Shown piece by piece: positions 1 to 64,000 of a DNA stretch of 64,000 nt. This DNA is from Fibrisoma limi BUZ 3 (lineage in GTDB: Bacteria; Bacteroidota; Bacteroidia; Cytophagales; Spirosomataceae): positions 1,184,777 to 1,248,776 of the forward strand of contig NZ_CAIT01000006.1 in assembly GCF_000296815.2 (NCBI RefSeq). Reading direction: 5' to 3'. The notes under the pieces were generated by a model that was given only the letters and a program-made list of their open reading frames with translations, made no database searches and had not been told where the DNA came from. A program made the translations under genes and the position numbers. Position 1 is the stretch's first letter. Every line of letters begins with the position of its first letter.

Positions 1-51
1 CACTACTGAACCCCACCAAACGACGAACCACGAACCTCAACCAAAAACCCC

Positions 52-228
52 ATGTCCAAAGGTCTCATTTGCCTGTGCTACGCCAAAGTCATCGACGCAG
101 CCGCCCAGTCGCCCTGGCATGAGGTCGTTACTGAGGAGACGAACCAGATGTTTCTTCGCGTAGGCAAGGCACTGTCAACTTCTTTCCTATCGCTAAAACG
201 ATCGCGCACTTGTTGCAAAAACTTCTGA
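52..228 (+). CDS. Possible small ORF, 58 aa
   Basis: An ATG-started frame of 58 codons, beginning MSKGLICLCYAKVIDAAAQ, ends in TGA about 50 bases before the hybrid sensor gene. I recognise no family. It has no signal peptide or clear membrane segment. It may be a real small protein, the remnant of a larger gene, or chance. The rest of the first 277 bases holds nothing I can name. Confidence 0.2.
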   Translation: MSKGLICLCYAKVIDAAAQSPWHEVVTEETNQMFLRVGKALSTSFLSLKRSRTCCKNF

Positions 229-277
229 TATTTCTATCAGCCGAGGACGTTAAACACCATGTTCTGTGCTGATAACC

Positions 278-3200
278 ATGGCTTCACGCTTTTTGCAACT
301 GCTTTGCCTTTTTTTTACGGGTATTAATTGTTTGCGGGCTCAGTCTGATGTTACTCAAGCAATGGTTAGCCGGCAACTCGAACGAGCCGAGCAACTAACC
401 TCCTCTCAGCCCGAACAAGCCTTGAAAGCCGCTCAAACCGCCCTGACGCTGGCTCGGAAAAATAACCTGACTTTATCCGAAGGCAAAGCCTATCAACGGC
501 TGGCCCGCATCTACGCCGAACGGGACGACTATGTCAGTGCCTTAGGTGCGGCCAAAGCCGGGCTTTCGATTTTTCACAAGTTGGGCGAGCAGCGGGACGT
601 TTGCCGGATGTACATCGCCGTGGGCATCATCAACCGCTACCTAAAACTGTATGACGCCAGTATTGAGGCAAATCTGCAAGCCCAAAAAATCGCGGAGGCA
701 CGGCAGGACACAGCCCTACTCGGGTCTATCTACGGCAACCTGGGGAACGTTTATTTCGATAAAAAAGACTACGACCGGTCCCTGCAATCGGGCCTGAAGG
801 CCCTGAACATCCAGATGGCCCGGCGGGATACTCAGGCAATTGGCAATACGTTTCACAACCTGGCGCGAATTTACCGTATTCGCAGGGAGTTCGATAAATC
901 GCTGAAATTCTACAATCAATCGCTGGCCATCGACCTGAAGAACGGCAATCAACTGAACATCGGCGGCTCCTATTTGGATTTGGCGCTGCTTTTCAGGGAT
1001 ATGGGCGATTTTGCGCAGGCACTGGCGTATTCACAACGGGCGCTGGATATCGCCAGACAAATCGGATCTAAAAGTGTTGAGCAGCAGGTCCTGGCCAACT
1101 TACCCTTGATTTACGGCGTACTGGGAAAACCCAGGGAAGCCTTAATTGTGCAGAAGCAGTATCAATACCTGACCGATAGTTTGCAGTCGGCGGAGTTGTC
1201 CCGGCAGATTGCGGATATGCAGGCCCGGTACCAGGCCGAGCAGAAAGACCGCGAATTAAGTCTGCAAAAACTGCGCCTGGAAGCTCAGCAGGCGTCACTA
1301 AGCCAGCAGCGTACACTGATAGCCGCCCTGATCGCCTTCGTGCTGCTGGGCGGACTGGTTGGCTATCTGTTGTTCAATCGGTATAAACTCCGGCAGCGCA
1401 ACCTGAAGCTTTTGCTGGAAAACGAACAATTTCAGCTTGCCAAAAACTTACAGCTCCGAGAGGACATAGACGAAACGGTCAATTATTTCGCTACGTCGCT
1501 CTACGGTAAAAATACGGTGGATGAAATCCTGTGGGATGTGGCTAAAAACTGCATTGCCCGCCTGGGCTTTGTCGATTGCGTGATCTACCTGCTCAACGAC
1601 GAACAGACGGCCCTGGTGCAGAAAGCGGCCTATGGCAACAAGAACCCAGAGGCCTATTCGATCCTTAACCCACTGGTGATTCCGCTCGGCGAAGGCATTG
1701 TGGGGAGCGTAGCCCGGACGGGCAAGCCCGAAATCATCACGGACACGACCCAGGACTCACGCTACATCGTGGACGACGAGATGCGCCACGCTGAATTGGC
1801 CGTACCGCTGCTGCTCCAGAACAAGGTGATCGGCGTTATTGACTCCGAACATCCCGACAAAGGCTTTTTCAGAGAGCATCATCTCGAAGCCCTGCAAACC
1901 ATCGCGGCCATCTGTAGTAGCAAAATTGCCCAGGCGCTGGCCGACGAAGAGGCTGAAAAGGCCCGAATTCTGCAAATTGAAGCGGATTACATTAAAAAGC
2001 TGGACCGGGTCAAGTCGCAGTTCTTTGCCAACATCTCGCATGAGTTCCGCACCCCGCTTCAGCTCATTCTGGCACCGCTCCAGAAACGGGAAGCCATCAG
2101 CCCTGAAGAAGCCCATATGATGGAGCGCAACGCCAACCGGCTGCTTCGGCTGGTGAACCAACTGCTCGACCTGGCCAAGGCCGAAATGGGTATGCTTACC
2201 ATGAACCCCCAACGGGGTTATCTGATTAGCTTCCTTCGGCAGACGGCGCAGTACTTCCAGCCAATGGCTGCGAGCAAGCAGCTCCAGTATCAGATTGACT
2301 TGCCAGATGCCGAATGGATGGTCGCTTTCGACCACGACAAACTCGAAAAAATTGTGTATAACCTGTTGTCCAATGCCATCAAGTTCACCCCGGCGGGCGG
2401 TCAGGTCACGGTACGGGTTGAGTTCGACAGCGAGGCCGGCCTTCAGATGATCGTCAGCGACACAGGCATCGGTATTCCGGAGTCGCTGCACAATCGCATA
2501 TTCGACCGCTTCTATCAGATTGATCCCTCGCAAACGCGGGCCTTCGAAGGGAGTGGTCTGGGGCTGGCCCTGGCTAAGGAGTTGGTCGAGTTGCATAAAG
2601 GCTCGATTCATGTCAAAAGCCAGCACGGATCGGGCAGCACCTTTGAGGTCTGGCTACCGATAAAAGCGGATGCAACGCAGGAGGCCGACGGCTTGGACAT
2701 GGTAGTGCCTGCCACTCTTGTCAGTCAGCCCCTCAGCGTAGCCGTAGCTACTCCTGACTCGTTGACGGAGGAGCAGGCTGACGGCAGTGGAGAAGACAGG
2801 CCTACACTCCTGCTGGTGGAAGATCACCCGGAACTAAACAATTACCTCCGCCAGCAACTCGCCGACCGCTTCCGGGTCGTGCAGGCCGTGCGGGGCGATG
2901 AAGGGCTGGAAGTTGCCCGCCGGGTGATTCCCGACCTGATCATCTCCGATGTGATGATGCCGGTGATGGACGGGTTTTCGATGACCCGCCACCTAAAAGA
3001 GGACGACTTAACCAGCCATATTCCGGTTATCCTGCTGACGGCCAAAGACGACATCGATTCCCGAAAAGAAGGCTTTGAAGGCGGGGCTGAGCAGTACCTG
3101 GCCAAGCCGTTTGCCCTGGACGAACTGATAGTCCGTATCAATAGTATGCTTACCCAGCGCGATCTGCTTCGCAAAAAGTACAGCCGGGAAGTGCTGCTGC

Positions 3201-3577
3201 AACCGACCGCGACGCCCATCCGCGACCGGGAAGCGGAATTCCTAGAGAAAGTCATGCGCATCATTGACGAACACATAGCCGACGAAGCGTTCAGCGTCGA
3301 CCTGCTTCAGCGGGAAATGGGCATGAGCCGGATGCAGCTACACCGGAAATTGAAAGCACTTACCGACCAGTCGGCCTCCGATTTTATCCGCTACATTCGG
3401 CTACAACGGGCCGCCAATCTCCTGCAACAACCCGGCATCCAGATCGCCGAGGCCGCTTACCTGTCGGGTTTCAATCACCTTTCCTACTTCTCCAGATGTT
3501 TTAAAGAGCAGTTTGGAGTGCTACCTTCCGAATTTACGAGACAAAAAGATAAAAATCCTTCAGAAACCTATTCGTAA
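278..3577 (+). CDS. Hybrid two-component sensor/regulator (TPR-GAF-kinase-receiver-AraC)
   Basis: A single protein of 1099 aa that combines a sensor kinase with its DNA-binding output, as in the hybrid two-component systems common in Bacteroidota. In order: a signal peptide (about 1-22), TPR repeats (about 30-300), a coiled coil, one membrane helix (about 346-367), a GAF domain (about 390-550), a HisKA domain with the H box SHEFRTPLQ (near 586), an ATPase domain with N box YNLLSNAIKF and G box DTGIGIP, a receiver domain with phospho-Asp in ISDVMMP (near 886) and Lys in AKPF, and a C-terminal AraC-type HTH. A GTG start 12 bases upstream is possible; the ATG is preferred because the signal peptide starts there. 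The signal sensed is unknown. The exported lipoproteins just downstream are plausible targets, which is inference only. Confidence 0.92.
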   Translation: MASRFLQLLCLFFTGINCLRAQSDVTQAMVSRQLERAEQLTSSQPEQALKAAQTALTLARKNNLTLSEGKAYQRLARIYAERDDYVSALGAAKAGLSIFHKLGEQRDVCRMYIAVGIINRYLKLYDASIEANLQAQKIAEARQDTALLGSIYGNLGNVYFDKKDYDRSLQSGLKALNIQMARRDTQAIGNTFHNLARIYRIRREFDKSLKFYNQSLAIDLKNGNQLNIGGSYLDLALLFRDMGDFAQALAYSQRALDIARQIGSKSVEQQVLANLPLIYGVLGKPREALIVQKQYQYLTDSLQSAELSRQIADMQARYQAEQKDRELSLQKLRLEAQQASLSQQRTLIAALIAFVLLGGLVGYLLFNRYKLRQRNLKLLLENEQFQLAKNLQLREDIDETVNYFATSLYGKNTVDEILWDVAKNCIARLGFVDCVIYLLNDEQTALVQKAAYGNKNPEAYSILNPLVIPLGEGIVGSVARTGKPEIITDTTQDSRYIVDDEMRHAELAVPLLLQNKVIGVIDSEHPDKGFFREHHLEALQTIAAICSSKIAQALADEEAEKARILQIEADYIKKLDRVKSQFFANISHEFRTPLQLILAPLQKREAISPEEAHMMERNANRLLRLVNQLLDLAKAEMGMLTMNPQRGYLISFLRQTAQYFQPMAASKQLQYQIDLPDAEWMVAFDHDKLEKIVYNLLSNAIKFTPAGGQVTVRVEFDSEAGLQMIVSDTGIGIPESLHNRIFDRFYQIDPSQTRAFEGSGLGLALAKELVELHKGSIHVKSQHGSGSTFEVWLPIKADATQEADGLDMVVPATLVSQPLSVAVATPDSLTEEQADGSGEDRPTLLLVEDHPELNNYLRQQLADRFRVVQAVRGDEGLEVARRVIPDLIISDVMMPVMDGFSMTRHLKEDDLTSHIPVILLTAKDDIDSRKEGFEGGAEQYLAKPFALDELIVRINSMLTQRDLLRKKYSREVLLQPTATPIRDREAEFLEKVMRIIDEHIADEAFSVDLLQREMGMSRMQLHRKLKALTDQSASDFIRYIRLQRAANLLQQPGIQIAEAAYLSGFNHLSYFSRCFKEQFGVLPSEFTRQKDKNPSETYS

Positions 3578-3675
3578 ACCCCTGATTGTTAGGCATATAA
3601 TTCCAAAATCAGTTAATGTTACACCAGTGCTATTTTCTGGGAACTACGTGTTAGCCCCTCGCCGGGTACCGACGA

Positions 3676-3683
3676 TACCTTTG
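3676..3683 (+). promoter_or_regulatory. Candidate -7 element for the first lipoprotein gene
   Basis: TACCTTTG matches the Bacteroidota -7 consensus TAnnTTTG. It lies 74 bases upstream of the ATG at 3758. No convincing -33 TTG is at the usual spacing. The equivalent position upstream of the duplicated second gene (4596-4603) reads TGGCTTTG, which has lost the A of the TA. Confidence 0.4.
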
Positions 3684-3757
3684 TTGCCGTAAGGTATCCG
3701 CCGAAACACCTGTAAACAGTAGGCAATTTTCTTCCCTCTTTTTTAATACAAATCAGT

Positions 3758-4477
3758 ATGCAACAAGTAAAAGCAGCAACCGTCTTCGCGCTGCTCCTGA
3801 TGACACTTTGCTCGTGCGAGAACAGCTTCATCGAGCGGCAGAACCAGACGACCCCGGCCGATAAGGTCATCGCGAATCCGCCTTCGGATGGCCCTGGAGG
3901 GGTCGTTACGAATCCAGGTGGGCAACCTTACCCGACGATTACCAAACAGACGTTCATTCCCGAGTACAGTCTATGGGCGCAAAAGAAAACGCTTACCTGG
4001 CGGATTGAATGGCCGAATTACCCGGTCGGTACCGATCCCAACACGATTCCAACGGTGTTTACGCTATCGAACGGGGCGCTTAACAGTTTTGACTTCCTCA
4101 ACGGCCAACCGGCTTCCACGACGTACAAGACCCATTTCAACCTCTACCATAATGCTAAGTTAGAAAGGTCCAGTGACCTCTGGGACGAACTGACGCACTC
4201 GTTTGGACATGGCGATCAAATGGAATTTGTGTCGTTCAGCAGGTTCACGACTACGATCAAGGGACTTGAGAACATGGTGAAGAACCGGCCAGGATTGTTT
4301 GAGACCTATTGGACAGGCATTACAGAAGATTCTCCGGAGTACCAGCAGGGAGATATATTCCTCATCAAGGTGTCAAATGTAACGGACCCAACGACCCCAA
4401 GCCGCTACGGCGGTATCCGTATCGTCTCCATGATGCCCCGGATCATCGAGGTATATCTGGCCGTACCGAACGACTGA
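3758..4477 (+). CDS. Lipoprotein of unknown function, tandem copy 1
   Basis: Encodes 239 aa with a lipoprotein signal peptide: hydrophobic stretch FALLLMTL and a lipobox ending at Cys20 (LCSC). It is therefore probably anchored in the outer membrane. The mature part has no recognised domain. It is clearly paralogous to the next gene: the block from PYPTIT through TLTWRIEWPNYPVGTDPN to the C-terminal PRIIEVYLAVPN is nearly the same in both, while the 20-60 region and the stretch around residues 145-190 diverge. This pattern of a conserved scaffold with variable segments suits a surface-exposed or partner-binding protein, but the function is unknown. Confidence 0.8.
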   Translation: MQQVKAATVFALLLMTLCSCENSFIERQNQTTPADKVIANPPSDGPGGVVTNPGGQPYPTITKQTFIPEYSLWAQKKTLTWRIEWPNYPVGTDPNTIPTVFTLSNGALNSFDFLNGQPASTTYKTHFNLYHNAKLERSSDLWDELTHSFGHGDQMEFVSFSRFTTTIKGLENMVKNRPGLFETYWTGITEDSPEYQQGDIFLIKVSNVTDPTTPSRYGGIRIVSMMPRIIEVYLAVPND

Positions 4478-4520
4478 TCCGGCCCGGTTGCAGCCCGTAG
4501 TTTATTTTTCTGTCTCACCG

Positions 4521-4559
4521 GGATATAGCTACTGTCCCAGGGTTGGGCAAGTCATATCC
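4521..4559 (+). repeat. Hairpin downstream of lipoprotein copy 1
   Basis: GGATATAGC (4521-4529) can pair with GTCATATCC (4551-4559) with one mismatch and one G-T pair. The same element follows copy 2 at 5432-5470, where the stem is GGGTATAGC/GCTATACCC and pairs perfectly, including an A-T to G-C compensatory change. There is no T tract, so it is not a classical intrinsic terminator. Confidence 0.45.
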
Positions 4560-4680
4560 AATACGGTCTGATCGTCTCCCGCTACGTGTTGGCAATGGCT
4601 TTGTCGCCATAGGCTATTCACTGAATTACCCGTAAGAAATCGACATACCTCTTTTCTTCTTTTTTTCAACAAGTACTACT

Positions 4681-5388
4681 ATGCAACAAGTAACAACAGT
4701 ATCTGTCTTCGCTCTGCTTCTCGTGGCCCTTTGCGCGTGTGAAGAACAGGCAATCACCATTCAGGAGTCGCAAACCAAAGGAACCCGGGGATTTATGTCC
4801 CCCACGCGGGATGACAATGGGGGGCTTACGAACGGTCCGGGTGGGCACCCCTACCCAACGATTACCGAACAGACGTTCATTCCTGAAAACAGGAAGCATG
4901 CCTATCTCAAAACGCTTACCTGGCGGATTGAGTGGCCGAACTACCCGGTGGGTACCGACCCCAACGAGATTCCGACGGTGTTCACACTATCGAACGGGGC
5001 GCTCAACAGTTTTGATTTCCTGAATAGCCAACCGGCTTCCACGACGTATAAAACCAATTTCAGCCTGTATCACAACGACAAAATAGAAATGTCAAAAACG
5101 TTGTGGAGCGAACTGACTCATACGGCCGGAGCTGGTGATCAGATAGAAGCCGTCTGGTTCAACCAGGTTCATTTAATTGATCCAGTCGAGGTCCTTGAGG
5201 AGGCAGCAACAGAGCGACCCATACTGTTCGAAAGCTACTGGGCGTATAACCCCCAGGAGCCTCCCGTCTACCAGCAAGGTGATCTTTTCTTCTTTAAGCT
5301 GTGGGACCAGCATCGCTATGGCGCTATCCGCATCGTCTCCATGTCGCCCCGTATCATCGAGGTGTACTTAGCTGTACCGAATAGCTGA
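4681..5388 (+). CDS. Lipoprotein of unknown function, tandem copy 2
   Basis: Encodes 235 aa with a lipoprotein signal (FALLLVALCAC, Cys20). It is the tandem duplicate of the gene at 3758; long stretches such as TLTWRIEWPNYPVGTDPN and IPTVFTLSNGALNSFDFLN are identical. The duplication covers the upstream region (shared TACGTGTT(A/G)GC and CTTTGT(T/C)GCC(G/A)TA blocks) and about 90 bases downstream with a hairpin. The upstream region of this copy is about 18 bases shorter at the promoter-like position, so the copies may be expressed differently. Function unknown. Confidence 0.8.
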   Translation: MQQVTTVSVFALLLVALCACEEQAITIQESQTKGTRGFMSPTRDDNGGLTNGPGGHPYPTITEQTFIPENRKHAYLKTLTWRIEWPNYPVGTDPNEIPTVFTLSNGALNSFDFLNSQPASTTYKTNFSLYHNDKIEMSKTLWSELTHTAGAGDQIEAVWFNQVHLIDPVEVLEEAATERPILFESYWAYNPQEPPVYQQGDLFFFKLWDQHRYGAIRIVSMSPRIIEVYLAVPNS

Positions 5389-5431
5389 GTCGGCCCGGCC
5401 GCAATCTGTACGTCATCTTTCTAGTTCACCG

Positions 5432-5470
5432 GGGTATAGCCATTGTCCCTGGGTTGGGAAAGCTATACCC
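5432..5470 (+). repeat. Hairpin downstream of lipoprotein copy 2
   Basis: Perfect 9-bp stem GGGTATAGC (5432-5440) and GCTATACCC (5462-5470) around a loop holding TCCCTGGGTTGGG. It is the counterpart of the hairpin at 4521-4559. It sits 40 bases before the next gene, so it could act in a 5' leader as well as at a 3' end. Confidence 0.45.
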
Positions 5471-5509
5471 TACCTCTTCTAACTTTTTAACCAACAATTT
5501 TTCAAAGCC

Positions 5510-6811
5510 ATGAACAAGTATTATTCACACTTTTTTGTAAAGGCCTGTCTTGTGTGCCTGCTGTTCAGCTCCAATCAACTGCTGGCCCAGCAATGGTCGG
5601 CGTCCGGTGGCAACGTCTATGTGATGCCCGGTGTGCGGGTGGGCATTGGAACCATTGCTCCTTCCCGCAGCCTGCACGTGACGGGCGAAGCGGACCAGTA
5701 CATCCGCGTTTCATCGTACGGTGGTACCTTGCTCTCGAACCACGCGGCCGGCCTTGAATTGCAACGGATCATTCCGAGCGGTGGCCCAACCAGCAACTGG
5801 TCCATTGTCAATGAAGACCACCTCCGCTTCCGGCACAACGGCGAACTCCTGTTCCAGATGACCCCGTCGATGGCTCTGTTGGGCAAGAGCCTTAGTGAAC
5901 CCACAGTGTTTACCGTATACGGAACCAACATCACCAGGGTAAGCAATACTATACAGAGCGGAGCATTACGCCTGTACTCGAAGGTGGGCGATAACCAGCA
6001 CTTGCTAGCCTTGGACGGTAATCAGATTGAAAGCAGCGACCCGCTGTACATCAACAACGATTCGGAGCAGAACGTCCACCTCGCCAACGGCGGGGGTAAG
6101 GTGAAAGTCGGTACGACCGACAATGAAGCCCGGTTCAGCGTCGCGTCGGAGAGCGACATGCAGCTCAAGCTCATCAATCCGGGTAATGGCGGAGCCGCCT
6201 GGCGCATTGGCGTAGCCAATAGCGGCTGGGCTGCCGGTGACGGTAAATTAGTCTTCTCAAAAACAGCCAGTTCGGCTGACGCCACAATGGTTATCACGCC
6301 GGCCGGGAAAGTAGGTATCGGCCTGACAACACCCTCCGAAACGCTCCAGATCAACGGAACCACCTCGACTAAAGTTCTTAAAATCACCGGCGGAGCCGAC
6401 TTTGCCGAGCATTTTGACATCGGCCCGGACAAAACGATTCTGCCGGGTACGGTGGTCAGCATCGACCCCGCCAAACCAGGGCAACTGCGGGTGGCCCGGC
6501 AAGCCTACGACAAAACCGTGGCCGGTATTGTGAGCGGAGCGGGCGACGTACAGCCGGGAATGCTGATGGGGCAGGCCGGAACCCTCGCCAGCGGGCAGCA
6601 CCCGGTAGCGTTGACCGGCCGGGTGTATTGCCGGGTCGATGCCCAGTATGGAGCCATCCGGCCGGGCGACTTGCTCACGACCTCGCCCACGGCAGGCCAT
6701 GCCATGAAAGCGTCAGACGGCGGGCAGGCGCAGGGGGCCATTCTCGGTAAAGCGATGACGGCACTGGATGCGGGTACAGGTTTAGTGCTGGTATTGGTGA
6801 GCCTTCAGTAA
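5510..6811 (+). CDS. Secreted fibre-like beta-repeat protein
   Basis: Encodes 433 aa with a signal peptide (about 1-26, ending LLAQ). The mature part has repeated phrases of the kind VRVGIGTIAPSRSLHVTG (near residue 45) and VGIGLTTPSETLQINGT (near 270), which are typical of tail-fibre-like and adhesin-like proteins of Bacteroidota. The last about 130 residues, from ADFAEHFDIG to LVLVLVSLQ, form a glycine-rich conserved domain seen at the end of such proteins (PGTVVSID, YDKTVAGIVSG, PVALTGRVYC, PGDLLTTS). It has no T9SS tail. It is probably an exported structural or adhesive protein. It lies between the lipoprotein pair and another exported protein, all on the same strand. Confidence 0.75.
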   Translation: MNKYYSHFFVKACLVCLLFSSNQLLAQQWSASGGNVYVMPGVRVGIGTIAPSRSLHVTGEADQYIRVSSYGGTLLSNHAAGLELQRIIPSGGPTSNWSIVNEDHLRFRHNGELLFQMTPSMALLGKSLSEPTVFTVYGTNITRVSNTIQSGALRLYSKVGDNQHLLALDGNQIESSDPLYINNDSEQNVHLANGGGKVKVGTTDNEARFSVASESDMQLKLINPGNGGAAWRIGVANSGWAAGDGKLVFSKTASSADATMVITPAGKVGIGLTTPSETLQINGTTSTKVLKITGGADFAEHFDIGPDKTILPGTVVSIDPAKPGQLRVARQAYDKTVAGIVSGAGDVQPGMLMGQAGTLASGQHPVALTGRVYCRVDAQYGAIRPGDLLTTSPTAGHAMKASDGGQAQGAILGKAMTALDAGTGLVLVLVSLQ

Positions 6812-6834
6812 GGTACGTTAACCACACACGAAAC

Positions 6835-8592
6835 ATGAAACCAACCAATCTCCTGCTCATGGGGCTAATCTGCCTGTGGAGCGTGTCGGTGGTGGCTCAG
6901 AAACTGGTGCCGCATTCGTTCCACTATCAAAGTGATACGTCGGGCCGAGACCAACTCCGGTTTTTGACGCAGGTGACGCAACCCACTACAACGTTTCTGC
7001 GGTTGTATTTCGCCGGAACGCAATTGGGCGACAACAGCTACTTAGTGCTGGAAGGCACCGATGGTGCCCGGCAGGAACTCCGGAAGCCGGACCTCGAAAA
7101 CTGGCGGTACAGTTCGGCTTACTTCAACGGCCAATCGGTGAACGTATCGCTGTTTGCCGCACCCGGCGACCGCAACACGATCAATATCAATGGTGTAAAG
7201 ATAAGCGGTGAGTCAACCGACCGGAGCAGAAACGCCCGTCAGACCGCGCCCTTGGCTGCGGTGGCGCGGCAGATGGCAGCAACGTCTGTAACATCCCCAT
7301 ACGCCAAAGCGGTAGGCCGATTTACCAACGGTAGTGATTCATACGGCACGGGCTGGATTGCGCCGAACGGAGCCATCGTTACGTCCTGGCTTATGCACGG
7401 CTTGTATTTATCCCATGAAGATTCTTTCGACCTCATCGAATTCAATGTACCGCCCTCAGTTGGTACTACGGTTATGCACCCGTCGCCCCAGGACCAGTAC
7501 CCCCTGCTAATTAGAACGGTGCCTCATCATGGACCTTTGTATTTTCAGAATGTACCGAATCATGTTTTAATATATGACGGTTGGATGATGTTTGATCCTC
7601 AACCCAACGGTACCGGCTTGCGGCCCGGTGAACGCCAACAAGAGTACTTCCGAATTGCCACCAACCCGCGCAATTCCACCATCTATGAACAAGGTGAAGG
7701 AAACATGCTGGTGGACATTTTCCATTACGGACACACCTCCGGCGACCAACTGGAAGGCAGCACTACGTACCGAACCTTGCGCCTGTCGCAAACACACCTG
7801 CTGCCCCAGTACGACTACCTCACGGCTTATAACAACGGCGACCGCGACCGGTTCGTGTTGTACAGTCTACCCACTTGGGGCGGTAGCGATATGGGTGCGC
7901 CCATAACCTTTGCGGGCACGAACGTAGCCATTGGCGTACATAACGGTAGTAATGAGTACAACCTGGGGCATGGCCGGGGTTTCCGGGACAACGGCTTGCG
8001 GAACGAGTTGAACGACTATTTCTTCTCCAACTCCGTGTATGTCGATTTCGATGGGCCACCCAGCGGGGCCACCGGCGAAATCCACAAGCCTTACCTTACG
8101 GCGAACCAGGCGGCCAGCAGTGCCCCCAGCGGTGCGCAGGTGTACTTCGTTCGCGGTACGTACCCCGGTTCTGCCACCTTCAACCGACCCATGACCCTGC
8201 GGGCAGCGGTCGGCACCGTCAGTATCGGAGCCAGCCCGGTGGGCGCGCGGCAGGCGGCCGGGCCAACCATCCCTCCACACTGGCTGGAGGGAGCGCCGTC
8301 ATTCGACCGAGAATCGGCGGAAGACCACCGGGTACGGGCATATCCCAACCCGTTCCGGGACCAGACTGAGATAAAATGCGCGTTCGCAGAGGGAAGCCCC
8401 GTGTCGGTGGACATACTCAACACGGCGGGCGTATCCGTCGCTACGTTCACCCTGAATAATGTAAAATCTGGCCAGAACGGGGTGCAGTGGAACGGCACTG
8501 ACCAAAACGGCAAACCAGTTCCTTCCGGGCTGTACGTCGTCAAAGTGAGCGACGGACGCCAGACATTTACCACCAAAGTGCTGAAGCAGTAA
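6835..8592 (+). CDS. T9SS cargo with trypsin-like fold, probably catalytically dead
   Basis: Encodes 585 aa. A signal peptide (1-22) is followed by a beta-rich N-terminal region, a segment resembling bacterial trypsin-like peptidases (about 145-400), and a type A T9SS sorting domain from AYPNPF at residue 502 to the end (GKPVPSGLYVVKV). Family members normally read GTGxxxxxGxIVTAxH around the catalytic His and GNSGAPI or GDSGGP at the catalytic Ser. Here the first motif is GTGWIAPNGAIVTSWLMHG and the second is GGSDMGAPI, so both His and Ser appear replaced. It is likely secreted to the surface as a binding protein rather than a protease. It starts 23 bases after the fibre-like gene, so the two are probably cotranscribed. 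Confidence 0.75.
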   Translation: MKPTNLLLMGLICLWSVSVVAQKLVPHSFHYQSDTSGRDQLRFLTQVTQPTTTFLRLYFAGTQLGDNSYLVLEGTDGARQELRKPDLENWRYSSAYFNGQSVNVSLFAAPGDRNTININGVKISGESTDRSRNARQTAPLAAVARQMAATSVTSPYAKAVGRFTNGSDSYGTGWIAPNGAIVTSWLMHGLYLSHEDSFDLIEFNVPPSVGTTVMHPSPQDQYPLLIRTVPHHGPLYFQNVPNHVLIYDGWMMFDPQPNGTGLRPGERQQEYFRIATNPRNSTIYEQGEGNMLVDIFHYGHTSGDQLEGSTTYRTLRLSQTHLLPQYDYLTAYNNGDRDRFVLYSLPTWGGSDMGAPITFAGTNVAIGVHNGSNEYNLGHGRGFRDNGLRNELNDYFFSNSVYVDFDGPPSGATGEIHKPYLTANQAASSAPSGAQVYFVRGTYPGSATFNRPMTLRAAVGTVSIGASPVGARQAAGPTIPPHWLEGAPSFDRESAEDHRVRAYPNPFRDQTEIKCAFAEGSPVSVDILNTAGVSVATFTLNNVKSGQNGVQWNGTDQNGKPVPSGLYVVKVSDGRQTFTTKVLKQ

Positions 8593-8653
8593 ATAGGCGG
8601 GTTGCACCAAGACAAATAAACACTTTCACATCAAATACTAACTAAGTACAAAA

Positions 8654-9214
8654 ATGAAAACAACGATAAAGCACGTATGGGTAGCAGTTAATCTGAGCTT
8701 TGCATTAGCAGGCGTAGCTCTCGCTCAGGCCCCGTCGAAAAAATTGGTAGGAAACAACGACAGAACGCGGATGGCCGTAGTCGAATTCACGCCCGGCCCG
8801 AAGGCATCGGGAATGTCGGCAGAGGCTAAGCGGCAGCTTCAGGCCAGCATCGCGTTCCGGCTGATGAAAACCAACCAGTTTGATATTTACGATGTACGGC
8901 ATACCCGGGAGGCATCGCAGGCTGATCTGGAAGCCGTGAATGGGGCTTCAACGGCTGCTGCGGTGCGCGTCGGCAAGCAACTCAAGGTCAAGTACGTGTT
9001 GACGGGAACGGTCGATGAATACAACCCGAGTGGGTCGGCTACGCTCAAACCCCGGCTCGTAGAGGTTGCCACCGGCAAGGTCAAATACGCCGATGAGCTA
9101 TCGCATCAGAGCACTAAAGAAATGCGCACTGGCGGTGATGTTGAAATGAAGACAAACGTGCTCCTGCCGATAACGCTAAGGCTGGCGGAAACGCTCGCAG
9201 CAGAGGAACTTTGA
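8654..9214 (+). CDS. CsgG/LpoB-like periplasmic protein
   Basis: Encodes 186 aa with a signal peptide (about 1-24, ALAQ). The mature part follows the CsgG-like fold: MAVVEFTPG strand, a helix with AEAKRQLQASIAFRLMKTNQFDIYD, then VGKQLKVKYVLTGTVDEY and RLVEVATGKV. Proteins of this type include the CsgG secretion channel core, LpoB and FlgO-like proteins. It has no lipobox and is shorter than CsgG, so a channel role is unlikely. It follows two exported proteins by 61 bases. The precise role is unknown. Confidence 0.7.
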   Translation: MKTTIKHVWVAVNLSFALAGVALAQAPSKKLVGNNDRTRMAVVEFTPGPKASGMSAEAKRQLQASIAFRLMKTNQFDIYDVRHTREASQADLEAVNGASTAAAVRVGKQLKVKYVLTGTVDEYNPSGSATLKPRLVEVATGKVKYADELSHQSTKEMRTGGDVEMKTNVLLPITLRLAETLAAEEL

Positions 9215-9678
9215 TCCATCGTGTGCATTGGGTTCTGCTATGAATGTTTTCGCAGGGCTCTTATCCGGTTCTTATTTCCTGTGTCTGCTTACGTTGATCC
9301 GCAGGGGTCGTTCAGCCCCGCACCATACAGCCGACAGTCGAGTACGTGTCCAACAGGTGTGATGTATCACCCGACGTATGTAAGCAGGTGCGGCTACGTT
9401 CAATGACAGATAAAGCATATCTTGTAAAAACTTGTGTCGTTTAACGTTATTGCTTTGCAGGAACACAACGCGCCAGCTTGACGGCTACCCATGCAAAGCC
9501 AGGCTGGCGCACCGTACACTGGATGCGGTACCGACCGGGGAGACATAGCCGCCGGTTAGTACCGCATTCGGGTAAACGACGAAAAAATCTTCGCTATCAA
9601 TGTATTAAGCTGGCATAAATGCAACTGGCTATTCCTGACGGCTTATTTTTATAGCTGGTTTTACCAAGCTTAACCACT
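9215..9678. other. Intergenic region with two inverted repeats
   Basis: No convincing gene. One inverted repeat is GCGCCAGC (9470-9477) with GCTGGCGC (9503-9510). A second, longer one is 9525-9538 with 9552-9565 (14-base arms starting GCGGTAC and ending GTACCGC, two mismatches). A short near-palindrome GTGATGTATCAC lies around 9359-9370. The hairpins lack T tracts, so they may be operator-like or repeat-derived. Confidence 0.4.
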
Positions 9679-10404
9679 ATGCCGACGACAACCCAGGCGC
9701 AGATCTTTCTGGCCGCTCAGCGAGGCAGTTCCCGAACGGACGTTTCTCAGAGTTACCATTCGTTCAACCACGGTACGTACGTAGCGGAGGGCCGTGAGCC
9801 GTTCGGGCCGCTGCGGCTGCTTAACGACGATACGCTGCGGGCCGAAGCCAGCCTGACGTACCAGGTCAATCAGCCGACCGACGTACTATTACTGCCGGTA
9901 CACGGGGCGATTGACCTTACCAATCCGCCCGGCGATGGTATATGGCCCGGACAACTCGTTACGTTGTCGCTGCCCACCGGCGGGTCGTATACCGTCCATA
10001 ATCCTTACGAAACAGAAACGGTCAACTTCCTGCAATTCTGGCTTACCAATCCGGCCGCTCAGCAGGCCCCGGCAATCAAAGAAATCACGTTTGATCTGGC
10101 GACCCGGAATACCCTATTGCCCTTGTTTGACCAGACCCATCCACCAGCCAATGGCCGCTTGTTCCTTGGCCGCTACGAGGGCCGTGCGGAAGGTTTGTAT
10201 TCTGTTGACGAGCCGGATCGCGGGGTGTTCGTGTTTATTCTACAAGGCGCTTTTGAAGTCGCCAATCGACTCATGCACGCGAAAGACGGCCTTGCCTTGT
10301 GGTGCGATCCCGGTACTGCAATTGACTTCGAGGCTTTGTCCAACGATGCGCTGCTGTGCCTGCTGGACGTGCCGCTAAACCACCAGGGCAGCCTGAGGCA
10401 GTAG
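9679..10404 (+). CDS. Pirin-like bicupin protein lacking the usual metal ligands
   Basis: Encodes 241 aa. The N-terminal motif YHSFNHGTYVAEGREPFGPLR followed by LNDDTL matches the pirin/YhaK start (SFxxGxY...FGPLRVxNDD). Pirins and YhaK-type quercetinases bind a metal through His-x-His and a later His/Glu in the first cupin. Here the expected region reads TDVLLLPVHGAIDL, without that set of ligands. The second cupin half (GRLFLGRYEGRAEG...VFVFILQGAFEV) is present. It is probably a cytosolic protein of unknown, possibly non-enzymatic, function. It is a single gene between regions of inverted repeats. Confidence 0.7.
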   Translation: MPTTTQAQIFLAAQRGSSRTDVSQSYHSFNHGTYVAEGREPFGPLRLLNDDTLRAEASLTYQVNQPTDVLLLPVHGAIDLTNPPGDGIWPGQLVTLSLPTGGSYTVHNPYETETVNFLQFWLTNPAAQQAPAIKEITFDLATRNTLLPLFDQTHPPANGRLFLGRYEGRAEGLYSVDEPDRGVFVFILQGAFEVANRLMHAKDGLALWCDPGTAIDFEALSNDALLCLLDVPLNHQGSLRQ

Positions 10405-10647
10405 CCAGGGCACAGGTAAAAATTCGCAGAAAAGAAAGCGTATCAGCCAACCTATTTCGAACCATAGCTGTCCATAGGATAGCAAAGTCCCGTAGGGTAG
10501 CCAATTGGCTGATCAAATAAGTAGACAACGTAGCGACGACTAGTTTAGAATTAGCATTAACTTAATGTGCCTCAACGGGTTTTACCTTCCCCACCCGTTC
10601 CGTATGATCGTAGTAATTGTTGATGAGAAAAGATTCGGTGTTGCTCT

Positions 10648-13023
10648 ATGCCCAATTTCTACAAGTTTGTCATTGCGGTAGTTTTTGCTCTGGGTGTCCC
10701 CACCGTGGTCCTGGCTACGCATCAGGTTGGCGGCCAGATTGAGATGCGGGCGGTTGGCGACAAACCGGGGCATTTCTTTATCATCGTTACCAACTACCTG
10801 GAAGCTGGCACCCGGGCCGACCGCGAAGCCGGCGGTTCGCTCGGTATCTTTCGCAAACGCGATGATGCGCTGATGACTACGTTTGTGGTCCGCGAAACCG
10901 GTCAGCGCCAGTCCGTGGTTTACAGCAACACATTCTGCTCCAGTCAACGCAACCTGAACTTCATCGTCGTTACGTTCCAGGACGAACTTCAGCTCGATCC
11001 GGCTATGTACAGCGATCCGCAGGGCTATTACATTTCGTTCCAGACCCGCAACCGGAACGGTGGCCTGGCCAACATCGCCGACCCCACCGGTACCGGCTTT
11101 ACCTTCTACCTGGAGTTTCCGGCCCTGTTGCAGAACGGCCAGCATTTCAGCAACTCATCCCCCCGTTTCGGCCCAATCAACGGCGAATACATCTGCGCCG
11201 GTGAACCCTTTACGTTTCCCTTCGGTGGCACCGACCCCGACGGCGACGAATTACGTTATTCCATGGTGACGCCCCTCGACCAGAAAGGCCCCAACCGTGG
11301 TGGTGGTCAGAATTCTGTATTGCCAGCCCCTTACCCCGACGTTAACTGGCTGAGTGGTTTCAGTGCAGACAAAGCGATCCCGGGCAATCCACCCCTGAGT
11401 GTCGATCCCAAAACCGGGCAGTTGTCAATTACAGCCACCCAGTTGGGCCTGTTCGTGTTTGCCGTTAAGGTGGAAGAATACCGCAATGGGGTTAAGATTG
11501 GCGAAGTACGGCGCGACTTCCAGTTTCTGGTAATCGACTGCCCGCCCACGACTACCCCGGACCCTACCGTCCAGATCAAGGACCGGCCGGGGCGCCGTGA
11601 TACGACCATTTGCCAGGGCAACACTGCCACGCTTCTGGCCAAAATTGATACGAGCTGGAATTACCAGTGGCGTCGCGACGGCGTGAATCTACTCAACGCC
11701 ACCAGCCCTTCGTTAACCGTACGTGAGCCAGGTGAATACACGGTGGTTGTTTCACCAAAGGCGGCCTGTAGCAAATCCAGTACGTCGGAAAGTCTGACGA
11801 TCATCGTCGTCGGCAGTCAGGCGAAGCTGTCCACTGTGGGCCATTTATGCGCTACCACGGGAGCGGTTAAGATCACCGCTACGGGCGCTACGGGCGTTAC
11901 CTACCAGTGGTATCAGGATGGTCGGCCGTTGCCAGGACAGACCACCGACTCACTGCTCACGACCAGAGCCGGCCGTTTCTGGTCTGTCCTGACTCACACG
12001 ACCGTGGGCTGTGTGACGCGGACCGATACGGTTTCGCTGGTTCGGTCAGAGGCTGTGGTCGCGGCTATTCAGTCGGCAACGGGACAGGCCCGGCTTTGTC
12101 CGCAGGAAACCCTCCGGCTGACCGGTAGCGGTGGTACGCGCTATGCCTGGCAGCACGATGGCCAACCCGTACCTGATGTAACATCCGCCGACCTTGACAT
12201 CAACCAAACGGGTACTTACGTCCTGGTTGCTACCGATGGGTATGGTTGCCAGGGCACCTCGTCGCCATTTACGGTAACACCGGTTCCGCCCGTTACGGTA
12301 CTGTTCGATTCGCTGCCGGGGGTATGCGGCCCCGATGCCCCAGCTTATCTGCTGAAGGGAAGCCCGGCGGGTGGGGTGTTTACCGGAACGGGGGTTGACG
12401 GCAGCGAGTTTAGCCCGAAGCGGGCCGGTGTTGGCAACCATACACTCACCTACACCGTCAAAGCGGCACCAGAATGCAAGGGTACCGTTGCTACCCGAAT
12501 GGCCGTGGTAGCGCCCATTCCTACCATCGACATGGCCGACTCCATGTCGACGTATAAAGGCAATACGTTCACCCTCGCACCGGCCGTAACGGGCAATCCT
12601 ACCCAGTTTCAGTGGACGGCCGGCACGTATCTCGATAATGACCGGTCGGCTACACCCGCCGTGCAGCGTATCGGGGCCGACATTACCTACGTTCTTGATG
12701 TGCAGAACAACGTCGGCTGCGCGGCCCGGGACACCATCCACATTACGGTCTATTCGCAGCTTGGTATTCCCGATGCGTTTTCGCCCAACGGCGACGGCCT
12801 GAACGACGTCTGGCAATTACCCGGCATAGAAGCCTTTCCGGATGCTGTGATCACCATTTTCAACCGCTGGGGCGAGGTTATCTTTCTGTCCGACAAAGGC
12901 TATCCCCTGCCCTTCGACGGCACCCTGAACGGTTCACCACTCCCGGCCGGGATGTACACCTATACGCTCCGAACCGTGCCCGAGCGACCCGTGCAGCGGG
13001 GGAGTCTGATGCTGTTACGGTAA
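10648..13023 (+). CDS. Gliding-type (CHU_C) T9SS-secreted adhesin with Ig/PKD-like domains
   Basis: Encodes 791 aa with a signal peptide (about 1-23). The N-terminal 300 residues form a domain common in large Bacteroidota surface proteins (ATHQVGGQIEMRAVG..., with SPRFGPINGEYICAGEPFTF and DPDGDELRYSM). Several Ig/PKD-like modules follow (for example YQWYQDGRPLPGQTTDSLL). The C-terminal about 85 residues are a CHU_C type B sorting domain: IPDAFSPNGDGLNDVWQLPG, ITIFNRWGEVIF and LPAGMYTYTL. It is therefore predicted to be exported by the type IX system and placed at the cell surface. A role in adhesion is inferred. It is a single gene, with a long palindrome downstream before the convergent OmpA gene. 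Confidence 0.85.
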   Translation: MPNFYKFVIAVVFALGVPTVVLATHQVGGQIEMRAVGDKPGHFFIIVTNYLEAGTRADREAGGSLGIFRKRDDALMTTFVVRETGQRQSVVYSNTFCSSQRNLNFIVVTFQDELQLDPAMYSDPQGYYISFQTRNRNGGLANIADPTGTGFTFYLEFPALLQNGQHFSNSSPRFGPINGEYICAGEPFTFPFGGTDPDGDELRYSMVTPLDQKGPNRGGGQNSVLPAPYPDVNWLSGFSADKAIPGNPPLSVDPKTGQLSITATQLGLFVFAVKVEEYRNGVKIGEVRRDFQFLVIDCPPTTTPDPTVQIKDRPGRRDTTICQGNTATLLAKIDTSWNYQWRRDGVNLLNATSPSLTVREPGEYTVVVSPKAACSKSSTSESLTIIVVGSQAKLSTVGHLCATTGAVKITATGATGVTYQWYQDGRPLPGQTTDSLLTTRAGRFWSVLTHTTVGCVTRTDTVSLVRSEAVVAAIQSATGQARLCPQETLRLTGSGGTRYAWQHDGQPVPDVTSADLDINQTGTYVLVATDGYGCQGTSSPFTVTPVPPVTVLFDSLPGVCGPDAPAYLLKGSPAGGVFTGTGVDGSEFSPKRAGVGNHTLTYTVKAAPECKGTVATRMAVVAPIPTIDMADSMSTYKGNTFTLAPAVTGNPTQFQWTAGTYLDNDRSATPAVQRIGADITYVLDVQNNVGCAARDTIHITVYSQLGIPDAFSPNGDGLNDVWQLPGIEAFPDAVITIFNRWGEVIFLSDKGYPLPFDGTLNGSPLPAGMYTYTLRTVPERPVQRGSLMLLR

Positions 13024-13104
13024 TTGATGCAAGCTCTAACCCTGAAGGCGACGTAGCTCTGTTTGGGTAAGAAGCTCGTTGAGACTACGCCTGGTTGTAT
13101 ATCG

Positions 13105-13190
13105 TTACCCCCAACCCCTGAAGGGGCTTAGCGCTGCTGGGTCAAAAGCCTGAAATTGCGGAGCTAAGCCCCTTCAGGGGTTGGGGGTAA
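13105..13190. repeat. Perfect 28-bp inverted repeat (REP/MITE-like)
   Basis: The arms 13105-13132 and 13163-13190 are exact reverse complements, separated by 30 bases. Each arm holds CCCCAACCCCTGAAGGGGC, itself partly palindromic. It lies between convergent genes. Similar C-rich AACCCCT-AAGGGG intergenic repeats occur in many Bacteroidota genomes as dispersed copies; that statement is from memory. It could serve as a two-way transcription barrier. Confidence 0.75.
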
Positions 13191-13234
13191 TGACACACAA
13201 AAGCAATCCAGAGGTACGTCTTCAGGAAGAGGGA

Positions 13235-13265
13235 TAAAAAAAGCGCGGGCCTTTCGACCCGCGCT
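13235..13265 (-). terminator. Intrinsic terminator of the OmpA-family gene
   Basis: Read on the minus strand, an 8-bp stem AGCGCGGG (arms 13242-13249 and 13258-13265) is followed by a run of seven T. It begins 28 bases after the stop of the gene at 13294. Confidence 0.8.
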
Positions 13266-13293
13266 GCTCCTTCAACTGTCTGATTTACGTACC

Positions 13294-15591
13294 TTATTGC
13301 ACTTCCAGAATCTTAAACTCGGTTCGGCGGTTCTGCTGGTGTTCGTTTTCGGTACAGTTCACACCATCCACGCAACCATTCACAATTTCGCTTTCGCCAT
13401 ATCCCCGGGCTACCAGCCGGTTCGGCGTAATGCCCCGGCTCACGATGTAATCAAGCGCTGCACGGGCGCGGTTCTCCGACAGCCGGATGTTGTAGCCGTC
13501 GCTGGCCCGGGCGTCGGTATGCGACCGGATTTCAATTTTCATCTGCGGGTATTCCTTCAGTAAGCTTACCACACGATCCAGTTCACGGGCCGCATCGGGG
13601 CGGATAAAGAACTTGTTCAGATCGTAGTAGATGTTTTTGAGCTGGAACACGTCGCCCACCCCATAGATACCGAGCGAATCAGTAACCACTTTGTTGGTGG
13701 CCTTCTTGGGCTGCTTGCCGTACTTGGTCTTTTTGGTAGCGTACTGATCCTTCTGAGCCGTCAGCGTGTACGGTGCATTCGGTTTCATCGCAAACTCATA
13801 GCCACCATCCGGTCCGGTAACGACCGTCTGCTCCGATTTATCTTTCTCATTACGCAGGGTTACTTTCACCCCGGAAGCCGGTTTCTGGTTCACCTCCGTC
13901 TTCACCACGCCCTTTACGATGGTATTCTCCGAACGTTCCAGGTAGATTGATACGTTCATCACCGGCTTGCTCGACTGCGTCAGGGTTGAGAACCGTACGC
14001 TGTTCATGGCAAATCCTTCTTTTACGGCTTTGAATTCGTATTCGGCATTTGATTCCACGCAGAGTTCGGCACGGCCTTCAACATTGGTCAGCCGCAGGTC
14101 CTGGCTGGCGCCGTTGCGCAGGATACGCACGTCGGCATTTTCGAGCGGCATGTTCGTTTTGGCGTCATAGACCAGAATGTTCAGTTGCTTGCAGGTCCGC
14201 TTGAAGCTGTAGATATCGTCGTCTGTAATCCCCTTTTTCCGGTTACTGCTGAAGTAGCCCGTCGTGCGGCTGGCGTCGGTGATCAGGCCAAAGTCGTCTT
14301 TCTCGGAATTGATCGGCGCGCCTACGTTCTCAACGCCTTTATAGGCTACGCCGTCTTTCAGTTCAGCGTAGAAAATGTCCAGCCCCCCCAGTCCTTCGTG
14401 CCCATCCGACGCGAAATACAGGTTGCCGTTCTCGTCGACGTACGGGAACATCTCGTTGCCCTCCGTATTGATCTCCTTGCCCATGTTAACGGGCGTTCCC
14501 CACTGGCCGTTGTTGAATTCAACGACGTAGACATCCGTGCCGCCGTAGCCACCGGGCATATCCGATACGAAATACATACGGGTGTTATCGGGCGTGAAAG
14601 CCGGGTGACCAACCGAATACTCGGCACTGTTGAACGGCAGGTCCTGCACATCAGTCCACTTGCCGTTTTTGTTAACAGCCGAGTACAGTTTCAGTTTCCG
14701 CACCCCATCCTGGCTTTTGCCGGATTTCCCTTTGGCACCGTTGTTACGGGTGAATACGATAAAGCTCTGATCCTTGGTGAACGTAACGGGGCCCTCGTGG
14801 TATTTGGTATTCAGCGTCCGGCTGAATTTCTGCGCTTTCGTCAGGGGTTGCTGTTCTTCGGCAGCCGTTGTTTCTTCCATCGCCTGGATGGGCTTGGCTT
14901 CGGTGTTGCCGCCCCCCAGCATAGCCATGCTCGGCCGACGTTCAATGTTGGGAACCTTTAGCTGGTTCGTATCGGGGTGAAAATACAGGTCAAGAAAGGG
15001 CGTCTGGTTCCAGCTGAATACACGCCGGATTACGCCGGATTCATCGCGCGACGACACGAACACCAGGCCACCTTTATAGAACATGGGGCTGAAGTCGGCC
15101 TGCCGCGAGTTGATGGGGATGTTATGCACCCGGTACGACGACGAATCGCGGTAGAACCGGTTGACGTCCATGTACGACACGGTGAACTTACGCCCGCGCA
15201 GGTCTTCACTCTGCTGTTCGCCGTAGCGGCTGTACATCTTCTGCGAGTCGCGATACTTGCCGTTGGCGGCCAGCGCCTGCGCGTAATAGAGGTACATCTC
15301 ACTTTCGAGGTCGTTGTAGTTTTTAACCAGTTCGCCGTACACGCGTTCGGCATTGCGGGTATCCTGCAGCTTCCGGTAGCTATACCCGAGTTTGGTCAGA
15401 GCCTCGCGGGTTTCGACCGGATCTTTCTTTTTATCCGTCCGCAGGAACTCTTCGTACATACGCACCGCGGTGACATAGCTGAAGTTGTCAAATTGCTTAT
15501 TGGCCGCTCGCAACCGCGTACTCTGCGCCTGAGCAGTCAGGCTCCACAAGGCCAGTCCCGCAAACAGCAAGACCCGTACAATTCGGTTCAT
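13294..15591 (-). CDS. OmpA-family protein, PorE-like (TPR, beta-propeller, CRD, OmpA)
   Basis: Encodes 765 aa. A signal peptide (about 1-22, AQAQ) is followed by TPR-like helices (about 30-135), PD40/WD40-like propeller blades (about 165-440: FSPMFYKGGLVFVSSRDES, PAFTPDNTRMYFVSDMPGG, PYVDENGNLYFASDG), two carboxypeptidase-regulatory-like modules (about 465-640), and an OmpA C-terminal peptidoglycan-binding domain (about 653-765) with ligands Asp693 (HTDAR) and Arg708 (SENRAR). This order matches PorE, the OmpA-like component linked to the type IX secretion machine in Porphyromonas. Other paralogues share the order, so the exact role is uncertain. A hairpin GGTAAAC/GTTTACC (15608-15626) lies in its likely leader. 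Confidence 0.88.
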   Translation of the reverse strand: MNRIVRVLLFAGLALWSLTAQAQSTRLRAANKQFDNFSYVTAVRMYEEFLRTDKKKDPVETREALTKLGYSYRKLQDTRNAERVYGELVKNYNDLESEMYLYYAQALAANGKYRDSQKMYSRYGEQQSEDLRGRKFTVSYMDVNRFYRDSSSYRVHNIPINSRQADFSPMFYKGGLVFVSSRDESGVIRRVFSWNQTPFLDLYFHPDTNQLKVPNIERRPSMAMLGGGNTEAKPIQAMEETTAAEEQQPLTKAQKFSRTLNTKYHEGPVTFTKDQSFIVFTRNNGAKGKSGKSQDGVRKLKLYSAVNKNGKWTDVQDLPFNSAEYSVGHPAFTPDNTRMYFVSDMPGGYGGTDVYVVEFNNGQWGTPVNMGKEINTEGNEMFPYVDENGNLYFASDGHEGLGGLDIFYAELKDGVAYKGVENVGAPINSEKDDFGLITDASRTTGYFSSNRKKGITDDDIYSFKRTCKQLNILVYDAKTNMPLENADVRILRNGASQDLRLTNVEGRAELCVESNAEYEFKAVKEGFAMNSVRFSTLTQSSKPVMNVSIYLERSENTIVKGVVKTEVNQKPASGVKVTLRNEKDKSEQTVVTGPDGGYEFAMKPNAPYTLTAQKDQYATKKTKYGKQPKKATNKVVTDSLGIYGVGDVFQLKNIYYDLNKFFIRPDAARELDRVVSLLKEYPQMKIEIRSHTDARASDGYNIRLSENRARAALDYIVSRGITPNRLVARGYGESEIVNGCVDGVNCTENEHQQNRRTEFKILEVQ

Positions 15592-16009
15592 GGGTGAAAA
15601 AATTAGTGGTAAACTATGGGTTTACCCAGAATGTATCAAATAGAGTGCCAGAATTCTGGAAATATAATATTTCATATAAAATAGCCCCTTTAGCACCAAC
15701 TTTATGTTAAAAATACAATTTTCCGACGTATGACGAGTAATCCATACAGCATTTGTCAATAAATCTCAGGGACACAGCGACGAAGTAAATATAGCTTCCC
15801 AGTAGGATTTGTTACCATCAGAGGCCGACTTAACGACAAATCCGGCAACCACACGATCTTTTTCTTAAAACAGGTTCTACTACGGGTCAACTGTCACTCA
15901 TTGGCATTGTAACTAGTGCTGAATCAGGACGTTTCGATACGTCAAACCGATTTACGCACCTACGCTTATCTGGTCTAGCTCACTACTTTCATCAAACCAT
16001 CTCCATCCC
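15592..16009. other. AT-rich divergent intergenic region
   Basis: It separates the divergent OmpA gene and the lipoprotein gene. It holds a hairpin at 15608-15626 (GGTAAAC/GTTTACC) and a perfect 12-bp palindrome CCAGAATTCTGG at 15648-15659, a possible operator. No clear TAnnTTTG promoter was found on either strand, and no gene was seen. Confidence 0.5.
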
Positions 16010-16810
16010 ATGAAATACCTACTTTTTTCTTTGCTGCTTGGCTGCCTGCTCGCCGGGTGTGCCAGTTCAAAACTACCCGTAACCTTGGGTGATGTAAGAA
16101 AATCACCTACCTATGGGTACACGCCCATTGACCCTTTACCGGTTGACGTGCTGGGTCCGCAAGCCTTCACAGCCGTATCGAGCTTGAAGGTTCTGGAGGC
16201 CCTGCCCGACGAAACCGTCCGACTCGCCATCGGTCAGTTTGATAGCGAGGGCGGCCTGACGTTCGGCCCGGCCAAGATTGGCGTCAAAGGCGGTAGTTAT
16301 GTCGTTGTGCTCGATTACATAAAGTTTGATACGAAGTCCTTCGGGGTTGAAGTAAAAACTACGCCGAATGAAAGCAATCCGAATCAGAAATCGGCTTATG
16401 TTACCAGCAAGCCCGATCCAGACCAGCGCGTTCCGGTGTACATTGGCGTTGGTCTGCGGTTAACGGCCAATATTACGGTCAATGAGGGCTCGGTTGATCT
16501 GGGCAATCTGCTGGCGTTGGGCGTGTCGGCTCAGGCCAAACAGATTTCTGGTACGCTGGTCATTCAAACGCTGGGAATCAGCGGGGAAGGCATCTCCGGC
16601 TCAATTCCTCTCCCAAGTGAAATCAATCAGACGTCGGTTCAGAACGCAATTCAGTCATTAGGTGCCATCCGGGCGGTTATGTACGCTGAGAAAACCCGGA
16701 TTCGGCCCCGGGTGGTTGGAGTCTACAATAATTTGGGAGGTGGCCAGCAAACCGTCAACAGTTTTATTACCTCGCTACTCGAAAAACCCATTGCCCTGAA
16801 GCTGGAGTAA
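16010..16810 (+). CDS. Lipoprotein of unknown function
   Basis: Encodes 266 aa with a clear lipoprotein signal: MKYLLFSLLLGCLLAGC with the lipid Cys at 17, followed by ASS, which suits an outer-membrane lipoprotein. The mature part is beta-rich and glycine-rich (for example FGPAKIGVKGGSYVVVLDYI and ISGTLVIQTLGISGEGISG). I recognise no family. It stands alone, divergent from the OmpA-like gene and convergent with tilS. Confidence 0.7.
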   Translation: MKYLLFSLLLGCLLAGCASSKLPVTLGDVRKSPTYGYTPIDPLPVDVLGPQAFTAVSSLKVLEALPDETVRLAIGQFDSEGGLTFGPAKIGVKGGSYVVVLDYIKFDTKSFGVEVKTTPNESNPNQKSAYVTSKPDPDQRVPVYIGVGLRLTANITVNEGSVDLGNLLALGVSAQAKQISGTLVIQTLGISGEGISGSIPLPSEINQTSVQNAIQSLGAIRAVMYAEKTRIRPRVVGVYNNLGGGQQTVNSFITSLLEKPIALKLE

Positions 16811-16842
16811 CCACAACAGGTACTATTTGACAACACAACCCG

Positions 16843-16900
16843 CCCAGGCCCGATCATGAGATACCTCACACCACTGCCATTTCTGATGATTGGGCCTGGG
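16843..16900. terminator. Convergent hairpin between lipoprotein gene and tilS
   Basis: The arms 16843-16857 (CCCAGGCCCGATCAT) and 16886-16900 (ATGATTGGGCCTGGG) pair over 15 positions with a single G-T wobble, around a 28-base loop. The position between two convergent stops suggests a bidirectional 3' end structure, although no T tract follows on either side. Confidence 0.5.
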
Positions 16901-16917
16901 TCGAGAGTTTACTGGCA

Positions 16918-18252
16918 CTACTGCATACTTACCTGCACGATCCGTTTTGTTTCGGCCGTTACGCGAAAGCGATGATCAAGGCGACGGCCAATGACCCAGG
17001 CAATCTGATTGTCGGAGAGCAGGACGGCCGTGCGCTCCCGATCCGGACGGCTCACTTTCTGGTCGTTCAGCAGGTCGCTCACCAGCTTATGCCCGTTCAA
17101 TCCCAGCGGCCGAAAGCGGTCTCCCTGCTGCCATGGCCGAATCGTTAACGGCCAGTGTAGCCGGTCGGCGTCAAAACAGACTGTAGCCGCATCCGTCGGC
17201 GGGCGGAAATCAGTCGGTTTTTCAAACCCGTTAAAGGTCAGCGAAAACCGTCCTTCCACATCCAATGGCTCATCAGGCAATCTGTCTAATGTCAGATAAT
17301 AATCTGCTGATTCGCTTAGGGGGGTCAGCAGCAGGCCCTCACGTTCGTGGGTTATGCGGTGCGTTGCCGATTGAAAAACCTGTCCCGGCTGGTGACGCAA
17401 CGCCTGCCACATTTGGGCGGTCTGATCGATCGAGAATCCGTATGGTTTCAACCACTCGGCTAATCGAAAAACCGGCTCGGTCAGGTTTTGCAGCGCATCG
17501 GACGCCAGTAAGACCCGGTCGTCGCTGATCCTGGCTACGTTCTGCCACGACCGCTCCAGTTCCTCCCGCATCAGTGTTTCAGCCGCCCGAAGTTTACCGA
17601 TAGTCTGGGGCAGGGTTTTAAATAAGCTCGGATTCATGCTCATCAACACTGGAACAACGTGATGACGCAGTCGATTTCTGACGTATTTATCTTCTGCATT
17701 CGAACTATCCTCGCGCCACTGGAGTCCTTGTTCCTGCGCGTAGATTTCCAGTTCGTCACGTGTCGCAAACCAGAGCGGACGTATCAGGTTGTTCTGCCGG
17801 ATGGCAATTCCGTGGAGTCCGGCCAGGCCAGTACCCCGCACGAGGTTCAGCAATAGAGTTTCGAGTACGTCGTTCTGATGATGAGCCGTCGCCACGCAGG
17901 CATATCCCTCTTGCTGAACCAGTTGCGCAAACCAGTCGTAGCGCAGATCACGGGCCACCATCTGGATTGAAATGCCTCGTTTGTGTGCTTCGGCTACCGT
18001 GTCAAAGTGGGTCAGATGAAACGGAACCCCGTACTGCTGGGCTTTGTTTTGTACAAAACGGGCATCGCCATCCGAATCGTCACCGCGCAGCCCGAAGTTG
18101 ACGTGAGCTATGGCAATGGGTTGCCGGATCTGGTGAAACAAATGCGTCATCACCATCGAATCGAGCCCGCCACTGACCGCCAGCAGTACCCGATCCGCCG
18201 ATCCGAACAATCGGTTTTCGTTAATAAATTCTAAAAAATCTCGCTCCAACAT
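16918..18252 (-). CDS. tilS: tRNA(Ile)-lysidine synthase
   Basis: Encodes 444 aa. TilS attaches lysine to cytidine 34 of the AUA-reading tRNA-Ile, using ATP, which switches both its codon and its charging identity; it is essential in most bacteria. The PP-loop motif SGGLDS lies at residues 27-32, followed by HVNFGLRG and VATAHHQNDVLETLLLNLVRGTGLAGLHGI, all TilS hallmarks. The C-terminal substrate-binding part (IRPWQQGDRFRPLGLNG, KLVSDLLNDQKV) is complete. It is divergent from the OstA-like gene, with only 33 bases between the starts. Confidence 0.96.
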   Translation of the reverse strand: MLERDFLEFINENRLFGSADRVLLAVSGGLDSMVMTHLFHQIRQPIAIAHVNFGLRGDDSDGDARFVQNKAQQYGVPFHLTHFDTVAEAHKRGISIQMVARDLRYDWFAQLVQQEGYACVATAHHQNDVLETLLLNLVRGTGLAGLHGIAIRQNNLIRPLWFATRDELEIYAQEQGLQWREDSSNAEDKYVRNRLRHHVVPVLMSMNPSLFKTLPQTIGKLRAAETLMREELERSWQNVARISDDRVLLASDALQNLTEPVFRLAEWLKPYGFSIDQTAQMWQALRHQPGQVFQSATHRITHEREGLLLTPLSESADYYLTLDRLPDEPLDVEGRFSLTFNGFEKPTDFRPPTDAATVCFDADRLHWPLTIRPWQQGDRFRPLGLNGHKLVSDLLNDQKVSRPDRERTAVLLSDNQIAWVIGRRLDHRFRVTAETKRIVQVSMQ

Positions 18253-18272
18253 GGGGTGTCGGCCCGAAGCCG

Positions 18273-18280
18273 TAGTTTTG
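18273..18280 (+). promoter_or_regulatory. Candidate -7 element for the OstA-like gene
   Basis: TAGTTTTG fits TAnnTTTG and ends 5 bases before the ATG at 18286. If used, the transcript would be leaderless or nearly so. No -33 TTG is visible at the usual distance. It also lies directly upstream of tilS on the other strand. Confidence 0.35.
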
Positions 18281-18285
18281 CAATC

Positions 18286-20049
18286 ATGTATCGAACGTTG
18301 TTCCGCTTAGTGCTGTCCTTTTTTCTGCTCGGCTCGTTGCTCGGACCGGCCACCGCCCAGACCCAACCGGGTCGTTCGTCGGCGGGTGACCCCGGCGATA
18401 AAGTTGAGCTATTGCCGCCCGGTGCCGACAGCCTGGTTGTTCTGAACACACCCGGTCAGGTCATTCGCAAGCTGTACAACAACGTCCGGTTTCGGCACAA
18501 AGGCGTGCTAATGTACTGCAACCTCGCCATTCAGAACGTAACGACCAACGTGATTGAAGCCTACGGGAACGTCCGCATCATTCAGGGTGATACCATCAGC
18601 GTCCGGGGCGATACCATGTTTTACTACGGTAATGTGCGCCAGGCAAATCTCCGCGGACGCGTGGTCATGAAAGACCGTAAGATGACGCTGACGACCAACC
18701 GGCTCGACTACGACATGCAGGCGGGTATTGCCCATTACCCACCCGGAGCACCGGACCGTCCCGGACGGATCGTCGACAGTGAAAACGTGCTGACCAGCCG
18801 CGAAGGCTATTACGACACGCGTTCCAAGCTGTTTACGTTTAAGGATAATGTCAAACTGGTAAACCCAAAATATACGCTCACCGCCGACTCCCTGCTGTAT
18901 AATTCGCTCAGCAAGATCGCTACGTTCCAGGGACCAACCCGCATTGTCAGTAAAGACGGCGTTCTGACGGCCGTAGAAGGACAATACAATACGGTGTCGC
19001 GCGTGTCGAATTTTCAGCGCCGGGCTACTGTCGAAACGCCAAAATACCGGCTCACCGGCGACTCGCTCTACTACGACAACATCACCGAACTTGGCGTTGC
19101 CCGGGGTAACGTGATTATGGTCGCCAAAGATAAGCAGGCTATTATTTTGGGAGACCATGTGCGCTACAACGGGAAAATCGGCATTTCGCGGGTAACCGGC
19201 CACGCCGTTGCCAAGAGTGTCAGCGGACAGGATACACTGTTCCTGCGCGCTGATACGTTGTTTTCATTCGACAACAAAGAAACCAATACGCGTCGGTTGC
19301 TGGCTCATAAAAATGTGTACGTGTTTAAATCGGACCTACAGAGCAAATGTGACTCGCTGATTTACAACACCGCCGACTCGACCATCTACTTTTATAAAAA
19401 GCCGATTGTCTGGAGCCAGAACAAGTACCAGATGGAGGCCGACTCCATGCGGGCGTTCCTCAAGAACAACCGCATCCATACGATGTACCTTCGGGCCAGG
19501 GCTTTTGTGATCTCGCTGGATACCCTCCAGAACTTTAACCAGATCAAAGGTCGGACCATCACGGCTTATTTCGTAACCAAACCCGTGGCCACTACGGCAG
19601 TAGGCCCCAAAGGCGAGCTGACAGCTTCGGCCCGGCCGATGCCGCCGGGTTCAACAACCACCGCACAGGAGCAAAAAACCGAGCTGGAACGGGTCATCGT
19701 TGAGGGCAACGGGCAAAGTATTTATTTCGCTCTGGACGACAAAAACAAACTCATTGGCATGAACCATGTGGAATGTAGTCGTATGAACCTGGAATTTGCC
19801 GAGAGCAAGGTCGACAAGATCCGGTTCTACGGACAACCCGACTCCAAGTTTGTGCCTCCCCACGAGATTGTGGGTGATGTAAAAGAACTGGACGGATTCC
19901 GATGGCGACAGGAAGAAAAACCGACAAAAGGCCAGGTATTGTGGTTGGAAACGCCCCCACCGGCGCAGCCAGTTAACAAAAATTCACCAAAAAAGAAGAC
20001 CGGCATTAAACCTTTGGCTAAAAAGACGGTTCTAACGAGTGAAAAGTGA
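18286..20049 (+). CDS. OstA/LptA-like periplasmic LPS-transport protein
   Basis: Encodes 587 aa from the ATG at 18286, where the signal peptide begins (MYRTLFRLVLSFFLLG, cleavage near AQ 25); a GTG 30 bases upstream would add ten unlikely residues. The mature part is a long series of OstA-type beta-jellyroll repeats (VLMYCNLAIQNVTTNVIEAYGNVRI, KMTLTTNRLDYD, YTLTADSLLYN, YRLTGDSLYYDN). LptA/OstA proteins bridge the periplasm for lipopolysaccharide export. Bacteroidota carry this large form. LptC is encoded at 28050 on the other strand. Confidence 0.88.
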   Translation: MYRTLFRLVLSFFLLGSLLGPATAQTQPGRSSAGDPGDKVELLPPGADSLVVLNTPGQVIRKLYNNVRFRHKGVLMYCNLAIQNVTTNVIEAYGNVRIIQGDTISVRGDTMFYYGNVRQANLRGRVVMKDRKMTLTTNRLDYDMQAGIAHYPPGAPDRPGRIVDSENVLTSREGYYDTRSKLFTFKDNVKLVNPKYTLTADSLLYNSLSKIATFQGPTRIVSKDGVLTAVEGQYNTVSRVSNFQRRATVETPKYRLTGDSLYYDNITELGVARGNVIMVAKDKQAIILGDHVRYNGKIGISRVTGHAVAKSVSGQDTLFLRADTLFSFDNKETNTRRLLAHKNVYVFKSDLQSKCDSLIYNTADSTIYFYKKPIVWSQNKYQMEADSMRAFLKNNRIHTMYLRARAFVISLDTLQNFNQIKGRTITAYFVTKPVATTAVGPKGELTASARPMPPGSTTTAQEQKTELERVIVEGNGQSIYFALDDKNKLIGMNHVECSRMNLEFAESKVDKIRFYGQPDSKFVPPHEIVGDVKELDGFRWRQEEKPTKGQVLWLETPPPAQPVNKNSPKKKTGIKPLAKKTVLTSEK

Positions 20050-20080
20050 GTCATTTAACAATTTTTTAGATAAACGCCCG

Positions 20081-20111
20081 TTGACTTTGTCTTTTTCGAT
20101 GAATAGGTTTG
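20081..20111 (+). promoter_or_regulatory. Bacteroidota-type promoter
   Basis: A -33 TTG (20081-20083, in TTGACTTTG) and a -7 TAGGTTTG (20104-20111) are separated by 20 bases, the usual spacing for this phylum. The ATG of the T9SS protein follows 36 bases later. Confidence 0.55.
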
Positions 20112-20147
20112 TAGTGACTAAGTGTGTGTATCCGAAAGTGAATTTTC

Positions 20148-20804
20148 ATGAAACAATATATACTTATTGGTTTACTAACCGGCCTGTTTCTGGCCGCTTC
20201 CCCGCTGCAGGCGCAGACCGCAGCCCGGGACAGCGATGTTCAGAAGAGCGGTAGCCGGTTAGAGCTGGGTCGGTCGAACACCAATCGATCAACCTCTAAA
20301 CCGTTAAATTCGTCTAATTTTTTCATAGCTCCTCCTCCGGCCTTAAGCAGTTTTGATCGGCTTGGGACTCCGCGCAAGAGTGCGTCCATCAATGCATATT
20401 ATCGCTCGCTGCTGATGGCTCCCACCGTAGCCAAACCTGCAACGCGGTCGGCGGTAGCCGAGGCTACGCCGTCGGTTGTCAGTGAATCCCGCGCAGTTGC
20501 TGAGCCGGAAAGCAAGGCAGAAGAACGGATGTTTGCGAATGAACGCATATCCGTATCAAACATCTACCCGAACCCAGCCAGTGAATTCGCGGAGATTGAT
20601 TACCAGATTCACGGCCCGGTAGGCGACGCCCGTCTGACCCTGCTGAACATCCTTGGTTCGCCCATAGCGGAGTATTCGCTGGACCAGAACGATCGTAAGA
20701 TTCGCATTCAGACCCGCGAACTGGCTACGGGTTACTACCTGTACCGGCTGTCGCTGAATGGTAAGATCGTCGCGACCAAGAAACTGCTCGTACGGCACCA
20801 GTAG
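20148..20804 (+). CDS. Small T9SS-sorted secreted protein
   Basis: Encodes 218 aa. A signal peptide (about 1-22, PLQAQ) is followed by a low-complexity stretch rich in Ser, Arg and Ala (about 25-130) and a type A T9SS sorting domain from VSNIYPNPASEFAEIDYQ (near residue 135) to the end (LATGYYLYRLSLNGKIVATK). The cargo part is only about 100 residues and carries no recognised domain. It has its own promoter. Confidence 0.75.
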   Translation: MKQYILIGLLTGLFLAASPLQAQTAARDSDVQKSGSRLELGRSNTNRSTSKPLNSSNFFIAPPPALSSFDRLGTPRKSASINAYYRSLLMAPTVAKPATRSAVAEATPSVVSESRAVAEPESKAEERMFANERISVSNIYPNPASEFAEIDYQIHGPVGDARLTLLNILGSPIAEYSLDQNDRKIRIQTRELATGYYLYRLSLNGKIVATKKLLVRHQ

Positions 20805-20947
20805 TGTTTTGCCTGGCTACTCGTTTTAACACAATTTAACGCAGTATTCCCCGCAAAAGGATCGTTTTCCTGCCTGTTTTCGGCACTATACCCGCTGCGA
20901 CTTCGTTGAAAAGGTACGGCCATTTCCCCGTTGGCCGGTATTTTTTG

Positions 20948-20955
20948 TATCTTTG
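20948..20955 (+). promoter_or_regulatory. -7 element of the bamD promoter
   Basis: TATCTTTG fits TAnnTTTG exactly and lies just upstream of the ATG at 20963. It argues that bamD starts there rather than at the in-frame ATG at 20906, which is upstream of this promoter. A TTG at 20931-20933 is closer than the usual -33 spacing. Confidence 0.5.
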
Positions 20956-20962
20956 TAGCCTT

Positions 20963-21856
20963 ATGCAACAACGACTTATCGTTAGGGTTCTGTTGAGCGC
21001 CTGGATTGTGTTTTTACTGGGTTCGTGCAGCCCATTTTCAAAATTGCAGAAAAACGGAACTGACGACGAGAAATATAAAGGAGCTGTCCAGTACTACAAG
21101 AAAGGAGACTGGTATCGGGCCGGAATCCTGTTTGAAGAATTGATTCCGGTATTGAAAGGAAGTACCGAATCGGAAATGGCTCAGTTCTATTACGCCTATA
21201 CTCAGTATCACCAGCAGCAGTATCTGCTCAGTGCTACCCTGTTCAAGAAATTTTACGAGACATTTGCCCGCAGCGACTACGCCCAGGAATCTATGTATAT
21301 GTATGCCCTGTCGCTGTATAAAGATACGCCGAGTTTTAACCTCGACCAGTCCAATACCCTGACGGCAACGGCCGCCCTCCAGGATTTTATCAACGCCTAT
21401 CCCGGCAGCCAGTATCGCGACGACTGCACGAAAATGATCCTGGATCTGCGCCGGAAGCTGGAGCGAAAAGCGTATGAGAAAGCCGTTCTGTACTACAAAA
21501 CCAGCGGCTTCAACATTGCCTCATACAAGTCGTCGGTGATTGCGATCAATAACTTTCAGAGAGAGTTTCCCGATTCAGAATATAACGAGGAACTTGCCTA
21601 TCTGAAGTTTGACGCGCAGTACAGCTTGGCTAAAAACAGTCTGGAAACAAAACAGAAGGAACGTTATCAGGAGGCAATCGGTTACTATCAGGCGTTCGTC
21701 GATAAATATCCCAGCAGCAAGTTTTTGAAGCAGGCGGAGAAAATGTACGAAACCAGCCAGAAGGAAATCGAACGACTGGATAAGCTGGAAAAAGAAAAGC
21801 AACAGCCCAAACCGGACCCGAACCGGCCGGCCAAGGTTACCGCTGCAAACGAATAA
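20963..21856 (+). CDS. bamD: Outer membrane assembly lipoprotein BamD
   Basis: Encodes 297 aa. BamD is the TPR lipoprotein of the BAM complex, which folds beta-barrel proteins into the outer membrane. The lipobox LLGSC puts the lipid at Cys22. TPR-like units follow: YYKKGDWYRAGILFEELIPV, QFYYAYTQYHQQQYLLSATLF, AQESMYMYALSLY and YPSSKFLKQAEKMYETS. The start at 20963 fits the lipoprotein signal and the promoter just upstream. It begins a same-strand run with rpoZ, coaBC, the DUF4835 gene and recN, an arrangement often kept in Bacteroidota. Confidence 0.93.
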   Translation: MQQRLIVRVLLSAWIVFLLGSCSPFSKLQKNGTDDEKYKGAVQYYKKGDWYRAGILFEELIPVLKGSTESEMAQFYYAYTQYHQQQYLLSATLFKKFYETFARSDYAQESMYMYALSLYKDTPSFNLDQSNTLTATAALQDFINAYPGSQYRDDCTKMILDLRRKLERKAYEKAVLYYKTSGFNIASYKSSVIAINNFQREFPDSEYNEELAYLKFDAQYSLAKNSLETKQKERYQEAIGYYQAFVDKYPSSKFLKQAEKMYETSQKEIERLDKLEKEKQQPKPDPNRPAKVTAANE

Positions 21857-21873
21857 ACGAAACCGAACTATTG

Positions 21874-21911
21874 AGCCGACCGAAAGCTACAGCGGTAGTC
21901 GCCGGTCGGCT
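21874..21911 (+). terminator. Hairpin between bamD and rpoZ
   Basis: AGCCGACCG (21874-21882) pairs perfectly with CGGTCGGCT (21903-21911), followed by GTTTAA. The T tract is weak, so it is probably a partial terminator or a 3' stabiliser. Confidence 0.5.
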
Positions 21912-21933
21912 GTTTAATCAAGAATAGAAACGT

Positions 21934-22245
21934 ATGGCGACCAATCAATCTATCGTTACCCGCGACACTGACAAGATCGCGGCTATGACCGGAAATCTCT
22001 ACGAATCCGTGTCGATCATTTCGAAACGTGCCCGGCAGATTGCTGCCAAGAATAAGGAAGAACTGAGCAACAAGCTGTCTGAGTTTGTATCAGCCGTTGA
22101 CAACCTCGAGGAAGTGTTCGAAAACCGCGAACAGATCGAGATTTCCAAGTTCTACGAGCGCATGCCGAAGCCGACTTCTATCGCCACTGATGAATTCCTC
22201 GAAGGTAAGGTCTACTGGCGCTATAACGACGAAGAACAACAGTAA
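21934..22245 (+). CDS. rpoZ: RNA polymerase omega subunit (Rpb6-like)
   Basis: Encodes 103 aa. It is the small assembly subunit of RNA polymerase in the divergent form found in Bacteroidota. The helical segment MTGNLYESVSIISKRARQIA corresponds to the omega/Rpb6 core (xNxYExxxxxxxRARQI), followed by a charged tail (FENREQIEISKFYERMPKPT, EFLEGKVYWRY) typical of the phylum. It lies between bamD and coaBC, as in many relatives. Confidence 0.92.
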   Translation: MATNQSIVTRDTDKIAAMTGNLYESVSIISKRARQIAAKNKEELSNKLSEFVSAVDNLEEVFENREQIEISKFYERMPKPTSIATDEFLEGKVYWRYNDEEQQ

Positions 22246-22266
22246 TCATCGCCAAACCAAAATCAG

Positions 22267-22301
22267 AGCCGCAGGGAATTTCACCGTGCGGCTTTATTTT
22301 T
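22267..22301 (+). terminator. Intrinsic terminator after rpoZ
   Basis: AGCCGCA (22267-22273) and TGCGGCT (22287-22293) form a 7-bp stem followed by TTATTTTT. It lies 22 bases after the rpoZ stop and suggests coaBC is transcribed separately, at least in part. Confidence 0.75.
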
Positions 22302-22394
22302 GGTGTTTAACCGGTTTTCTGCTGAACCCATGCTGATCGTCAGCCGACACCTGACAGAAAACTGATTACTGTAAACCGCAAACCACAACTGACT

Positions 22395-23606
22395 GTGAAA
22401 GGGAAGCGTATTCTGCTAGGCGTAACGGGGAGTATTTCGGCGTATAAATCAGCCCTGCTGATTCGTTTGCTGGTCAAAGCCGGGGCTGAGGTGCAGGTTG
22501 TTATGACCGAATCAGCGAAGGAATTTATTACGCCACTCACCCTGGCAACCCTGTCCAAACGTCCGGCGCTGTCGACTTTTGTAAGCGACCAGAACGGTAG
22601 CTGGAACAACCACGTTGACCTGGGGCTCTGGGCCGACGTACTGGTCATTGCACCGGCTTCGGCGCATACGCTGGCCCGCTGCGCCCACGGTCTTTGCGAT
22701 GATCTACTGTCGGCGGTGTATTTATCCGCCAAGTGTCCGGTATTCTTTGCGCCGGCCATGGACCTGGATATGTACCGTCACCCGACAACGGTCGAAAATC
22801 TCCAGCGGCTCGAGTCTTTCGGCAATCACATCATCCATGCGGAACATGGCGAACTGGCCAGTGGTCTGGTCGGAGAAGGCCGTCTGGCCGAACCGGAAAC
22901 TATTGTTCAGACGCTTTATCGACATTTCGCCTTCCGGCCTGCACTGGCCGGTAAACCGGTGCTGATCACGGCTGGACCGACGCAGGAACCGATTGACCCG
23001 GTTCGTTACATCAGCAACCATTCGACCGGTAAGATGGGATACGCTATTGCCCAGGCCTTTGCCCGGGCGGGTGCCGACGTAACACTCGTGAGTGGCCCCA
23101 CCGCCCTGCCCCTCCCCGATCCATTTGTTCGGCGGGTGAATGTCCGGTCGGCTAGCGAAATGTATGAGGCCACAGCCGCAGCTTTTCCGAGTGCGGCCGT
23201 TACGATCCTGAACGCGGCCGTAGCAGACTACACCCCCGCCCACCCCGCCGACCGGAAGATTAAGAAGCAGGAAGCTACGTTTGCGCTGGAGCTTACCAAA
23301 ACCACGGATATTGCCGCTACGCTGGGCCTTCAGAAACGGACCGACCAGCTCATGATGGGCTTCGCGCTGGAAACAAACGACGAACTGGCCAATGCACTAA
23401 AAAAATTACGCGCTAAGAATTTAGACTGGATTGTGTTAAATTCACTACGCGATTCGGGGGCCGGCTTCGGACACGATACCAATAAAATCACCGTTATTGA
23501 CAAAGACGAGCAAACCCACGAATTTGCCTTGAAATCGAAGGATGACGTCGCGGAGGACTTGCTGGATCTGGTTGAAGCCGAATTGAATAAACAGCCAGCA
23601 GGCTAA
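22395..23606 (+). CDS. coaBC: Bifunctional phosphopantothenoylcysteine synthetase/decarboxylase
   Basis: Encodes 403 aa from a GTG start. CoaB joins cysteine to 4'-phosphopantothenate using CTP, and CoaC decarboxylates the product to 4'-phosphopantetheine, two steps of CoA synthesis. The N-terminal flavoprotein half shows GVTGSISAYKSA, the catalytic His in NNHVDLGLWADVLVIAPAS, and the lid CPVFFAPAMDLDMY. The C-terminal half shows ITAGPTQEPIDPVRYISNHS and STGKMGYAIA, then NAAVADYTP. The upstream 40 bases carry a GAAAACTG/CTGTAAACCG repeat also found before recN. coaX, one step earlier in the pathway, is at 29947. Confidence 0.96.
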   Translation: MKGKRILLGVTGSISAYKSALLIRLLVKAGAEVQVVMTESAKEFITPLTLATLSKRPALSTFVSDQNGSWNNHVDLGLWADVLVIAPASAHTLARCAHGLCDDLLSAVYLSAKCPVFFAPAMDLDMYRHPTTVENLQRLESFGNHIIHAEHGELASGLVGEGRLAEPETIVQTLYRHFAFRPALAGKPVLITAGPTQEPIDPVRYISNHSTGKMGYAIAQAFARAGADVTLVSGPTALPLPDPFVRRVNVRSASEMYEATAAAFPSAAVTILNAAVADYTPAHPADRKIKKQEATFALELTKTTDIAATLGLQKRTDQLMMGFALETNDELANALKKLRAKNLDWIVLNSLRDSGAGFGHDTNKITVIDKDEQTHEFALKSKDDVAEDLLDLVEAELNKQPAG

Positions 23607-23658
23607 TTTTCGCAGGTTTTGAGGCTTGTACGTTGCTGCCCGATCGAACACGTTACTT

Positions 23659-24570
23659 ATGAAAACAGTACGCATTTTATTGCTTCTTTTAGGTCTTTCG
23701 GGGCTGGCGCTGGCGCAGGCGCAGGAACTGAACTGTCAGGTGAATATCAACTCCGACCAGTTGATTGCCCAGCAGAAAACTGACTTTTCCTACGTCAACC
23801 AGTTGAAGACGGTCATTTCGGAGTTCATGAACACCCGGCGCTGGACCAACGACCAGTTTACACCGGCCGAGCGCATCAATTGCTCGTTGAATATCAACCT
23901 TGTGAAGTCGCTGACGCAGGGTGTCTTTGAAGCAACGGCCCAGATTGTGGTGACCCGCCCCGTGTACGGCACGTCGTACGAGACAACAACCTTCAGTTAC
24001 GTCGACCGGGCGTTTAACTTTGTGTACCTGCCAACTACCCCGATCTACTTCCGCGAAAATGTATATTCTGACGAACTGACGTCATTGCTGGCTTTTTACG
24101 CTAACATCATCCTGGCCGCTGACTACGATACATTCAGTCGGCAGGGCGGCAACCCGTACATTCAGCGGGCCTACGCTATTGTGAATCTGGCGCAGCAGGG
24201 CTCGGTTAATTCATCATGGCAGACGGGGGGCGACCGCCGGAACCGCTACTGGCTGATCGAAAATATGCAGAACCAGCAACTGACCCCGTTTCGCGATGCC
24301 ATGTACACCTACCACCGGCAGGGCCTGGATGTGTTTGGGGCTAATCCGGTGCAGGTTCGCAAGCAGACCCTCGATTTGCTGACAACCATCCGGACTATTG
24401 GTCAGCAACTCCCCAACTCCGTACTCCTCAACTCGTTCTTCGACGCAAAGGGCGAAGAGATTTATAATATTTTATTTGAAGGAACACAGCCTGAACGAAA
24501 AAAAGCGTTTGATTTGCTGTCGTTCCTCGACCCATCCAAAACCGAAACGTACCGGAAGTTGCTGTGGTGA
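23659..24570 (+). CDS. DUF4835 family exported protein (PorD-like)
   Basis: Encodes 303 aa from the ATG at 23659, chosen because the signal peptide MKTVRILLLLLGLSGLALAQ begins there. The mature part matches the DUF4835 family: QELNCQVNINSDQLI, FMNTRRWTNDQFTPAERINC, PVYGTSYETTTFSYVDRAFNFVY and ENVYSDELTSLLAFYANIILAADYDTF. I recall that some annotations name this family PorD and link it to type IX secretion; I could not check this. The position between coaBC and recN is widely kept in Bacteroidota. Confidence 0.85.
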   Translation: MKTVRILLLLLGLSGLALAQAQELNCQVNINSDQLIAQQKTDFSYVNQLKTVISEFMNTRRWTNDQFTPAERINCSLNINLVKSLTQGVFEATAQIVVTRPVYGTSYETTTFSYVDRAFNFVYLPTTPIYFRENVYSDELTSLLAFYANIILAADYDTFSRQGGNPYIQRAYAIVNLAQQGSVNSSWQTGGDRRNRYWLIENMQNQQLTPFRDAMYTYHRQGLDVFGANPVQVRKQTLDLLTTIRTIGQQLPNSVLLNSFFDAKGEEIYNILFEGTQPERKKAFDLLSFLDPSKTETYRKLLW

Positions 24571-24579
24571 TACAGTTTA

Positions 24580-24674
24580 CGGTTTACAGTTTTTGGTAAG
24601 TGGTTTCGGTAGCTCGGAAAAATAATCAATCAGTAACCCGGACCGGAACGTCGGCCACCGAAAACTGTAAACCG
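24580..24674. repeat. Inverted repeat upstream of recN
   Basis: CGGTTTACAGTTTTTGG (24580-24596) is the reverse complement of CCGAAAACTGTAAACCG (24658-24674) apart from one position. Further GAAAACTG and CTGAAAACCG words follow up to 24702. The same words occur at 22357-22378 before coaBC, so this is probably a dispersed intergenic repeat. Confidence 0.5.
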
Positions 24675-24760
24675 GCGACTGAAAACTGTCTACTGAAAAC
24701 CGTGAATCGAATGAACCTCCCCCCCGACCGGCGTTGTTACCTGAGTAAGGAGCTACCTGT

Positions 24761-26434
24761 ATGCTATCGCATTTACTCATAAAAAATTACGCCCTGATTG
24801 ACCAGCTCGAACTCGTTCCGGACGATGAGCTGAACATTATCACGGGCGAAACCGGAGCCGGAAAATCCATCATGCTGGGGGCCATTGGCCTGCTGCTTGG
24901 AAACCGGGCCGACACAAAAGTCTTGTACAACCCAGACCAGAAGTGCGTCATTGAAGGTACGTTCGGTGTATCGGGCTACCAGATTGAGCGCATCTTCGAC
25001 GAAGAAGAATTAGACTTTTCCCCCTCCTGCATCGTCCGGCGCGAAATCAGCACGAGCGGTAAATCGCGGGCGTTTGTCAACGATACCCCCGTTAATCTGG
25101 AGACCCTCCGGCGCGTCACGAGCCAGTTGATGGATATTCACTCCCAGCACGATTCGGTACTGCTTGGCTCGAACGAATACCAGTTGGAGATTGTGGATAC
25201 CTACGCTCAGGACGACGCCCTCCTTCGGCAATACCGTACGGATTATCAGTTCTACCGAGCGAAGCGAACTACCTACGATCAGCTACAGGCAGAGGCCTCG
25301 GCCATGCGGAAGGAATTCGACTACAACAACTTTCTGTACGAAGAACTGGCCAAAGCGCAGCTTCAGGCCGACGAGCAGGAGTCGATGGAGCAGGAACTGA
25401 ATATCCTTGAAAACGCCGGGGAGATTAAAGAACGGCTGCAACTGGCCTACGAATACCTCGACAATGCCGAGCAGTCGGTAATCAATTTCCTGAAAGGGGC
25501 CGTCAGTAACCTCTCGTACATCAGCAAGCTGTCGAATCAATATGATCAGTTGCAGCAGCGGGCGCAGAGCACGCTGATCGAACTCCGCGACCTCGCCGAT
25601 GAGATCAGTACCGAACAGGACCGTGTGGATACCGACGATACCCGCGCTGATACCATCCGCGACCGGTTGAACCTGATTTACCAGTTGCAGACCAAGCACC
25701 AGGTAAAAGACGTAGCCGGCCTGCTTGACGTACAGAAAGAGCTGGAGCAAAAAGTCAGCAAGGTGCTGAACCTGGACGATGAGCTGGCCGAGGCCAAGGC
25801 TCAGGCTGATGCTGCCCGGGAGCAGATGCAGGTCAGTGCCCAGACGCTGTCGGCCGCGCGGCTGGCCGTTCTTGAACCCATTGAAGCCGAAATTGGCGGC
25901 TTGCTTCGGGATCTGGGAATGCCCAACGCGTCGCTGAAAATCCAGTCTGAAACCGGCAAAGCCACCCCGACCGGCATTGATACCATTACGTTTCTCTTCA
26001 GTGCGAACAAGGGAATCAAACCCCAGCAGCTTAAGAACGTAGCATCCGGGGGGGAGTTTTCGCGATTGATGCTGGCGATCAAATACATCCTGGCCAGCAA
26101 GCGATCATTGCCGACGATTATCTTCGACGAAATTGATACGGGTGTGTCGGGCGAAATTGCCATCAAGATGGGTCAGATGATGCGGGACATGGCCCACAGC
26201 CACCAGATCATTGCCATTACGCACCTGCACCAGATTGCCGGCCAGGGTACGGCTCATTATTTTGTGTTCAAAGACCACTCAGCCGACCGGACCGTCAGCC
26301 GCATCCGCAAGCTTACGTTTGACGAACGCGTTAACGAAATTGCGCAGATGATTGGAGGCAGCAATCCATCTCCGAGCGCGGTAAAAAATGCCCGTGAAAT
26401 CCTGAAACAACGGGCTACGGCCGTAGCTAAGTAA
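24761..26434 (+). CDS. recN: DNA repair protein RecN
   Basis: Encodes 557 aa. RecN is an SMC-like ATPase that helps repair double-strand breaks by holding DNA ends or sisters together. The Walker A motif GETGAGKS is at residues 29-36, followed by a long coiled-coil middle (about 160-390), the ABC signature ASGGEFSRLMLAIK (near 427), Walker B TIIFDEIDTGVSG (near 452), and the H loop in IAITHLHQIA. The length is normal for the family. It follows the DUF4835 gene after 190 bases that carry repeats. Confidence 0.96.
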   Translation: MLSHLLIKNYALIDQLELVPDDELNIITGETGAGKSIMLGAIGLLLGNRADTKVLYNPDQKCVIEGTFGVSGYQIERIFDEEELDFSPSCIVRREISTSGKSRAFVNDTPVNLETLRRVTSQLMDIHSQHDSVLLGSNEYQLEIVDTYAQDDALLRQYRTDYQFYRAKRTTYDQLQAEASAMRKEFDYNNFLYEELAKAQLQADEQESMEQELNILENAGEIKERLQLAYEYLDNAEQSVINFLKGAVSNLSYISKLSNQYDQLQQRAQSTLIELRDLADEISTEQDRVDTDDTRADTIRDRLNLIYQLQTKHQVKDVAGLLDVQKELEQKVSKVLNLDDELAEAKAQADAAREQMQVSAQTLSAARLAVLEPIEAEIGGLLRDLGMPNASLKIQSETGKATPTGIDTITFLFSANKGIKPQQLKNVASGGEFSRLMLAIKYILASKRSLPTIIFDEIDTGVSGEIAIKMGQMMRDMAHSHQIIAITHLHQIAGQGTAHYFVFKDHSADRTVSRIRKLTFDERVNEIAQMIGGSNPSPSAVKNAREILKQRATAVAK

Positions 26435-26455
26435 TCCGCCAGTGCGATCTAATTT

Positions 26456-26917
26456 ATGACAAAGTGTGTTGTTCTTTCAGTGAGCCTGCTGGCTACAGTC
26501 GGCCTGCTTCAGGCATGTACCGACTCCGGGGCAAGCTCTATTACGGAGGCAGAGGATGAAGTGTTCGCCGTACATAATGAAGTGATGCCCAGAATTGGTC
26601 ACCTGATGAAGTTGCGTAAGCAGCTGAAGCTTCGCGTCCATGCGCTTGACAGCCTTCAGCAGACCGGCCAGTCGGCAACAGCTTCGATTCAGAACGAAGA
26701 AAAGCGCGAAGAAGCGCTCCGGCTGATTAAAAACCTGACCACCGCCGACAGTCTGATGGTTCATTGGATGGCCCACTACAACGGCGACACGCTCGATCGA
26801 TTACCAGCGGAGCAGGCCTTACACTACCTCGAACAGGAAAAGGAAACAATTGATGATGTCAAATCAAAAATTAACACCAGTATTCATCAGGCAGAAGCCT
26901 TTTTTAGTAAACCTTAA
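26456..26917 (+). CDS. Small helical lipoprotein
   Basis: Encodes 153 aa with a lipoprotein signal ending GLLQAC (Cys21). The rest is predicted helical and charged (VMPRIGHLMKLRKQLKLRVHALD, YLEQEKETIDDVKSKINTSI). Bacteroidota genomes often carry such a gene before an SCO protein and a cytochrome c; in some genomes it carries an uninformative name such as viral A-type inclusion protein. It starts 21 bases after recN and its end overlaps the SCO gene by 65 bases, which implies cotranscription. The role is unknown. Confidence 0.65.
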   Translation: MTKCVVLSVSLLATVGLLQACTDSGASSITEAEDEVFAVHNEVMPRIGHLMKLRKQLKLRVHALDSLQQTGQSATASIQNEEKREEALRLIKNLTTADSLMVHWMAHYNGDTLDRLPAEQALHYLEQEKETIDDVKSKINTSIHQAEAFFSKP

Positions 26918-27551
26918 CGCGTGGTTGTTTTTGCTGCTTCTGGTTGCGTTTACGACAGGCTGTAGCAACAAGGACGACAAATTACCGATTCTGGGGCAGC
27001 GGGAAGCCGTCACAAAAACCGTTGATGGAAAAGAAGTGGTTGATTCGGTCTATCATCGCATACCAGATTTCAAATTTGTCAGTCAGTACGGCGATACGGT
27101 CACAGCCAGGGCACTGGACAACAAGATTTACGTAGCCGATTTCTTCTTCACAACCTGCCCGACCATCTGCCCAAAAATGAAAACGCAGTTGAAGCGGGTG
27201 TATGACAAGTTTAAGGGCAATCCGGATGTCATGCTGCTCTCGCATACCATCGATCCCGAACACGATTCGGTGGCGGTGTTAAAAGAATTTGCGACGGGGC
27301 TGGGCGTAACTGACCGGCAGTGGCTGTTCGTAACGGGTCCTCGGGAAGACATTTACGAAATCGGCCAGAACAGCTATATGGTTACCGCGCAGGAAGATCA
27401 GTCGGCACCAGGGGGCGTCGTGCACAGTGGCGCTTTTATCCTAGTTGACAAGGAAAAACACATTCGGGGCGTGTACGACGGCACTACCGAAGAGGGCGTT
27501 AATAAACTGATGGCCGACATGGACAAACTGCTACGCGAGTCTCAATCATGA
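26853..27551 (+). CDS. SCO1/SenC family lipoprotein
   Basis: Encodes 232 aa from the ATG at 26853. SCO proteins are thioredoxin-fold, copper-binding proteins that help build the CuA centre of cytochrome oxidase or act as thiol reductases. A hydrophobic segment ends in a lipobox FTTGC (Cys37). The copper-binding CxxxC is in FFFTTCPTICPKMK and the distal His is in VVHSGAFILVD. The gene overlaps the lipoprotein before it and the cytochrome gene after it (ATGA overlap), so the three form an operon concerned with respiratory copper or haem. Confidence 0.92.
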   Translation: MMSNQKLTPVFIRQKPFLVNLNAWLFLLLLVAFTTGCSNKDDKLPILGQREAVTKTVDGKEVVDSVYHRIPDFKFVSQYGDTVTARALDNKIYVADFFFTTCPTICPKMKTQLKRVYDKFKGNPDVMLLSHTIDPEHDSVAVLKEFATGLGVTDRQWLFVTGPREDIYEIGQNSYMVTAQEDQSAPGGVVHSGAFILVDKEKHIRGVYDGTTEEGVNKLMADMDKLLRESQS

Positions 27552-28042
27552 CACGGTCTTTTTTAAAACGCAAAGACGCAAAGGTGACGCAAAGCTCGCC
27601 AGGACACAGCGGTGTAATTAGCAGATACGTTGGGGGCTTAGGGTTGTTCGCGTTGCTGCTTATGGTTATGTCTTGCCAGAGCGAGGAAGAGATTAAACGC
27701 CAGCGATATATCACCGAAGGGCTACTACTTTATAAAACGTATTGCGCCAACTGCCACCAGGCCGATGGAAAAGGGCTGGAAGCGCTCTATCCGCCCCTTG
27801 CCGGTTCCGACTACCTGGTCAACAAAAACAGCGTCATTTGCCTGATTCGGTACGGCCAGCAGGGGCCAATCGTAGTGAACGGCAAAACGTACAACCGACC
27901 CATGCCCGCCCAGCTTCAACTCAGCGATCTCGAAGTAGCCGAGTTAATGACGTATATCTATAACGAATGGGGTGGCGAAACTAAAGTCACGGACGTAAAA
28001 ACAGTCAGCCCGATTTTGGCTGACTGCAAAAAGCAACGCTGA
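27548..28042 (+). CDS. Membrane-anchored or lipid-anchored cytochrome c
   Basis: Encodes 164 aa. It has a single haem c site CANCH in LLLYKTYCANCHQADGKGLEALYPPL and a distal Met in YNRPMPAQLQ, so it is a class I electron carrier facing the periplasm. An N-terminal hydrophobic segment ends LMVMSC, which could be a lipobox. The first 30 residues before it are unusual: their DNA contains three copies of ACGCAAAG (27569-27595), so they may be non-native or untranslated if a later start is used. It overlaps the SCO gene by 4 bases. The 3' end contains the terminator of the opposite operon. Confidence 0.88.
   Translation: MTRSFLKRKDAKVTQSSPGHSGVISRYVGGLGLFALLLMVMSCQSEEEIKRQRYITEGLLLYKTYCANCHQADGKGLEALYPPLAGSDYLVNKNSVICLIRYGQQGPIVVNGKTYNRPMPAQLQLSDLEVAELMTYIYNEWGGETKVTDVKTVSPILADCKKQR
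27997..28026 (-). terminator. Intrinsic terminator of the coaX-lptC operon, inside the cytochrome gene
   Basis: Read on the minus strand, CAGTCAGCC and GGCTGACTG (28002-28010 and 28018-28026) form a perfect 9-bp stem with a 7-base loop, followed by five T (27997-28001). It lies 24 bases beyond the lptC stop and within the last codons of the convergent cytochrome c gene. Confidence 0.7.
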
Positions 28043-28049
28043 TCATCAC

Positions 28050-28634
28050 CTAGAATCCCTGACCGCCTTCGACGTTGAAGATACCGGTCGTTTTTCGGAT
28101 GGAGTAACGGGAGAAATCCTGCGGAGCATCCAGGCCAATTCCCTGCAGGCGTTCACCCGTAAGGGGGCTGATGATGGTCACAGGTTTCTCGGTAAACACC
28201 TTCTTGTTGATCGGGCTCCAGTTCAGTTCGGATGTCATCAGTTTGTTTTGCTGCTGCTTGTTGATGACCACTACGTTCCCCATGACTGTATAGAGATCTT
28301 TCGCTTTATTGTAACGGCCGGAATCGGACCGTAACGTAGTGACCTCCTCCCCGGCCGGACCGTAGAAAACAATGTTAACCGTTTTAGGATATTTGCGGTC
28401 GTCGTTCTGATAGCGGAACTGCTTCGCTGTTGTCATCCGGACTTTCAGGATGGCCGCTTCACTGTATAGCATCTTCACGTCGTTGATCTCCTCGATCGGC
28501 CCCTGGTACGGCTGTACTTTCTTCGACTGCTTCGTCTCCTCACAGGCCGCCAAAAACAATGTAGCCAGCAGGAAAACCAACTGGATAAGTTGCCTGGCTA
28601 CACCATACCGTATGTTATGGATGACTGTATTCAC
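28050..28634 (-). CDS. lptC: LPS export lipoprotein LptC
   Basis: Encodes 194 aa. LptC links the inner-membrane LptBFG transporter to the periplasmic LptA bridge for lipopolysaccharide export. The N-terminal hydrophobic segment ends LFLAAC, a lipobox with Cys31, which is usual in Bacteroidota. The jellyroll part is seen in MLYSEAAILKVRMTTAKQF, VNIVFYGPAGEEVTTLRSDS, GRYNKAKDLYTVMGNVVVIN and KLMTSELNWSP. It is the third gene of an operon with coaX and an outer-membrane barrel, 42 bases after the latter. Confidence 0.9.
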   Translation of the reverse strand: MNTVIHNIRYGVARQLIQLVFLLATLFLAACEETKQSKKVQPYQGPIEEINDVKMLYSEAAILKVRMTTAKQFRYQNDDRKYPKTVNIVFYGPAGEEVTTLRSDSGRYNKAKDLYTVMGNVVVINKQQQNKLMTSELNWSPINKKVFTEKPVTIISPLTGERLQGIGLDAPQDFSRYSIRKTTGIFNVEGGQGF

Positions 28635-28676
28635 GTCCCAAAAACACAGGTTTTGCTGGTTTGGTTTACCAACATA

Positions 28677-29990
28677 TTAATCGATAACGGGTTTGCGGAA
28701 CCAGCGATCGGTTAGCGAGAAACCGAGAGCAAAACGCAGGTACTGTTCCCGAATCTGCGTTCCGGCCAGAGCCCCCCGCTGTCCGCCAATGAAGGCTATG
28801 TTGATGCGGTTTACCAGAAAGGCACCGATCGGCAGCGACAATCCTACGCTACCGCTTACGTCGTTGATGCGGGCACCATCGACCAGATAGGGTAAGCGGT
28901 TATACTGGAAACCGGCCCGGTAGCTGACCAGATCCCAATATTTGGTAGAATTATACTTGGGTGTATACTCCAGCCCGGCTGACATAGTGTAGCCGTTGTT
29001 CAACGATGCCGGTTGATCGGTGATGGTGCGGTACTGCGACCACTGCTGAACGCCGACGTCTACGCCCACCAGCAGTTTGTTGTTACGCTCGATGCTGATA
29101 CCGAAGTTGGCCTGTTGCGGCAGTGTGGCCTTACCGGCCGAGTTGACGCGGAGCGTATCGGCCGCTGAAATGTTCGTACCCGCCAGCGATACCTGCTGAT
29201 AGATGTCGGTCTCGCGGGCATTCGCACGGGTGCGTGGGTCCAGCGTTGCCCCGATATTAAGCGTCCAGTCGGTGCCAAGCTTAGGCCGCCAGGCTGCCCC
29301 CAGCCGCCAGACCACGTCACTATAGTTGATCCGGTTGATCCGGGCAATCCGTACATCCTGGATACCCGTGGCTGCATCGTTGATCAATACGCGTGAATCG
29401 GACGTATTCGTAACGTTACCAAACAGGTATGATGCTTCGGCACCCACGTAAATGTTTTTACCGACCCTGAACCCGCTGGCAAACGAAGCTTTGTTGAGCC
29501 CCCCCCGGCCGGTGTAGTTGTATTCGGCTTCGTAAATTGTGCCCTCTACCTGCGCATACTGGCGGGTCTGGTAATCCACATACGTACTTGGCCGCAGACT
29601 CAGCGACATGGTCCAGCGCGAATTAGCCGGAAACGCCAGGGCCAGATAACCGAGGTTACCGCCAAAATCGCGTTGTGTCTGCCGCGTATTGGTAATGTTC
29701 TGGCTGATAGCTTTCGACTGTCCCAGTAGCCCCACCTCAAAGAGCGTATAGGGAGGCCGGGTGCCGAGCAGGGCCGGATTCTGAAGATTCAGATTGAATG
29801 GATTGGAATTACTGATACCCAGGCCACCCATGCCCAGGTTGGTCACGTTGGCCTGGGTATATGGCTCACCAAGACCCAGTGCCGAGTAAGGTGAGTTACC
29901 TAATCCCTGCGCCAGTACCATCGGCGAGGTGGCAGCGGCCAGTAAGCTACCTGTCAGGAGTCGGCTTAGCCGCTTGTAAAATAGTGACAT
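28677..29990 (-). CDS. Outer-membrane beta-barrel protein
   Basis: Encodes 437 aa with a signal peptide (about 1-27, MVLAQ). The start of the mature protein, GLGNSPYSALGLGEPYTQ and NLGMGGLGISNSNPFNLNLQNPALLG, resembles FadL/PorV-like barrels of Bacteroidota. Alternating strand patterns continue to the C-terminus (YLRFALGFSLTDRWF). The substrate is unknown. Its start overlaps the end of coaX by 44 bases and lptC follows, so the operon combines a CoA enzyme with two envelope proteins, an arrangement I recall from related genomes. Confidence 0.8.
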   Translation of the reverse strand: MSLFYKRLSRLLTGSLLAAATSPMVLAQGLGNSPYSALGLGEPYTQANVTNLGMGGLGISNSNPFNLNLQNPALLGTRPPYTLFEVGLLGQSKAISQNITNTRQTQRDFGGNLGYLALAFPANSRWTMSLSLRPSTYVDYQTRQYAQVEGTIYEAEYNYTGRGGLNKASFASGFRVGKNIYVGAEASYLFGNVTNTSDSRVLINDAATGIQDVRIARINRINYSDVVWRLGAAWRPKLGTDWTLNIGATLDPRTRANARETDIYQQVSLAGTNISAADTLRVNSAGKATLPQQANFGISIERNNKLLVGVDVGVQQWSQYRTITDQPASLNNGYTMSAGLEYTPKYNSTKYWDLVSYRAGFQYNRLPYLVDGARINDVSGSVGLSLPIGAFLVNRINIAFIGGQRGALAGTQIREQYLRFALGFSLTDRWFRKPVID

Positions 29991-30705
29991 TATGTTCTAA
30001 AATTCGATTTAATCCAATCAGCACCAATTCCGGAACTGCAAAGATGGGGGGTTTCAGCCGACTTTCAAAGACGGAAGCGTCACCCCCGCACAGTACCACA
30101 ACCAGCCCCGGTCGTTCACGCCGGTACGTTTCGATGATTCCGTTCATCTCAAAAGTCAACCCATTCACAACGCCACTCTGCATGGCCTGTCGGGTATTTT
30201 TTGCTGTGAGCGGTACCGGTTCACCGGCTGATACGTCGACCAGCGGCAGGCGGGCTGTCTGCTCGTGCATGGCCCGCAAACGCATATGCAGCCCCGGCGA
30301 AATCAGTCCACCCTGGAAAACAGCCTCCCGATCAATCAGGTCGGCGGTCAGGCAGGTACCGACATCAAGCACCAGGCAATCGCAGGCCGGGAACAGACTC
30401 ATCGCCCCCACCGCAGCGGCCACGCGGTCGGCCCCCAGGGTGTTGGGTGTATCGTACGCTTTCCGGATCGGTACCGGCGTTGCACTGTCCAGCGTCAGGA
30501 TCGTTCGGTTCAGATCGGCCAGAGCCGCCCGTATTTCGTCGGCCGGCCGACTCGTCGACGACACGATTACCTGGTCAAATGCCCGTTGGCTGACTCCGGC
30601 CAGCAGTGAGCCGACCGACTCATAGCGTTCCGACTGCAACAGCGCCGACTGATTGAACCAGCCCACTTTAAGGCTCGAATTGCCCCAATCAATTACCAGA
30701 TTCAT
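29947..30705 (-). CDS. coaX: Type III pantothenate kinase
   Basis: Encodes 252 aa. CoaX phosphorylates pantothenate, the first step of CoA synthesis; the type III enzyme resists feedback by CoA and needs a monovalent cation. The ATP-binding loop is MNLVIDWGNSSLKVGWF, the pantothenate-binding motif is TLGADRVAAAVGA, and the acidic motif is LVLDVGTCLTADLID, followed by GGLISPGLHMRLRAM. It is first in the coaX-barrel-lptC operon. coaBC, two steps later, is encoded 6 kb away on the other strand. Confidence 0.95.
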   Translation of the reverse strand: MNLVIDWGNSSLKVGWFNQSALLQSERYESVGSLLAGVSQRAFDQVIVSSTSRPADEIRAALADLNRTILTLDSATPVPIRKAYDTPNTLGADRVAAAVGAMSLFPACDCLVLDVGTCLTADLIDREAVFQGGLISPGLHMRLRAMHEQTARLPLVDVSAGEPVPLTAKNTRQAMQSGVVNGLTFEMNGIIETYRRERPGLVVVLCGGDASVFESRLKPPIFAVPELVLIGLNRILEHNVTILQAAKPTPDR

Positions 30706-31463
30706 GGTACAGTAGTTCCCGCATCGCCCCGATTATGATCCCGGCGTACGGTTTTGATAACGATAACAAAGGGTACAAAAATTGCAAAATTTGTGCGCTT
30801 TAAGGTTTTTTAACGACGAAGTGCTAGTACGTGTCGTCTTATCACCAACCATAACAAACGCCAAATGGAACGGGGCGGCCCCTCTTCGATGCCTACACAG
30901 GTTTGGCGTCAGCAGACCAGCAACCGGTTAAACTCCCGTACATCCTGGTATCCGCCAGTTGGCGAAGTTTACCCATAGAAGCTTTCGCGAAGTGTCCGTC
31001 TGCCCACTGACTTAATAAATTTCTGACAAACTATGGAAACATTTTACAATGAATTGCGTTTTCTTGACAAAACCGGATTATTATTCTATCTTTGCCTTGA
31101 CCGAATCCAACGGCAGAATAGTACCCTTCCCACTGTGACGATTCATAGTCACGGCGGATTGTCCGATTTCCAAACGTTTATTGATTACCGCGCTTAGCCC
31201 CACCGGGCGTCTGCGAAGAGCTGATTCGGCGCGGGGTCGCCTGTTCGGTTTGATCAACCAAACTACTCCTGTTCACGTTTTGACATTTTATTTTTCACTT
31301 AGTTGACCATCCATGGTTTCTTTGGCTCGCTGATTTGCGGCCTACCTTCCGGCATATGCATTGCCAGACGACCCGCCCCTCGAGCCTTCCGTTTCTTAAT
31401 CCATCAATCCCCTTATCGACGTAGCCGCACTGTCGGCCTCAAAGGTTATCTGACCTGAAGTGT
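30706..31463. other. Long intergenic region with rho leader
   Basis: No gene seen in 758 bases. The right half holds the rho promoter (31064-31094) and a leader of roughly 360 bases that is rich in pyrimidines with scattered C, as expected of Rho-loading RNA. The left half serves the divergent coaX operon; no clear promoter was identified there. Confidence 0.55.
31064..31094 (+). promoter_or_regulatory. Promoter of rho
   Basis: A -33 TTG in TTGACA (31064-31069) and a -7 TATCTTTG (31087-31094) are spaced by 20 bases between TTG and TA, a full match to the Bacteroidota consensus. Transcription would begin near 31101, leaving a leader of about 360 bases. Confidence 0.65.
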
Positions 31464-33617
31464 ATGTACAATAAAGAAGAATTAGACATGAAGCTCCTGT
31501 CGGAGCTTCGGACCATTGCCGATGAGTTCGGCATTCGCGACGCTAGTAAATACCAGAAAAAAGAACTGATTTATAAAATTTTGGATCAGCAGGCCATTAT
31601 GCCCGAGCCTGTCGGGCCGAACGGCGCTGAACCGGCCGAACGCAGCCAGCCAGCCGAAACACCCCGGCGTGGTCGGAAAACCCGGACGGCTCCTGCCGAC
31701 AATGCACCCGCAGCTACTCCGGCACCAGACGCTCAACCAACGGCAGACGTAGCCGCTCCGGACGCAAAGCCGGCAGGCCGCCAGACCGAAGGAGACAACA
31801 GCCAGCGGACACGCCATCGTATCCGGCGCGACGCAAACGCTGCTGAGCTGCCTGCCCCAACACCCGAAGACGGCTTTTCGGAACCAAAGAACGAAGCCCC
31901 CATCGAGGATCCGGGTCTCACAGCCCAGCAAGAACAACCCCAGCCGCGCGACAACCGCCCTGCTAGTCAGGAAGGTGGACAGCGACCGGACCGGTCGCAG
32001 GGGCCGGGGCAGCGCGTACGTAACCGGATGGAAAACGGACGGGGCGACGATCGCCAGCGCCGGGATGCCGGACCACGGGATGCCGGATCACGGGATGCGG
32101 GAACGCGTGAAATCACGCAGCGCGACAACCGAAACGTTGCCCAGCCAACCAATGAGCGGACGGGCCATGAACGGCCCCGTATCGACCGATCAGGTGAGTC
32201 AGGGCCTGGCCATCGGCAACGTACACAGCGCCCCGTTGCCGACGAACCACTGATGAATCTGCATCATGAGCCGGAAGAAGAGTTTTTGACGCCAACGGTT
32301 ATTAGCGAAGATAATGCGGCTAACGTAGCTGTGCCGCAACCCGCCGAAGGGGAATCTCCAGAGGGCGCACAGGATACTCCAGATGCATCTGAAAACACGG
32401 CAGCTCCATCGTCAGCCCCACAACCGGCTCAACCATCGCGAGAAGCTCAGGAATACCAGAACCGGATTCGCCGGCAGTACAACCAGCATATTCGCGAATT
32501 CGATGGCATCATCGACAACGAGGGCGTTCTGGAAATTATGCAGGATGGCGGGTACGGATTCCTGCGCTCAGCCGATTATAACTACCTCGCCAGCCCGGAC
32601 GACATCTACGTTTCCCCGTCGCAGATCAAGCTGTTTGGCCTGAAAACGGGCGATACAGTGCGCGGTGCGATCCGGCCACCGAAAGAAGGTGAAAAATACT
32701 TTGCGCTCTTGCGGGTGTCGACCGTAAACGGAAAAACCACTGAAGAGATCCGTGACCGGATTCCGTTCGAATACCTGACTCCCCTCTTTCCTGAGGAACA
32801 GCTTAGGCTGAGCAACCGGCCCGAGAATTATTCATCGCGGGTACTTGACCTGTTTGCGCCAATCGGGAAGGGCCAGCGGGGCATGATTGTCGCCCAGCCG
32901 AAAACCGGTAAGACGGTGTTGCTGAAGGAGATCGCCAACTCGATCACCAAGAACCACCCCGAGGTTTATCTGATCATTCTGCTGATCGATGAACGGCCGG
33001 AAGAAGTAACCGACATGGCCCGGAGCGTGAACGCGGAAGTGATCTCGTCAACGTTCGACGAACAGGCCGAGCGACACGTGAAAGTATCGAGCATGGTGCT
33101 TGAAAAAGCGAAGCGAATGGTTGAATGCGGCCACGACGTAGTGATTCTGCTCGACTCGATTACGCGTCTGGCGCGGGCCTACAACACCGTAGTGCCATCG
33201 TCGGGTAAAATCCTGTCGGGTGGTGTCGACGCTAACGCTCTACACCGGCCGAAGCGATTCTTCGGTGCGGCCCGGAACGTGGAGAATGGTGGTTCGCTGA
33301 CCATCATCGCTACGGCCCTGATCGATACAGGATCAAAAATGGACGAAGTGATTTTCGAAGAATTTAAGGGAACCGGCAACATGGAATTGCAGCTTGACCG
33401 CCGTCTGGCCAACAAGCGCGTGTTCCCGGCCGTTGACGTACTGGCTTCGGGTACGCGTCGGGAAGACCTGCTGCTGGATAAGGAAACGCTGCAACGCGTC
33501 TGGATTCTGCGCAAGCACATGGCCGACATGAATCCCATGGAAACAATGGATTTCCTGCTCGAGCGCATGAAAGGAACGCGCACCAACGAGGAATTCCTGA
33601 TTTCGATGAACCGATAA
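31464..33617 (+). CDS. rho: Transcription termination factor Rho with long disordered insert
   Basis: Encodes 717 aa. Rho is a hexameric RNA helicase that ends transcription of untranslated RNA. Order: Rho_N domain (about 8-43, [20 protein letters not shown]), a disordered region of nearly 280 residues rich in Pro, Ala, Gln, Asp and Arg with RDAG repeats, the primary RNA-binding fold ([20 protein letters not shown], near 352), Walker A QPKTGKT (near 480), [10 protein letters not shown], and Walker [17 protein letters not shown] (near 558). E. coli Rho is about 419 aa, so the insert explains the size. Inserts of this type occur in many Bacteroidota, and in Bacteroides one was reported to drive phase separation. 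Confidence 0.96.
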
Positions 33618-33640
33618 ACCGATTCAGCGCCTTATATAAA

Positions 33641-33671
33641 AAGCCTGCCGTACTGGCAGGCTTTTTTCTTT
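33641..33671. terminator. Bidirectional intrinsic terminator
   Basis: AAGCCTGCC (33641-33649) and GGCAGGCTT (33655-33663) form a 9-bp stem with a run of A before and a run of T after. It can end both rho and the convergent PAS kinase gene, whose stop is at 33676. Confidence 0.85.
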
Positions 33672-33675
33672 TCCG

Positions 33676-36009
33676 TCAAACCGGCAAATACACTGTAAAC
33701 GTAGCCCCCTGCCCCGGTTTACTGTCAGCCGACACAACTCCGTTATGGTTATCCGCCACTTTCCGGACAATAGCCAGACCGATGCCTGTTCCGGGGTAAT
33801 ACTGCCGGTTATGCAGCCGCTGGAAAGCTCCGAAAATCCGCTCGGCATGCTGCTGTTCAAACCCGATTCCATTGTCGGTCAGGCTGATGGCCCAGTACTG
33901 GCGAGGTTTTGCAGCAGCCGTCACGTCGACCGGAGCGAGTTGGTTGGCAACGGCACCCGAAAGGTCGGCTGCGGCAATCTGCCGACACGAAAATTGAATA
34001 ACCGGACGAATGACAACACCCTGCTCATCCGTGCGGGTGAATTTAAGCGCGTTACTCACCAGGTTCTGGAACAACTGCTGAAGTTGCCGCTCGTTGCCCA
34101 GCACAACGGGTAAGTCTACCAATTCGATGGTCGCCTGTTTGTCCTGTATCACCACTTCCAGATCGTTCAGCACATTGGCAATGACCTGATTGAGGGATAC
34201 GGGCCGAAACGGCTCCTTCTGGGTTGTGAGCCGCGAATAACCCAGCAGATCCCGAATTAGCACCGACATCCGCTGAGCGGCCAGTTGCATCCGGTTAATA
34301 AGGTCTTCTCCCTGTTCGCCAAGACCAGCGGCATACTGCTGTTTTAGTACGTCACTGAATGAGGTAATTTTCCGAAGAGGCTCCTGCAGGTCGTGGCTGG
34401 CGACGTAGGCAAACTGCTCCAGATTTTCATTCGAGCGTCTCAGTTCCACATTGGCGGCTTCAATCTGCTGACGGTACTGGTAGGTTTCGGTAATATCGAC
34501 CGACGACATGGCCATGCCATCGCCGAGTTTAACTGCCGATACGTAGTACCACCGCCCGCGGAACGGACGCTCCTGCGCCCAGTGCTGCCCTGTTTCAACC
34601 ACCTGAACATACTCGTTAAAAACAGAGCTTTCACGCAGTGCAGGATTCACCTCCAACAACAGTTTCCCATACAACTCATCGGCGGTGGTTTCCAGATCGT
34701 TCAACGTTTTCTGGTTGGCGAGCACAAATCGAAAATCCCGTATCTGCCCTCGTTCATCGCGTATGGCATCGTAGCAGGCCACGGACGTCAGGGTGGCATT
34801 CAGCACGGCGTTCAGCAGTTCAGCCTGTTTTTGCTGCGTCAGTTCGGCCTGCTTAATAAGTGAAATGTCGATGTACGACTGGATAAATCCATCGCCCCAT
34901 TTAACCGCCTGCGTATCGAACCAGAAATCAAAACCATCATGCTGGTAGTAGTCCTGAAAGCGGACGGTATGCCCCGTTTCGACCAGTTGCACCCACCGAT
35001 CGAACACCCCACTCGTGCGGACGCCGGGAAACAGTTCAAGCATTCGTTTCCCTACAACCTGATCGGCTTTCAGCCCGGTTATCTGCTCGGAGATTCGGTT
35101 GAACGACTGGTACATGAAATCAATGATTTGCCCGTTTTCGTCGCGAACAGCCGTAAAATGTGAAATGGCCGTCAGAGCGTTGTCCAGTACCTGCCGAAAC
35201 TCCTCAGCCTGTTGCTGATTAAACTCCTGCGCTCGTTTTAACTCCGTGATGTCCAGAAACGACAATACCACAAAGTCTTCCTCACGTACACCCTGTACCT
35301 CATACCAGAGATCGTAGCCGTCGTAGACGTACTTGTTTTGAAATCGTAGTGTTTCTCCGGTTTCGGCCAATCGCTTGTACTGTACCCATATACCGCTTTT
35401 TTCAATTCCGGGAAACACCTGCCGCATGGTTCGGCCCACCAGGTCTTCGGCTTTTCGGCCTGTCATCTGCTCAGCCCGACCATTGATGAGTTCGTATCGC
35501 AGATCATCAACTTGGTTGGTTACCGGGTCGCGCACAATTGAGTACAGAGCAATAGCCGTCAGGGCGCTGTCGGTCACGAATTTCAGTCGTTCGGCCTGGC
35601 GCTGCGTTGCCGGCTCAGCCTGCCTGAGCTCCTGCATAGTCAGCAACAGCCCATCGCCCAGGGGCGATACCACGACCTCGATCCAGCGGCTTTTGCCGTT
35701 GTCGCGAAGGACCTGCTCGTGGCGAAACGTTTGGCCGCTCGTCAGAACGTGGCTGTACTGGCTTAGCCATTCGGGCAGAACAGATTCCGGCACCCGGTCT
35801 GCCCAGGTCGTGCCCGACAGTGCATCAGGCGAAAGCCCGTCGATCAGCCCTGCAGCCGCCCTATTCACGTAGCGATACCGGAAATCAACGATCCGGCTGG
35901 CCGAATCGCGAATGGGCTCCAGATGAATAATAGGCGCAGCCGTAGCTGCCAGCAGGTCCTGGTAGTACTTTGTCTGTTCAGGTAACGTCGAATGCAAGGC
36001 GATATCCAT
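33676..36009 (-). CDS. Multi-PAS sensor histidine kinase
   Basis: Encodes 777 aa from the ATG at 36009 (MDIALHST); the frame stays open for 72 more bases, but the added residues look non-coding. Four PAS-type domains (about 20-130, 150-260, 275-390, 400-510) share repeated phrases such as RYELINGRAEQMTGRKAEDLVG and FNRISEQITGLKADQVVGKR. They are followed by a HisKA domain with H box SHDLQEPLRKI (near 537) and an ATPase with NLVSNALKF, LTDNGIGFE and GTGIGLAIV. There is no membrane segment, so it is probably cytosolic. There is no receiver gene beside it. Kinases of this build are often phytochrome-like or light/redox sensors, but no chromophore domain is visible. Confidence 0.9.
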   Translation of the reverse strand: MDIALHSTLPEQTKYYQDLLAATAAPIIHLEPIRDSASRIVDFRYRYVNRAAAGLIDGLSPDALSGTTWADRVPESVLPEWLSQYSHVLTSGQTFRHEQVLRDNGKSRWIEVVVSPLGDGLLLTMQELRQAEPATQRQAERLKFVTDSALTAIALYSIVRDPVTNQVDDLRYELINGRAEQMTGRKAEDLVGRTMRQVFPGIEKSGIWVQYKRLAETGETLRFQNKYVYDGYDLWYEVQGVREEDFVVLSFLDITELKRAQEFNQQQAEEFRQVLDNALTAISHFTAVRDENGQIIDFMYQSFNRISEQITGLKADQVVGKRMLELFPGVRTSGVFDRWVQLVETGHTVRFQDYYQHDGFDFWFDTQAVKWGDGFIQSYIDISLIKQAELTQQKQAELLNAVLNATLTSVACYDAIRDERGQIRDFRFVLANQKTLNDLETTADELYGKLLLEVNPALRESSVFNEYVQVVETGQHWAQERPFRGRWYYVSAVKLGDGMAMSSVDITETYQYRQQIEAANVELRRSNENLEQFAYVASHDLQEPLRKITSFSDVLKQQYAAGLGEQGEDLINRMQLAAQRMSVLIRDLLGYSRLTTQKEPFRPVSLNQVIANVLNDLEVVIQDKQATIELVDLPVVLGNERQLQQLFQNLVSNALKFTRTDEQGVVIRPVIQFSCRQIAAADLSGAVANQLAPVDVTAAAKPRQYWAISLTDNGIGFEQQHAERIFGAFQRLHNRQYYPGTGIGLAIVRKVADNHNGVVSADSKPGQGATFTVYLPV

Positions 36010-36161
36010 ACGGTAGTGAAAGCATGCACGGAAAGACACCGGCAACCGGCTTTCCACTCTAAAAGCAATTGTAAACGTCAAACAATATCCTTCGGTTAGT
36101 ACGGATGTATCAGCGGCCCTTCGCTATGACTACCCTACCGAATCTATCTGTTTAAACGTAG

Positions 36162-36938
36162 CTACTGATACTCAAAATATGTAGTTGTCACCCTGAATCC
36201 CAGTCGTTCGTAGATCCGAATTCCATCTTCTGAAGCCTGTAGGATCGCCGTTGTATAACCCGCTTCTTTCGCTATGTTCAGCGCGTACGTCATCAGGGCA
36301 CTGCCGATGCCCCGGCCACGGTATTCGTCCAGCGTCGCCAGGCAGTACAGCCCAATAGTTTGGTCGTCTGTGGGGAACAGCTCGATTACGGATACGGGCT
36401 TGTCGTGCTCGTAGTAAATCGTCAACATAACTCCACTGTCCGATGCCAGGTACTGCGAAGCGGTCTGCTGGTAGTAAGCGGTAACGTTCTGATCGGCCGG
36501 GGACCAGTTTCGGGCCACAACATCGGCAAAGTCGGCCACCTCCTGCGGATTGGCAGCGACGCGAGCGTTACGGTGTCGTTCATCTGCCACCGGACGGTAC
36601 GTGCCCAGATCCAGTACCATTCCCGGTTCAACCCCGGCTCGTGTCAGCTCAAGCTGAACTAACCGGGCCTGCACTGGCTCGGTCAGGTTTGTTTCATCAA
36701 TCCAGAGACAGAACGGAAACTGGCGTTCGGCAAAATGCTGTCTGACGGCTTCGAGATCGGTGGGTCGCAACTGGCTTTGATCGTACACATGTACGATGTT
36801 GAACGTATCGCAGGGCAGGCCACTATCGACAACGGTCAGGCCGGGCGATTTCCAGACGCTCATGCCGGCGGTCCGGGACGGTATCAGGTGGGCGTGCCGG
36901 TCGAAGTTTGTTAACACCAGTCTGCTTAATTCATCCAT
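36162..36938 (-). CDS. GNAT family N-acetyltransferase
   Basis: Encodes 258 aa from the ATG at 36938. The C-terminal half is a typical GNAT domain with the acetyl-CoA loop DEYRGRGIGSALMTYALNIA and the closing strand RIYERLGFRVTTTYFEY. The N-terminal half (about 1-120) is a divergent GNAT-like or family-specific domain. The substrate is unknown. It follows the DinB-type gene by 33 bases on the same strand, and the two may be cotranscribed. Confidence 0.85.
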   Translation of the reverse strand: MDELSRLVLTNFDRHAHLIPSRTAGMSVWKSPGLTVVDSGLPCDTFNIVHVYDQSQLRPTDLEAVRQHFAERQFPFCLWIDETNLTEPVQARLVQLELTRAGVEPGMVLDLGTYRPVADERHRNARVAANPQEVADFADVVARNWSPADQNVTAYYQQTASQYLASDSGVMLTIYYEHDKPVSVIELFPTDDQTIGLYCLATLDEYRGRGIGSALMTYALNIAKEAGYTTAILQASEDGIRIYERLGFRVTTTYFEYQ

Positions 36939-36971
36939 TGAGTACGGCAACAAAACAATGCAACGGCCGGC

Positions 36972-37505
36972 TCACAAACTCAGCGCCAGCCGGATATGGG
37001 CCAGATGGTGTTCAGCGTGCCAGACGATAATGTCCAAAGCCTGCGCCAGCGTCAGGTGTCGCTGCCGGGGCGGGTGGAAATACGTAATGTTGAGTTGGTC
37101 GGGGGTCAGCGTCTGCGCCAGAAACGCGATGCGCTGGTGCGTTCCGCGAAGCATCGTAACCGACGCCTGAATGGGTGCGGTCCGGGCCTCATCCAGTACG
37201 GCCCAGGCATTCACATCGGCCATAACGCCTATCGTCGGTTCAGGGCTACTCAGCGCATTTTTCAGGCGCATGAAATGCATCAGGTGAGTATCGGCTACGT
37301 GGTGAAACAGTTGCTGCACCGTCCAGCTTCCGTCGCGGTACTGCCGACGCAGCTCATCGTCCGAGCAGCTATCGGCTACGGTCTGGTACTCCTCAGGCAG
37401 GGTATTGATGCGCTCCACAAGTTGCTGGATCAGGTCGGCGGAATAGCTCCCCTTGTCAATCCAGGGGCCAACCGGATAACGAACGGTATCTGATTGTATA
37501 GTCAT
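36972..37505 (-). CDS. DinB/YfiT family putative metal-dependent hydrolase
   Basis: Encodes 177 aa. The start YPVGPWIDKGSYS and the motif GSWTVQQLFHHVADTHLMHFMRLK match the YfiT branch of the DinB four-helix family, whose His residues bind a metal; a further pair lies in IIVWHAEHHLAHIRLAL. In Bacillus some members act as bacillithiol transferases. Whether this organism makes bacillithiol cannot be told here, although the thiol exists in several Bacteroidota. The length is normal. Confidence 0.88.
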   Translation of the reverse strand: MTIQSDTVRYPVGPWIDKGSYSADLIQQLVERINTLPEEYQTVADSCSDDELRRQYRDGSWTVQQLFHHVADTHLMHFMRLKNALSSPEPTIGVMADVNAWAVLDEARTAPIQASVTMLRGTHQRIAFLAQTLTPDQLNITYFHPPRQRHLTLAQALDIIVWHAEHHLAHIRLALSL

Positions 37506-37618
37506 AGAATGGCGTAAATGAATGGGTAAATATAAGCGGTTACTTACTGGAAAGATAGTGGTTTGCTGATGCAGACATATAGAATTAGCTTGCCGCTATG
37601 GCCAACATGTAAAAGCTG

Positions 37619-37639
37619 TAATTTTGTGTGTTATTTTTG
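37619..37639 (+). promoter_or_regulatory. Two candidate -7 elements before the desaturase-like gene
   Basis: TAATTTTG (37619-37626) and TATTTTTG (37632-37639) both fit TAnnTTTG and lie within 40 bases of the ATG at 37659. Neither has a TTG at the ideal -33 spacing. Confidence 0.35.
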
Positions 37640-37658
37640 TACAAATCATGGGTAACCG

Positions 37659-38516
37659 ATGAAAGATCTCATTCATTACGCGATTCCGGGCTTTGTTATC
37701 TTACTGCTGGCCGAAATTATTGCGACGGCTGTTCAGCAGAAGGATTACTACGATGCCCGCGACACGGCCGGTAGCCTTGCTATGGGAATCGGCAATGTCG
37801 TCATCGGTATAGTGGGGAAAGTTGTGGTGTTTGGCGCGTTCTCGCTTGTTTACCAGTTTCGGTTGTTCACCGTTGATATGACGCAGTGGTGGGCCTGGGT
37901 TTTATTGTTTTTTGCCGATGATTTCAGCTACTACTGGTTCCACCGGATCAGCCACGGCAGCCGGTATTTCTGGGCCTCGCACGTAGTGCATCACTCCTCG
38001 CAGAAATACAACCTCGGCACGGCCCTGCGCCAGACCTGGACGGGCAATCTGAGCGGCTCGTTCATTTTCTGGATCTGGTTGCCCCTGCTCGGTTTCCACC
38101 CGGCCGCCATCATGACGATGCAGGCCATCAGTTTGTTATATCAATTCTGGATTCATACCGAGTTTATTCACCGTTTGCCGGCCCCCATCGAGTTTATTTT
38201 CAATACGCCCTCGCACCACCGCGTTCACCACGCCACTAATCTGGACTATCTGGACAAAAACCACGCGGGCATTCTGATCATCTGGGACCGGCTATTTGGT
38301 ACGTTCCAACGCGAGGATGAGCGACCGGTCTACGGCCTGACGAAGAACATTGACTCACACAACCCCGTAAAAATTGCCTTCCACGAGTGGACGGATATGA
38401 TCCGCGACCTGCGCCGGGCGGGTTCTGTCCGCAACGCCCTCGGCTACCTCTTCGGTCCTCCGGGATGGAGCCACGACGGCAGCCGTAAGACCACGAAGCA
38501 GTTACGAGGGGAGTAG
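37659..38516 (+). CDS. Sterol desaturase/fatty acid hydroxylase family membrane protein
   Basis: Encodes 285 aa. Members are membrane di-iron enzymes that hydroxylate or desaturate lipids and carotenoids. The three His boxes are present: HRISH, HVVHHSS and HRVHHATN, with HTEFIHR between them. About five membrane helices are seen (for example AIPGFVILLLAEIIATAV and WWAWVLLFFADDFSYYWF). The substrate is unknown. It is the last gene before the AT-richer island. Confidence 0.9.
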   Translation: MKDLIHYAIPGFVILLLAEIIATAVQQKDYYDARDTAGSLAMGIGNVVIGIVGKVVVFGAFSLVYQFRLFTVDMTQWWAWVLLFFADDFSYYWFHRISHGSRYFWASHVVHHSSQKYNLGTALRQTWTGNLSGSFIFWIWLPLLGFHPAAIMTMQAISLLYQFWIHTEFIHRLPAPIEFIFNTPSHHRVHHATNLDYLDKNHAGILIIWDRLFGTFQREDERPVYGLTKNIDSHNPVKIAFHEWTDMIRDLRRAGSVRNALGYLFGPPGWSHDGSRKTTKQLRGE

Positions 38517-38719
38517 CGTATCAACTATTATACTAATGGGTACCATTTAGTTAGTTAGCTTGCCTGAAACCAGTTTATTGGTTAGGATTGTAGCAGCTTA
38601 GTTGTCGCCAACATACTCCTTTGCAGATATGCCTTTTTGTTAGTGGGCTTAATACGATCTTGTTTATAATCAATGAATTGACATTAAGTGTGTTGGCGTA
38701 CTTGTATATGTTGGGTGAC

Positions 38720-38824
38720 ATGAAAACCCAATTTGGTTACTTACTAGGTCAAATTACTAGCAAATCGGGCTTTACGTCAGCCCAACAACTCGTGTGCGGC
38801 AAGTGTGCTCACTACGAACGCTAG
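38720..38824 (+). CDS. Possible 34-aa ORF, perhaps a truncated HTH protein
   Basis: An ATG-started frame of 34 codons begins MKTQFGYLLGQITSKSGFTS and continues AQQLVCGKCAHYER. The first two thirds resemble the opening helices of an XRE-type DNA-binding domain, then the frame ends. It may be a broken regulator gene or chance. A longer in-frame start at 38621 is also open. Confidence 0.2.
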   Translation: MKTQFGYLLGQITSKSGFTSAQQLVCGKCAHYER

Positions 38825-38831
38825 TCATTTC

Positions 38832-38901
38832 GGTAGCGACAGCATCAATCTTCACTACGCCCTTTACAGGGCTGTTGTCGGTCATGCTGGTAGCGACAGC
38901 A
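38832..38901 (+). repeat. 13-base direct repeat pair
   Basis: GGTAGCGACAGCA occurs at 38832-38844 and 38889-38901, 57 bases apart. The second copy sits in a small hairpin (TGCTG...CAGCA). Related words GGTCGACAG occur at 40108-40116 and 40717-40725 within other foldable elements of the same island. Confidence 0.5.
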
Positions 38902-39043
38902 GTGTGGCTCCCCGCTTAATGTCTCGTGAGAGCTTACACAGATGCGGTCGGCACGAGCCTACAGTTCGAGGGAAACCGACGACCGGACGCAGGGGGACAA
39001 ACAATGGAGTGAAGTGCTTTTTAAGATACAAACCTTTTGTCTT

Positions 39044-39208
39044 ATGATTGACAACAATACGGATAACCCAAACCCTAATCCCCAAACTGACACAGTTCAG
39101 GTTCAACAAACCGTTATCACCATTAGGCCTAGAATTATTGACCCAAATGACCCACCTGAAACAAAAAGTCTTGGAGATGGTCCCAAAACAGAACAACGAG
39201 ATAAATAG
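39044..39208 (+). CDS. Small proline-rich ORF, 54 aa
   Basis: Encodes 54 aa, rich in Asn, Pro, Thr and Asp (DNPNPNPQTDTVQVQQ, then RPRIIDPNDPPETK). It has no signal peptide or membrane segment and looks disordered. Its last 74 bases overlap the end of the convergent membrane-protein gene. The composition is coherent, which favours a real gene, but I recognise no family. Confidence 0.4.
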   Translation: MIDNNTDNPNPNPQTDTVQVQQTVITIRPRIIDPNDPPETKSLGDGPKTEQRDK

Positions 39209-39719
39209 CCATTAGGATAATTGGCATAAAGAAGGCGGCCTTGATACTTCTTTTTACTATTTTCCAACGGCGTTGATTTTCTGCATGATTCTCAATAAAC
39301 CTCTTGTTTGCGCCATACAGGAGGTTTATATATATATGCCGCAATTTATCCTCAAAAGGGTCATCAAATAAATCGGCGCTAAGCACTTTTGATGGATTGC
39401 CAGCGGGTGGCATATACTCGCCTGTATATGCCTTGTTGAAGAGATAGATGCTAAGCACAAGACTATACAGGATGGTTGCGAGTGTTGGGATGATTATTGG
39501 AAAACTGTCATTTAGATGAGAGAAAAAGAAGCCGATAGACGCCACCACAATACCAACTAAAACAGTCAGCAGGTTTTGTACGCGGGTGGTAATGTTTGAT
39601 GAGGTTGCTTCAAGGTCCTTTTGTCTATTATCGGCTTGAGCGAGCGCCAATTTCAAGACTTCAATGTTAGTTGTGCACAATTGTTGCGGGGGTGTCCAGT
39701 CTGTTAATTCGTTAGCCAT
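39135..39719 (-). CDS. Membrane protein with SLATT/Pycsar-TM-like topology
   Basis: Encodes 194 aa. A helical N-terminus (about 1-45) leads into a hairpin of two membrane helices (LLTVLVGIVVASIGFFFSHL and PIIIPTLATILYSLVLSIYL), a cytosolic segment of about 90 residues (about 95-165) with KLRHIYINLLYGANKRFIE, and a third membrane helix near the C-terminus (AAFFMPIILMAIYLVVLFW). The same layout is seen in SLATT and Pycsar-TM proteins, which depolarise membranes in antiviral systems. The resemblance is topological and I see no adjacent nucleotide cyclase, so function is open. It lies in an AT-richer island, suggesting transfer. Confidence 0.6.
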   Translation of the reverse strand: MANELTDWTPPQQLCTTNIEVLKLALAQADNRQKDLEATSSNITTRVQNLLTVLVGIVVASIGFFFSHLNDSFPIIIPTLATILYSLVLSIYLFNKAYTGEYMPPAGNPSKVLSADLFDDPFEDKLRHIYINLLYGANKRFIENHAENQRRWKIVKRSIKAAFFMPIILMAIYLVVLFWDHLQDFLFQVGHLGQ

Positions 39720-39811
39720 TTCAGTAAATGTTTACGGTTAAATTTAATCAAAAAACCACAGATAGCCAACTTAAATATACATCAAACTATTGATTTTTAG
39801 CGGGTTAACTT

Positions 39812-39949
39812 TTACCCCAACACCTCATTCACCACCCGTTCATAGTTCACCCGTTCCCTGCTCTCATCCATCGGTGGCAACGCCTGAATCTGCCTGATTA
39901 ATTGCCGTTGCTGTTTGGTCGGCGGCTTTTTAAATATCTTGCGTTTCAT
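39812..39949 (-). CDS. Small basic helical protein, 45 aa
   Basis: Encodes 45 aa, beginning MKRKIFKKPPTKQQRQLIRQ and ending NYERVVNEVLG. It is very basic at the start and predicted to be helical, so it might bind nucleic acid. It precedes the membrane-protein gene on the same strand by 92 bases and may be cotranscribed with it. I recognise no family. Sensible codon use and a clear stop support a real gene. Confidence 0.45.
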   Translation of the reverse strand: MKRKIFKKPPTKQQRQLIRQIQALPPMDESRERVNYERVVNEVLG

Positions 39950-40010
39950 ATAGATTGGTTATTCAGGTTATGGTCAGCAGTATAACATCACGCGTAGTAT
40001 CTCGTGAAGC

Positions 40011-40075
40011 ACCCAACAGCATGAGGGCGTAAAGGCTTGCTACGCTGCGCCATACGACCCTCATTGGTGTTGGGT
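40011..40075 (+). repeat. attC-like imperfect hairpin (site 1)
   Basis: The ends are ACCCAAC (RYYYAAC, 40011-40017) and GTTGGGT (GTTRRRY, 40069-40075), which pair fully. Inside, an unpaired spacer is followed by ATGAGGG (40021-40027) pairing with CCCTCAT (40058-40064), then a single unpaired A (40057) and three more pairs. Length 65 bases. These are the formal features of an integron attC site. No integrase gene is in the window, so a simple hairpin is the alternative. Confidence 0.4.
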
Positions 40076-40094
40076 GGAACGCCAAGTATGTTCG

Positions 40095-40185
40095 CGGGGC
40101 GTGTTGCGGTCGACAGGCAACGCGTCCGTGAGGTTAAATTTCAGGCTCCCATTTCCGAACCTCGGCTGACAGGGTAAACGCCCCG
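40095..40185 (+). ncRNA. Possible structured RNA with three helices
   Basis: An outer 8-bp helix pairs CGGGGCGT (40095-40102) with ACGCCCCG (40178-40185). It encloses GTTGC/GCAAC (40103-40107 with 40117-40121) and GAGGTT/AACCTC (40130-40135 with 40158-40163), giving a three-way junction. It lies 45 bases before the DUF4177-like gene and could be a cis-regulatory leader or a small RNA. I know no family that matches. Confidence 0.35.
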
Positions 40186-40230
40186 GTTGGGAGAGTTGAG
40201 GAAACGTACTGACAAAAAAAACGTAAAACA

Positions 40231-40431
40231 ATGAAAGAATACAAGGTTGAAGCCCTGATTTACCACTCAGAAAATACGTTTGATTCAGAACGCATCGTGA
40301 AGAAGTCCAAAGAAGGAATTCAGACAAAGCTAGATGAATACGCTTCACAAGGTTACAGATTAACATCTACGTCATCCATTAATTTTGAAGGCTCTGTCCA
40401 TATTTATCTGTATTTTGAAAAGGACATTTAA
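40231..40431 (+). CDS. DUF4177-like small protein
   Basis: Encodes 66 aa: MKEYKVEALIYHSENTFDSE, then a helix KEGIQTKLDEYASQGYRLTS and a final strand HIYLYFEKD. This pattern of strand, helix with LxEYxxxGYxLxS, and strand is that of DUF4177-type proteins, small alpha/beta proteins of unknown function. It stands alone between two attC-like hairpins, the arrangement expected for an integron gene cassette. Confidence 0.65.
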   Translation: MKEYKVEALIYHSENTFDSERIVKKSKEGIQTKLDEYASQGYRLTSTSSINFEGSVHIYLYFEKDI

Positions 40432-40497
40432 TGGTTTTTCGCTCTGCGTGGGCAGCTTGTCGGGCGACAGGAGGCTCGCCGGTTAGGAAGCCGGGCA

Positions 40498-40626
40498 GCC
40501 CAACCGCCACCGTGTTCAAGAGCGAACGAACCCAGAAGAACTGTTAAATTGCCCTTTTGAACGATGCCTGATAATCTCTGGGATGTAATTTAACAGTACA
40601 TCCCAATGAAGGTGTAAAGGTTGGGA
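40498..40626 (+). repeat. attC-like imperfect hairpin (site 2)
   Basis: The ends are GCCCAAC (RYYYAAC, 40498-40504) and GTTGGGA (40620-40626, one base off GTTRRRY). CCCAACC pairs fully with GGTTGGG. Inside are an unpaired spacer, CACC/GGTG (40508-40511 with 40611-40614), three unpaired bases, and TTCA/TGAA (40515-40518 with 40607-40610), then a large variable end. Length 129 bases, within the range of attC sites. It is weaker than site 1. Confidence 0.3.
40541..40605 (+). other. Potential H-type pseudoknot
   Basis: CTGTTAAATT (40541-40550) pairs perfectly with AATTTAACAG (40587-40596). TGGGATGT (40579-40586), inside that loop, pairs with ACATCCCA (40598-40605), just beyond the first stem. 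The two helices can form together as a pseudoknot or act as alternatives. There is no known family assignment. Confidence 0.4.
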
Positions 40627-40923
40627 GTTGCTTTTGTTTAGTAACGTAGTATGCTCATCCATCAACACCCGTTGGCGTTGAGCGAACCGGCCATGCCGTT
40701 TCGAGTGCGACGTTTTGGTCGACAGAAGCAATGCTCCCACTGGAGCGATAGGTCGCATAGTTCTACCTGCGTATCAGCCATAACTGTAAGACAGAAATTG
40801 TAGCGGCCTTGATTTAAGTGTCAAGCTTGATTTGAGGAATTTATTTCTGACATTTAGGCACGGCATAAAGTCGTGACCTACTGATACATAAGTCCTCTTT
40901 CCTAAAGCTTAACCACCAACGTA

Positions 40924-41667
40924 ATGGCAACCGACTACAACGCAATTGCAAAAGAGTATCAGGCATCTAAATTATTACCCTGGCGAAACTATGTTGAGTC
41001 GCACACCTTCTTTGAGTTGGCAGGCGACCTGGCCGACCTGGATGTTCTTGACCTGGCTTGCGGGGAGGGTTTCTATACCCGGCAAATCAAGTATAGAGGG
41101 GCTGCCCAGGTTACAGGAGTTGACATCTCGGATGGCATGATCCAACTCGCGCGGGAGGCCGAAGCCGCTTCGCAACTTGGACTCAACTATCATTGCCAGG
41201 ATGTTCTGCTGCTCGACCTCGATAAGAAATTCGACCTTATCTGTGCCAGTTACTTACTTAACTACGCCCGAACAGCCGATGAACTCTGTCAGATGAGCCG
41301 GGTTATTGTCAACCATTTGAAACCCGGGGGTCGTTTCATTACCATCAACAGCAATCCCGATTACCGGGGTAGTGTTGCGAGTATGTTTCCGTACGGCTTC
41401 ACCCGCGAAAACGACAGTTATGAGGAAGGAGCCGCTATTACGTATCGCTTCTACCAGTCTGCTACGTCACATATTGCCGTTACCAATTACCACCTTGAGA
41501 AATCTACCCACGAAACGGCTTTACAATCGGCGGGTCTTTCCCAAATTCAGTGGCATCCGGTAAAGGTGTCCCCTGAAGGAGTCGAGATCCACGGAAGCGA
41601 CTATTGGTCAGCCATTTTAAGCTGGCAACCTGTTATCGGGCTTTCGTGTGTTCGGGCGAAGGAGTAA
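40924..41667 (+). CDS. Class I SAM-dependent methyltransferase
   Basis: Encodes 247 aa. Motif I is DVLDLACGEGFYTRQIK (near 39-55), followed by VTGVDISDGMIQLAR (motif II), FDLICASYLLNYAR (motif IV) and LKPGGRFITINSN (motif VI). These define a Rossmann-fold small-molecule or protein methyltransferase using S-adenosylmethionine. The substrate cannot be told. The C-terminal part (about 150-247) is family specific. It is a single gene at the right edge of the AT-richer island; its own composition is closer to the chromosome. Confidence 0.9.
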   Translation: MATDYNAIAKEYQASKLLPWRNYVESHTFFELAGDLADLDVLDLACGEGFYTRQIKYRGAAQVTGVDISDGMIQLAREAEAASQLGLNYHCQDVLLLDLDKKFDLICASYLLNYARTADELCQMSRVIVNHLKPGGRFITINSNPDYRGSVASMFPYGFTRENDSYEEGAAITYRFYQSATSHIAVTNYHLEKSTHETALQSAGLSQIQWHPVKVSPEGVEIHGSDYWSAILSWQPVIGLSCVRAKE

Positions 41668-41808
41668 AATGGGTGATCCGGATAGGATCATTTGTTGGGT
41701 GCCCTGCTTATCAGGTTTGATTCCGCAGGTTCCATGCGCCAAGGCAAGTAGCTTGGCCGGCACAGTTGCCGCTCAGCTACCTAAGCCATGCGTCTCAGTT
41801 ACTCGCTT

Positions 41809-42231
41809 TTACTCACTCAGGAGCAGCAGAGCCTTACCACTTTCGGGATCAAAAGGGACTGAACTATGTTCGTGGGTAATCTGCCATTGGCCTTCGTGTT
41901 TGCGAAAGCATAAGGTAGCCCGCCAGCGCATATCAATCTTTTCTCCAGTAGCCAGGCCCCCCTTTACATGATTGAACGAGTGGCAAAAAGCCAGGCTGTC
42001 AGCGGCTACGATAACCAGGTTCTCTACTTGATATAAGAAAGGCCCGGGAAATTGTATTAACCAGCTTTCGAGTCGTTTCCGACAGGCATCGATACCTAGT
42101 TTCTGAAGTGTATCGACCACATCAAACGATACCACATTCGGAGCATAGAAAGCCATGGCAGCATCAACATCTTTACGGCATACGGCCTGCTCCTGCTGGC
42201 GAACAAGTGTCTGAATCTCTTCTTCTGCCAT
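41809..42231 (-). CDS. SnoaL-like/NTF2-fold protein
   Basis: Encodes 140 aa. The pattern IQTLVRQQEQAVCRKDVDAA, MAFYAPNVVSFDV, MRWRATLCFRKHEGQWQITH and HEHSSVPFDP is typical of YybH-like or SnoaL-like proteins with a cone-shaped NTF2 fold, which act as small hydrolases or isomerases or have no known activity. There is no signal peptide. It is a single gene convergent with the methyltransferase. Confidence 0.85.
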   Translation of the reverse strand: MAEEEIQTLVRQQEQAVCRKDVDAAMAFYAPNVVSFDVVDTLQKLGIDACRKRLESWLIQFPGPFLYQVENLVIVAADSLAFCHSFNHVKGGLATGEKIDMRWRATLCFRKHEGQWQITHEHSSVPFDPESGKALLLLSE

Positions 42232-42245
42232 GGTAATTTAATTGT

Positions 42246-42386
42246 ATGATCGCTCAAAGGCTCATCGAGCAAGGGATGCGGGTACCCAACATTCTCTTCT
42301 GCTTATCCAAAACGACCAATCGCCCGGTCGGCTCGGCCACTCGCTTCATGCTCGAAATACGTACTCAAAAATCATCCACGCTGTAG
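42246..42386 (+). pseudogene. Possible remnant of a GNAT gene
   Basis: A 46-codon frame contains LSKTTNRPVGSATRFMLEIR, which resembles the central strand of RimJ/RimL-type acetyltransferases (DKxTGRxVGSTRFM). Neither the N-terminal start nor the acetyl-CoA loop is present, and the frame ends inside the convergent gene at 42365. It is best read as a fragment. Confidence 0.25.
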
Positions 42387-42676
42387 GTTGTTGACACGAC
42401 CCGGTTCCAATCAGGATGTCGTTTGAGGTAGGTCGATACGAATGGGCAAAGCGGTACGATCCGGAAGTTATTGCGCTCCACGTATTCCAGCGCGCCCTGC
42501 ACCAGATGCGAACCGACCCCCTTCCCTTCCAGCGCGGGGTCCACTTCGGTGTGCAGCAGCGCCAGGGTTTCGTCATCGATGGGCTGGTACTGGATGATGT
42601 TCAGTTTTCCATCTACGGTCAGTTCGAAGCGGTTGTGGTGACGGTTGTCGGTGACGGTTGCAGTATCGAGGTTCAT
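42365..42676 (-). CDS. Small GNAT-like acetyltransferase (YjdJ type)
   Basis: Encodes 103 aa. It matches the short GNAT family of COG2388: NRFELTVDGKLNIIQYQ, LLHTEVDPALEGKGVGSHLV (acetyl-CoA loop) and IVPLCPFVSTYLKRHPDW. These minimal acetyltransferases have unknown substrates. The length is normal for the type. It is a single gene divergent from the phosphatase gene at 42868. Confidence 0.9.
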   Translation of the reverse strand: MNLDTATVTDNRHHNRFELTVDGKLNIIQYQPIDDETLALLHTEVDPALEGKGVGSHLVQGALEYVERNNFRIVPLCPFVSTYLKRHPDWNRVVSTTYSVDDF

Positions 42677-42867
42677 GGCGGTTGATTGATCAGGCTCTAT
42701 CCACTACCGGAAAACGGGCCGAATTGTTCGACAATACCGGCGTTTAATACTGCCCTTACCTTTTTTAAGCCGGTGTTACGTTGGCCACCCAAAGTTTCAT
42801 AAACGCTTAACCGCCCATCCAGCTAACGGGTCGGAGCCTGAATCGAATTTTGCGAAAAAACTTCGCT

Positions 42868-44460
42868 ATGCGCTTCATCGCTGCGTTTCCACTGTTCTTT
42901 GCATTACTTCTTTCCCTGACGGCTACGGCCCAAACGCCCTACGACAACGAGCTGGCCACCTTCTACGCTTCGCGGCTCAAACCGTTCTACTACGGCGTTG
43001 CATCAGGCGACCCGGAAGCGAATCGCGTGATCATCTGGACCAAACTTACCCCCGACAATCCTGCCCAGCCCGCCACCGTCACGTATCAGGTAGCCGAAGA
43101 CTCAACCATGCGCCGGATTGTGAAGCGGGGATCCGCTACTACCGACCGCGCCCGTCATTTCACGGTCAAGGTAGACGTTACGGGACTGCAACCCAACCAC
43201 GTGTATTACTACCAGTTTGCCGGCAACGGGGCAAAATCGCTGGTGGGCCGTACCAAAACAGCCCCCACGGGCAAGGCCAACCGGCTTCGTCTGGCCGTTG
43301 TCAGTTGCAGCAACTACGAAGCGGGGTATTTTTCGGCGTATCGGCACCTCGCCAACCGCCGGGATCTGGACGCCATCGTTCACCTGGGCGACTACATCTA
43401 CGAATACGGTCGGGGTAAATACGGCGACTCGACGCTGAACCGGCGACACATTCCGGCCAGGGAGATCGTTGCTCTGGACGATTACCGCGCCCGTTATGCC
43501 CAGTACCGGCTCGATCCGGACCTGCGTGAACTGCACCGCGTGCATCCCTTTATCACAACCTGGGACGATCACGAAGTGGCCAACAACAGCTACCGCGACG
43601 GTGCCGAAAACCACCAGCCCGATCAGGAAGGCGACTGGAAAACCCGCCGGTCGGCCGGAGAGCAGGCGTATTACGAATGGCTCCCGGTACGCGAGAACCA
43701 GGAACGGCACCTCTACCGGTCGCTGAAATTTGGGGATCTGGCCGAAATGTTCATGATTGATGGCCGTCTGGCCGGTCGCGACAAGCAGGCCGAATCCGTC
43801 GATGAAAACTACCAGGCCGAAGACCGTACTATGCTCGGTAAAGAACAGTTCGACTGGCTGGCCAAAGGGTTGCAGTCGTCGAAAGCCCGCTGGAAAATAC
43901 TGGGCAACGACGTTGTGTTCTCGCCAATCAACTACGGCGGAATTTTGCCCAAGAATATGCCGCTGCACCTCGACATGTGGGACGGTTACCCGGCCGAACG
44001 CCAGCGAATCGTCAACGTACTGGACAAAGCTAACATCCGCGATTTTGTGGTCATCACCGGCGACATTCACAATTCGTGGGCGTTTGAACTGACGACCAAA
44101 CCGCAGGATTCGACTGCCTACCAGAGCACGACCGGCAAAGGATCGTTTGGGGCTGAGTTCGTATCGCCCAGTATTACCTCGTCCAACTTCGGGGAGTACA
44201 TCCGGCAACGGTCACCGGCTCAGGTCCAGTTTGTGCAGAACATTCTCGCCAATCCAAAAACGAATCCGCACCTGAAGTACGTGGATTTGTCGCAGCACGG
44301 CTACTTCCTGCTTACCCTAACCCCCGAGCGGGCGCAGGCCGACTGGTTCTTTGTGAACGATATCCGCAAGCCAGACTCCGGCGAATCCTTCGGCTATGGG
44401 CTGTACCTGACGCCCGGTAGTGGTCGGCTCAACCGCGCCGAAATGCCGACAGGGAAATAA
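42868..44460 (+). CDS. PhoD-type alkaline phosphatase
   Basis: Encodes 530 aa from the ATG at 42868, which opens a good signal peptide (MRFIAAFPLFFALLLSLTAT, cleaved near AQ); a TTG 18 bases upstream is less likely. PhoD enzymes release phosphate from phosphodiesters and monoesters with a Fe/Ca site. After an N-terminal Ig-like domain (FYYGVASGDPEANRVIIWTK), the catalytic part shows VVSCSNYEAGYF, HLGDYIYEYG, TWDDHEVANN and VVITGDIHNSWAFEL. It lies 49 bases before a TonB receptor on the same strand, suggesting joint use of an organophosphate. Confidence 0.93.
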   Translation: MRFIAAFPLFFALLLSLTATAQTPYDNELATFYASRLKPFYYGVASGDPEANRVIIWTKLTPDNPAQPATVTYQVAEDSTMRRIVKRGSATTDRARHFTVKVDVTGLQPNHVYYYQFAGNGAKSLVGRTKTAPTGKANRLRLAVVSCSNYEAGYFSAYRHLANRRDLDAIVHLGDYIYEYGRGKYGDSTLNRRHIPAREIVALDDYRARYAQYRLDPDLRELHRVHPFITTWDDHEVANNSYRDGAENHQPDQEGDWKTRRSAGEQAYYEWLPVRENQERHLYRSLKFGDLAEMFMIDGRLAGRDKQAESVDENYQAEDRTMLGKEQFDWLAKGLQSSKARWKILGNDVVFSPINYGGILPKNMPLHLDMWDGYPAERQRIVNVLDKANIRDFVVITGDIHNSWAFELTTKPQDSTAYQSTTGKGSFGAEFVSPSITSSNFGEYIRQRSPAQVQFVQNILANPKTNPHLKYVDLSQHGYFLLTLTPERAQADWFFVNDIRKPDSGESFGYGLYLTPGSGRLNRAEMPTGK

Positions 44461-44509
44461 GCGCATTGCCCCTTCAAAGCAACCAATACACACATAATCA
44501 ACACAATAC

Positions 44510-47050
44510 ATGAGACACCTGTTCTTTTTTGTTTTTACGATATTTACACTCACTACCGCCTGGGGACAGAGCACAGGCACGATAACCGGCACTATCCGGA
44601 GCGCTTCGGGCGAGACCATGCCGGGCGTAACGATTGTGCTGGACGACTCGCGGCTGGGCACAACCACCGACGAAAGCGGCCGGTATCTGCTACGTAACGT
44701 ACCGTCTGGTCAACACAGCCTGCAAGCCAGTTTTGTGGGCTTCCAGACCTTCCGCCAGACCGTTACGGTCAACGGTACCGAGCGGCTCGACATCACCCTG
44801 ACCGACAATCCGTCTCAACTCAGCGAGGTGATCGTCAGCACCCAGAAGCGGGCCGAATCCATCCTCGACGTACCGATCGCCATTGCGGCCGTTGACGGTA
44901 ACTTTCTGAAGCGCCAGCGAATTCAGGAACTGGACGTACTTTCGAACTACATTCCGGGTTTGCAGGTGCAGCTTCAGAGCCCCAACAACCCTGGCTTTGT
45001 AATCCGGGGCGTAACGAGCGACGACGGCGACTCACGCGCCCAGGCCCGCGTGTCGGTGTTCCAGGACGGGGTCCAGATTTCGCGGTCGCGTGGCGCGGTG
45101 GTGGAGTTGTTCGATATGGAGCGTGTTGAGGTGGCAAAGGGTCCGCAGGGTACGTTGTTCGGTCGGGGGGCGCAGATCGGTGCCGTTCACCTGATTCAAA
45201 ACAAAGCCCGTAATAATCAGTCGGGTGAGGTTCTGCTGTCGTACGGCAATTATAACAGCCTGTACGCCCAGGGATTCATTAATCAGCCGGTCGTGAAAGA
45301 CAAGTTCTTTGTGCGGGTGGCGGGTGTAGCCAGCCAACGCGACGGCTTCATCGACAACATCTCCGGCGGTACCCTCAACGGAAAAGGTACGTACGCCGGT
45401 CGTCTGGCGCTCCGGTACCTGCCCGGTACGCGCTCAACCCTCGATCTGCTGGTCAATTATCAGTACGACGATTACCCCGGTACGTCGTTCAAAAGTGGCC
45501 GATACGCCCCACGGGGCGGCACCACCGATCCGAACACGGCGGCCGATCTGGAGCAGGGTACCAACCTCTTCACGCGCCGGAAAGTGTTTGGCACAACGCT
45601 CCTCTGGAACCAGCAGCTAACCAACCGGCTGACGCTGAACTCTATTTCGGCCTACCGCTGGTTCAACTCGCACGAGAACTTCGACGCCGATGGTACGGCG
45701 GCTCCGGCTCTGTTCCTGGCGGAGTTTGCCAACAGCCGCCAGTGGAGTCAGGAGTTCCGGCTGAATTATCAGAACGAGGGTCGTTTTTCGGGCTTTGCCG
45801 GGGTGAGCGTTTTTTCGGAAGATAACGCGCAGCGCGTTCCTCTGATTACGGACGAACGCAGCCTGCTGGCCCTTTACACAACGGTAATCAACCAATCGGT
45901 GCCGGCGGTACCGGTGATTCCCATCGTGTTCCCCGACGGCTCACCTAACCTGACCCTGACGAGTGCGGTGCTGAACTCCCTGCTGCCGCCCCAGGTACCG
46001 CGCCCGCTGCCGCCCCTGAAAACGCGCCACGAAGAAGCGTATGCCAACTTTGGCAAAAACACAGCCTACGAGATTTTTGCCGATGGTACGTACCAGTTGA
46101 CCTCACGGCTGAGCCTGAGTGCCGGTATTCGGGGATCGTACGAAAACCAGACGGGTGGCTACCAGGCCGATCCGGCTGCCGTACCAAGTCTGATTGGCCT
46201 GCTGGTCAACAATTATCCGAACATTCTGAGCCGCCCGACGCAGGGTCGCTACTCAGTTACGAAAGATTATTTCTCGGCCGTCGGTCGTTTGGTACTGGAC
46301 TATAAAATCGGCAATCAGAAGGCATACGCCAGCATTTCGCGGGGGCGTCGGCCGGGCGTAATTCAGGTATCAGCCATCGATACGACGCTGCTGCGCCCCG
46401 AAATAGTGATGAGCTACGAGATTGGTTATAAAGGCGCTACCCTGGCCAACCGGCTGCAATACGATCTGGCGGCCTATTTCTACGACTGGAATAACTTTCA
46501 GTCCACCTCAATTGTGTTGCAGCAGGGACAACTGCGTGCGTTGTCAACCGATGCCGGGTCGGCCCGCAGCATCGGCGCTGAAATCGGCCTTCGGTACAAC
46601 GTATTCCGGAATTCATTGCTGTACGGCAGCTATTCGTACATCGACGGGAAGTTCAACGACACCGACCGGGAAGGTCGCCAGCAGCAGTTCGCCGGGAACC
46701 GTTTCCGCCTGACCCCGATGAACCAGGTGGCGCTCGGGGCAGACCTGAATTTTCCGGTCCAATCGCGCTTTTCGATCTATTTCCGCCCGAACTACACCTA
46801 CAAGTCAAAGGTGTTTTTCGAGAACACAAACCAGGCTAACCTCGTGCAGGAAGGCTACGGTCTGGTAAACCTCAACGCGGGCGTTGAATTCGGGTCGAAG
46901 CCCCGGGTGATGGTCGGCTTCTACGGCAAGAATCTGCTGGATCAGCAATACATCATCGACGCTGGCAATACCGGAAATGCCTTTGGTATCCCTACGTTTA
47001 TTGCAGGACCTCCGCGGTTTGTCGGCGCTGAGCTGCGAGTGTCGTTTTAA
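44510..47050 (+). CDS. TonB-dependent receptor with carboxypeptidase-regulatory domain
   Basis: Encodes 846 aa. A signal peptide (about 1-20) leads to a CarboxypepD_reg-like domain (GTITGTIRSASGETMPGVTI, about 22-105), a plug (SEVIVSTQKRAESILDVPIA, VEVAKGPQGTLFGRGAQIG, about 110-230) and a 22-strand barrel ending in an aromatic-rich strand (PPRFVGAELRVSF). No SusD partner follows, so it is more like siderophore or small-molecule receptors of the CirA/FecA type. It directly follows the PhoD phosphatase and is followed by the palindrome array. Confidence 0.92.
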   Translation: MRHLFFFVFTIFTLTTAWGQSTGTITGTIRSASGETMPGVTIVLDDSRLGTTTDESGRYLLRNVPSGQHSLQASFVGFQTFRQTVTVNGTERLDITLTDNPSQLSEVIVSTQKRAESILDVPIAIAAVDGNFLKRQRIQELDVLSNYIPGLQVQLQSPNNPGFVIRGVTSDDGDSRAQARVSVFQDGVQISRSRGAVVELFDMERVEVAKGPQGTLFGRGAQIGAVHLIQNKARNNQSGEVLLSYGNYNSLYAQGFINQPVVKDKFFVRVAGVASQRDGFIDNISGGTLNGKGTYAGRLALRYLPGTRSTLDLLVNYQYDDYPGTSFKSGRYAPRGGTTDPNTAADLEQGTNLFTRRKVFGTTLLWNQQLTNRLTLNSISAYRWFNSHENFDADGTAAPALFLAEFANSRQWSQEFRLNYQNEGRFSGFAGVSVFSEDNAQRVPLITDERSLLALYTTVINQSVPAVPVIPIVFPDGSPNLTLTSAVLNSLLPPQVPRPLPPLKTRHEEAYANFGKNTAYEIFADGTYQLTSRLSLSAGIRGSYENQTGGYQADPAAVPSLIGLLVNNYPNILSRPTQGRYSVTKDYFSAVGRLVLDYKIGNQKAYASISRGRRPGVIQVSAIDTTLLRPEIVMSYEIGYKGATLANRLQYDLAAYFYDWNNFQSTSIVLQQGQLRALSTDAGSARSIGAEIGLRYNVFRNSLLYGSYSYIDGKFNDTDREGRQQQFAGNRFRLTPMNQVALGADLNFPVQSRFSIYFRPNYTYKSKVFFENTNQANLVQEGYGLVNLNAGVEFGSKPRVMVGFYGKNLLDQQYIIDAGNTGNAFGIPTFIAGPPRFVGAELRVSF

Positions 47051-47055
47051 GCGGA

Positions 47056-47112
47056 GCGGTCATACGTACCGTCAGACCGAGTTACCCCAGGTCAGACGGT
47101 ACGTATGACCGC
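47056..47112. repeat. Long palindrome 1 of the 47-kb array
   Basis: GCGGTCATACGTACCGTC (47056-47073) is the exact reverse complement of 47095-47112. After one mismatch the stem continues for four pairs (GACC/GGTC), leaving an 11-base loop. It begins 6 bases after the TonB receptor stop. There is no T tract. Confidence 0.8.
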
Positions 47113-47141
47113 TTATCTACCTTTCTGCGTTGTTGAATGTA

Positions 47142-47327
47142 GCGGTTGTAGCAGTCTGGCTGGTCAGATTTAGAAACTCTCCTTACTCTAAAAAGAAGCC
47201 GGTCAGACGTACCGTCAGACCTTTGGTTCGCGTACTCGGTCTGACGGTACGTCTGACCGCATCGGTCTTTACCAGCAAGGCAACTACACAAGGGCACTCG
47301 ACCGAGTTTCCATATGCGGTTGTAGCA
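47142..47327 (+). repeat. Direct repeat GCGGTTGTAGCA within the array
   Basis: The 12-mer GCGGTTGTAGCA occurs at 47142-47153 and again at 47316-47327. Each copy is followed closely by a GGTCAG word. It shows that the array is built from a larger duplicated unit, not only from palindromes. Confidence 0.6.
47200..47259. repeat. Long palindrome 2 of the 47-kb array
   Basis: A perfect 22-bp inverted repeat: arms 47200-47221 and 47238-47259, loop of 16 bases. Each arm is itself nearly palindromic around GTAC (GGTCAGACGTACC...). It is the best conserved unit of the array. Confidence 0.85.
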
Positions 47328-47335
47328 ACCACACA

Positions 47336-47389
47336 GGTCAGGTTGAGAACCTGACCGCACCACGGAAAGGTCTGACGACACGTCTGACC
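47336..47389. repeat. Degenerate unit 3 of the 47-kb array
   Basis: A short perfect hairpin GGTCAGGTT (47336-47344) with AACCTGACC (47348-47356), followed by a unit at 47369-47389 that reads GGTCTGACGACACGTCTGAC plus C, differing from the arm of palindrome 2 at only two positions. Confidence 0.7.
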
Positions 47390-47441
47390 GGCTGACTCCC
47401 CAACTTTCTGTGCCGTCTCACCCATAAGACCAGCTTACCCC

Positions 47442-47496
47442 GGTCAGACGTAACGAAGCAAACTACGCCACTCCTGGTCTCACGGTACGTCGGACC
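47442..47496. repeat. Degenerate unit 4 of the 47-kb array
   Basis: A half unit GGTCAGACGTA at 47442-47452 and a full unit at 47476-47496 (GGTCTCACGGTACGTCGGAC plus C). The last copy ends 15 bases before the stop of the convergent OBAP-family gene. Confidence 0.7.
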
Positions 47497-47510
47497 GAAC
47501 GGACCATTGA

Positions 47511-48290
47511 TCAGCGTTGCGGCTTTTCGCCTTTAAAACTGTTCTGATTCACGTGTTCGTGCTTATGATTCGTCAGGGCAGGCAGTTGGATAATTTCTCC
47601 GGTCTCCCACGAATCCGCACCGGGAAGTTTAGGCGGGGCCTGAATATCGGCTCGTTGACTGCGCTTTTCACGCGTGGAAATACCAAACCGTTTGTCGCGG
47701 TCATTTACTAACTCGGGCTTCAGCAGGCCATCGCGTGTAAATCCCATCATCAGCGCCGGATTGCCGAACGGAAGTGCAATGTCCTGATCTGTGTGCCACG
47801 TATGCCAGGTTTTACCGTAGGTCGTTACGATCTGTTCCATCAGCTCGTGCTCCGCTACACCGGGCAGGCCGGGTCCAATCAGCGTACCGCTTTTCACTTC
47901 GTACCGGTGACTGTGCCATAGTTTTTTCTCGTCGGCAGGCAGCGTTTTGAAAAGCGTTTCGGAGATGATGTATTCTACGCCCATGATCTTGGCGCTATCA
48001 CCATTTCCGTCATAAATTACGCACTGGGTCAGGTCCTCGTTCAGTTTAGAACAATAGTGATGTGCTTCCATCTGGCCCTGCAAATGGCCGTTGTAAAAAT
48101 GAAAGCCATCCAGGTAGATGTTCAGCTTACGAACGGGCGATTTATCCTGCAACACATCGGCACCCGCTTCGAGCACCTTCGTTTTGGACGATTTTTCATC
48201 CCCCGGCGACTTAACGTTCGATGATGTATTGCCGCCCCCACAAGCCCAGGTCAGCAGCGCAAGACACATTGCACTTGCCAGCTTTTGCAT
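47511..48290 (-). CDS. OBAP family (DUF1264) lipoprotein
   Basis: Encodes 259 aa with a lipoprotein signal ending LTWAC (Cys17). The conserved core is plain: GQMEAHHYCSKLNEDLTQC, IMGVEYIISETLFKTLP, EKKLWHSHRYEVKSG and YGKTWHTWHTDQDIALPFG. The family was named after plant oil-body-associated proteins and also occurs in bacteria; its activity is unknown. The conserved His and Cys residues suggest a metal or ligand site. It follows the sulfatase gene on the same strand by 58 bases. Confidence 0.85.
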   Translation of the reverse strand: MQKLASAMCLALLTWACGGGNTSSNVKSPGDEKSSKTKVLEAGADVLQDKSPVRKLNIYLDGFHFYNGHLQGQMEAHHYCSKLNEDLTQCVIYDGNGDSAKIMGVEYIISETLFKTLPADEKKLWHSHRYEVKSGTLIGPGLPGVAEHELMEQIVTTYGKTWHTWHTDQDIALPFGNPALMMGFTRDGLLKPELVNDRDKRFGISTREKRSQRADIQAPPKLPGADSWETGEIIQLPALTNHKHEHVNQNSFKGEKPQR

Positions 48291-48348
48291 ACTAATCCCC
48301 TATGTTTTCAGTAGAGAACAGGCGATGTATCATTATGTTCAGGAAAAC

Positions 48349-49734
48349 CTACTGCCGCTCGGGCTTCTGCCAGGGAACGGCCCCACCCTGTCGAATGTGC
48401 TCCATGAGCAGCCTGATCAGTACGTCCCGCTCTTTCTTGTTCTGGTCAGCCAGATTTGTCGTTTCTCGCGGGTCGCTACCGAGATTATACAGCTCATACG
48501 GTGCAAAAGGCGTCGGTTGCAGCAGTTTCCAGTTACCCTGCCGAACAGCGTGAATCTGTAGTCCCTTGTACGTGTCCTGTCCTTCGCGCCGGACAAAAAA
48601 CAGCGGTCGATCGGGCAAAGTCGCGTCGCCCCGGCCGGTCATCAGGTTCAGGAACGACAGACCGTTGATGCCGTCTGGCACGCTGGCCCCGGCGGCCTGC
48701 AACAGGGTTGGGAACCAGTCCATCAGTTGAAGCAGCGCCCCCGACTCACTGCCGGCTTCAATGTGCCCCGACCACATGGCCCCGGTCGGAATCCGGATAC
48801 CTCCTTCGTAAAACTGCCCTTTCACCCCCCGGAATTGGCCATTGTTCGCTTTGCCGGGTCCCCAGCCGCCGTTGTCGCTGGTAAACACCACGAGCGTATT
48901 GGCCAGTTGCCCGTTGGCCCGCAAGGTGGCCAGCACCCGACCAATGTTATCGTCGAGGTGCTCGATCAGCGCAACCAGTTTGGCCCGCTGCGGATCAATG
49001 CCGGGCTGTCGCTTCTGCACCCGATTGAGGTAAGCCACGGGCGGCTGAAGCGGATCGTGTGGAGCGGTATAAGCCAGATACAGAAAGAACGGATCTTTTT
49101 TCGCCTTACGGTCGTTGAGATAGCGAACGGCCGCATCGGTAAACACATCGGTCGCGTGGCCGGGCGGATCGATTACCTGCCCGTTATGCCGGAGGAAATT
49201 CTGCCCGTGGCGAAGCTTCACGACGTAGTCGTCCATCATGCCCTCCAGCAATCCGTAAAACTCCTGAAACCCCCGTTCGTTGGGTAGATTGGGCGATTCG
49301 AGCCCCAGGTGCCACTTGCCAATATTGGCCGAATGGTAACCCTGTTTGCGCAGGTATGTCGGCAGTAATGTTGCCGACGATGCCAGATAGCCCCAACTGT
49401 CCTGCACCTCATCGCGGATAACGCCCGGTACGCCCACCCGCTCGGGGTACCGCCCCGTCAGCAGGGCCGCCCGGCTCGGCGAACAGACCGAACTGTTGGC
49501 GTAAAAATTGGTGAACCGCATCCCGGCACCAATCAGGCTGTCGATGTGAGGGGTCTTAAGATCGGTGCTGCCAAAGCAGGACAGGTCACCATACCCAAGG
49601 TCATCGGCGAGGATAAAAACGATGTTGGGGGGCCGGTTGGCCGCCGGCTGGGAAGCACTGGAGGACTTAGGAAGAGGCAGGAATGACGTAACCGCCCACA
49701 ACAACGGCACGAACAGGCTCAGAAAGCGAATCAT
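48349..49734 (-). CDS. Type I sulfatase (arylsulfatase-like), exported
   Basis: Encodes 461 aa with a signal peptide (about 1-27). Sulfatases hydrolyse sulfate esters and use a formylglycine made from Cys or Ser. The maturation motif CSPSRAALLTG is present (Cys near 81), as are the metal-binding FILADDLGYGDLSCFG, the lysine/His segment GKWHLGL and TSDNGGWGPG. Maturation of the Cys form needs an anaerobic or aerobic formylglycine enzyme encoded elsewhere. The substrate is probably a sulfated glycan or aryl sulfate; it cannot be told. Confidence 0.92.
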   Translation of the reverse strand: MIRFLSLFVPLLWAVTSFLPLPKSSSASQPAANRPPNIVFILADDLGYGDLSCFGSTDLKTPHIDSLIGAGMRFTNFYANSSVCSPSRAALLTGRYPERVGVPGVIRDEVQDSWGYLASSATLLPTYLRKQGYHSANIGKWHLGLESPNLPNERGFQEFYGLLEGMMDDYVVKLRHGQNFLRHNGQVIDPPGHATDVFTDAAVRYLNDRKAKKDPFFLYLAYTAPHDPLQPPVAYLNRVQKRQPGIDPQRAKLVALIEHLDDNIGRVLATLRANGQLANTLVVFTSDNGGWGPGKANNGQFRGVKGQFYEGGIRIPTGAMWSGHIEAGSESGALLQLMDWFPTLLQAAGASVPDGINGLSFLNLMTGRGDATLPDRPLFFVRREGQDTYKGLQIHAVRQGNWKLLQPTPFAPYELYNLGSDPRETTNLADQNKKERDVLIRLLMEHIRQGGAVPWQKPERQ

Positions 49735-49993
49735 GTCCGAAAGTAATCAGGCGGTGGGAGCTCCGCAAGTTGTCTCGTCGGACATATACCTGCAATGATT
49801 GCGTTCTTTGTTTATACCCGTTTTTCGCGCTGTATTAAATCAACTTAATAAGAGCAAGATCAGTGGCAGCAGAAAAGCCAGTCAATCTTTGTACATCGAC
49901 ATTGTAGCAGTCCACTTTTAGAGTTAAATCTACTATGGCAGACAGATGGCTTTTCAAGCGTTTGCTTGCCTTTCGCAACCGCCACCGACTTTT

Positions 49994-50389
49994 TCAGAAC
50001 GTGGGCTGAGCAACGAGGTAGTGCCTAATTTCGGTCCGGAATTTTCGGAAGTCAGCCAGGAAACTCGCTACCTCCAGCCGCAGGTATTGGTGATCAAGCC
50101 GGTTCTCCCGGTTTAGCACCGAATTTGTCCGTACGCCATCGGCCACCTCCGCATTGATAAGCCGAATCTCGTCGAGCAAACGCGTGGTCAGCCGACGGAA
50201 GTGGTGTAGTTGGCTCAGCTCGTTTCGCCAGCTCTTTTCATCGGTTAGCGTTGGGTCGAGTCCTTCGTTGAGCGTACCGAGCAGCTTCTCCCAAAAGTCC
50301 ACTTCCTGAAGCGCCAACTGTAGTTCGCTGGTCCAGATCTGATGCAGCACGTGGACATCGATCAACTGGCGGTATTTTTCTTTGTTCAT
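49994..50389 (-). CDS. Small helical protein beside a universal stress protein (131 aa, copy A)
   Basis: Encodes 131 aa, all predicted helix (LHQIWTSELQLALQEVDFWE, ELSQLHHFRRLTTRLLDEIR). It has no signal peptide. It starts 12 bases after the universal stress protein gene on the same strand and is therefore cotranscribed. It shares length and a W-x3-L-x-L-x3-QE(V/I)D pattern with the protein at 55987, which also neighbours a universal stress protein. The function is unknown; a partner of the stress protein is a fair guess. Confidence 0.6.
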   Translation of the reverse strand: MNKEKYRQLIDVHVLHQIWTSELQLALQEVDFWEKLLGTLNEGLDPTLTDEKSWRNELSQLHHFRRLTTRLLDEIRLINAEVADGVRTNSVLNRENRLDHQYLRLEVASFLADFRKFRTEIRHYLVAQPTF

Positions 50390-50401
50390 TGGTTTGGGGG
50401 G

Positions 50402-51289
50402 TTAGAGATACGAAGCAAACGGCATTTTGTTGGCATCATCTGTTGGCTGAATACGGGCCGCCGTATCAACTGGCCCATCGTACAAGGTCAGCAGCGGTAC
50501 CCGGGGCCGGTAGGCAATCGACCGGCTGACACTACGGCCAGCCAGGGCGTCGAAGAGACTGCGGTGGTGCGGCAGTGTAACCAGCAGATCGACCGTATGC
50601 GTGTCGATATACGCCTGGATACCCTGTACCACATCATCGTCGTGAATGACGTACTGATCGACCGGTAAGTCGCTAAGCGCCCGAAGTACGTACTGTTCAC
50701 TTACGACTGACACCGGTGTTTCTTCCGTTTCTCCGTTGGTAATGGTTAGCAAAGTCACGTTCGCCAACTTGCGGGAAGCCAGTTCTTTCAGGAAGGCAAA
50801 CGATTCGGCATCGTTAACAGACCGATAATCGGTAGCCAGTACGATACGTTGCAGTGGTCGAATCGGGGCCGAAACAGGTACGACCAGTACGTTGGTAGTG
50901 GCCTGTCGGACAACTCCTGTCGCCACGCTCCCCAGCCATTCGCTCTGCCCGGTGCCCGTAGCTCCCACAACAACCAGATCGAAATGTTCCTGACGCATCA
51001 ACACCTCCACCACTCCTACCGGTCCGCCCGGGGCAACCACTGTGCGATACGTATGATAAGGCGGCTCCGGAGATCGAACGGCCTCCTGCCTGAAGCGTTG
51101 CAGGTTTTCTTCGGCTACCCGTATCTCATCGGCCAGCAAAAACGCAGCTCCGGGAGCCATGGCCGTTTCGATAGGGTACGCATGGAGCAAACAAAAGTCG
51201 GCGGCTGTGTCGGCAAACAGAGCCTGCGAAAAGGCGAGGGCATGCCGTGAGGCCGTAGAGAAATCGGTTAGCAACAGAATTTTGTACAT
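50402..51289 (-). CDS. Tandem universal stress protein
   Basis: Encodes 295 aa from the ATG at 51289 (MYKILLLTDFSTASRHALAF). Two UspA folds lie in tandem. The first has the ATP-loop-like motif LVVVGATGTGQSEWLGSVAT followed by NVLVVPV, so it may bind nucleotide; the second half (about 150-290) has lost this motif. Universal stress proteins accumulate under starvation, hypoxia or envelope stress. It is divergent from the L,D-transpeptidase gene; two CTGAA-N4-ATCA motifs lie between them. Confidence 0.88.
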   Translation of the reverse strand: MYKILLLTDFSTASRHALAFSQALFADTAADFCLLHAYPIETAMAPGAAFLLADEIRVAEENLQRFRQEAVRSPEPPYHTYRTVVAPGGPVGVVEVLMRQEHFDLVVVGATGTGQSEWLGSVATGVVRQATTNVLVVPVSAPIRPLQRIVLATDYRSVNDAESFAFLKELASRKLANVTLLTITNGETEETPVSVVSEQYVLRALSDLPVDQYVIHDDDVVQGIQAYIDTHTVDLLVTLPHHRSLFDALAGRSVSRSIAYRPRVPLLTLYDGPVDTAARIQPTDDANKMPFASYL

Positions 51290-51444
51290 GGTCTGGTACG
51301 TGGTTAGCACATTCAGATCAATTCACCGTAATCGGCAGGACAATTGGGCACAGACGTTGTGGCTGCGCTGACTACAGAAATGAACGACAGGACAAAGGTG
51401 GTTGGCCCGGACGCCTTCAACCATGATTTGAGTCAGCCCGGATG

Positions 51445-51458
51445 CTGAATTCAATCAA
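51445..51458. promoter_or_regulatory. CRP/FNR-type site 1 (CTGAA-TTCA-ATCAA)
   Basis: It matches CTGA(C/A)-N4-ATCA, a TGA-N6-TCA dyad of the CRP/FNR kind. It lies between the divergent universal stress protein and L,D-transpeptidase genes, 22 bases (two helix turns) from site 2. Confidence 0.45.
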
Positions 51459-51466
51459 TCGAACGG

Positions 51467-51480
51467 CTGAATCGGATCAC
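51467..51480. promoter_or_regulatory. CRP/FNR-type site 2 (CTGAA-TCGG-ATCAC)
   Basis: The second copy of the motif, 59 bases upstream of the L,D-transpeptidase start. The equal phase with site 1 suits two dimers bound on one face of the DNA. Confidence 0.45.
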
Positions 51481-51539
51481 TCATAAAACCGCTGTAGGCC
51501 AGCAACTTTACCAGCCAAAACCAGCCTCACTTCCTGCTC

Positions 51540-52661
51540 ATGCGCCCATATCTGCTGCTTTTTGTGTTCATATTCACCTTTGTTTCTGCTTACGCCCAGA
51601 CAACCGGCGACTGGAATCGGCTCCGGAACTATGCGTACGAAATCGGTATAGAGATCCCGTGTGACCAGCCAGACAGAACCTGCCTGACCCGCTATGTTAC
51701 GGAGATCGTGTATGGCCATTCGCCCCGACGGATCAGCTACCAGGGTGTAGCGGAGCGGCTGGACACCGCCCGGATTGACCGGCTTACGGAGCAGTTTCTG
51801 GCCGGGGCCGACTGGTGCCCCCTGCTGGATTCGCTCGAATCGCACGACCGGGCCTACCAGCAGTTAAAAGCGTATTGTATGCGGTGTCTGGTGGATGATT
51901 ACATGGCTGATTCGCTGACGCTTGAGCAGGTGCGGGAAACCCTCAATACGTACCGGTGGCTCAACCGGTTTGACTATGCACAGCGGGTAATCGTCAACAT
52001 TCCGTCGGCCACCCTGCGTCTGATCGACCGACGGGGCAGTACCCAGCTCTGGAGCCGGGTGATTGTCGGGCAACCCCGAACGCCAACGCCCGTGATGACG
52101 GCCATGATCCCTAGTCTGGTCATGTACCCGTACTGGAATGTGCCGCGCTCCATCACGGTTCGGGAACTGCTACCTAAAATCAGGAAAAATCCGACGGTTC
52201 TGCTGGAACAACTGAATATGCAGGTAGTCTCTGGAAGCGGCCGCGTAATCGATCCGACCACCGTGGACTGGACCGTACCGGCGACTTCTTTCCCCTACCG
52301 ACTGCGGCAATCGACCGGCTGCGACAATGCACTCGGGCTGCTCAAATTCAACGTAGCCAACCCATACGACATCTACCTCCACGACACCAACGCCCGGGGT
52401 CTGTTCAGTCGGGAAAATCGGTTTCTGAGCCACGGTTGCATTCGGGTCGAAAAACCTGCCGAGTTGGCCAATCAACTACTGGGATATTCTCGCTTTCAGG
52501 CCAGTTACCTGGCGAGCTGCCCCGCTAACGCCCAGCCCAAACCGATCAATCTGCCCCAGGCCATACCGCTGCTAATTACCTACAACGTTCTCGACATTGA
52601 CGAAGCGGGTGCCATACGGGTGTATCCCGACGCGTACAACTGGTGGCGCATTACGTTGTAG
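51540..52661 (+). CDS. L,D-transpeptidase (YkuD family), exported
   Basis: Encodes 373 aa with a signal peptide (about 1-20). L,D-transpeptidases make 3-3 crosslinks in peptidoglycan or attach proteins to it. The YkuD domain is seen in VIVNIPSATLRLID, YDIYLHDTNARGLF and the catalytic motif SHGCIRVEKP (Cys near 301). The N-terminal about 130 residues resemble the scaffold domain of large L,D-transpeptidases. The last gene part convergent with the regulator gene leaves only 23 bases. Its place in a stress cluster suggests wall remodelling under stress. Confidence 0.9.
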   Translation: MRPYLLLFVFIFTFVSAYAQTTGDWNRLRNYAYEIGIEIPCDQPDRTCLTRYVTEIVYGHSPRRISYQGVAERLDTARIDRLTEQFLAGADWCPLLDSLESHDRAYQQLKAYCMRCLVDDYMADSLTLEQVRETLNTYRWLNRFDYAQRVIVNIPSATLRLIDRRGSTQLWSRVIVGQPRTPTPVMTAMIPSLVMYPYWNVPRSITVRELLPKIRKNPTVLLEQLNMQVVSGSGRVIDPTTVDWTVPATSFPYRLRQSTGCDNALGLLKFNVANPYDIYLHDTNARGLFSRENRFLSHGCIRVEKPAELANQLLGYSRFQASYLASCPANAQPKPINLPQAIPLLITYNVLDIDEAGAIRVYPDAYNWWRITL

Positions 52662-52684
52662 TACGCTCCTACGCAACCGAAGGT

Positions 52685-53746
52685 TTACCAGTTGGCCCGG
52701 CGCAGTTTATCCGGCTGGAGTATCCGAATACCGCCCGTGGTCATGATTTCGATCAGGCCGTCCTGTTTAAACTCGCTCAATGTCCGGATCAACGATTCGG
52801 TGGCCGTACCGATCATGGCGGCCAGATCGTCGCGCGATAGCTGGATGACGGCATCGGGCTGCTGTTCGTGCAGGCGCAGGAGCGTATCGGCCACCCGACG
52901 CCGGAGCGAACTGTAGGCCATACCAAGCAACTGCTGCTCACGTTCCCCTACCCGCCCGGCCAGCAATTTGATAAACTGCTGGCTTACCTCCGGATTGGCA
53001 AGCAGCAACTGCCGAAAGTCCGCTTCCGGGATGTATAGCAGTTCCGTGTCTTCGAGCGTAACGGCCGAATCGGTGTATTCGGTGTTTTCCAGCAGGGCCA
53101 GGTAGCCGAAGAAGTCGCCGGCGTTGTAGAGCCCGGTGATGAACTCCTTGCCGTCGGCGTTGGTACGTATCGTCTTAACCTTCCCGGATTTGATAAAAAA
53201 GAGCCGGGTGGGTTCATCGCCCTCGGTGTAAACAAACTGCTTTTTCCGGACGGCATGCACCTTTCGATCGGCCGACAGGCTTTGCAGGTTTCCTACCTGC
53301 CGGGCGTCGTCGAGGAACGGATCGAGTCCTTCCTGCTGTAAATTATAGTCAGGGCGCAACGTAGCCGGTCCAATGGTCTGGAAGCGATTCAGACGCCCTT
53401 CGATCGCGCTGAGCAGTTCGGATTCATCAAAGGGCTTGGTCAGGTAATCGTCGGCCCCGAGTTCCATGCCTTTTCGAAAATCGGCCCGCTCCGTTTTCGC
53501 CGTCAGGAAAATGAACGGCACTCCGGCCAGTTGTGGGTTTTTATTGAAGATGTGGAGGACTCCGTAGCCATCGAGCACGGGCATCATGATGTCGCAGATA
53601 ACCAGGTCGGGCTTGTGGACCAGGGCTTTTTCTACACCGACCTTACCGTTTTCGGCCGTTTGAACACTGTAGCCGGTTAATTCCAGTATTTCGGCGGTGT
53701 TTTCCCGAATGGCGTCGTTGTCTTCAATTAAGAGGATGGTTTTCAT
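52685..53746 (-). CDS. Response regulator fused to CRP/FNR-type DNA-binding protein
   Basis: Encodes 353 aa. A receiver domain (about 1-120; phospho-Asp in LVICDIMMP, Lys in YLTKPFD) is fused to a cyclic-nucleotide-binding-like domain (about 165-275, FVYTEGDEPTRLFFIKSG) and a CRP-type winged HTH (about 285-350). The recognition helix reads TATESLIRTL; the Glu and Arg match those that read the TGA half-site in CRP and FNR. No cysteine cluster for an Fe-S centre is seen. Its start overlaps the upstream PAS kinase gene by 23 bases, so the two are a cognate pair. Confidence 0.92.
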   Translation of the reverse strand: MKTILLIEDNDAIRENTAEILELTGYSVQTAENGKVGVEKALVHKPDLVICDIMMPVLDGYGVLHIFNKNPQLAGVPFIFLTAKTERADFRKGMELGADDYLTKPFDESELLSAIEGRLNRFQTIGPATLRPDYNLQQEGLDPFLDDARQVGNLQSLSADRKVHAVRKKQFVYTEGDEPTRLFFIKSGKVKTIRTNADGKEFITGLYNAGDFFGYLALLENTEYTDSAVTLEDTELLYIPEADFRQLLLANPEVSQQFIKLLAGRVGEREQQLLGMAYSSLRRRVADTLLRLHEQQPDAVIQLSRDDLAAMIGTATESLIRTLSEFKQDGLIEIMTTGGIRILQPDKLRRANW

Positions 53747-55340
53747 AAGGAAGGCTAATGATAACGGTTGTACCCTGGTTCAGTTCACTACGTAGCTCAA
53801 TCCGTCCGCCCATCAGCTCGACGTATCGCCCGACGATGTGCAGACCCAGCCCCGTTCCTGCGATATTCATGACGTTTCTGGCCCGGAAAAAGCGTTCGAA
53901 CAGGTGCTCCTGATCTTCTTTGGAAATGCCGATGCCCTGGTCTTCGACGGCTAGTGTCAACTGCCCGTCGGCACCCGTCACCCGTACCCACACGACCGAT
54001 CCCGGTCCGGAATACTTGATCGCATTGGATAGCAGATTGACCAGAATTTTGCGCAGCAGCGACGGGTCGAGCCATACTGTCGTATCGCCGACGAGTTCCG
54101 TCTGGATAACCTGATCGGGTTTGAGCATGCCCCGCATACTGGCAATGGTTTCGTCGACCAATTGGGCGATATTAACCATACCAGGCCGTGCTTCAATCCG
54201 CCCTTCTTCGAGCTTGCCGACAGACAGAAACTCCTCCAGAATATCGTTAAGGTGGTTTACCGACGTTCGGATCCGATCGAGGTGCTTTTGCCGCTTATCC
54301 TGCTGATCGCCCCCGGTGTACTTTTCAATCAGGGTAGCCGAGGTCAGCACGGCCGTCAGTGGGGTACGAAACTCGTGCGACGCCAGCGAGACGAAGCGTG
54401 ACTTCAGTTCGCCCAGTTCCCGCTCGGCCGCCAGGGCTTTGGCCAGTTCATTTTTTGACTGCTCCAGTTGCTCCAGCGTGTTCATCAGCGCGTGGGTTCG
54501 GTCAGCCACTTTCTGCTCCAGGTTGGCATTGAGCCGCTCGATGTGGTCGCGGTGGGCCAGCAGTTGCCGTTCAGCTTCTTTCTTGAAGGTACTATCAACA
54601 ATGTAGGCTACTACGTACAGTTCGTTGTCGAGCCGGAAGTAACTCAGGCTGATTTCGACCGGAAACACTGATCCATCCTTACGCTGGGCGTGCAGATCGC
54701 GGTTGTGCCCCATGGCCCGCACCTGCGGCTCGGCGTTGAAGGACTGCCGCAATCGTTCGTGGTAGCGGCTCACGTTCGCAGGCACCAGTTGTTCGATGGT
54801 CTGGTTGACCAATTCGCCCGTTTCGTAACCGAACAGTCTGTCGGCCATCTGGTTCGCCGAAACGATGCGCCCGGCGGTGTCACACACGATGATACCGATG
54901 GTGGCGTAGGAAAAAATGGCTTCGTTGCGCCGGATGCTATGGGCCAGTTCCCGCTCAGCCCGGTGGAGCCGCCCCTGATCGATCAGCCGGATCAGGGCAT
55001 AGGGATGATTATGCGCCGTAAAGCCGCTGATAATGAGCTGTCCCCAGAATGTCTGCCCATCCTGACGGCTGATTTCGGCTTCTTCGGCATGGTAGCCGAT
55101 CTGCATGATGCGTTCAACCAGACCACTGCGGTGTTCGTCGCCGAGGGGATTCGTCCGCAGCGACCGCGATCGGACGGGATCGTTCAACAGGGCCTCCTCC
55201 GACGTAAAACCCAGCAGCCGCACCCCCGCCTGGTTGACCCGCGTAAAGCGTTCTGCCACCAGATCATAGATACCGATGAACTCGTCGCTTTTTTCAAACA
55301 ACAGGTCGGCAACAGCGCTTGAGTACTCTTCTGTGAGCAT
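53724..55340 (-). CDS. PAS-domain sensor histidine kinase
   Basis: Encodes 538 aa. Two PAS domains (about 10-125 and 140-265; NEAIFSYATIGIIVCDTAGR, MADRLFGYETGELVNQTIEQ) are followed by a coiled coil and a HisKA domain with SHEFRTPLTAVL (near 325). The ATPase has NLLSNAIKYSG, VEDQGIGIS and GTGLGLHIVGR. There are no membrane segments, so the signal is probably inside the cell, such as redox state or a flavin/haem ligand. It overlaps the receiver-CRP gene and is the likely donor for it. It is divergent from the thioredoxin-like gene, with a CRP/FNR-type site between. Confidence 0.92.
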   Translation of the reverse strand: MLTEEYSSAVADLLFEKSDEFIGIYDLVAERFTRVNQAGVRLLGFTSEEALLNDPVRSRSLRTNPLGDEHRSGLVERIMQIGYHAEEAEISRQDGQTFWGQLIISGFTAHNHPYALIRLIDQGRLHRAERELAHSIRRNEAIFSYATIGIIVCDTAGRIVSANQMADRLFGYETGELVNQTIEQLVPANVSRYHERLRQSFNAEPQVRAMGHNRDLHAQRKDGSVFPVEISLSYFRLDNELYVVAYIVDSTFKKEAERQLLAHRDHIERLNANLEQKVADRTHALMNTLEQLEQSKNELAKALAAERELGELKSRFVSLASHEFRTPLTAVLTSATLIEKYTGGDQQDKRQKHLDRIRTSVNHLNDILEEFLSVGKLEEGRIEARPGMVNIAQLVDETIASMRGMLKPDQVIQTELVGDTTVWLDPSLLRKILVNLLSNAIKYSGPGSVVWVRVTGADGQLTLAVEDQGIGISKEDQEHLFERFFRARNVMNIAGTGLGLHIVGRYVELMGGRIELRSELNQGTTVIISLPYENHPLN

Positions 55341-55428
55341 ACAGTTACTAGTCCGGTATACGTCATACCGGTTGGGTTACCTCAAATTACGCGAATTTTC
55401 TATTATCCGTCGATAATCAGCAGGCGAA

Positions 55429-55442
55429 CTGACGAAGATCAG
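55429..55442. promoter_or_regulatory. CRP/FNR-type site 3 (CTGAC-GAAG-ATCAG)
   Basis: The most symmetric copy of the motif: ACTGA-N6-TCAGT. It lies between the divergent kinase operon and the thioredoxin-like gene, 87 bases from the start of the former and 90 from the latter. Confidence 0.5.
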
Positions 55443-55531
55443 TGTCCGTGCGTAAGGAACCCGTGATTTTTACGGTGAGATCGTCCAGAACCCGGCAACT
55501 GACGGATTCGCGTTCGACGATTACGAGAATC

Positions 55532-55876
55532 ATGCATTCCAGCGATACATCTCCCGTTTTTGTTCCGGCCAAAGCAGCGGTGATGCTTGTGTTCATGCCA
55601 CCGGAGGGTACCGACCGACAGCAACGACAGTCGCTGGCAGCGTTGGCCGATGCCCTGCAACGTCACCTCGATGGATCGGTTCGGGTGCTGAAACTTGATG
55701 AAACAACGCATCCGGACGTAATGCGGAGTTTCGACATTGCCAACCTCCCGGCATTTGTTCTGGTACGGCGGGGGGTTGAACTATGGCGGCATGAAGGTCT
55801 GACCGATGAACAGACGCTGACGCAGGCATCCCGACAGATGCTGGCCGTTGGCCGGAACGGGCTGAGTGCCCCCTAA
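55532..55876 (+). CDS. Thioredoxin-fold protein without CxxC
   Basis: Encodes 114 aa from the ATG at 55532; the frame is open for 90 more bases upstream, but that part looks non-coding. The thioredoxin pattern is seen in KAAVMLVFMPPEG, VRVLKLDETTHPDVMRSFDI, and the cis-Pro region ANLPAFVLVRRGVELWRHEG. The position of the usual WCGPC reads MPPEG, so it has no redox pair. It may be a chaperone or binding protein. It lies in the stress cluster between two copies of the CRP/FNR-type motif. Confidence 0.75.
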   Translation: MHSSDTSPVFVPAKAAVMLVFMPPEGTDRQQRQSLAALADALQRHLDGSVRVLKLDETTHPDVMRSFDIANLPAFVLVRRGVELWRHEGLTDEQTLTQASRQMLAVGRNGLSAP

Positions 55877-55887
55877 TAGCACCCGTA

Positions 55888-55901
55888 CTGACTAAGATCA
55901 T
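55888..55901. promoter_or_regulatory. CRP/FNR-type site 4 (CTGAC-TAAG-ATCAT)
   Basis: It shares ACTGAC-x-AAGATCA with site 3. It lies 86 bases before the small helical protein gene that precedes the second universal stress protein. Confidence 0.5.
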
Positions 55902-55986
55902 TCACCGGCCTGACGGTCTTCATGAGTACCGAACCTGCCGTCTGCCAATTTTAGGACACAATCATCTGCTATCTAGAATTAGTTAT

Positions 55987-56382
55987 ATGCCTGCACTACC
56001 CTACTCTCCCGTCGATCAATGCCAGTCGGCTAACCAGGCCTGGAGCGTGACCCTCTCGTTGTATGAACAGGAGATTGATCTGCTGCTGGTTCAGGTTGCC
56101 GACTTGCTGAGCAGTTCAACATACCGCAGCGTACAGCATTATCCGGAACAGTACTACCATGACCTGAATCAACTGCGGGCGTTGGTTCAGCAATTACGCC
56201 ACGAACGTCTGTGCGAACACCCAACCTGCGCCATGAGCCAGCTACAGACCTGCCCGGCTCCGCAGTTTGGGCTACACGCCACGCTGCCCGGCCTCTGGAC
56301 TACGTTGACCGATGAATTTACCCGCCTTAAAAACGGTTGCTGCCAGTTGCTTACGCATCTGGTCAATCTGAATCTACTCTAA
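55987..56382 (+). CDS. Small helical protein beside a universal stress protein (131 aa, copy B)
   Basis: Encodes 131 aa, helical (NQAWSVTLSLYEQEIDLLLV, YYHDLNQLRALVQQLRHER), with a short Cys-containing loop (CEHPTCAMSQLQTC). No signal peptide. It precedes the universal stress protein at 56414 by 31 bases. It shares length and a W-x3-L-x-L-x3-QE(V/I)D pattern with the product at 49994. It is of unknown function, possibly a binding partner of the stress protein. Confidence 0.6.
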   Translation: MPALPYSPVDQCQSANQAWSVTLSLYEQEIDLLLVQVADLLSSSTYRSVQHYPEQYYHDLNQLRALVQQLRHERLCEHPTCAMSQLQTCPAPQFGLHATLPGLWTTLTDEFTRLKNGCCQLLTHLVNLNLL

Positions 56383-56413
56383 AAAATTCGTCCACTAACC
56401 CCATCATTTAGTC

Positions 56414-57229
56414 ATGAAACGCATTCTGGTTCCTACAGATCTCAGCGAACTCGCGAATCGCGCTCTGTCGGTGGCAGCACATCTGGCTCGCCAATACGGA
56501 GCTGAAATCACCCTGGCTCATTACCTGCCTTTTGCGATCGTTGACCCCGTCCTGACCGAGGCACCGGGCGCAATTGCGGCCTACCTCGACGACCGGGAAC
56601 ATGAGGTCGAAGCCCAACTGGCTGCGATCTGCCAACGCCCCGACTTTACGGATGTTACCATCCGCCCCCTGGTGAAACGTAGTGAACAGGGGCTCTTCGG
56701 TATGCTGGCCGATCAGCCCGCCGACCTGATCGTGATGGCATCGCACGGCTCATCCGGTCTGGAAGAGTGGCTGTTCGGTTCCAACGCCGAACATGTGATG
56801 CAACAGGCGCACTGCCCGGTGCTTATCATTAAAGAACAGGCAGGTTCCTTCGACCCAAAAAACCCTGTCTGCGCTATTGATACGGATGACGTGCTAAAAT
56901 CCCACCCCGCCTGGCCGTTTCACCTCGGCGACGGCGTTCGGCAGTTCGTATACGTCATGACTCCGACCGACTCCCGGGTTACTGATGGCATCCGGCAGTG
57001 GATGGCTGACTTTGCCGCAGCCAGACAGATTACCGATTACGAACTAACGATTTTCGCCGACAGCAACGTACCGGATGGCATTATCCACTTTGCCGAAAGC
57101 CGGGGAGCCGATCTCATTCTGCTGTTTACGCACCAGAAAAGCGGCTTCTGGCACCTCGTCAGCGGCAGCGTAGCCGAAGATGTCATCAATCACGCGACGA
57201 TACCGGTGTTGGTCATGCCGGTGGCATAG
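56414..57229 (+). CDS. Tandem universal stress protein
   Basis: Encodes 271 aa. The first UspA fold is intact: MKRILVPTDLSELANRALSV, LIVMASHGSSGLEEWLFGSN and AHCPVLIIKEQ, with the G-x2-G-x9-G-S/T type ATP loop. The second half ends in a similar loop (LILLFTHQKSGFWHLVSGSV, NHATIPVLVMPV). It is cotranscribed with the small helical protein before it. Its last 40 bases overlap the end of the convergent dabA gene. Confidence 0.92.
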   Translation: MKRILVPTDLSELANRALSVAAHLARQYGAEITLAHYLPFAIVDPVLTEAPGAIAAYLDDREHEVEAQLAAICQRPDFTDVTIRPLVKRSEQGLFGMLADQPADLIVMASHGSSGLEEWLFGSNAEHVMQQAHCPVLIIKEQAGSFDPKNPVCAIDTDDVLKSHPAWPFHLGDGVRQFVYVMTPTDSRVTDGIRQWMADFAAARQITDYELTIFADSNVPDGIIHFAESRGADLILLFTHQKSGFWHLVSGSVAEDVINHATIPVLVMPVA

Positions 57230-59532
57230 GTATCACTCACGGGCTGTGTAGACTGATCCGGGTTCCAGCGTTGCCACTCCCCCAGCCGATCCAACCGATA
57301 AGCACAGTTTTCCAGCGGTTCGATCGCTACCAACGTTACCCAGCCGTTCAGAAACAGGGTTTGCAGTTTGCCCTGGCTCTGAATGATCATGTCGATACAA
57401 TGCCGGGGCGCATAAACGACCGTGAGCAGCCGCTGGGGCTCGTGGTACGGGGTATCGTCAGTACGGTTCACTGATTGCAACGGCAACCCCTGCATCAGGT
57501 CGCTGGCATTGCCCTGCATCACACCCAGCTTGCCCGCTACGTTGTGGGTTATTTTACTCCCACTGCCGTAGGCTACATTGTCGAGGGTCGAGAACAGATA
57601 CTGGCTGTTGATCCACTGCGCTACGATCATCGGTGCGGTCAGGATGGTTTGCAGCGACGACAGGTCCGTATCCTGCTCCCAGTTATACGAGTGCAGGAAG
57701 CAACGACCTTCCAGATCAAGGTCCTGCGTAAGCCAACGCGGTCCCACGATCAAGGCTGCATTGCGTGCCAGCCCCCATTCCGGGCGAACCTCGGCCCAGT
57801 CGCTGCTTCGGCGGAGGGTTTCACGCATCGGATCGCGCCCGTCAGCGCTTGGCCCGAATGTCTGATAACGGGCCGCACTATTGGCCGCCTGCGCAGCCGC
57901 CAAGTCCCGTTTCAGCCGGAGCAGAACCGGCAGGTGGTACCGGTCAGCATCGGCGGCTTCGTAGAGCGTCACGGCGTCGGTGGTGGTATTGTGTTCGGCG
58001 GCCATAAACACCGTATGGATCGGGATGCGAATGCCATTTTCTGCCAGACGAGCCCTGACCTGGGGGGTATTCAACAGAGTAGCCAGTATTCGGGCGTTCG
58101 GGCCGCCGTGGTTACCACCACAAGCCCCACAATCGAGCGCCGACGCATACGGATTGTTTTGGGTAGCCGCCCCATGCCCACAGAAAACGACCAGCTTTCC
58201 GAAGTTGCGGGTCAGCCCCATCAGGCGCAGGGCCGTTTCGGCGTAGGTTGCCTGCTCATTGAGTGCAATGCCGTGTTCCGGGTGAGCGCCCTCTACATCG
58301 GGTTCCGTCGGCAACGGCGGCCGGACCGTTTCGTTGAGCATCCGCCGACCGTTCGCACTCACCACGGGTGCCAGCGTACGGCCCAGCATCAACAACCCAC
58401 AGACCGCGCCGAGCGTTTCGACCAGTGCAAACGGCGTAGCAAAATTATACTTAAGGTCCTCATAAAACCCCTTCAACAGGGTCATGATGCGCTTACCACG
58501 TTGAAAACGGATTACCTGACCGGCATGGTCGGCCACCGGTTTTTCGTGAATATCATGACGGGGCTTGAGCAAAACCGGGCAGGCATCATGGGCTTTTCCC
58601 GTACTGAAATCATGCAACCGAACCGGCAATCCGAAAAACCCGGCGAACCCCAGCGTTTCGTAGGCTCCCAGCGCTTCCAGTCGGCGACGAAACGGTTCCG
58701 ACCGAACATCGATGCAGAACACCAGTTGCGCATCGGGCCGCTTTGTGGGCCTGGCGAGGTGATGCGCTGAATTCATCAACGTCTCCAGCAGCGCGTTCCG
58801 ATACGTTGTTTCGGCGTTTTCGAGCCGGGCAACGGTTTGCGATACGGTACCCTGAGGCCGTTGCGAACCCAGCGGTTTCCGACCCGCTTCCGGCCACATC
58901 ACGCAGGTAATGGCCAGCCGCACCGCCAGAAAATCAGCCAGCGTAGCCGGGTTAGCTACGTGCGAAGCCGACTGTTCCTGAGCCCGCCATTTGATGTACC
59001 CCGCCCATCCGGGCAGATACGTCAGGGTTTGTTTCAGGAACGATTCGTGCTCTGCTTTGGGTACGTTCAACCGATCCAGGCTCAGCAACAGAGCGTCCTC
59101 AGCCTTCTCGGGCAGGGCCTTCAGCCAGGCTTTTGCAGCCCGGTTATGCTGATGCAACTGGTCGTCAAAACGGGCCAGGTCTTTCCACGCCCGGTAGAAG
59201 CCTTTGTGTCGGTTCGGCATGGTAATCGTGGCCTGCCCGTCGTCCATGAACACCATGCTCCATTTGATTACCTGAAGGTTAACCGCTTCCAGCTCCGGCG
59301 ACACAGGTGGCTGTTGAAAGAAACGGGCTCCATCAGCAAGGGCTTCTTCAAACGGCAGGGATTCGAGTCCCTGCAGCGGATTACAGGCAATAAACGTCCG
59401 GAGGGGCCATACGGGCGCAATCAGGGTAGCGGCTTTGGCAACTTTTGATCGAATCTCGGCCCGGTCGACGGCCACGGCTAACGGTACGGTAGGCTGAAAC
59501 GTGGTTTGCGCCTGCATAATCTTTGCATTCAT
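57190..59532 (-). CDS. dabA: Inorganic carbon pump subunit DabA (DUF2309)
   Basis: Encodes 780 aa. DabA is a carbonic-anhydrase-like protein with a zinc site that, with the membrane subunit DabB, takes up CO2 and traps it as bicarbonate using the ion gradient. The zinc ligands are in FCIDVRSEPFRRRLEA (Cys, Asp) and in FCGHGAATQNNPYASALDCG (His, Cys), followed by ACGGNHGGPNARI. The start IAPVWPLRTFIACNPLQGLE is typical. It begins 15 bases after dabB on the same strand. The organism is presumably heterotrophic, so the pump would supply bicarbonate to carboxylases at air levels of CO2. Confidence 0.95.
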   Translation of the reverse strand: MNAKIMQAQTTFQPTVPLAVAVDRAEIRSKVAKAATLIAPVWPLRTFIACNPLQGLESLPFEEALADGARFFQQPPVSPELEAVNLQVIKWSMVFMDDGQATITMPNRHKGFYRAWKDLARFDDQLHQHNRAAKAWLKALPEKAEDALLLSLDRLNVPKAEHESFLKQTLTYLPGWAGYIKWRAQEQSASHVANPATLADFLAVRLAITCVMWPEAGRKPLGSQRPQGTVSQTVARLENAETTYRNALLETLMNSAHHLARPTKRPDAQLVFCIDVRSEPFRRRLEALGAYETLGFAGFFGLPVRLHDFSTGKAHDACPVLLKPRHDIHEKPVADHAGQVIRFQRGKRIMTLLKGFYEDLKYNFATPFALVETLGAVCGLLMLGRTLAPVVSANGRRMLNETVRPPLPTEPDVEGAHPEHGIALNEQATYAETALRLMGLTRNFGKLVVFCGHGAATQNNPYASALDCGACGGNHGGPNARILATLLNTPQVRARLAENGIRIPIHTVFMAAEHNTTTDAVTLYEAADADRYHLPVLLRLKRDLAAAQAANSAARYQTFGPSADGRDPMRETLRRSSDWAEVRPEWGLARNAALIVGPRWLTQDLDLEGRCFLHSYNWEQDTDLSSLQTILTAPMIVAQWINSQYLFSTLDNVAYGSGSKITHNVAGKLGVMQGNASDLMQGLPLQSVNRTDDTPYHEPQRLLTVVYAPRHCIDMIIQSQGKLQTLFLNGWVTLVAIEPLENCAYRLDRLGEWQRWNPDQSTQPVSDTYATGMTNTGIVA

Positions 59533-59547
59533 GTATTCAGGTGTCGG

Positions 59548-61089
59548 TTAAAATTGATAGGTCGTACGGGTCGGCGTTGTTGTAGCCGGATCAGGCTGGC
59601 TACCATTCAGCGCCAGGACGTACAGATACGCCCAGAAACGCGTAGCCTGCAGGGCAGCCAGCGGCTTCAGGTTCATGCTCAGCCAGATCAGCCCCATCAG
59701 GCCGAGCGCTGTCAGGTGCAGGCTGTTCAACGGCTGAGGCCCGGAAATGCCAAGCGGCTGGAGCAACGTTTCTATGAGATGCACACTGGCCCCGTAGAGA
59801 CAACCCGACACAAAGGCTAGCCCTACCGCTGGGATAAGTCGGCTGCCCAAGCGCCCGCTGGCCAGAATGGTTTGCGCCACCTGGGTCGTGGCAATGAACG
59901 CGAATCCGATCAGAACAGCCGTGGTATTGCCTGCCAGAAAGGGCTTCTCACTGACCAGCGCGAAGCCATACGCACCAGACAGGCCACCCAGACAGGCCAG
60001 CAGAAAGACGGTCAGGCTGCTGGTCCGCTCCTCAATGGGTCGGCGTTTTTCCTGCAATACGGCCCCCGCGCTTAAGAACAGAAATGCTTTGAACAACCCA
60101 TGCCAGCACAGGTGCGCAACGGCCGCCGGGAACAACCCCAGCCCGCACTGCATGACCATGAACCCCATTTGACCCATGGTAGAGCAGGCCAGCATCCGTT
60201 TCACATCCGGCTGGATCAGTTTCCAGCATGTTCCGACCACCGCCGTGATTACCCCTACCGTGAACAGTACGTATAGCAGGCCATGCTGGGCCAGAAACAA
60301 CGGTGCAAACCGAACGAGCAAAAACCCGCCCCCGTTGACTAATCCCGCGTGCATCAGGGCCGACACCGGCGTTGGGGAATTAAGCGAACTGGTCAGCCAG
60401 CGGTGGAAGGGCAGCAAGGCCGACTGGGTCATGGCCGCGAGTGTGATGATGAGCAAAGCCGAGATCAGCGCATTTGGGTCGACCGTACTCAGATCCGTGT
60501 GTAGCAGGGCCTGAATAGACGTTGTCCCGAAGGTGGTCGTCAGGATACCGAACGCGATAGCCAGAAAGAAGAAGCCTACAAAAAGAACCTGCAATGCCAG
60601 CAAGCCGGACTGGTAAGCCGCCCGCCAGCCTGTTTTATGGATCATCAGCCGGACCAGCAGCAGGTTACTGATTCCCCACCCTGCCAGCAGCAAGCCCAGA
60701 TGATCGGCCAGCACCATCAGCAGCGCCGAACTGGTTATGCCCGAGAGCAAGATAAAATACAGGTGATAGTTCCGGTCGCCGGCCAGATAGCGTATCGAAA
60801 ATTGGTGAACAATGCCGCTGACGAACAGAATAAGTGTAGCCATTACCCACGACAGCGCATCGCCCCGCAGCCCGGCCACCGGTTCTTCGGCGGAATTCAT
60901 TGCCGTACCGATTAATCCCGCTACGGCTCCTCCCCAACCGAGCCAAATCAGCCATGTGGCAAACCGAGCCCCTTTATTGGCTTGTCGACGAAAAAAGAGC
61001 CCATTGCCAACCGCTCCCAGCATAGGTAACCCGATGAGCAGACTGTACTGAATCAACGGTTGAGAAAGGACACCAAGAAGATAATTCAT
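59548..61089 (-). CDS. dabB: Inorganic carbon pump membrane subunit DabB (NuoL-like)
   Basis: Encodes 513 aa with about 13-14 membrane helices. It belongs to the proton-conducting membrane transporter family of NuoL/MrpA. Conserved features include LPFHRWLTSSLNSPTPVSAL, MHAGLVNGGGFLL (Lys replaced in part relative to NuoL), KRMLACSTMGQMGFM, and HLCWHGLFKAFLFLSAGAVL. Together with DabA it forms an energy-coupled bicarbonate-accumulating pump. It is the first gene of the two-gene operon and lies 129 bases beyond the LytTR regulator gene. Confidence 0.93.
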   Translation of the reverse strand: MNYLLGVLSQPLIQYSLLIGLPMLGAVGNGLFFRRQANKGARFATWLIWLGWGGAVAGLIGTAMNSAEEPVAGLRGDALSWVMATLILFVSGIVHQFSIRYLAGDRNYHLYFILLSGITSSALLMVLADHLGLLLAGWGISNLLLVRLMIHKTGWRAAYQSGLLALQVLFVGFFFLAIAFGILTTTFGTTSIQALLHTDLSTVDPNALISALLIITLAAMTQSALLPFHRWLTSSLNSPTPVSALMHAGLVNGGGFLLVRFAPLFLAQHGLLYVLFTVGVITAVVGTCWKLIQPDVKRMLACSTMGQMGFMVMQCGLGLFPAAVAHLCWHGLFKAFLFLSAGAVLQEKRRPIEERTSSLTVFLLACLGGLSGAYGFALVSEKPFLAGNTTAVLIGFAFIATTQVAQTILASGRLGSRLIPAVGLAFVSGCLYGASVHLIETLLQPLGISGPQPLNSLHLTALGLMGLIWLSMNLKPLAALQATRFWAYLYVLALNGSQPDPATTTPTRTTYQF

Positions 61090-61218
61090 TCGCTTTTCTG
61101 TTATTGACGCTCAAAACTATATGCGCTGCCAATCGCAGAAAAACGAATCTTTTTTATAAGCTGCATAAGCAAAACTTATACAACTCTTTTTGTACCATAA
61201 ATTATCGTTTATAGTCCA

Positions 61219-62004
61219 TTAATCTCCCATCCACGACCGGAATTCGCCAGCCCGTTCGCGGCTGATAAAAACATCTTCGGCTATAGCTGGTCTCAGATCC
61301 AGTTTCAATCGCCCGTTGAAGTGCAGATGAACCCGGTCAACGGATCTGGCGTGAATGATGAACTGGCGATTAGCCCGGAAAAAGTGGCGTGGATTCAGTT
61401 TCTGAACCAGTTCGTCCAGTTTGTAATCGACAACCAGCGACCGGCCATCCCAGGTCCGGACAAACGTCAGCCGGTCTTCCGTGTAGAAATAGGCCATGTC
61501 GCCTACTTCCACCGGTATCAGCCTGGATCCCTGTTTGAGCAGAAACCGTTCGGTATAGGTCGGCGTAGCGCTGTCGGTGGGCGTTGGCGTCCGAAAAGCC
61601 GCTACCAGCGCCCGCAGATCGGCGGCCGGGTTCGGTTGGCCATATAATTTGCGCAGGTCGCTGAATTTGGTCAGACTTCGGCGCAACGACGCTTCATCGA
61701 TGGGTTTGAGCAGGTAATCGACGCTGTTGACCCGAAAGGCCCGGAGCGCGTATTCATCGTAGGCCGTCGTGAAAATCACCGGGCAGCGCACCTCAACCCG
61801 CTCAAATACCTCAAAGCTCTGTCCATCCACAAGTTCAATATCGGCCAACAGCAGATCGGGCGGCTCGTGTTGCCTGAACCAGGCCGTAGCTTCCTCAACG
61901 CTATCGAGGGTAGCCAGGATGGTGACCGCAGGGTCATAGTCCCGGATCATGGCCTGCAATTGCCGGGCGGCCAGGGTCTCATCTTCAATAATCAGGATCG
62001 TCAT
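61219..62004 (-). CDS. LytTR-type response regulator
   Basis: Encodes 261 aa. A receiver domain (1-118; IEDETLAARQLQAMI, phospho-Asp near 55 in LLLADIELV, Lys in YLLKPID) is followed by a LytTR DNA-binding domain (about 150-258; FLLKQGSRLIPVEVGDMAYF, FRANRQFIIHARSVDRVHLH). It overlaps the kinase gene before it by 4 bases. Regulators of this kind control envelope, quorum or metabolic genes. The dab operon directly downstream on the same strand is a candidate target. Confidence 0.94.
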   Translation of the reverse strand: MTILIIEDETLAARQLQAMIRDYDPAVTILATLDSVEEATAWFRQHEPPDLLLADIELVDGQSFEVFERVEVRCPVIFTTAYDEYALRAFRVNSVDYLLKPIDEASLRRSLTKFSDLRKLYGQPNPAADLRALVAAFRTPTPTDSATPTYTERFLLKQGSRLIPVEVGDMAYFYTEDRLTFVRTWDGRSLVVDYKLDELVQKLNPRHFFRANRQFIIHARSVDRVHLHFNGRLKLDLRPAIAEDVFISRERAGEFRSWMGD

Positions 62005-63032
62005 GGGGCAATCAGGGGTACTTCGACGGTGAAAAAATCGGGTGTTTCCTCGATCAGGACCGTATCGTGGCCCAGCAGTCGGTATTTCTGGGTAATCGTG
62101 AGCAGGCCCTTCTTATCCGACGCTACGTCGGCCCGCGCTTTCCGTTGCAGATTATTCCGAACGACCAGCGTCGGATTACCGTGGCTGCGAATCGAGATTG
62201 TCAGCGGCCGACTGGCCGATACGATATTATGCTTGACCGCATTCTCGACCAGCAGTTGCAGGGTTAATGGCGGAAGCCGGTAGGCCCGGTAGGCCGGATC
62301 AATCCCTACGTCGACCCGCAGGCCTTCGTCAAAACGGGTTTTCAGCAGGTTCAGGTAAGCATGCGTGAAGGCCAGTTCGTCTTCGAGCAAAATAAGCGGC
62401 TGTTCGTTGCTCTGAAGCAGGTACCGGTACACCTGTGCCAGATCGCCGATAAACTGCACCGCTTTGCTGTTTTCATTGGTTTTGACCAGCGCCTGCAGGG
62501 TGTTCAGGCTGTTGAACAGAAAATGCGGCTGTACCTGCGTCCGGAGCAGACTCAACTGAATTTCGAGCTGCGTTCGCTGCAGTTCCTCCGCCTGTCGTTT
62601 GGTTTGCAGCCAGTGGCGAAAAAAATAACGGGCTTCGTAGATGGATACAATGATGGTAAAATAAAACAGCCCCACACCGTACATGAATGGAATATCGCCG
62701 GGCTCCCACGTAGCCGCGTCTGCGAATACGTAGTAACGAGTCAACAGGAGCCTGGCACCAACCAGCAGGGCTGTTACGGGTATCCCTACAACGCCCAGCC
62801 AGATAAGCCGCTGATTCGTACGTTCCAGACCGGCATACCGACGCTGTGCCAGCAGAACCAGCCACCGAATGACAAACCACGACAGGTACAGCGTAAAGAT
62901 ACCGTAGGTTATGAAGCGCCACTGGCTGATCTCCGAACTGATCAGGGTCGATATATTAAAAAAGACCGTAGCTACCGCCCAGAGAACCAGCGGCCCCAGG
63001 ATACGTAATGTTCGATCATTCAACGAATTCAT
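62001..63032 (-). CDS. LytS/YehU-type sensor histidine kinase
   Basis: Encodes 343 aa from the ATG at 63032 (MNSLNDRTLRIL); an in-frame start at 63113 would add 27 residues that look non-coding. Four membrane helices (about 10-150) are followed by a His_kinase domain with the phosphorylated His in QVQPHFLFNSLNTLQALVK and an ATPase-like end with LLVENAVKHNI. It is the cognate kinase of the overlapping LytTR regulator. Confidence 0.92.
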   Translation of the reverse strand: MNSLNDRTLRILGPLVLWAVATVFFNISTLISSEISQWRFITYGIFTLYLSWFVIRWLVLLAQRRYAGLERTNQRLIWLGVVGIPVTALLVGARLLLTRYYVFADAATWEPGDIPFMYGVGLFYFTIIVSIYEARYFFRHWLQTKRQAEELQRTQLEIQLSLLRTQVQPHFLFNSLNTLQALVKTNENSKAVQFIGDLAQVYRYLLQSNEQPLILLEDELAFTHAYLNLLKTRFDEGLRVDVGIDPAYRAYRLPPLTLQLLVENAVKHNIVSASRPLTISIRSHGNPTLVVRNNLQRKARADVASDKKGLLTITQKYRLLGHDTVLIEETPDFFTVEVPLIAP

Positions 63033-63209
63033 ACAGCGTCGGCTAACAAATAGAGCCCGTCCCTGCGGATTCGCTGCTGTCTGAGTGCGCGTTCCGGAAC
63101 GTTGGCTCGTCAAAGCTACATAACCCGTGGCGGTTACGACACGCAGCGCGTTTAAAGCGTCGGAAATCTGTTGCGAATCGTACGAACGATGGCTTGATCA
63201 GCGTACTGT

Positions 63210-63240
63210 AAAAAAAGCGGCAATCCTGCCGGATTGCCGC
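63210..63240 (-). terminator. Intrinsic terminator of the small exported protein gene
   Basis: On the minus strand, GCGGCAATCC and GGATTGCCGC (63217-63226 and 63231-63240) form a perfect 10-bp stem with a 4-base loop, followed by seven T (63210-63216). Confidence 0.88.
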
Positions 63241-63265
63241 CTGTGAATGGAAGGACTCGGGTGGC

Positions 63266-63691
63266 TTAGTTCAAGCTGATCAGGCGCGTTGCCGGTACCG
63301 GCTGTGCAATCTCAAAGTTGTGTTTGGTTTCATTGGCTTTGTTCTGCACCACGATCCGGAATTTACCGGCGGGCAATTGCGCTACGTTGAATTTAACGTG
63401 GTAGGCCCCCGCTTTGCGGTTCGTCACCTGCGTAGCCAGTACGTTACCCTCTTCGTCGAGCACCTGCACGTATGAGCGCTCACCGGCAGGTTGATCAACG
63501 ATAACGTTCACGACGGCTGCTGATTTAGACGGGAAGATCATCGACCGGACAGCCGCCGGGGCCGTCGGGTTTGTCAGCGCAGGATCATTCATCGGCCGGG
63601 CGTTAGCCGCTTCGGCAGTCAGAAACAGGATGGCACCAAAAGCACCTAACAGGATGAGGGCCAATAACGCAGATTTCAGGAAGGTTTTCAT
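63266..63691 (-). CDS. Small exported beta-sandwich protein
   Basis: Encodes 141 aa with a signal peptide (MKTFLKSALLALILLGAFGA, cleaved near AEAANA). The mature part looks like a single Ig-like or sorting-domain-like beta sandwich: AVVNVIVDQPAGERSYVQVL, DEEGNVLATQVTN, YHVKFNVAQLPAGKFRIVVQ. The last motif recalls T9SS type A tails (LPAGxYxxxV), but the protein is nothing but this fold, and a PNP start is missing. It is a monocistron with its own promoter and terminator. Function unknown. Confidence 0.7.
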   Translation of the reverse strand: MKTFLKSALLALILLGAFGAILFLTAEAANARPMNDPALTNPTAPAAVRSMIFPSKSAAVVNVIVDQPAGERSYVQVLDEEGNVLATQVTNRKAGAYHVKFNVAQLPAGKFRIVVQNKANETKHNFEIAQPVPATRLISLN

Positions 63692-63735
63692 TGTATTTGT
63701 TGTTTGGTTGTGTGTGTTGTTTGCTGTTTACGATT

Positions 63736-63743
63736 CAAAGGTA
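63736..63743 (-). promoter_or_regulatory. -7 element for the small exported protein gene
   Basis: On the minus strand TACCTTTG fits TAnnTTTG, 44 bases before the ATG. No clear -33 TTG is at the standard spacing. Confidence 0.45.
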
Positions 63744-63966
63744 GCGCTACGTAAGGCACTCATTCATAGGGATATTGTTGAGTCGGTCAGAATTCCGTAC
63801 GAAGTGTTGTAAAGAGGGGCTGAATGGTAAATAGCCCGCATCAGGGAGGGTGTATCCGGCAGAAAGAGCCAGTGTCCGTAGCAGGAATGTTGCCAGCCAA
63901 CTGCTTTTCTGCGGAATAAGTGACGTAAATTTAGTTGCCCGGCGTAGGCTTCGTCCCTAAAGCACC

Positions 63967-64000
63967 ATGACTCAGACCCTACTCTTTACCATTCTTTTGT
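63967..64000 (+). CDS. Start of a gene cut by the window edge
   Basis: An ATG at 63967 opens a frame MTQTLLFTILL that continues past the end. The hydrophobic start suggests a membrane protein or a signal anchor. Eleven codons are too few to identify it. The 223 bases before it, from 63744, hold nothing else I can name. Confidence 0.35.
   Translation, partial: MTQTLLFTILL

Follow-up and report, generated by a model that had tools for sequence, protein, structure and literature searches.

REP, BIME and REPIN elements are short palindromes that occur in many copies, with an excess of inverted doublets predicted to form hairpins; REPINs were defined by Bertels and Rainey (2011; PMC3116915, cited here, like the two papers below, from part of its text). 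According to the corresponding sections of Di Nocera 2013 (PMC3733652), most REPs are intergenic and intragenic units are found in several species. Small paired palindromes tagged with GTAG or CGTC lie there mostly in tandem or convergent gaps and sometimes in genes, and the CGTC repeats, among whose hosts Bacteroidetes are named, are described as lacking a dedicated transposase. Rickettsia palindromic elements (RPE) are in-frame palindromes in genes likely encoding functional proteins. For Bacteroidetes, the part of PMC6006769 used here gives the TnpAREP subclasses 2.4 and 2.6 with double-foot or atypical REPs, and in subclass 2.4 REPs lie in frame inside the transposase genes. Since REPs, REPINs and intragenic REPs are already known, the family described below is less novel than it looks.

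This family was found in Fibrisoma, a genus of the Spirosomataceae (Bacteroidota). Like the REP, BIME and REPIN elements in the consulted part of PMC3116915, its unit is a dispersed short palindrome present in many copies, with inverted doublets in excess, and the arrays are mostly extragenic (29 of 40). In contrast to them, no cognate RAYT flanked by the same palindrome was found and a quarter of the arrays are intragenic. With the tagged REPs of PMC3733652 (in part) it shares the pairing of small palindromes, the mostly tandem or convergent placement and some intragenic copies, and with the CGTC repeats also the lack of a dedicated transposase, but the unpaired GTAG or CGTC end is absent from the Fibrisoma unit. 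RPE resemble it in their in-frame position, whereas here the host belongs to Bacteroidota, the 21-nt sequence is different and the arrays are often multi-unit and differ between sister species. The palindromes of TnpAREP 2.4 and 2.6, as far as the excerpt of PMC6006769 goes, are likewise atypical, with in-frame REPs on record, but those palindromes lie beside or within the transposase gene, which the Fibrisoma unit does not. Since it has neither a GTAG/CGTC foot nor a link to a RAYT, the family works like a REP family and stands outside the tagged superfamilies. We consider it likely that the array presented here belongs, as one of its sites, to an orphan REP/REPIN-like family, whose imperfect palindrome of 21–22 nt acts as a DNA hairpin.

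The array occupies positions 47055–47496 of the window, the 64,000-nt stretch of the Fibrisoma limi genome that was analysed. It lies in the 460-nt gap of a convergent gene pair, with a TonB-dependent receptor containing Plug and CarboxypepD_reg domains on the left (44510–47050, plus strand) and a DUF1264 protein on the right (47511–48290, minus strand). The gap contains six 21-nt units, a half unit GGTCAGACGTAACG (47442–47455, plus strand) and a palindrome of another kind. At most 3 mismatches to GGTCTGACGGTACGTCTGACC are found in the six full units starting at 47058, 47090, 47201, 47238, 47369 and 47476, a count that none of 100 shuffles of the window reached (mean 0.00); the existence of a palindrome array, as claimed in the original prediction, is thus confirmed. 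Its two long palindromes correspond to two hairpins formed by four of the units. Hairpin 1 (47055–47113) is an inverted pair of units at 47058–47078 (minus) and 47090–47110 (plus). Its 24-nt arms are 96% complementary, with 19 and 4 pairs flanking one mismatch, they enclose an 11-nt loop and they have a rare variant in common (CATACG/CGTATG). Folded as single-stranded DNA, this hairpin reaches -27 kcal/mol (z -12.4). Hairpin 2 (47200–47259) is an inverted pair of consensus units at 47201–47221 (minus) and 47238–47258 (plus), with 22-nt arms that are 100% complementary and a 16-nt loop. The remaining two units stand single on the plus strand (47369–47389 and 47476–47496) and differ from the consensus at 2 positions each. 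The progressive decay that had been read from the array is only roughly right, since the mismatches to GGTCTGACGGTACGTCTGACC run 1, 2, 0, 0, 2, 2 in order.

The direct repeat GCGGTTGTAGCA described as interleaved with the palindromes is present as a linker of repeat family D5 at 47142–47178 and 47316–47352 (plus strand), the two copies being 76% identical over 37 nt. The second copy extends into a different palindrome, perfect over 21 nt (GGTCAGGTTGAGAACCTGACC, 47336–47356), which had not been told apart. Mechanical open reading frames of 80–99 aa do cross the array, so that the statement that there is none holds only in the sense that none of them is supported as a gene. The second palindrome was also found elsewhere: written as GGTCAGGTT-NNN-AACCTGACC or TGTCAGGTT-NNN-AACCTGACA, it has 43 matches in the genome with at most 3 mismatches (control 2), and GGTCAGGTT-NNN-AACCTGACC gives 4–21 matches in five other genomes, other genera included (control 1–2).

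From the position table, the unit consensus is GGTC-T-GACG-GNA-CGTC-T-GACC, usually followed by G, and the base before it is mostly A or C. A T is present at position 5 in 93% of the units of both species (89 in our genome, 83 in the sister species F. montanum), and at position 17 in 94% and 87%, respectively. Since these two T face each other as a conserved T-T mismatch, each unit alone folds into an internal hairpin whose stem has a single mismatch and whose loop is 3 nt long. The two arms of hairpin 2 in the window, by contrast, match fully. The position frequencies reveal no unpaired GTAG or CGTC foot outside the stem; CGTC occurs only within it.

In the genome of 7.63 Mb and 14 contigs, the degenerate unit, with 3 mismatches allowed, is matched 91 times forward and 92 times in reverse, compared with 0 for the reversed control. 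As the sequence reads almost the same on both strands, these matches represent about 90 units, and 89 distinct ones (at most 4 mismatches) were read in context. They are spread over many contigs and form at least 40 arrays, which are those among the stretches fetched (arrays of the last contigs with 1–3 mismatches may be missing from this number). Where neighbouring units are separated by less than 100 nt, 40 of 47 pairs in our genome and 35 of 51 in F. montanum are inverted, with spacers of 10–90 nt. The genome-wide check proposed in the original prediction therefore yields about 90 units, mostly in inverted pairs, and copies are present both in this genome and in F. montanum. Among the three interpretations it named, the right class, small mobile palindromes, was included. 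The family itself stands, with about 90 copies, mostly inverted pairs and sites that bear units or relics in the two species; the word mobile is to be understood as putative, and the expected link to a RAYT did not hold, as detailed below.

The distribution of the family is narrow. A strict pattern matches 6 of 222 genomes of the bacterial family and is abundant in only three of them, with 57 matches per strand in our genome, 69 in F. montanum HYT19 and 19 in a genome whose positions coincide with MAG CAN_BIN26 (G033). Three genomes of one further genus have 1–3 matches; the positions in two of these coincide with Emticicia sp. HJF.15 and Cytophagaceae E1_MAG_00056. In a sample of the phylum, our own genome was the only one of 395 with the strict pattern, and in another search set, which also includes our genome, units were present in 5 of 59 genomes. 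Related 21-mers occur in other records among the matches listed, notably in the Bacteroidetes MAG SZAS-9, and the matches listed from Actinomycetota and other phyla are single and may be due to chance. For the family and the array as such, a chance origin was ruled out by the genome counts, the phylum sample and the shuffles. A search of viral_contigs for phage carriage with a somewhat degenerate exact pattern gave 0 matches. Judged by titles and the beginnings of abstracts, the papers listed on repeats or REPs of Spirosoma and Fibrisoma give no account of such palindromes, and of 456 papers whose text matches any of four 9-nt pieces of the unit, the 20 listed look unrelated by the same parts. 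In MAG SZAS-9 (L217, L191), the 21-mer GGTCAGACGGGACGTCAGACC forms tandem arrays with an exact spacing of 102 nt (five copies) and also of about 126 nt.

A search for a linked RAYT gene had been suggested as a check. Two Y1 transposase matches are present in our genome, one of which is a full-length RAYT (C6:748050, locus L102) that also occurs in F. montanum. Its NCBIfam REP_Tyr_transpos scores are 79.8 bits in our genome, just below the cut-off of 80, and 80.4 bits in F. montanum. In both species, inverted pairs of another palindrome, GGCCAAGC-NNNN-GCTTGGCC, lie to either side of the gene (L102:1889–2691; L261:2813–3612). With at most 2 mismatches, this sequence is found 31 times in our genome (control 13) and 22 times in F. 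montanum (control 22), and since the latter count equals its control, the looser matches are largely due to chance. Exact copies number at least 10 in our genome and at least 7 in F. montanum, some of them paired. Some of the arms flanking the RAYT are preceded by TGTC- or CGTC-like bases; if these were a true CGTC-type foot, the palindrome would count as a CGTC-like REP that has a transposase of its own, a combination said to be lacking in the part of PMC3733652 consulted.

It is possible, yet doubtful, that the GGTC-type family is a REP family mobilised in trans by this resident RAYT. The enzyme is available in both species, and the unit hairpins with their mismatched stems resemble the bulged-stem REP substrates described in the part of PMC6006769 consulted. 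On the other hand, the gene carries the other palindrome on both sides, no GGTC-type unit was detected in the 4.5 and 6 kb around it, nor, with at most 5 mismatches, around either Y1 match (L031, L032, L102, L261), and Y1 transposase genes are present in 50 of the 59 genomes searched (ours included), compared with units in 5 of them. With the other palindrome on both sides of the RAYT, the GGTC-type family looks orphaned, or served in trans. Whether a REP family needs its own RAYT can thus be tested directly within one cell, which holds both this apparent orphan and a RAYT with another palindrome.

The in-frame copies within genes are the main point, and they lie beyond what the original prediction considered. 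Combining a codon-score gene caller with Pfam, 18 of the 40 arrays are in tandem gaps, 10 in convergent ones, 1 in a divergent one and 10 within genes, and 1 is undecided (the array of L020, counted so because only 14 residues lie upstream); by the caller alone, the numbers are 19 tandem, 11 convergent, 7 intragenic, 2 divergent and 1 unclassified. Four stretches (L001, L004, L084, L085) are coding by Pfam, though missed by the caller. All 10 intragenic arrays are in frame and leave the reading frame unbroken. Nine of the ten genes have Pfam matches, namely to GGACT, RnpA, alpha-amylase (oligo-1,6-glucosidase), DAO (GlpD-like), S15 peptidase, hydantoinase/oxoprolinase, MutS-like, epimerase and SpoU. 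For the tenth gene Pfam gives none, but F. montanum has a corresponding frame. Since the units of SpoU and of the tenth gene are in N-terminal extensions with an uncertain start codon, eight cases are secure. The coding units lie mid-gene in both orientations and encode hydrophilic loops such as SDGTSD, GLTERLT, GQTFRQT and RSDVPSD. The minus-strand frame encoding VRRTVR is used by none of the 19 coding units, which come from only ten genes, and its avoidance may reflect selection. Beside some units a 15-nt tandem motif, CGGTCTGACGYGACY, encodes TSDRV or RSDAT (near L007, L087 and L118; loci L362, L363 and L377); with at most 2 mismatches it occurs 23 times in our genome and 12 times in F. montanum (control 1 each).

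Comparison with homologues locates the loops. Residues 429–476 of the oligo-1,6-glucosidase stand against 2 residues in a solved homologue. RnpA and the MutS-like protein align with their solved homologues on both sides of the loop and skip it (RnpA with an E value of 0.0058 and both sides weak, the MutS-like protein with a weak far side), and for GGACT the search of solved structures yielded a single weak match, which encloses the loop without isolating it. Matches in relatives abut, with one residue where GH13 has 47, GGACT 35 and MutS 30. In total, relatives have a short loop or none at all in GH13, GGACT, hydantoinase, epimerase, RnpA and the MutS-like protein; for the latter, one relative has a loop of intermediate length, and the loops that the units replace or extend vary among relatives too. 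Consequently, six of the eight secure genes are clear insertions, and as in RPE the in-frame copy lies in conserved genes that relatives carry without the loop. This does not apply to GlpD, whose single unit leaves the net length the same as in relatives, and the S15 peptidase differs from relatives by only a few residues. Insertion is therefore not the sole route.

The gene for RnpA is present once in 37 of the 39 genomes searched, the other two being without a match, and its loop is present in both Fibrisoma species. In an AlphaFold2 model the core of RnpA has pLDDT values mostly above 90, while residues 51–110 average 50–58 and have no secondary structure. Most likely the proteins merely tolerate the intragenic copies as passengers and draw no benefit from them. 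Rickettsia is the best-known host of in-frame palindromic elements, and the present family extends them to a Bacteroidota genus. Fibrisoma is free-living.

The comparison with F. montanum comprises 29 comparisons from 25 locus pairs, in which one array makes up two rows and which were fetched because both sides carry units. In 18 of the 29, the two species have unequal numbers of units. Identity between the species is 1205/1329 (90.7%) in units, 657/907 (72.4%) in spacers, 940/1234 (76.2%) in the nearest 30 nt and 17253/20113 (85.8%) in the far flanks, and these figures, like the codon counts that follow, lean upward since aligners favour unit-to-unit matches. At third codon positions the species agree in 98 of 123 cases in coding units versus 1196 of 1774 in flanking codons (Fisher p 0.005), where units within one gene and arrays within one genome are not independent observations; by gene, the agreement is 48/49 for GGACT, GH13, GlpD and hydantoinase and 50/74 for the other six. 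Many sites are common to both species in different states, a sharing that is not an unbiased rate, because most stretches of F. montanum and G033 were fetched for carrying units. Sites of F. montanum that were fetched by protein, and are thus free of that bias, have one unit with 3 mismatches in the S15 peptidase, two with 2–3 mismatches in the epimerase, two with 2 and 4 mismatches in SpoU and no recognisable unit in the MutS-like gene. GlpD has three units in F. montanum and one in our genome. A clean pair of empty and filled sites with a target-site junction was not found; the best case is the methylmalonyl-CoA mutase gene, which has a unit pair in F. montanum and only a short relic in our genome. 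Because many sites occur in both sister species but differ in state, the renewal of palindromes and the uptake of protein loops can be watched. Together with the coding copies, this two-species record is more interesting than the original prediction had stated.

The paired arms share rare variants more often than expected. Among 36 pairs of our genome, 3 variants outside the loop (in two pairs) are common to both arms versus 0.59 after permutation (p 0.027), and the loop base is shared in 5 versus 1.5 (p 0.005). In 33 pairs of F. montanum the corresponding numbers are 4 versus 0.58 (p 0.0014) and 6 versus 1.4 (p 0.0006). This suggests arm-to-arm copying. For the orphan REP/REPIN-like family we propose that its sites would have been seeded before the two Fibrisoma species split and that single-stranded hairpins formed at the replication fork serve as the presumed substrate. 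Copying of one arm from the other, by template switching or conversion, may keep paired arms alike and could renew the units at a pace that exceeds the decay around them. An enzyme of the HUH/Y1 type, either a cognate since lost or, in trans, the resident RAYT, would probably have seeded new sites, and insertions that break the frame would be removed by selection.

A more radical variant, which we regard as rather unlikely, is that the palindrome manages without its own transposase, persisting and spreading locally because it is self-templating. Template switching during replication would then copy an arm onto the other arm or onto a nearly matching sequence. In this way units would be renewed and multiplied, and existing codons would even be overwritten, as hinted at by GlpD, without classical transposition. 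If this were true, in-frame loops would be fed into housekeeping proteins, including the product of the single RNase P protein gene.

The higher conservation of the units compared with spacers and flanking third codon positions, the near-perfect dyad and the presence of sites on many contigs would also fit an array of operators, in which a sequence-specific protein (regulator or nucleoid protein) binds the 21-nt palindrome and selection for this binding preserves the similarity of the units, codons included. We consider this quite improbable, because the number of units changes between sister species, paired arms share rare variants as copying predicts, the F. montanum copies named above are missing (MutS-like) or carry 2–3 mismatches (S15 peptidase, epimerase), and the strict pattern is absent from 216 of the 222 genomes of the bacterial family. 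Least probable are structured RNA elements or gene-end terminators, since despite the strong hairpins (RNA fold of the array z -9.95) and the many arrays in tandem or convergent gaps, the sole terminator-like match of the scan (47013–47037) is upstream of the array within the receptor gene, no Rfam family passes its gathering threshold in the window, coding regions contain mid-gene copies in both orientations, and the 21-nt sequence itself is conserved, not merely a stem. Independent terminators, which would have refuted the original prediction, are excluded by the number of copies, by their identity in sequence and by their locations in coding regions.

Apart from the array, the window contains other repeats. 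An inverted repeat at 13095–13200 has 43-nt arms that are 88% complementary and 20 nt apart, and another at 24573–24681 has 25-nt arms (CAGTTTACGGTTTACAGTTTTTGGT) that are 84% complementary and 59 nt apart. The stretch at 3736–5470 is duplicated with a period of 911–923 nt, its pieces being 74–86% identical.
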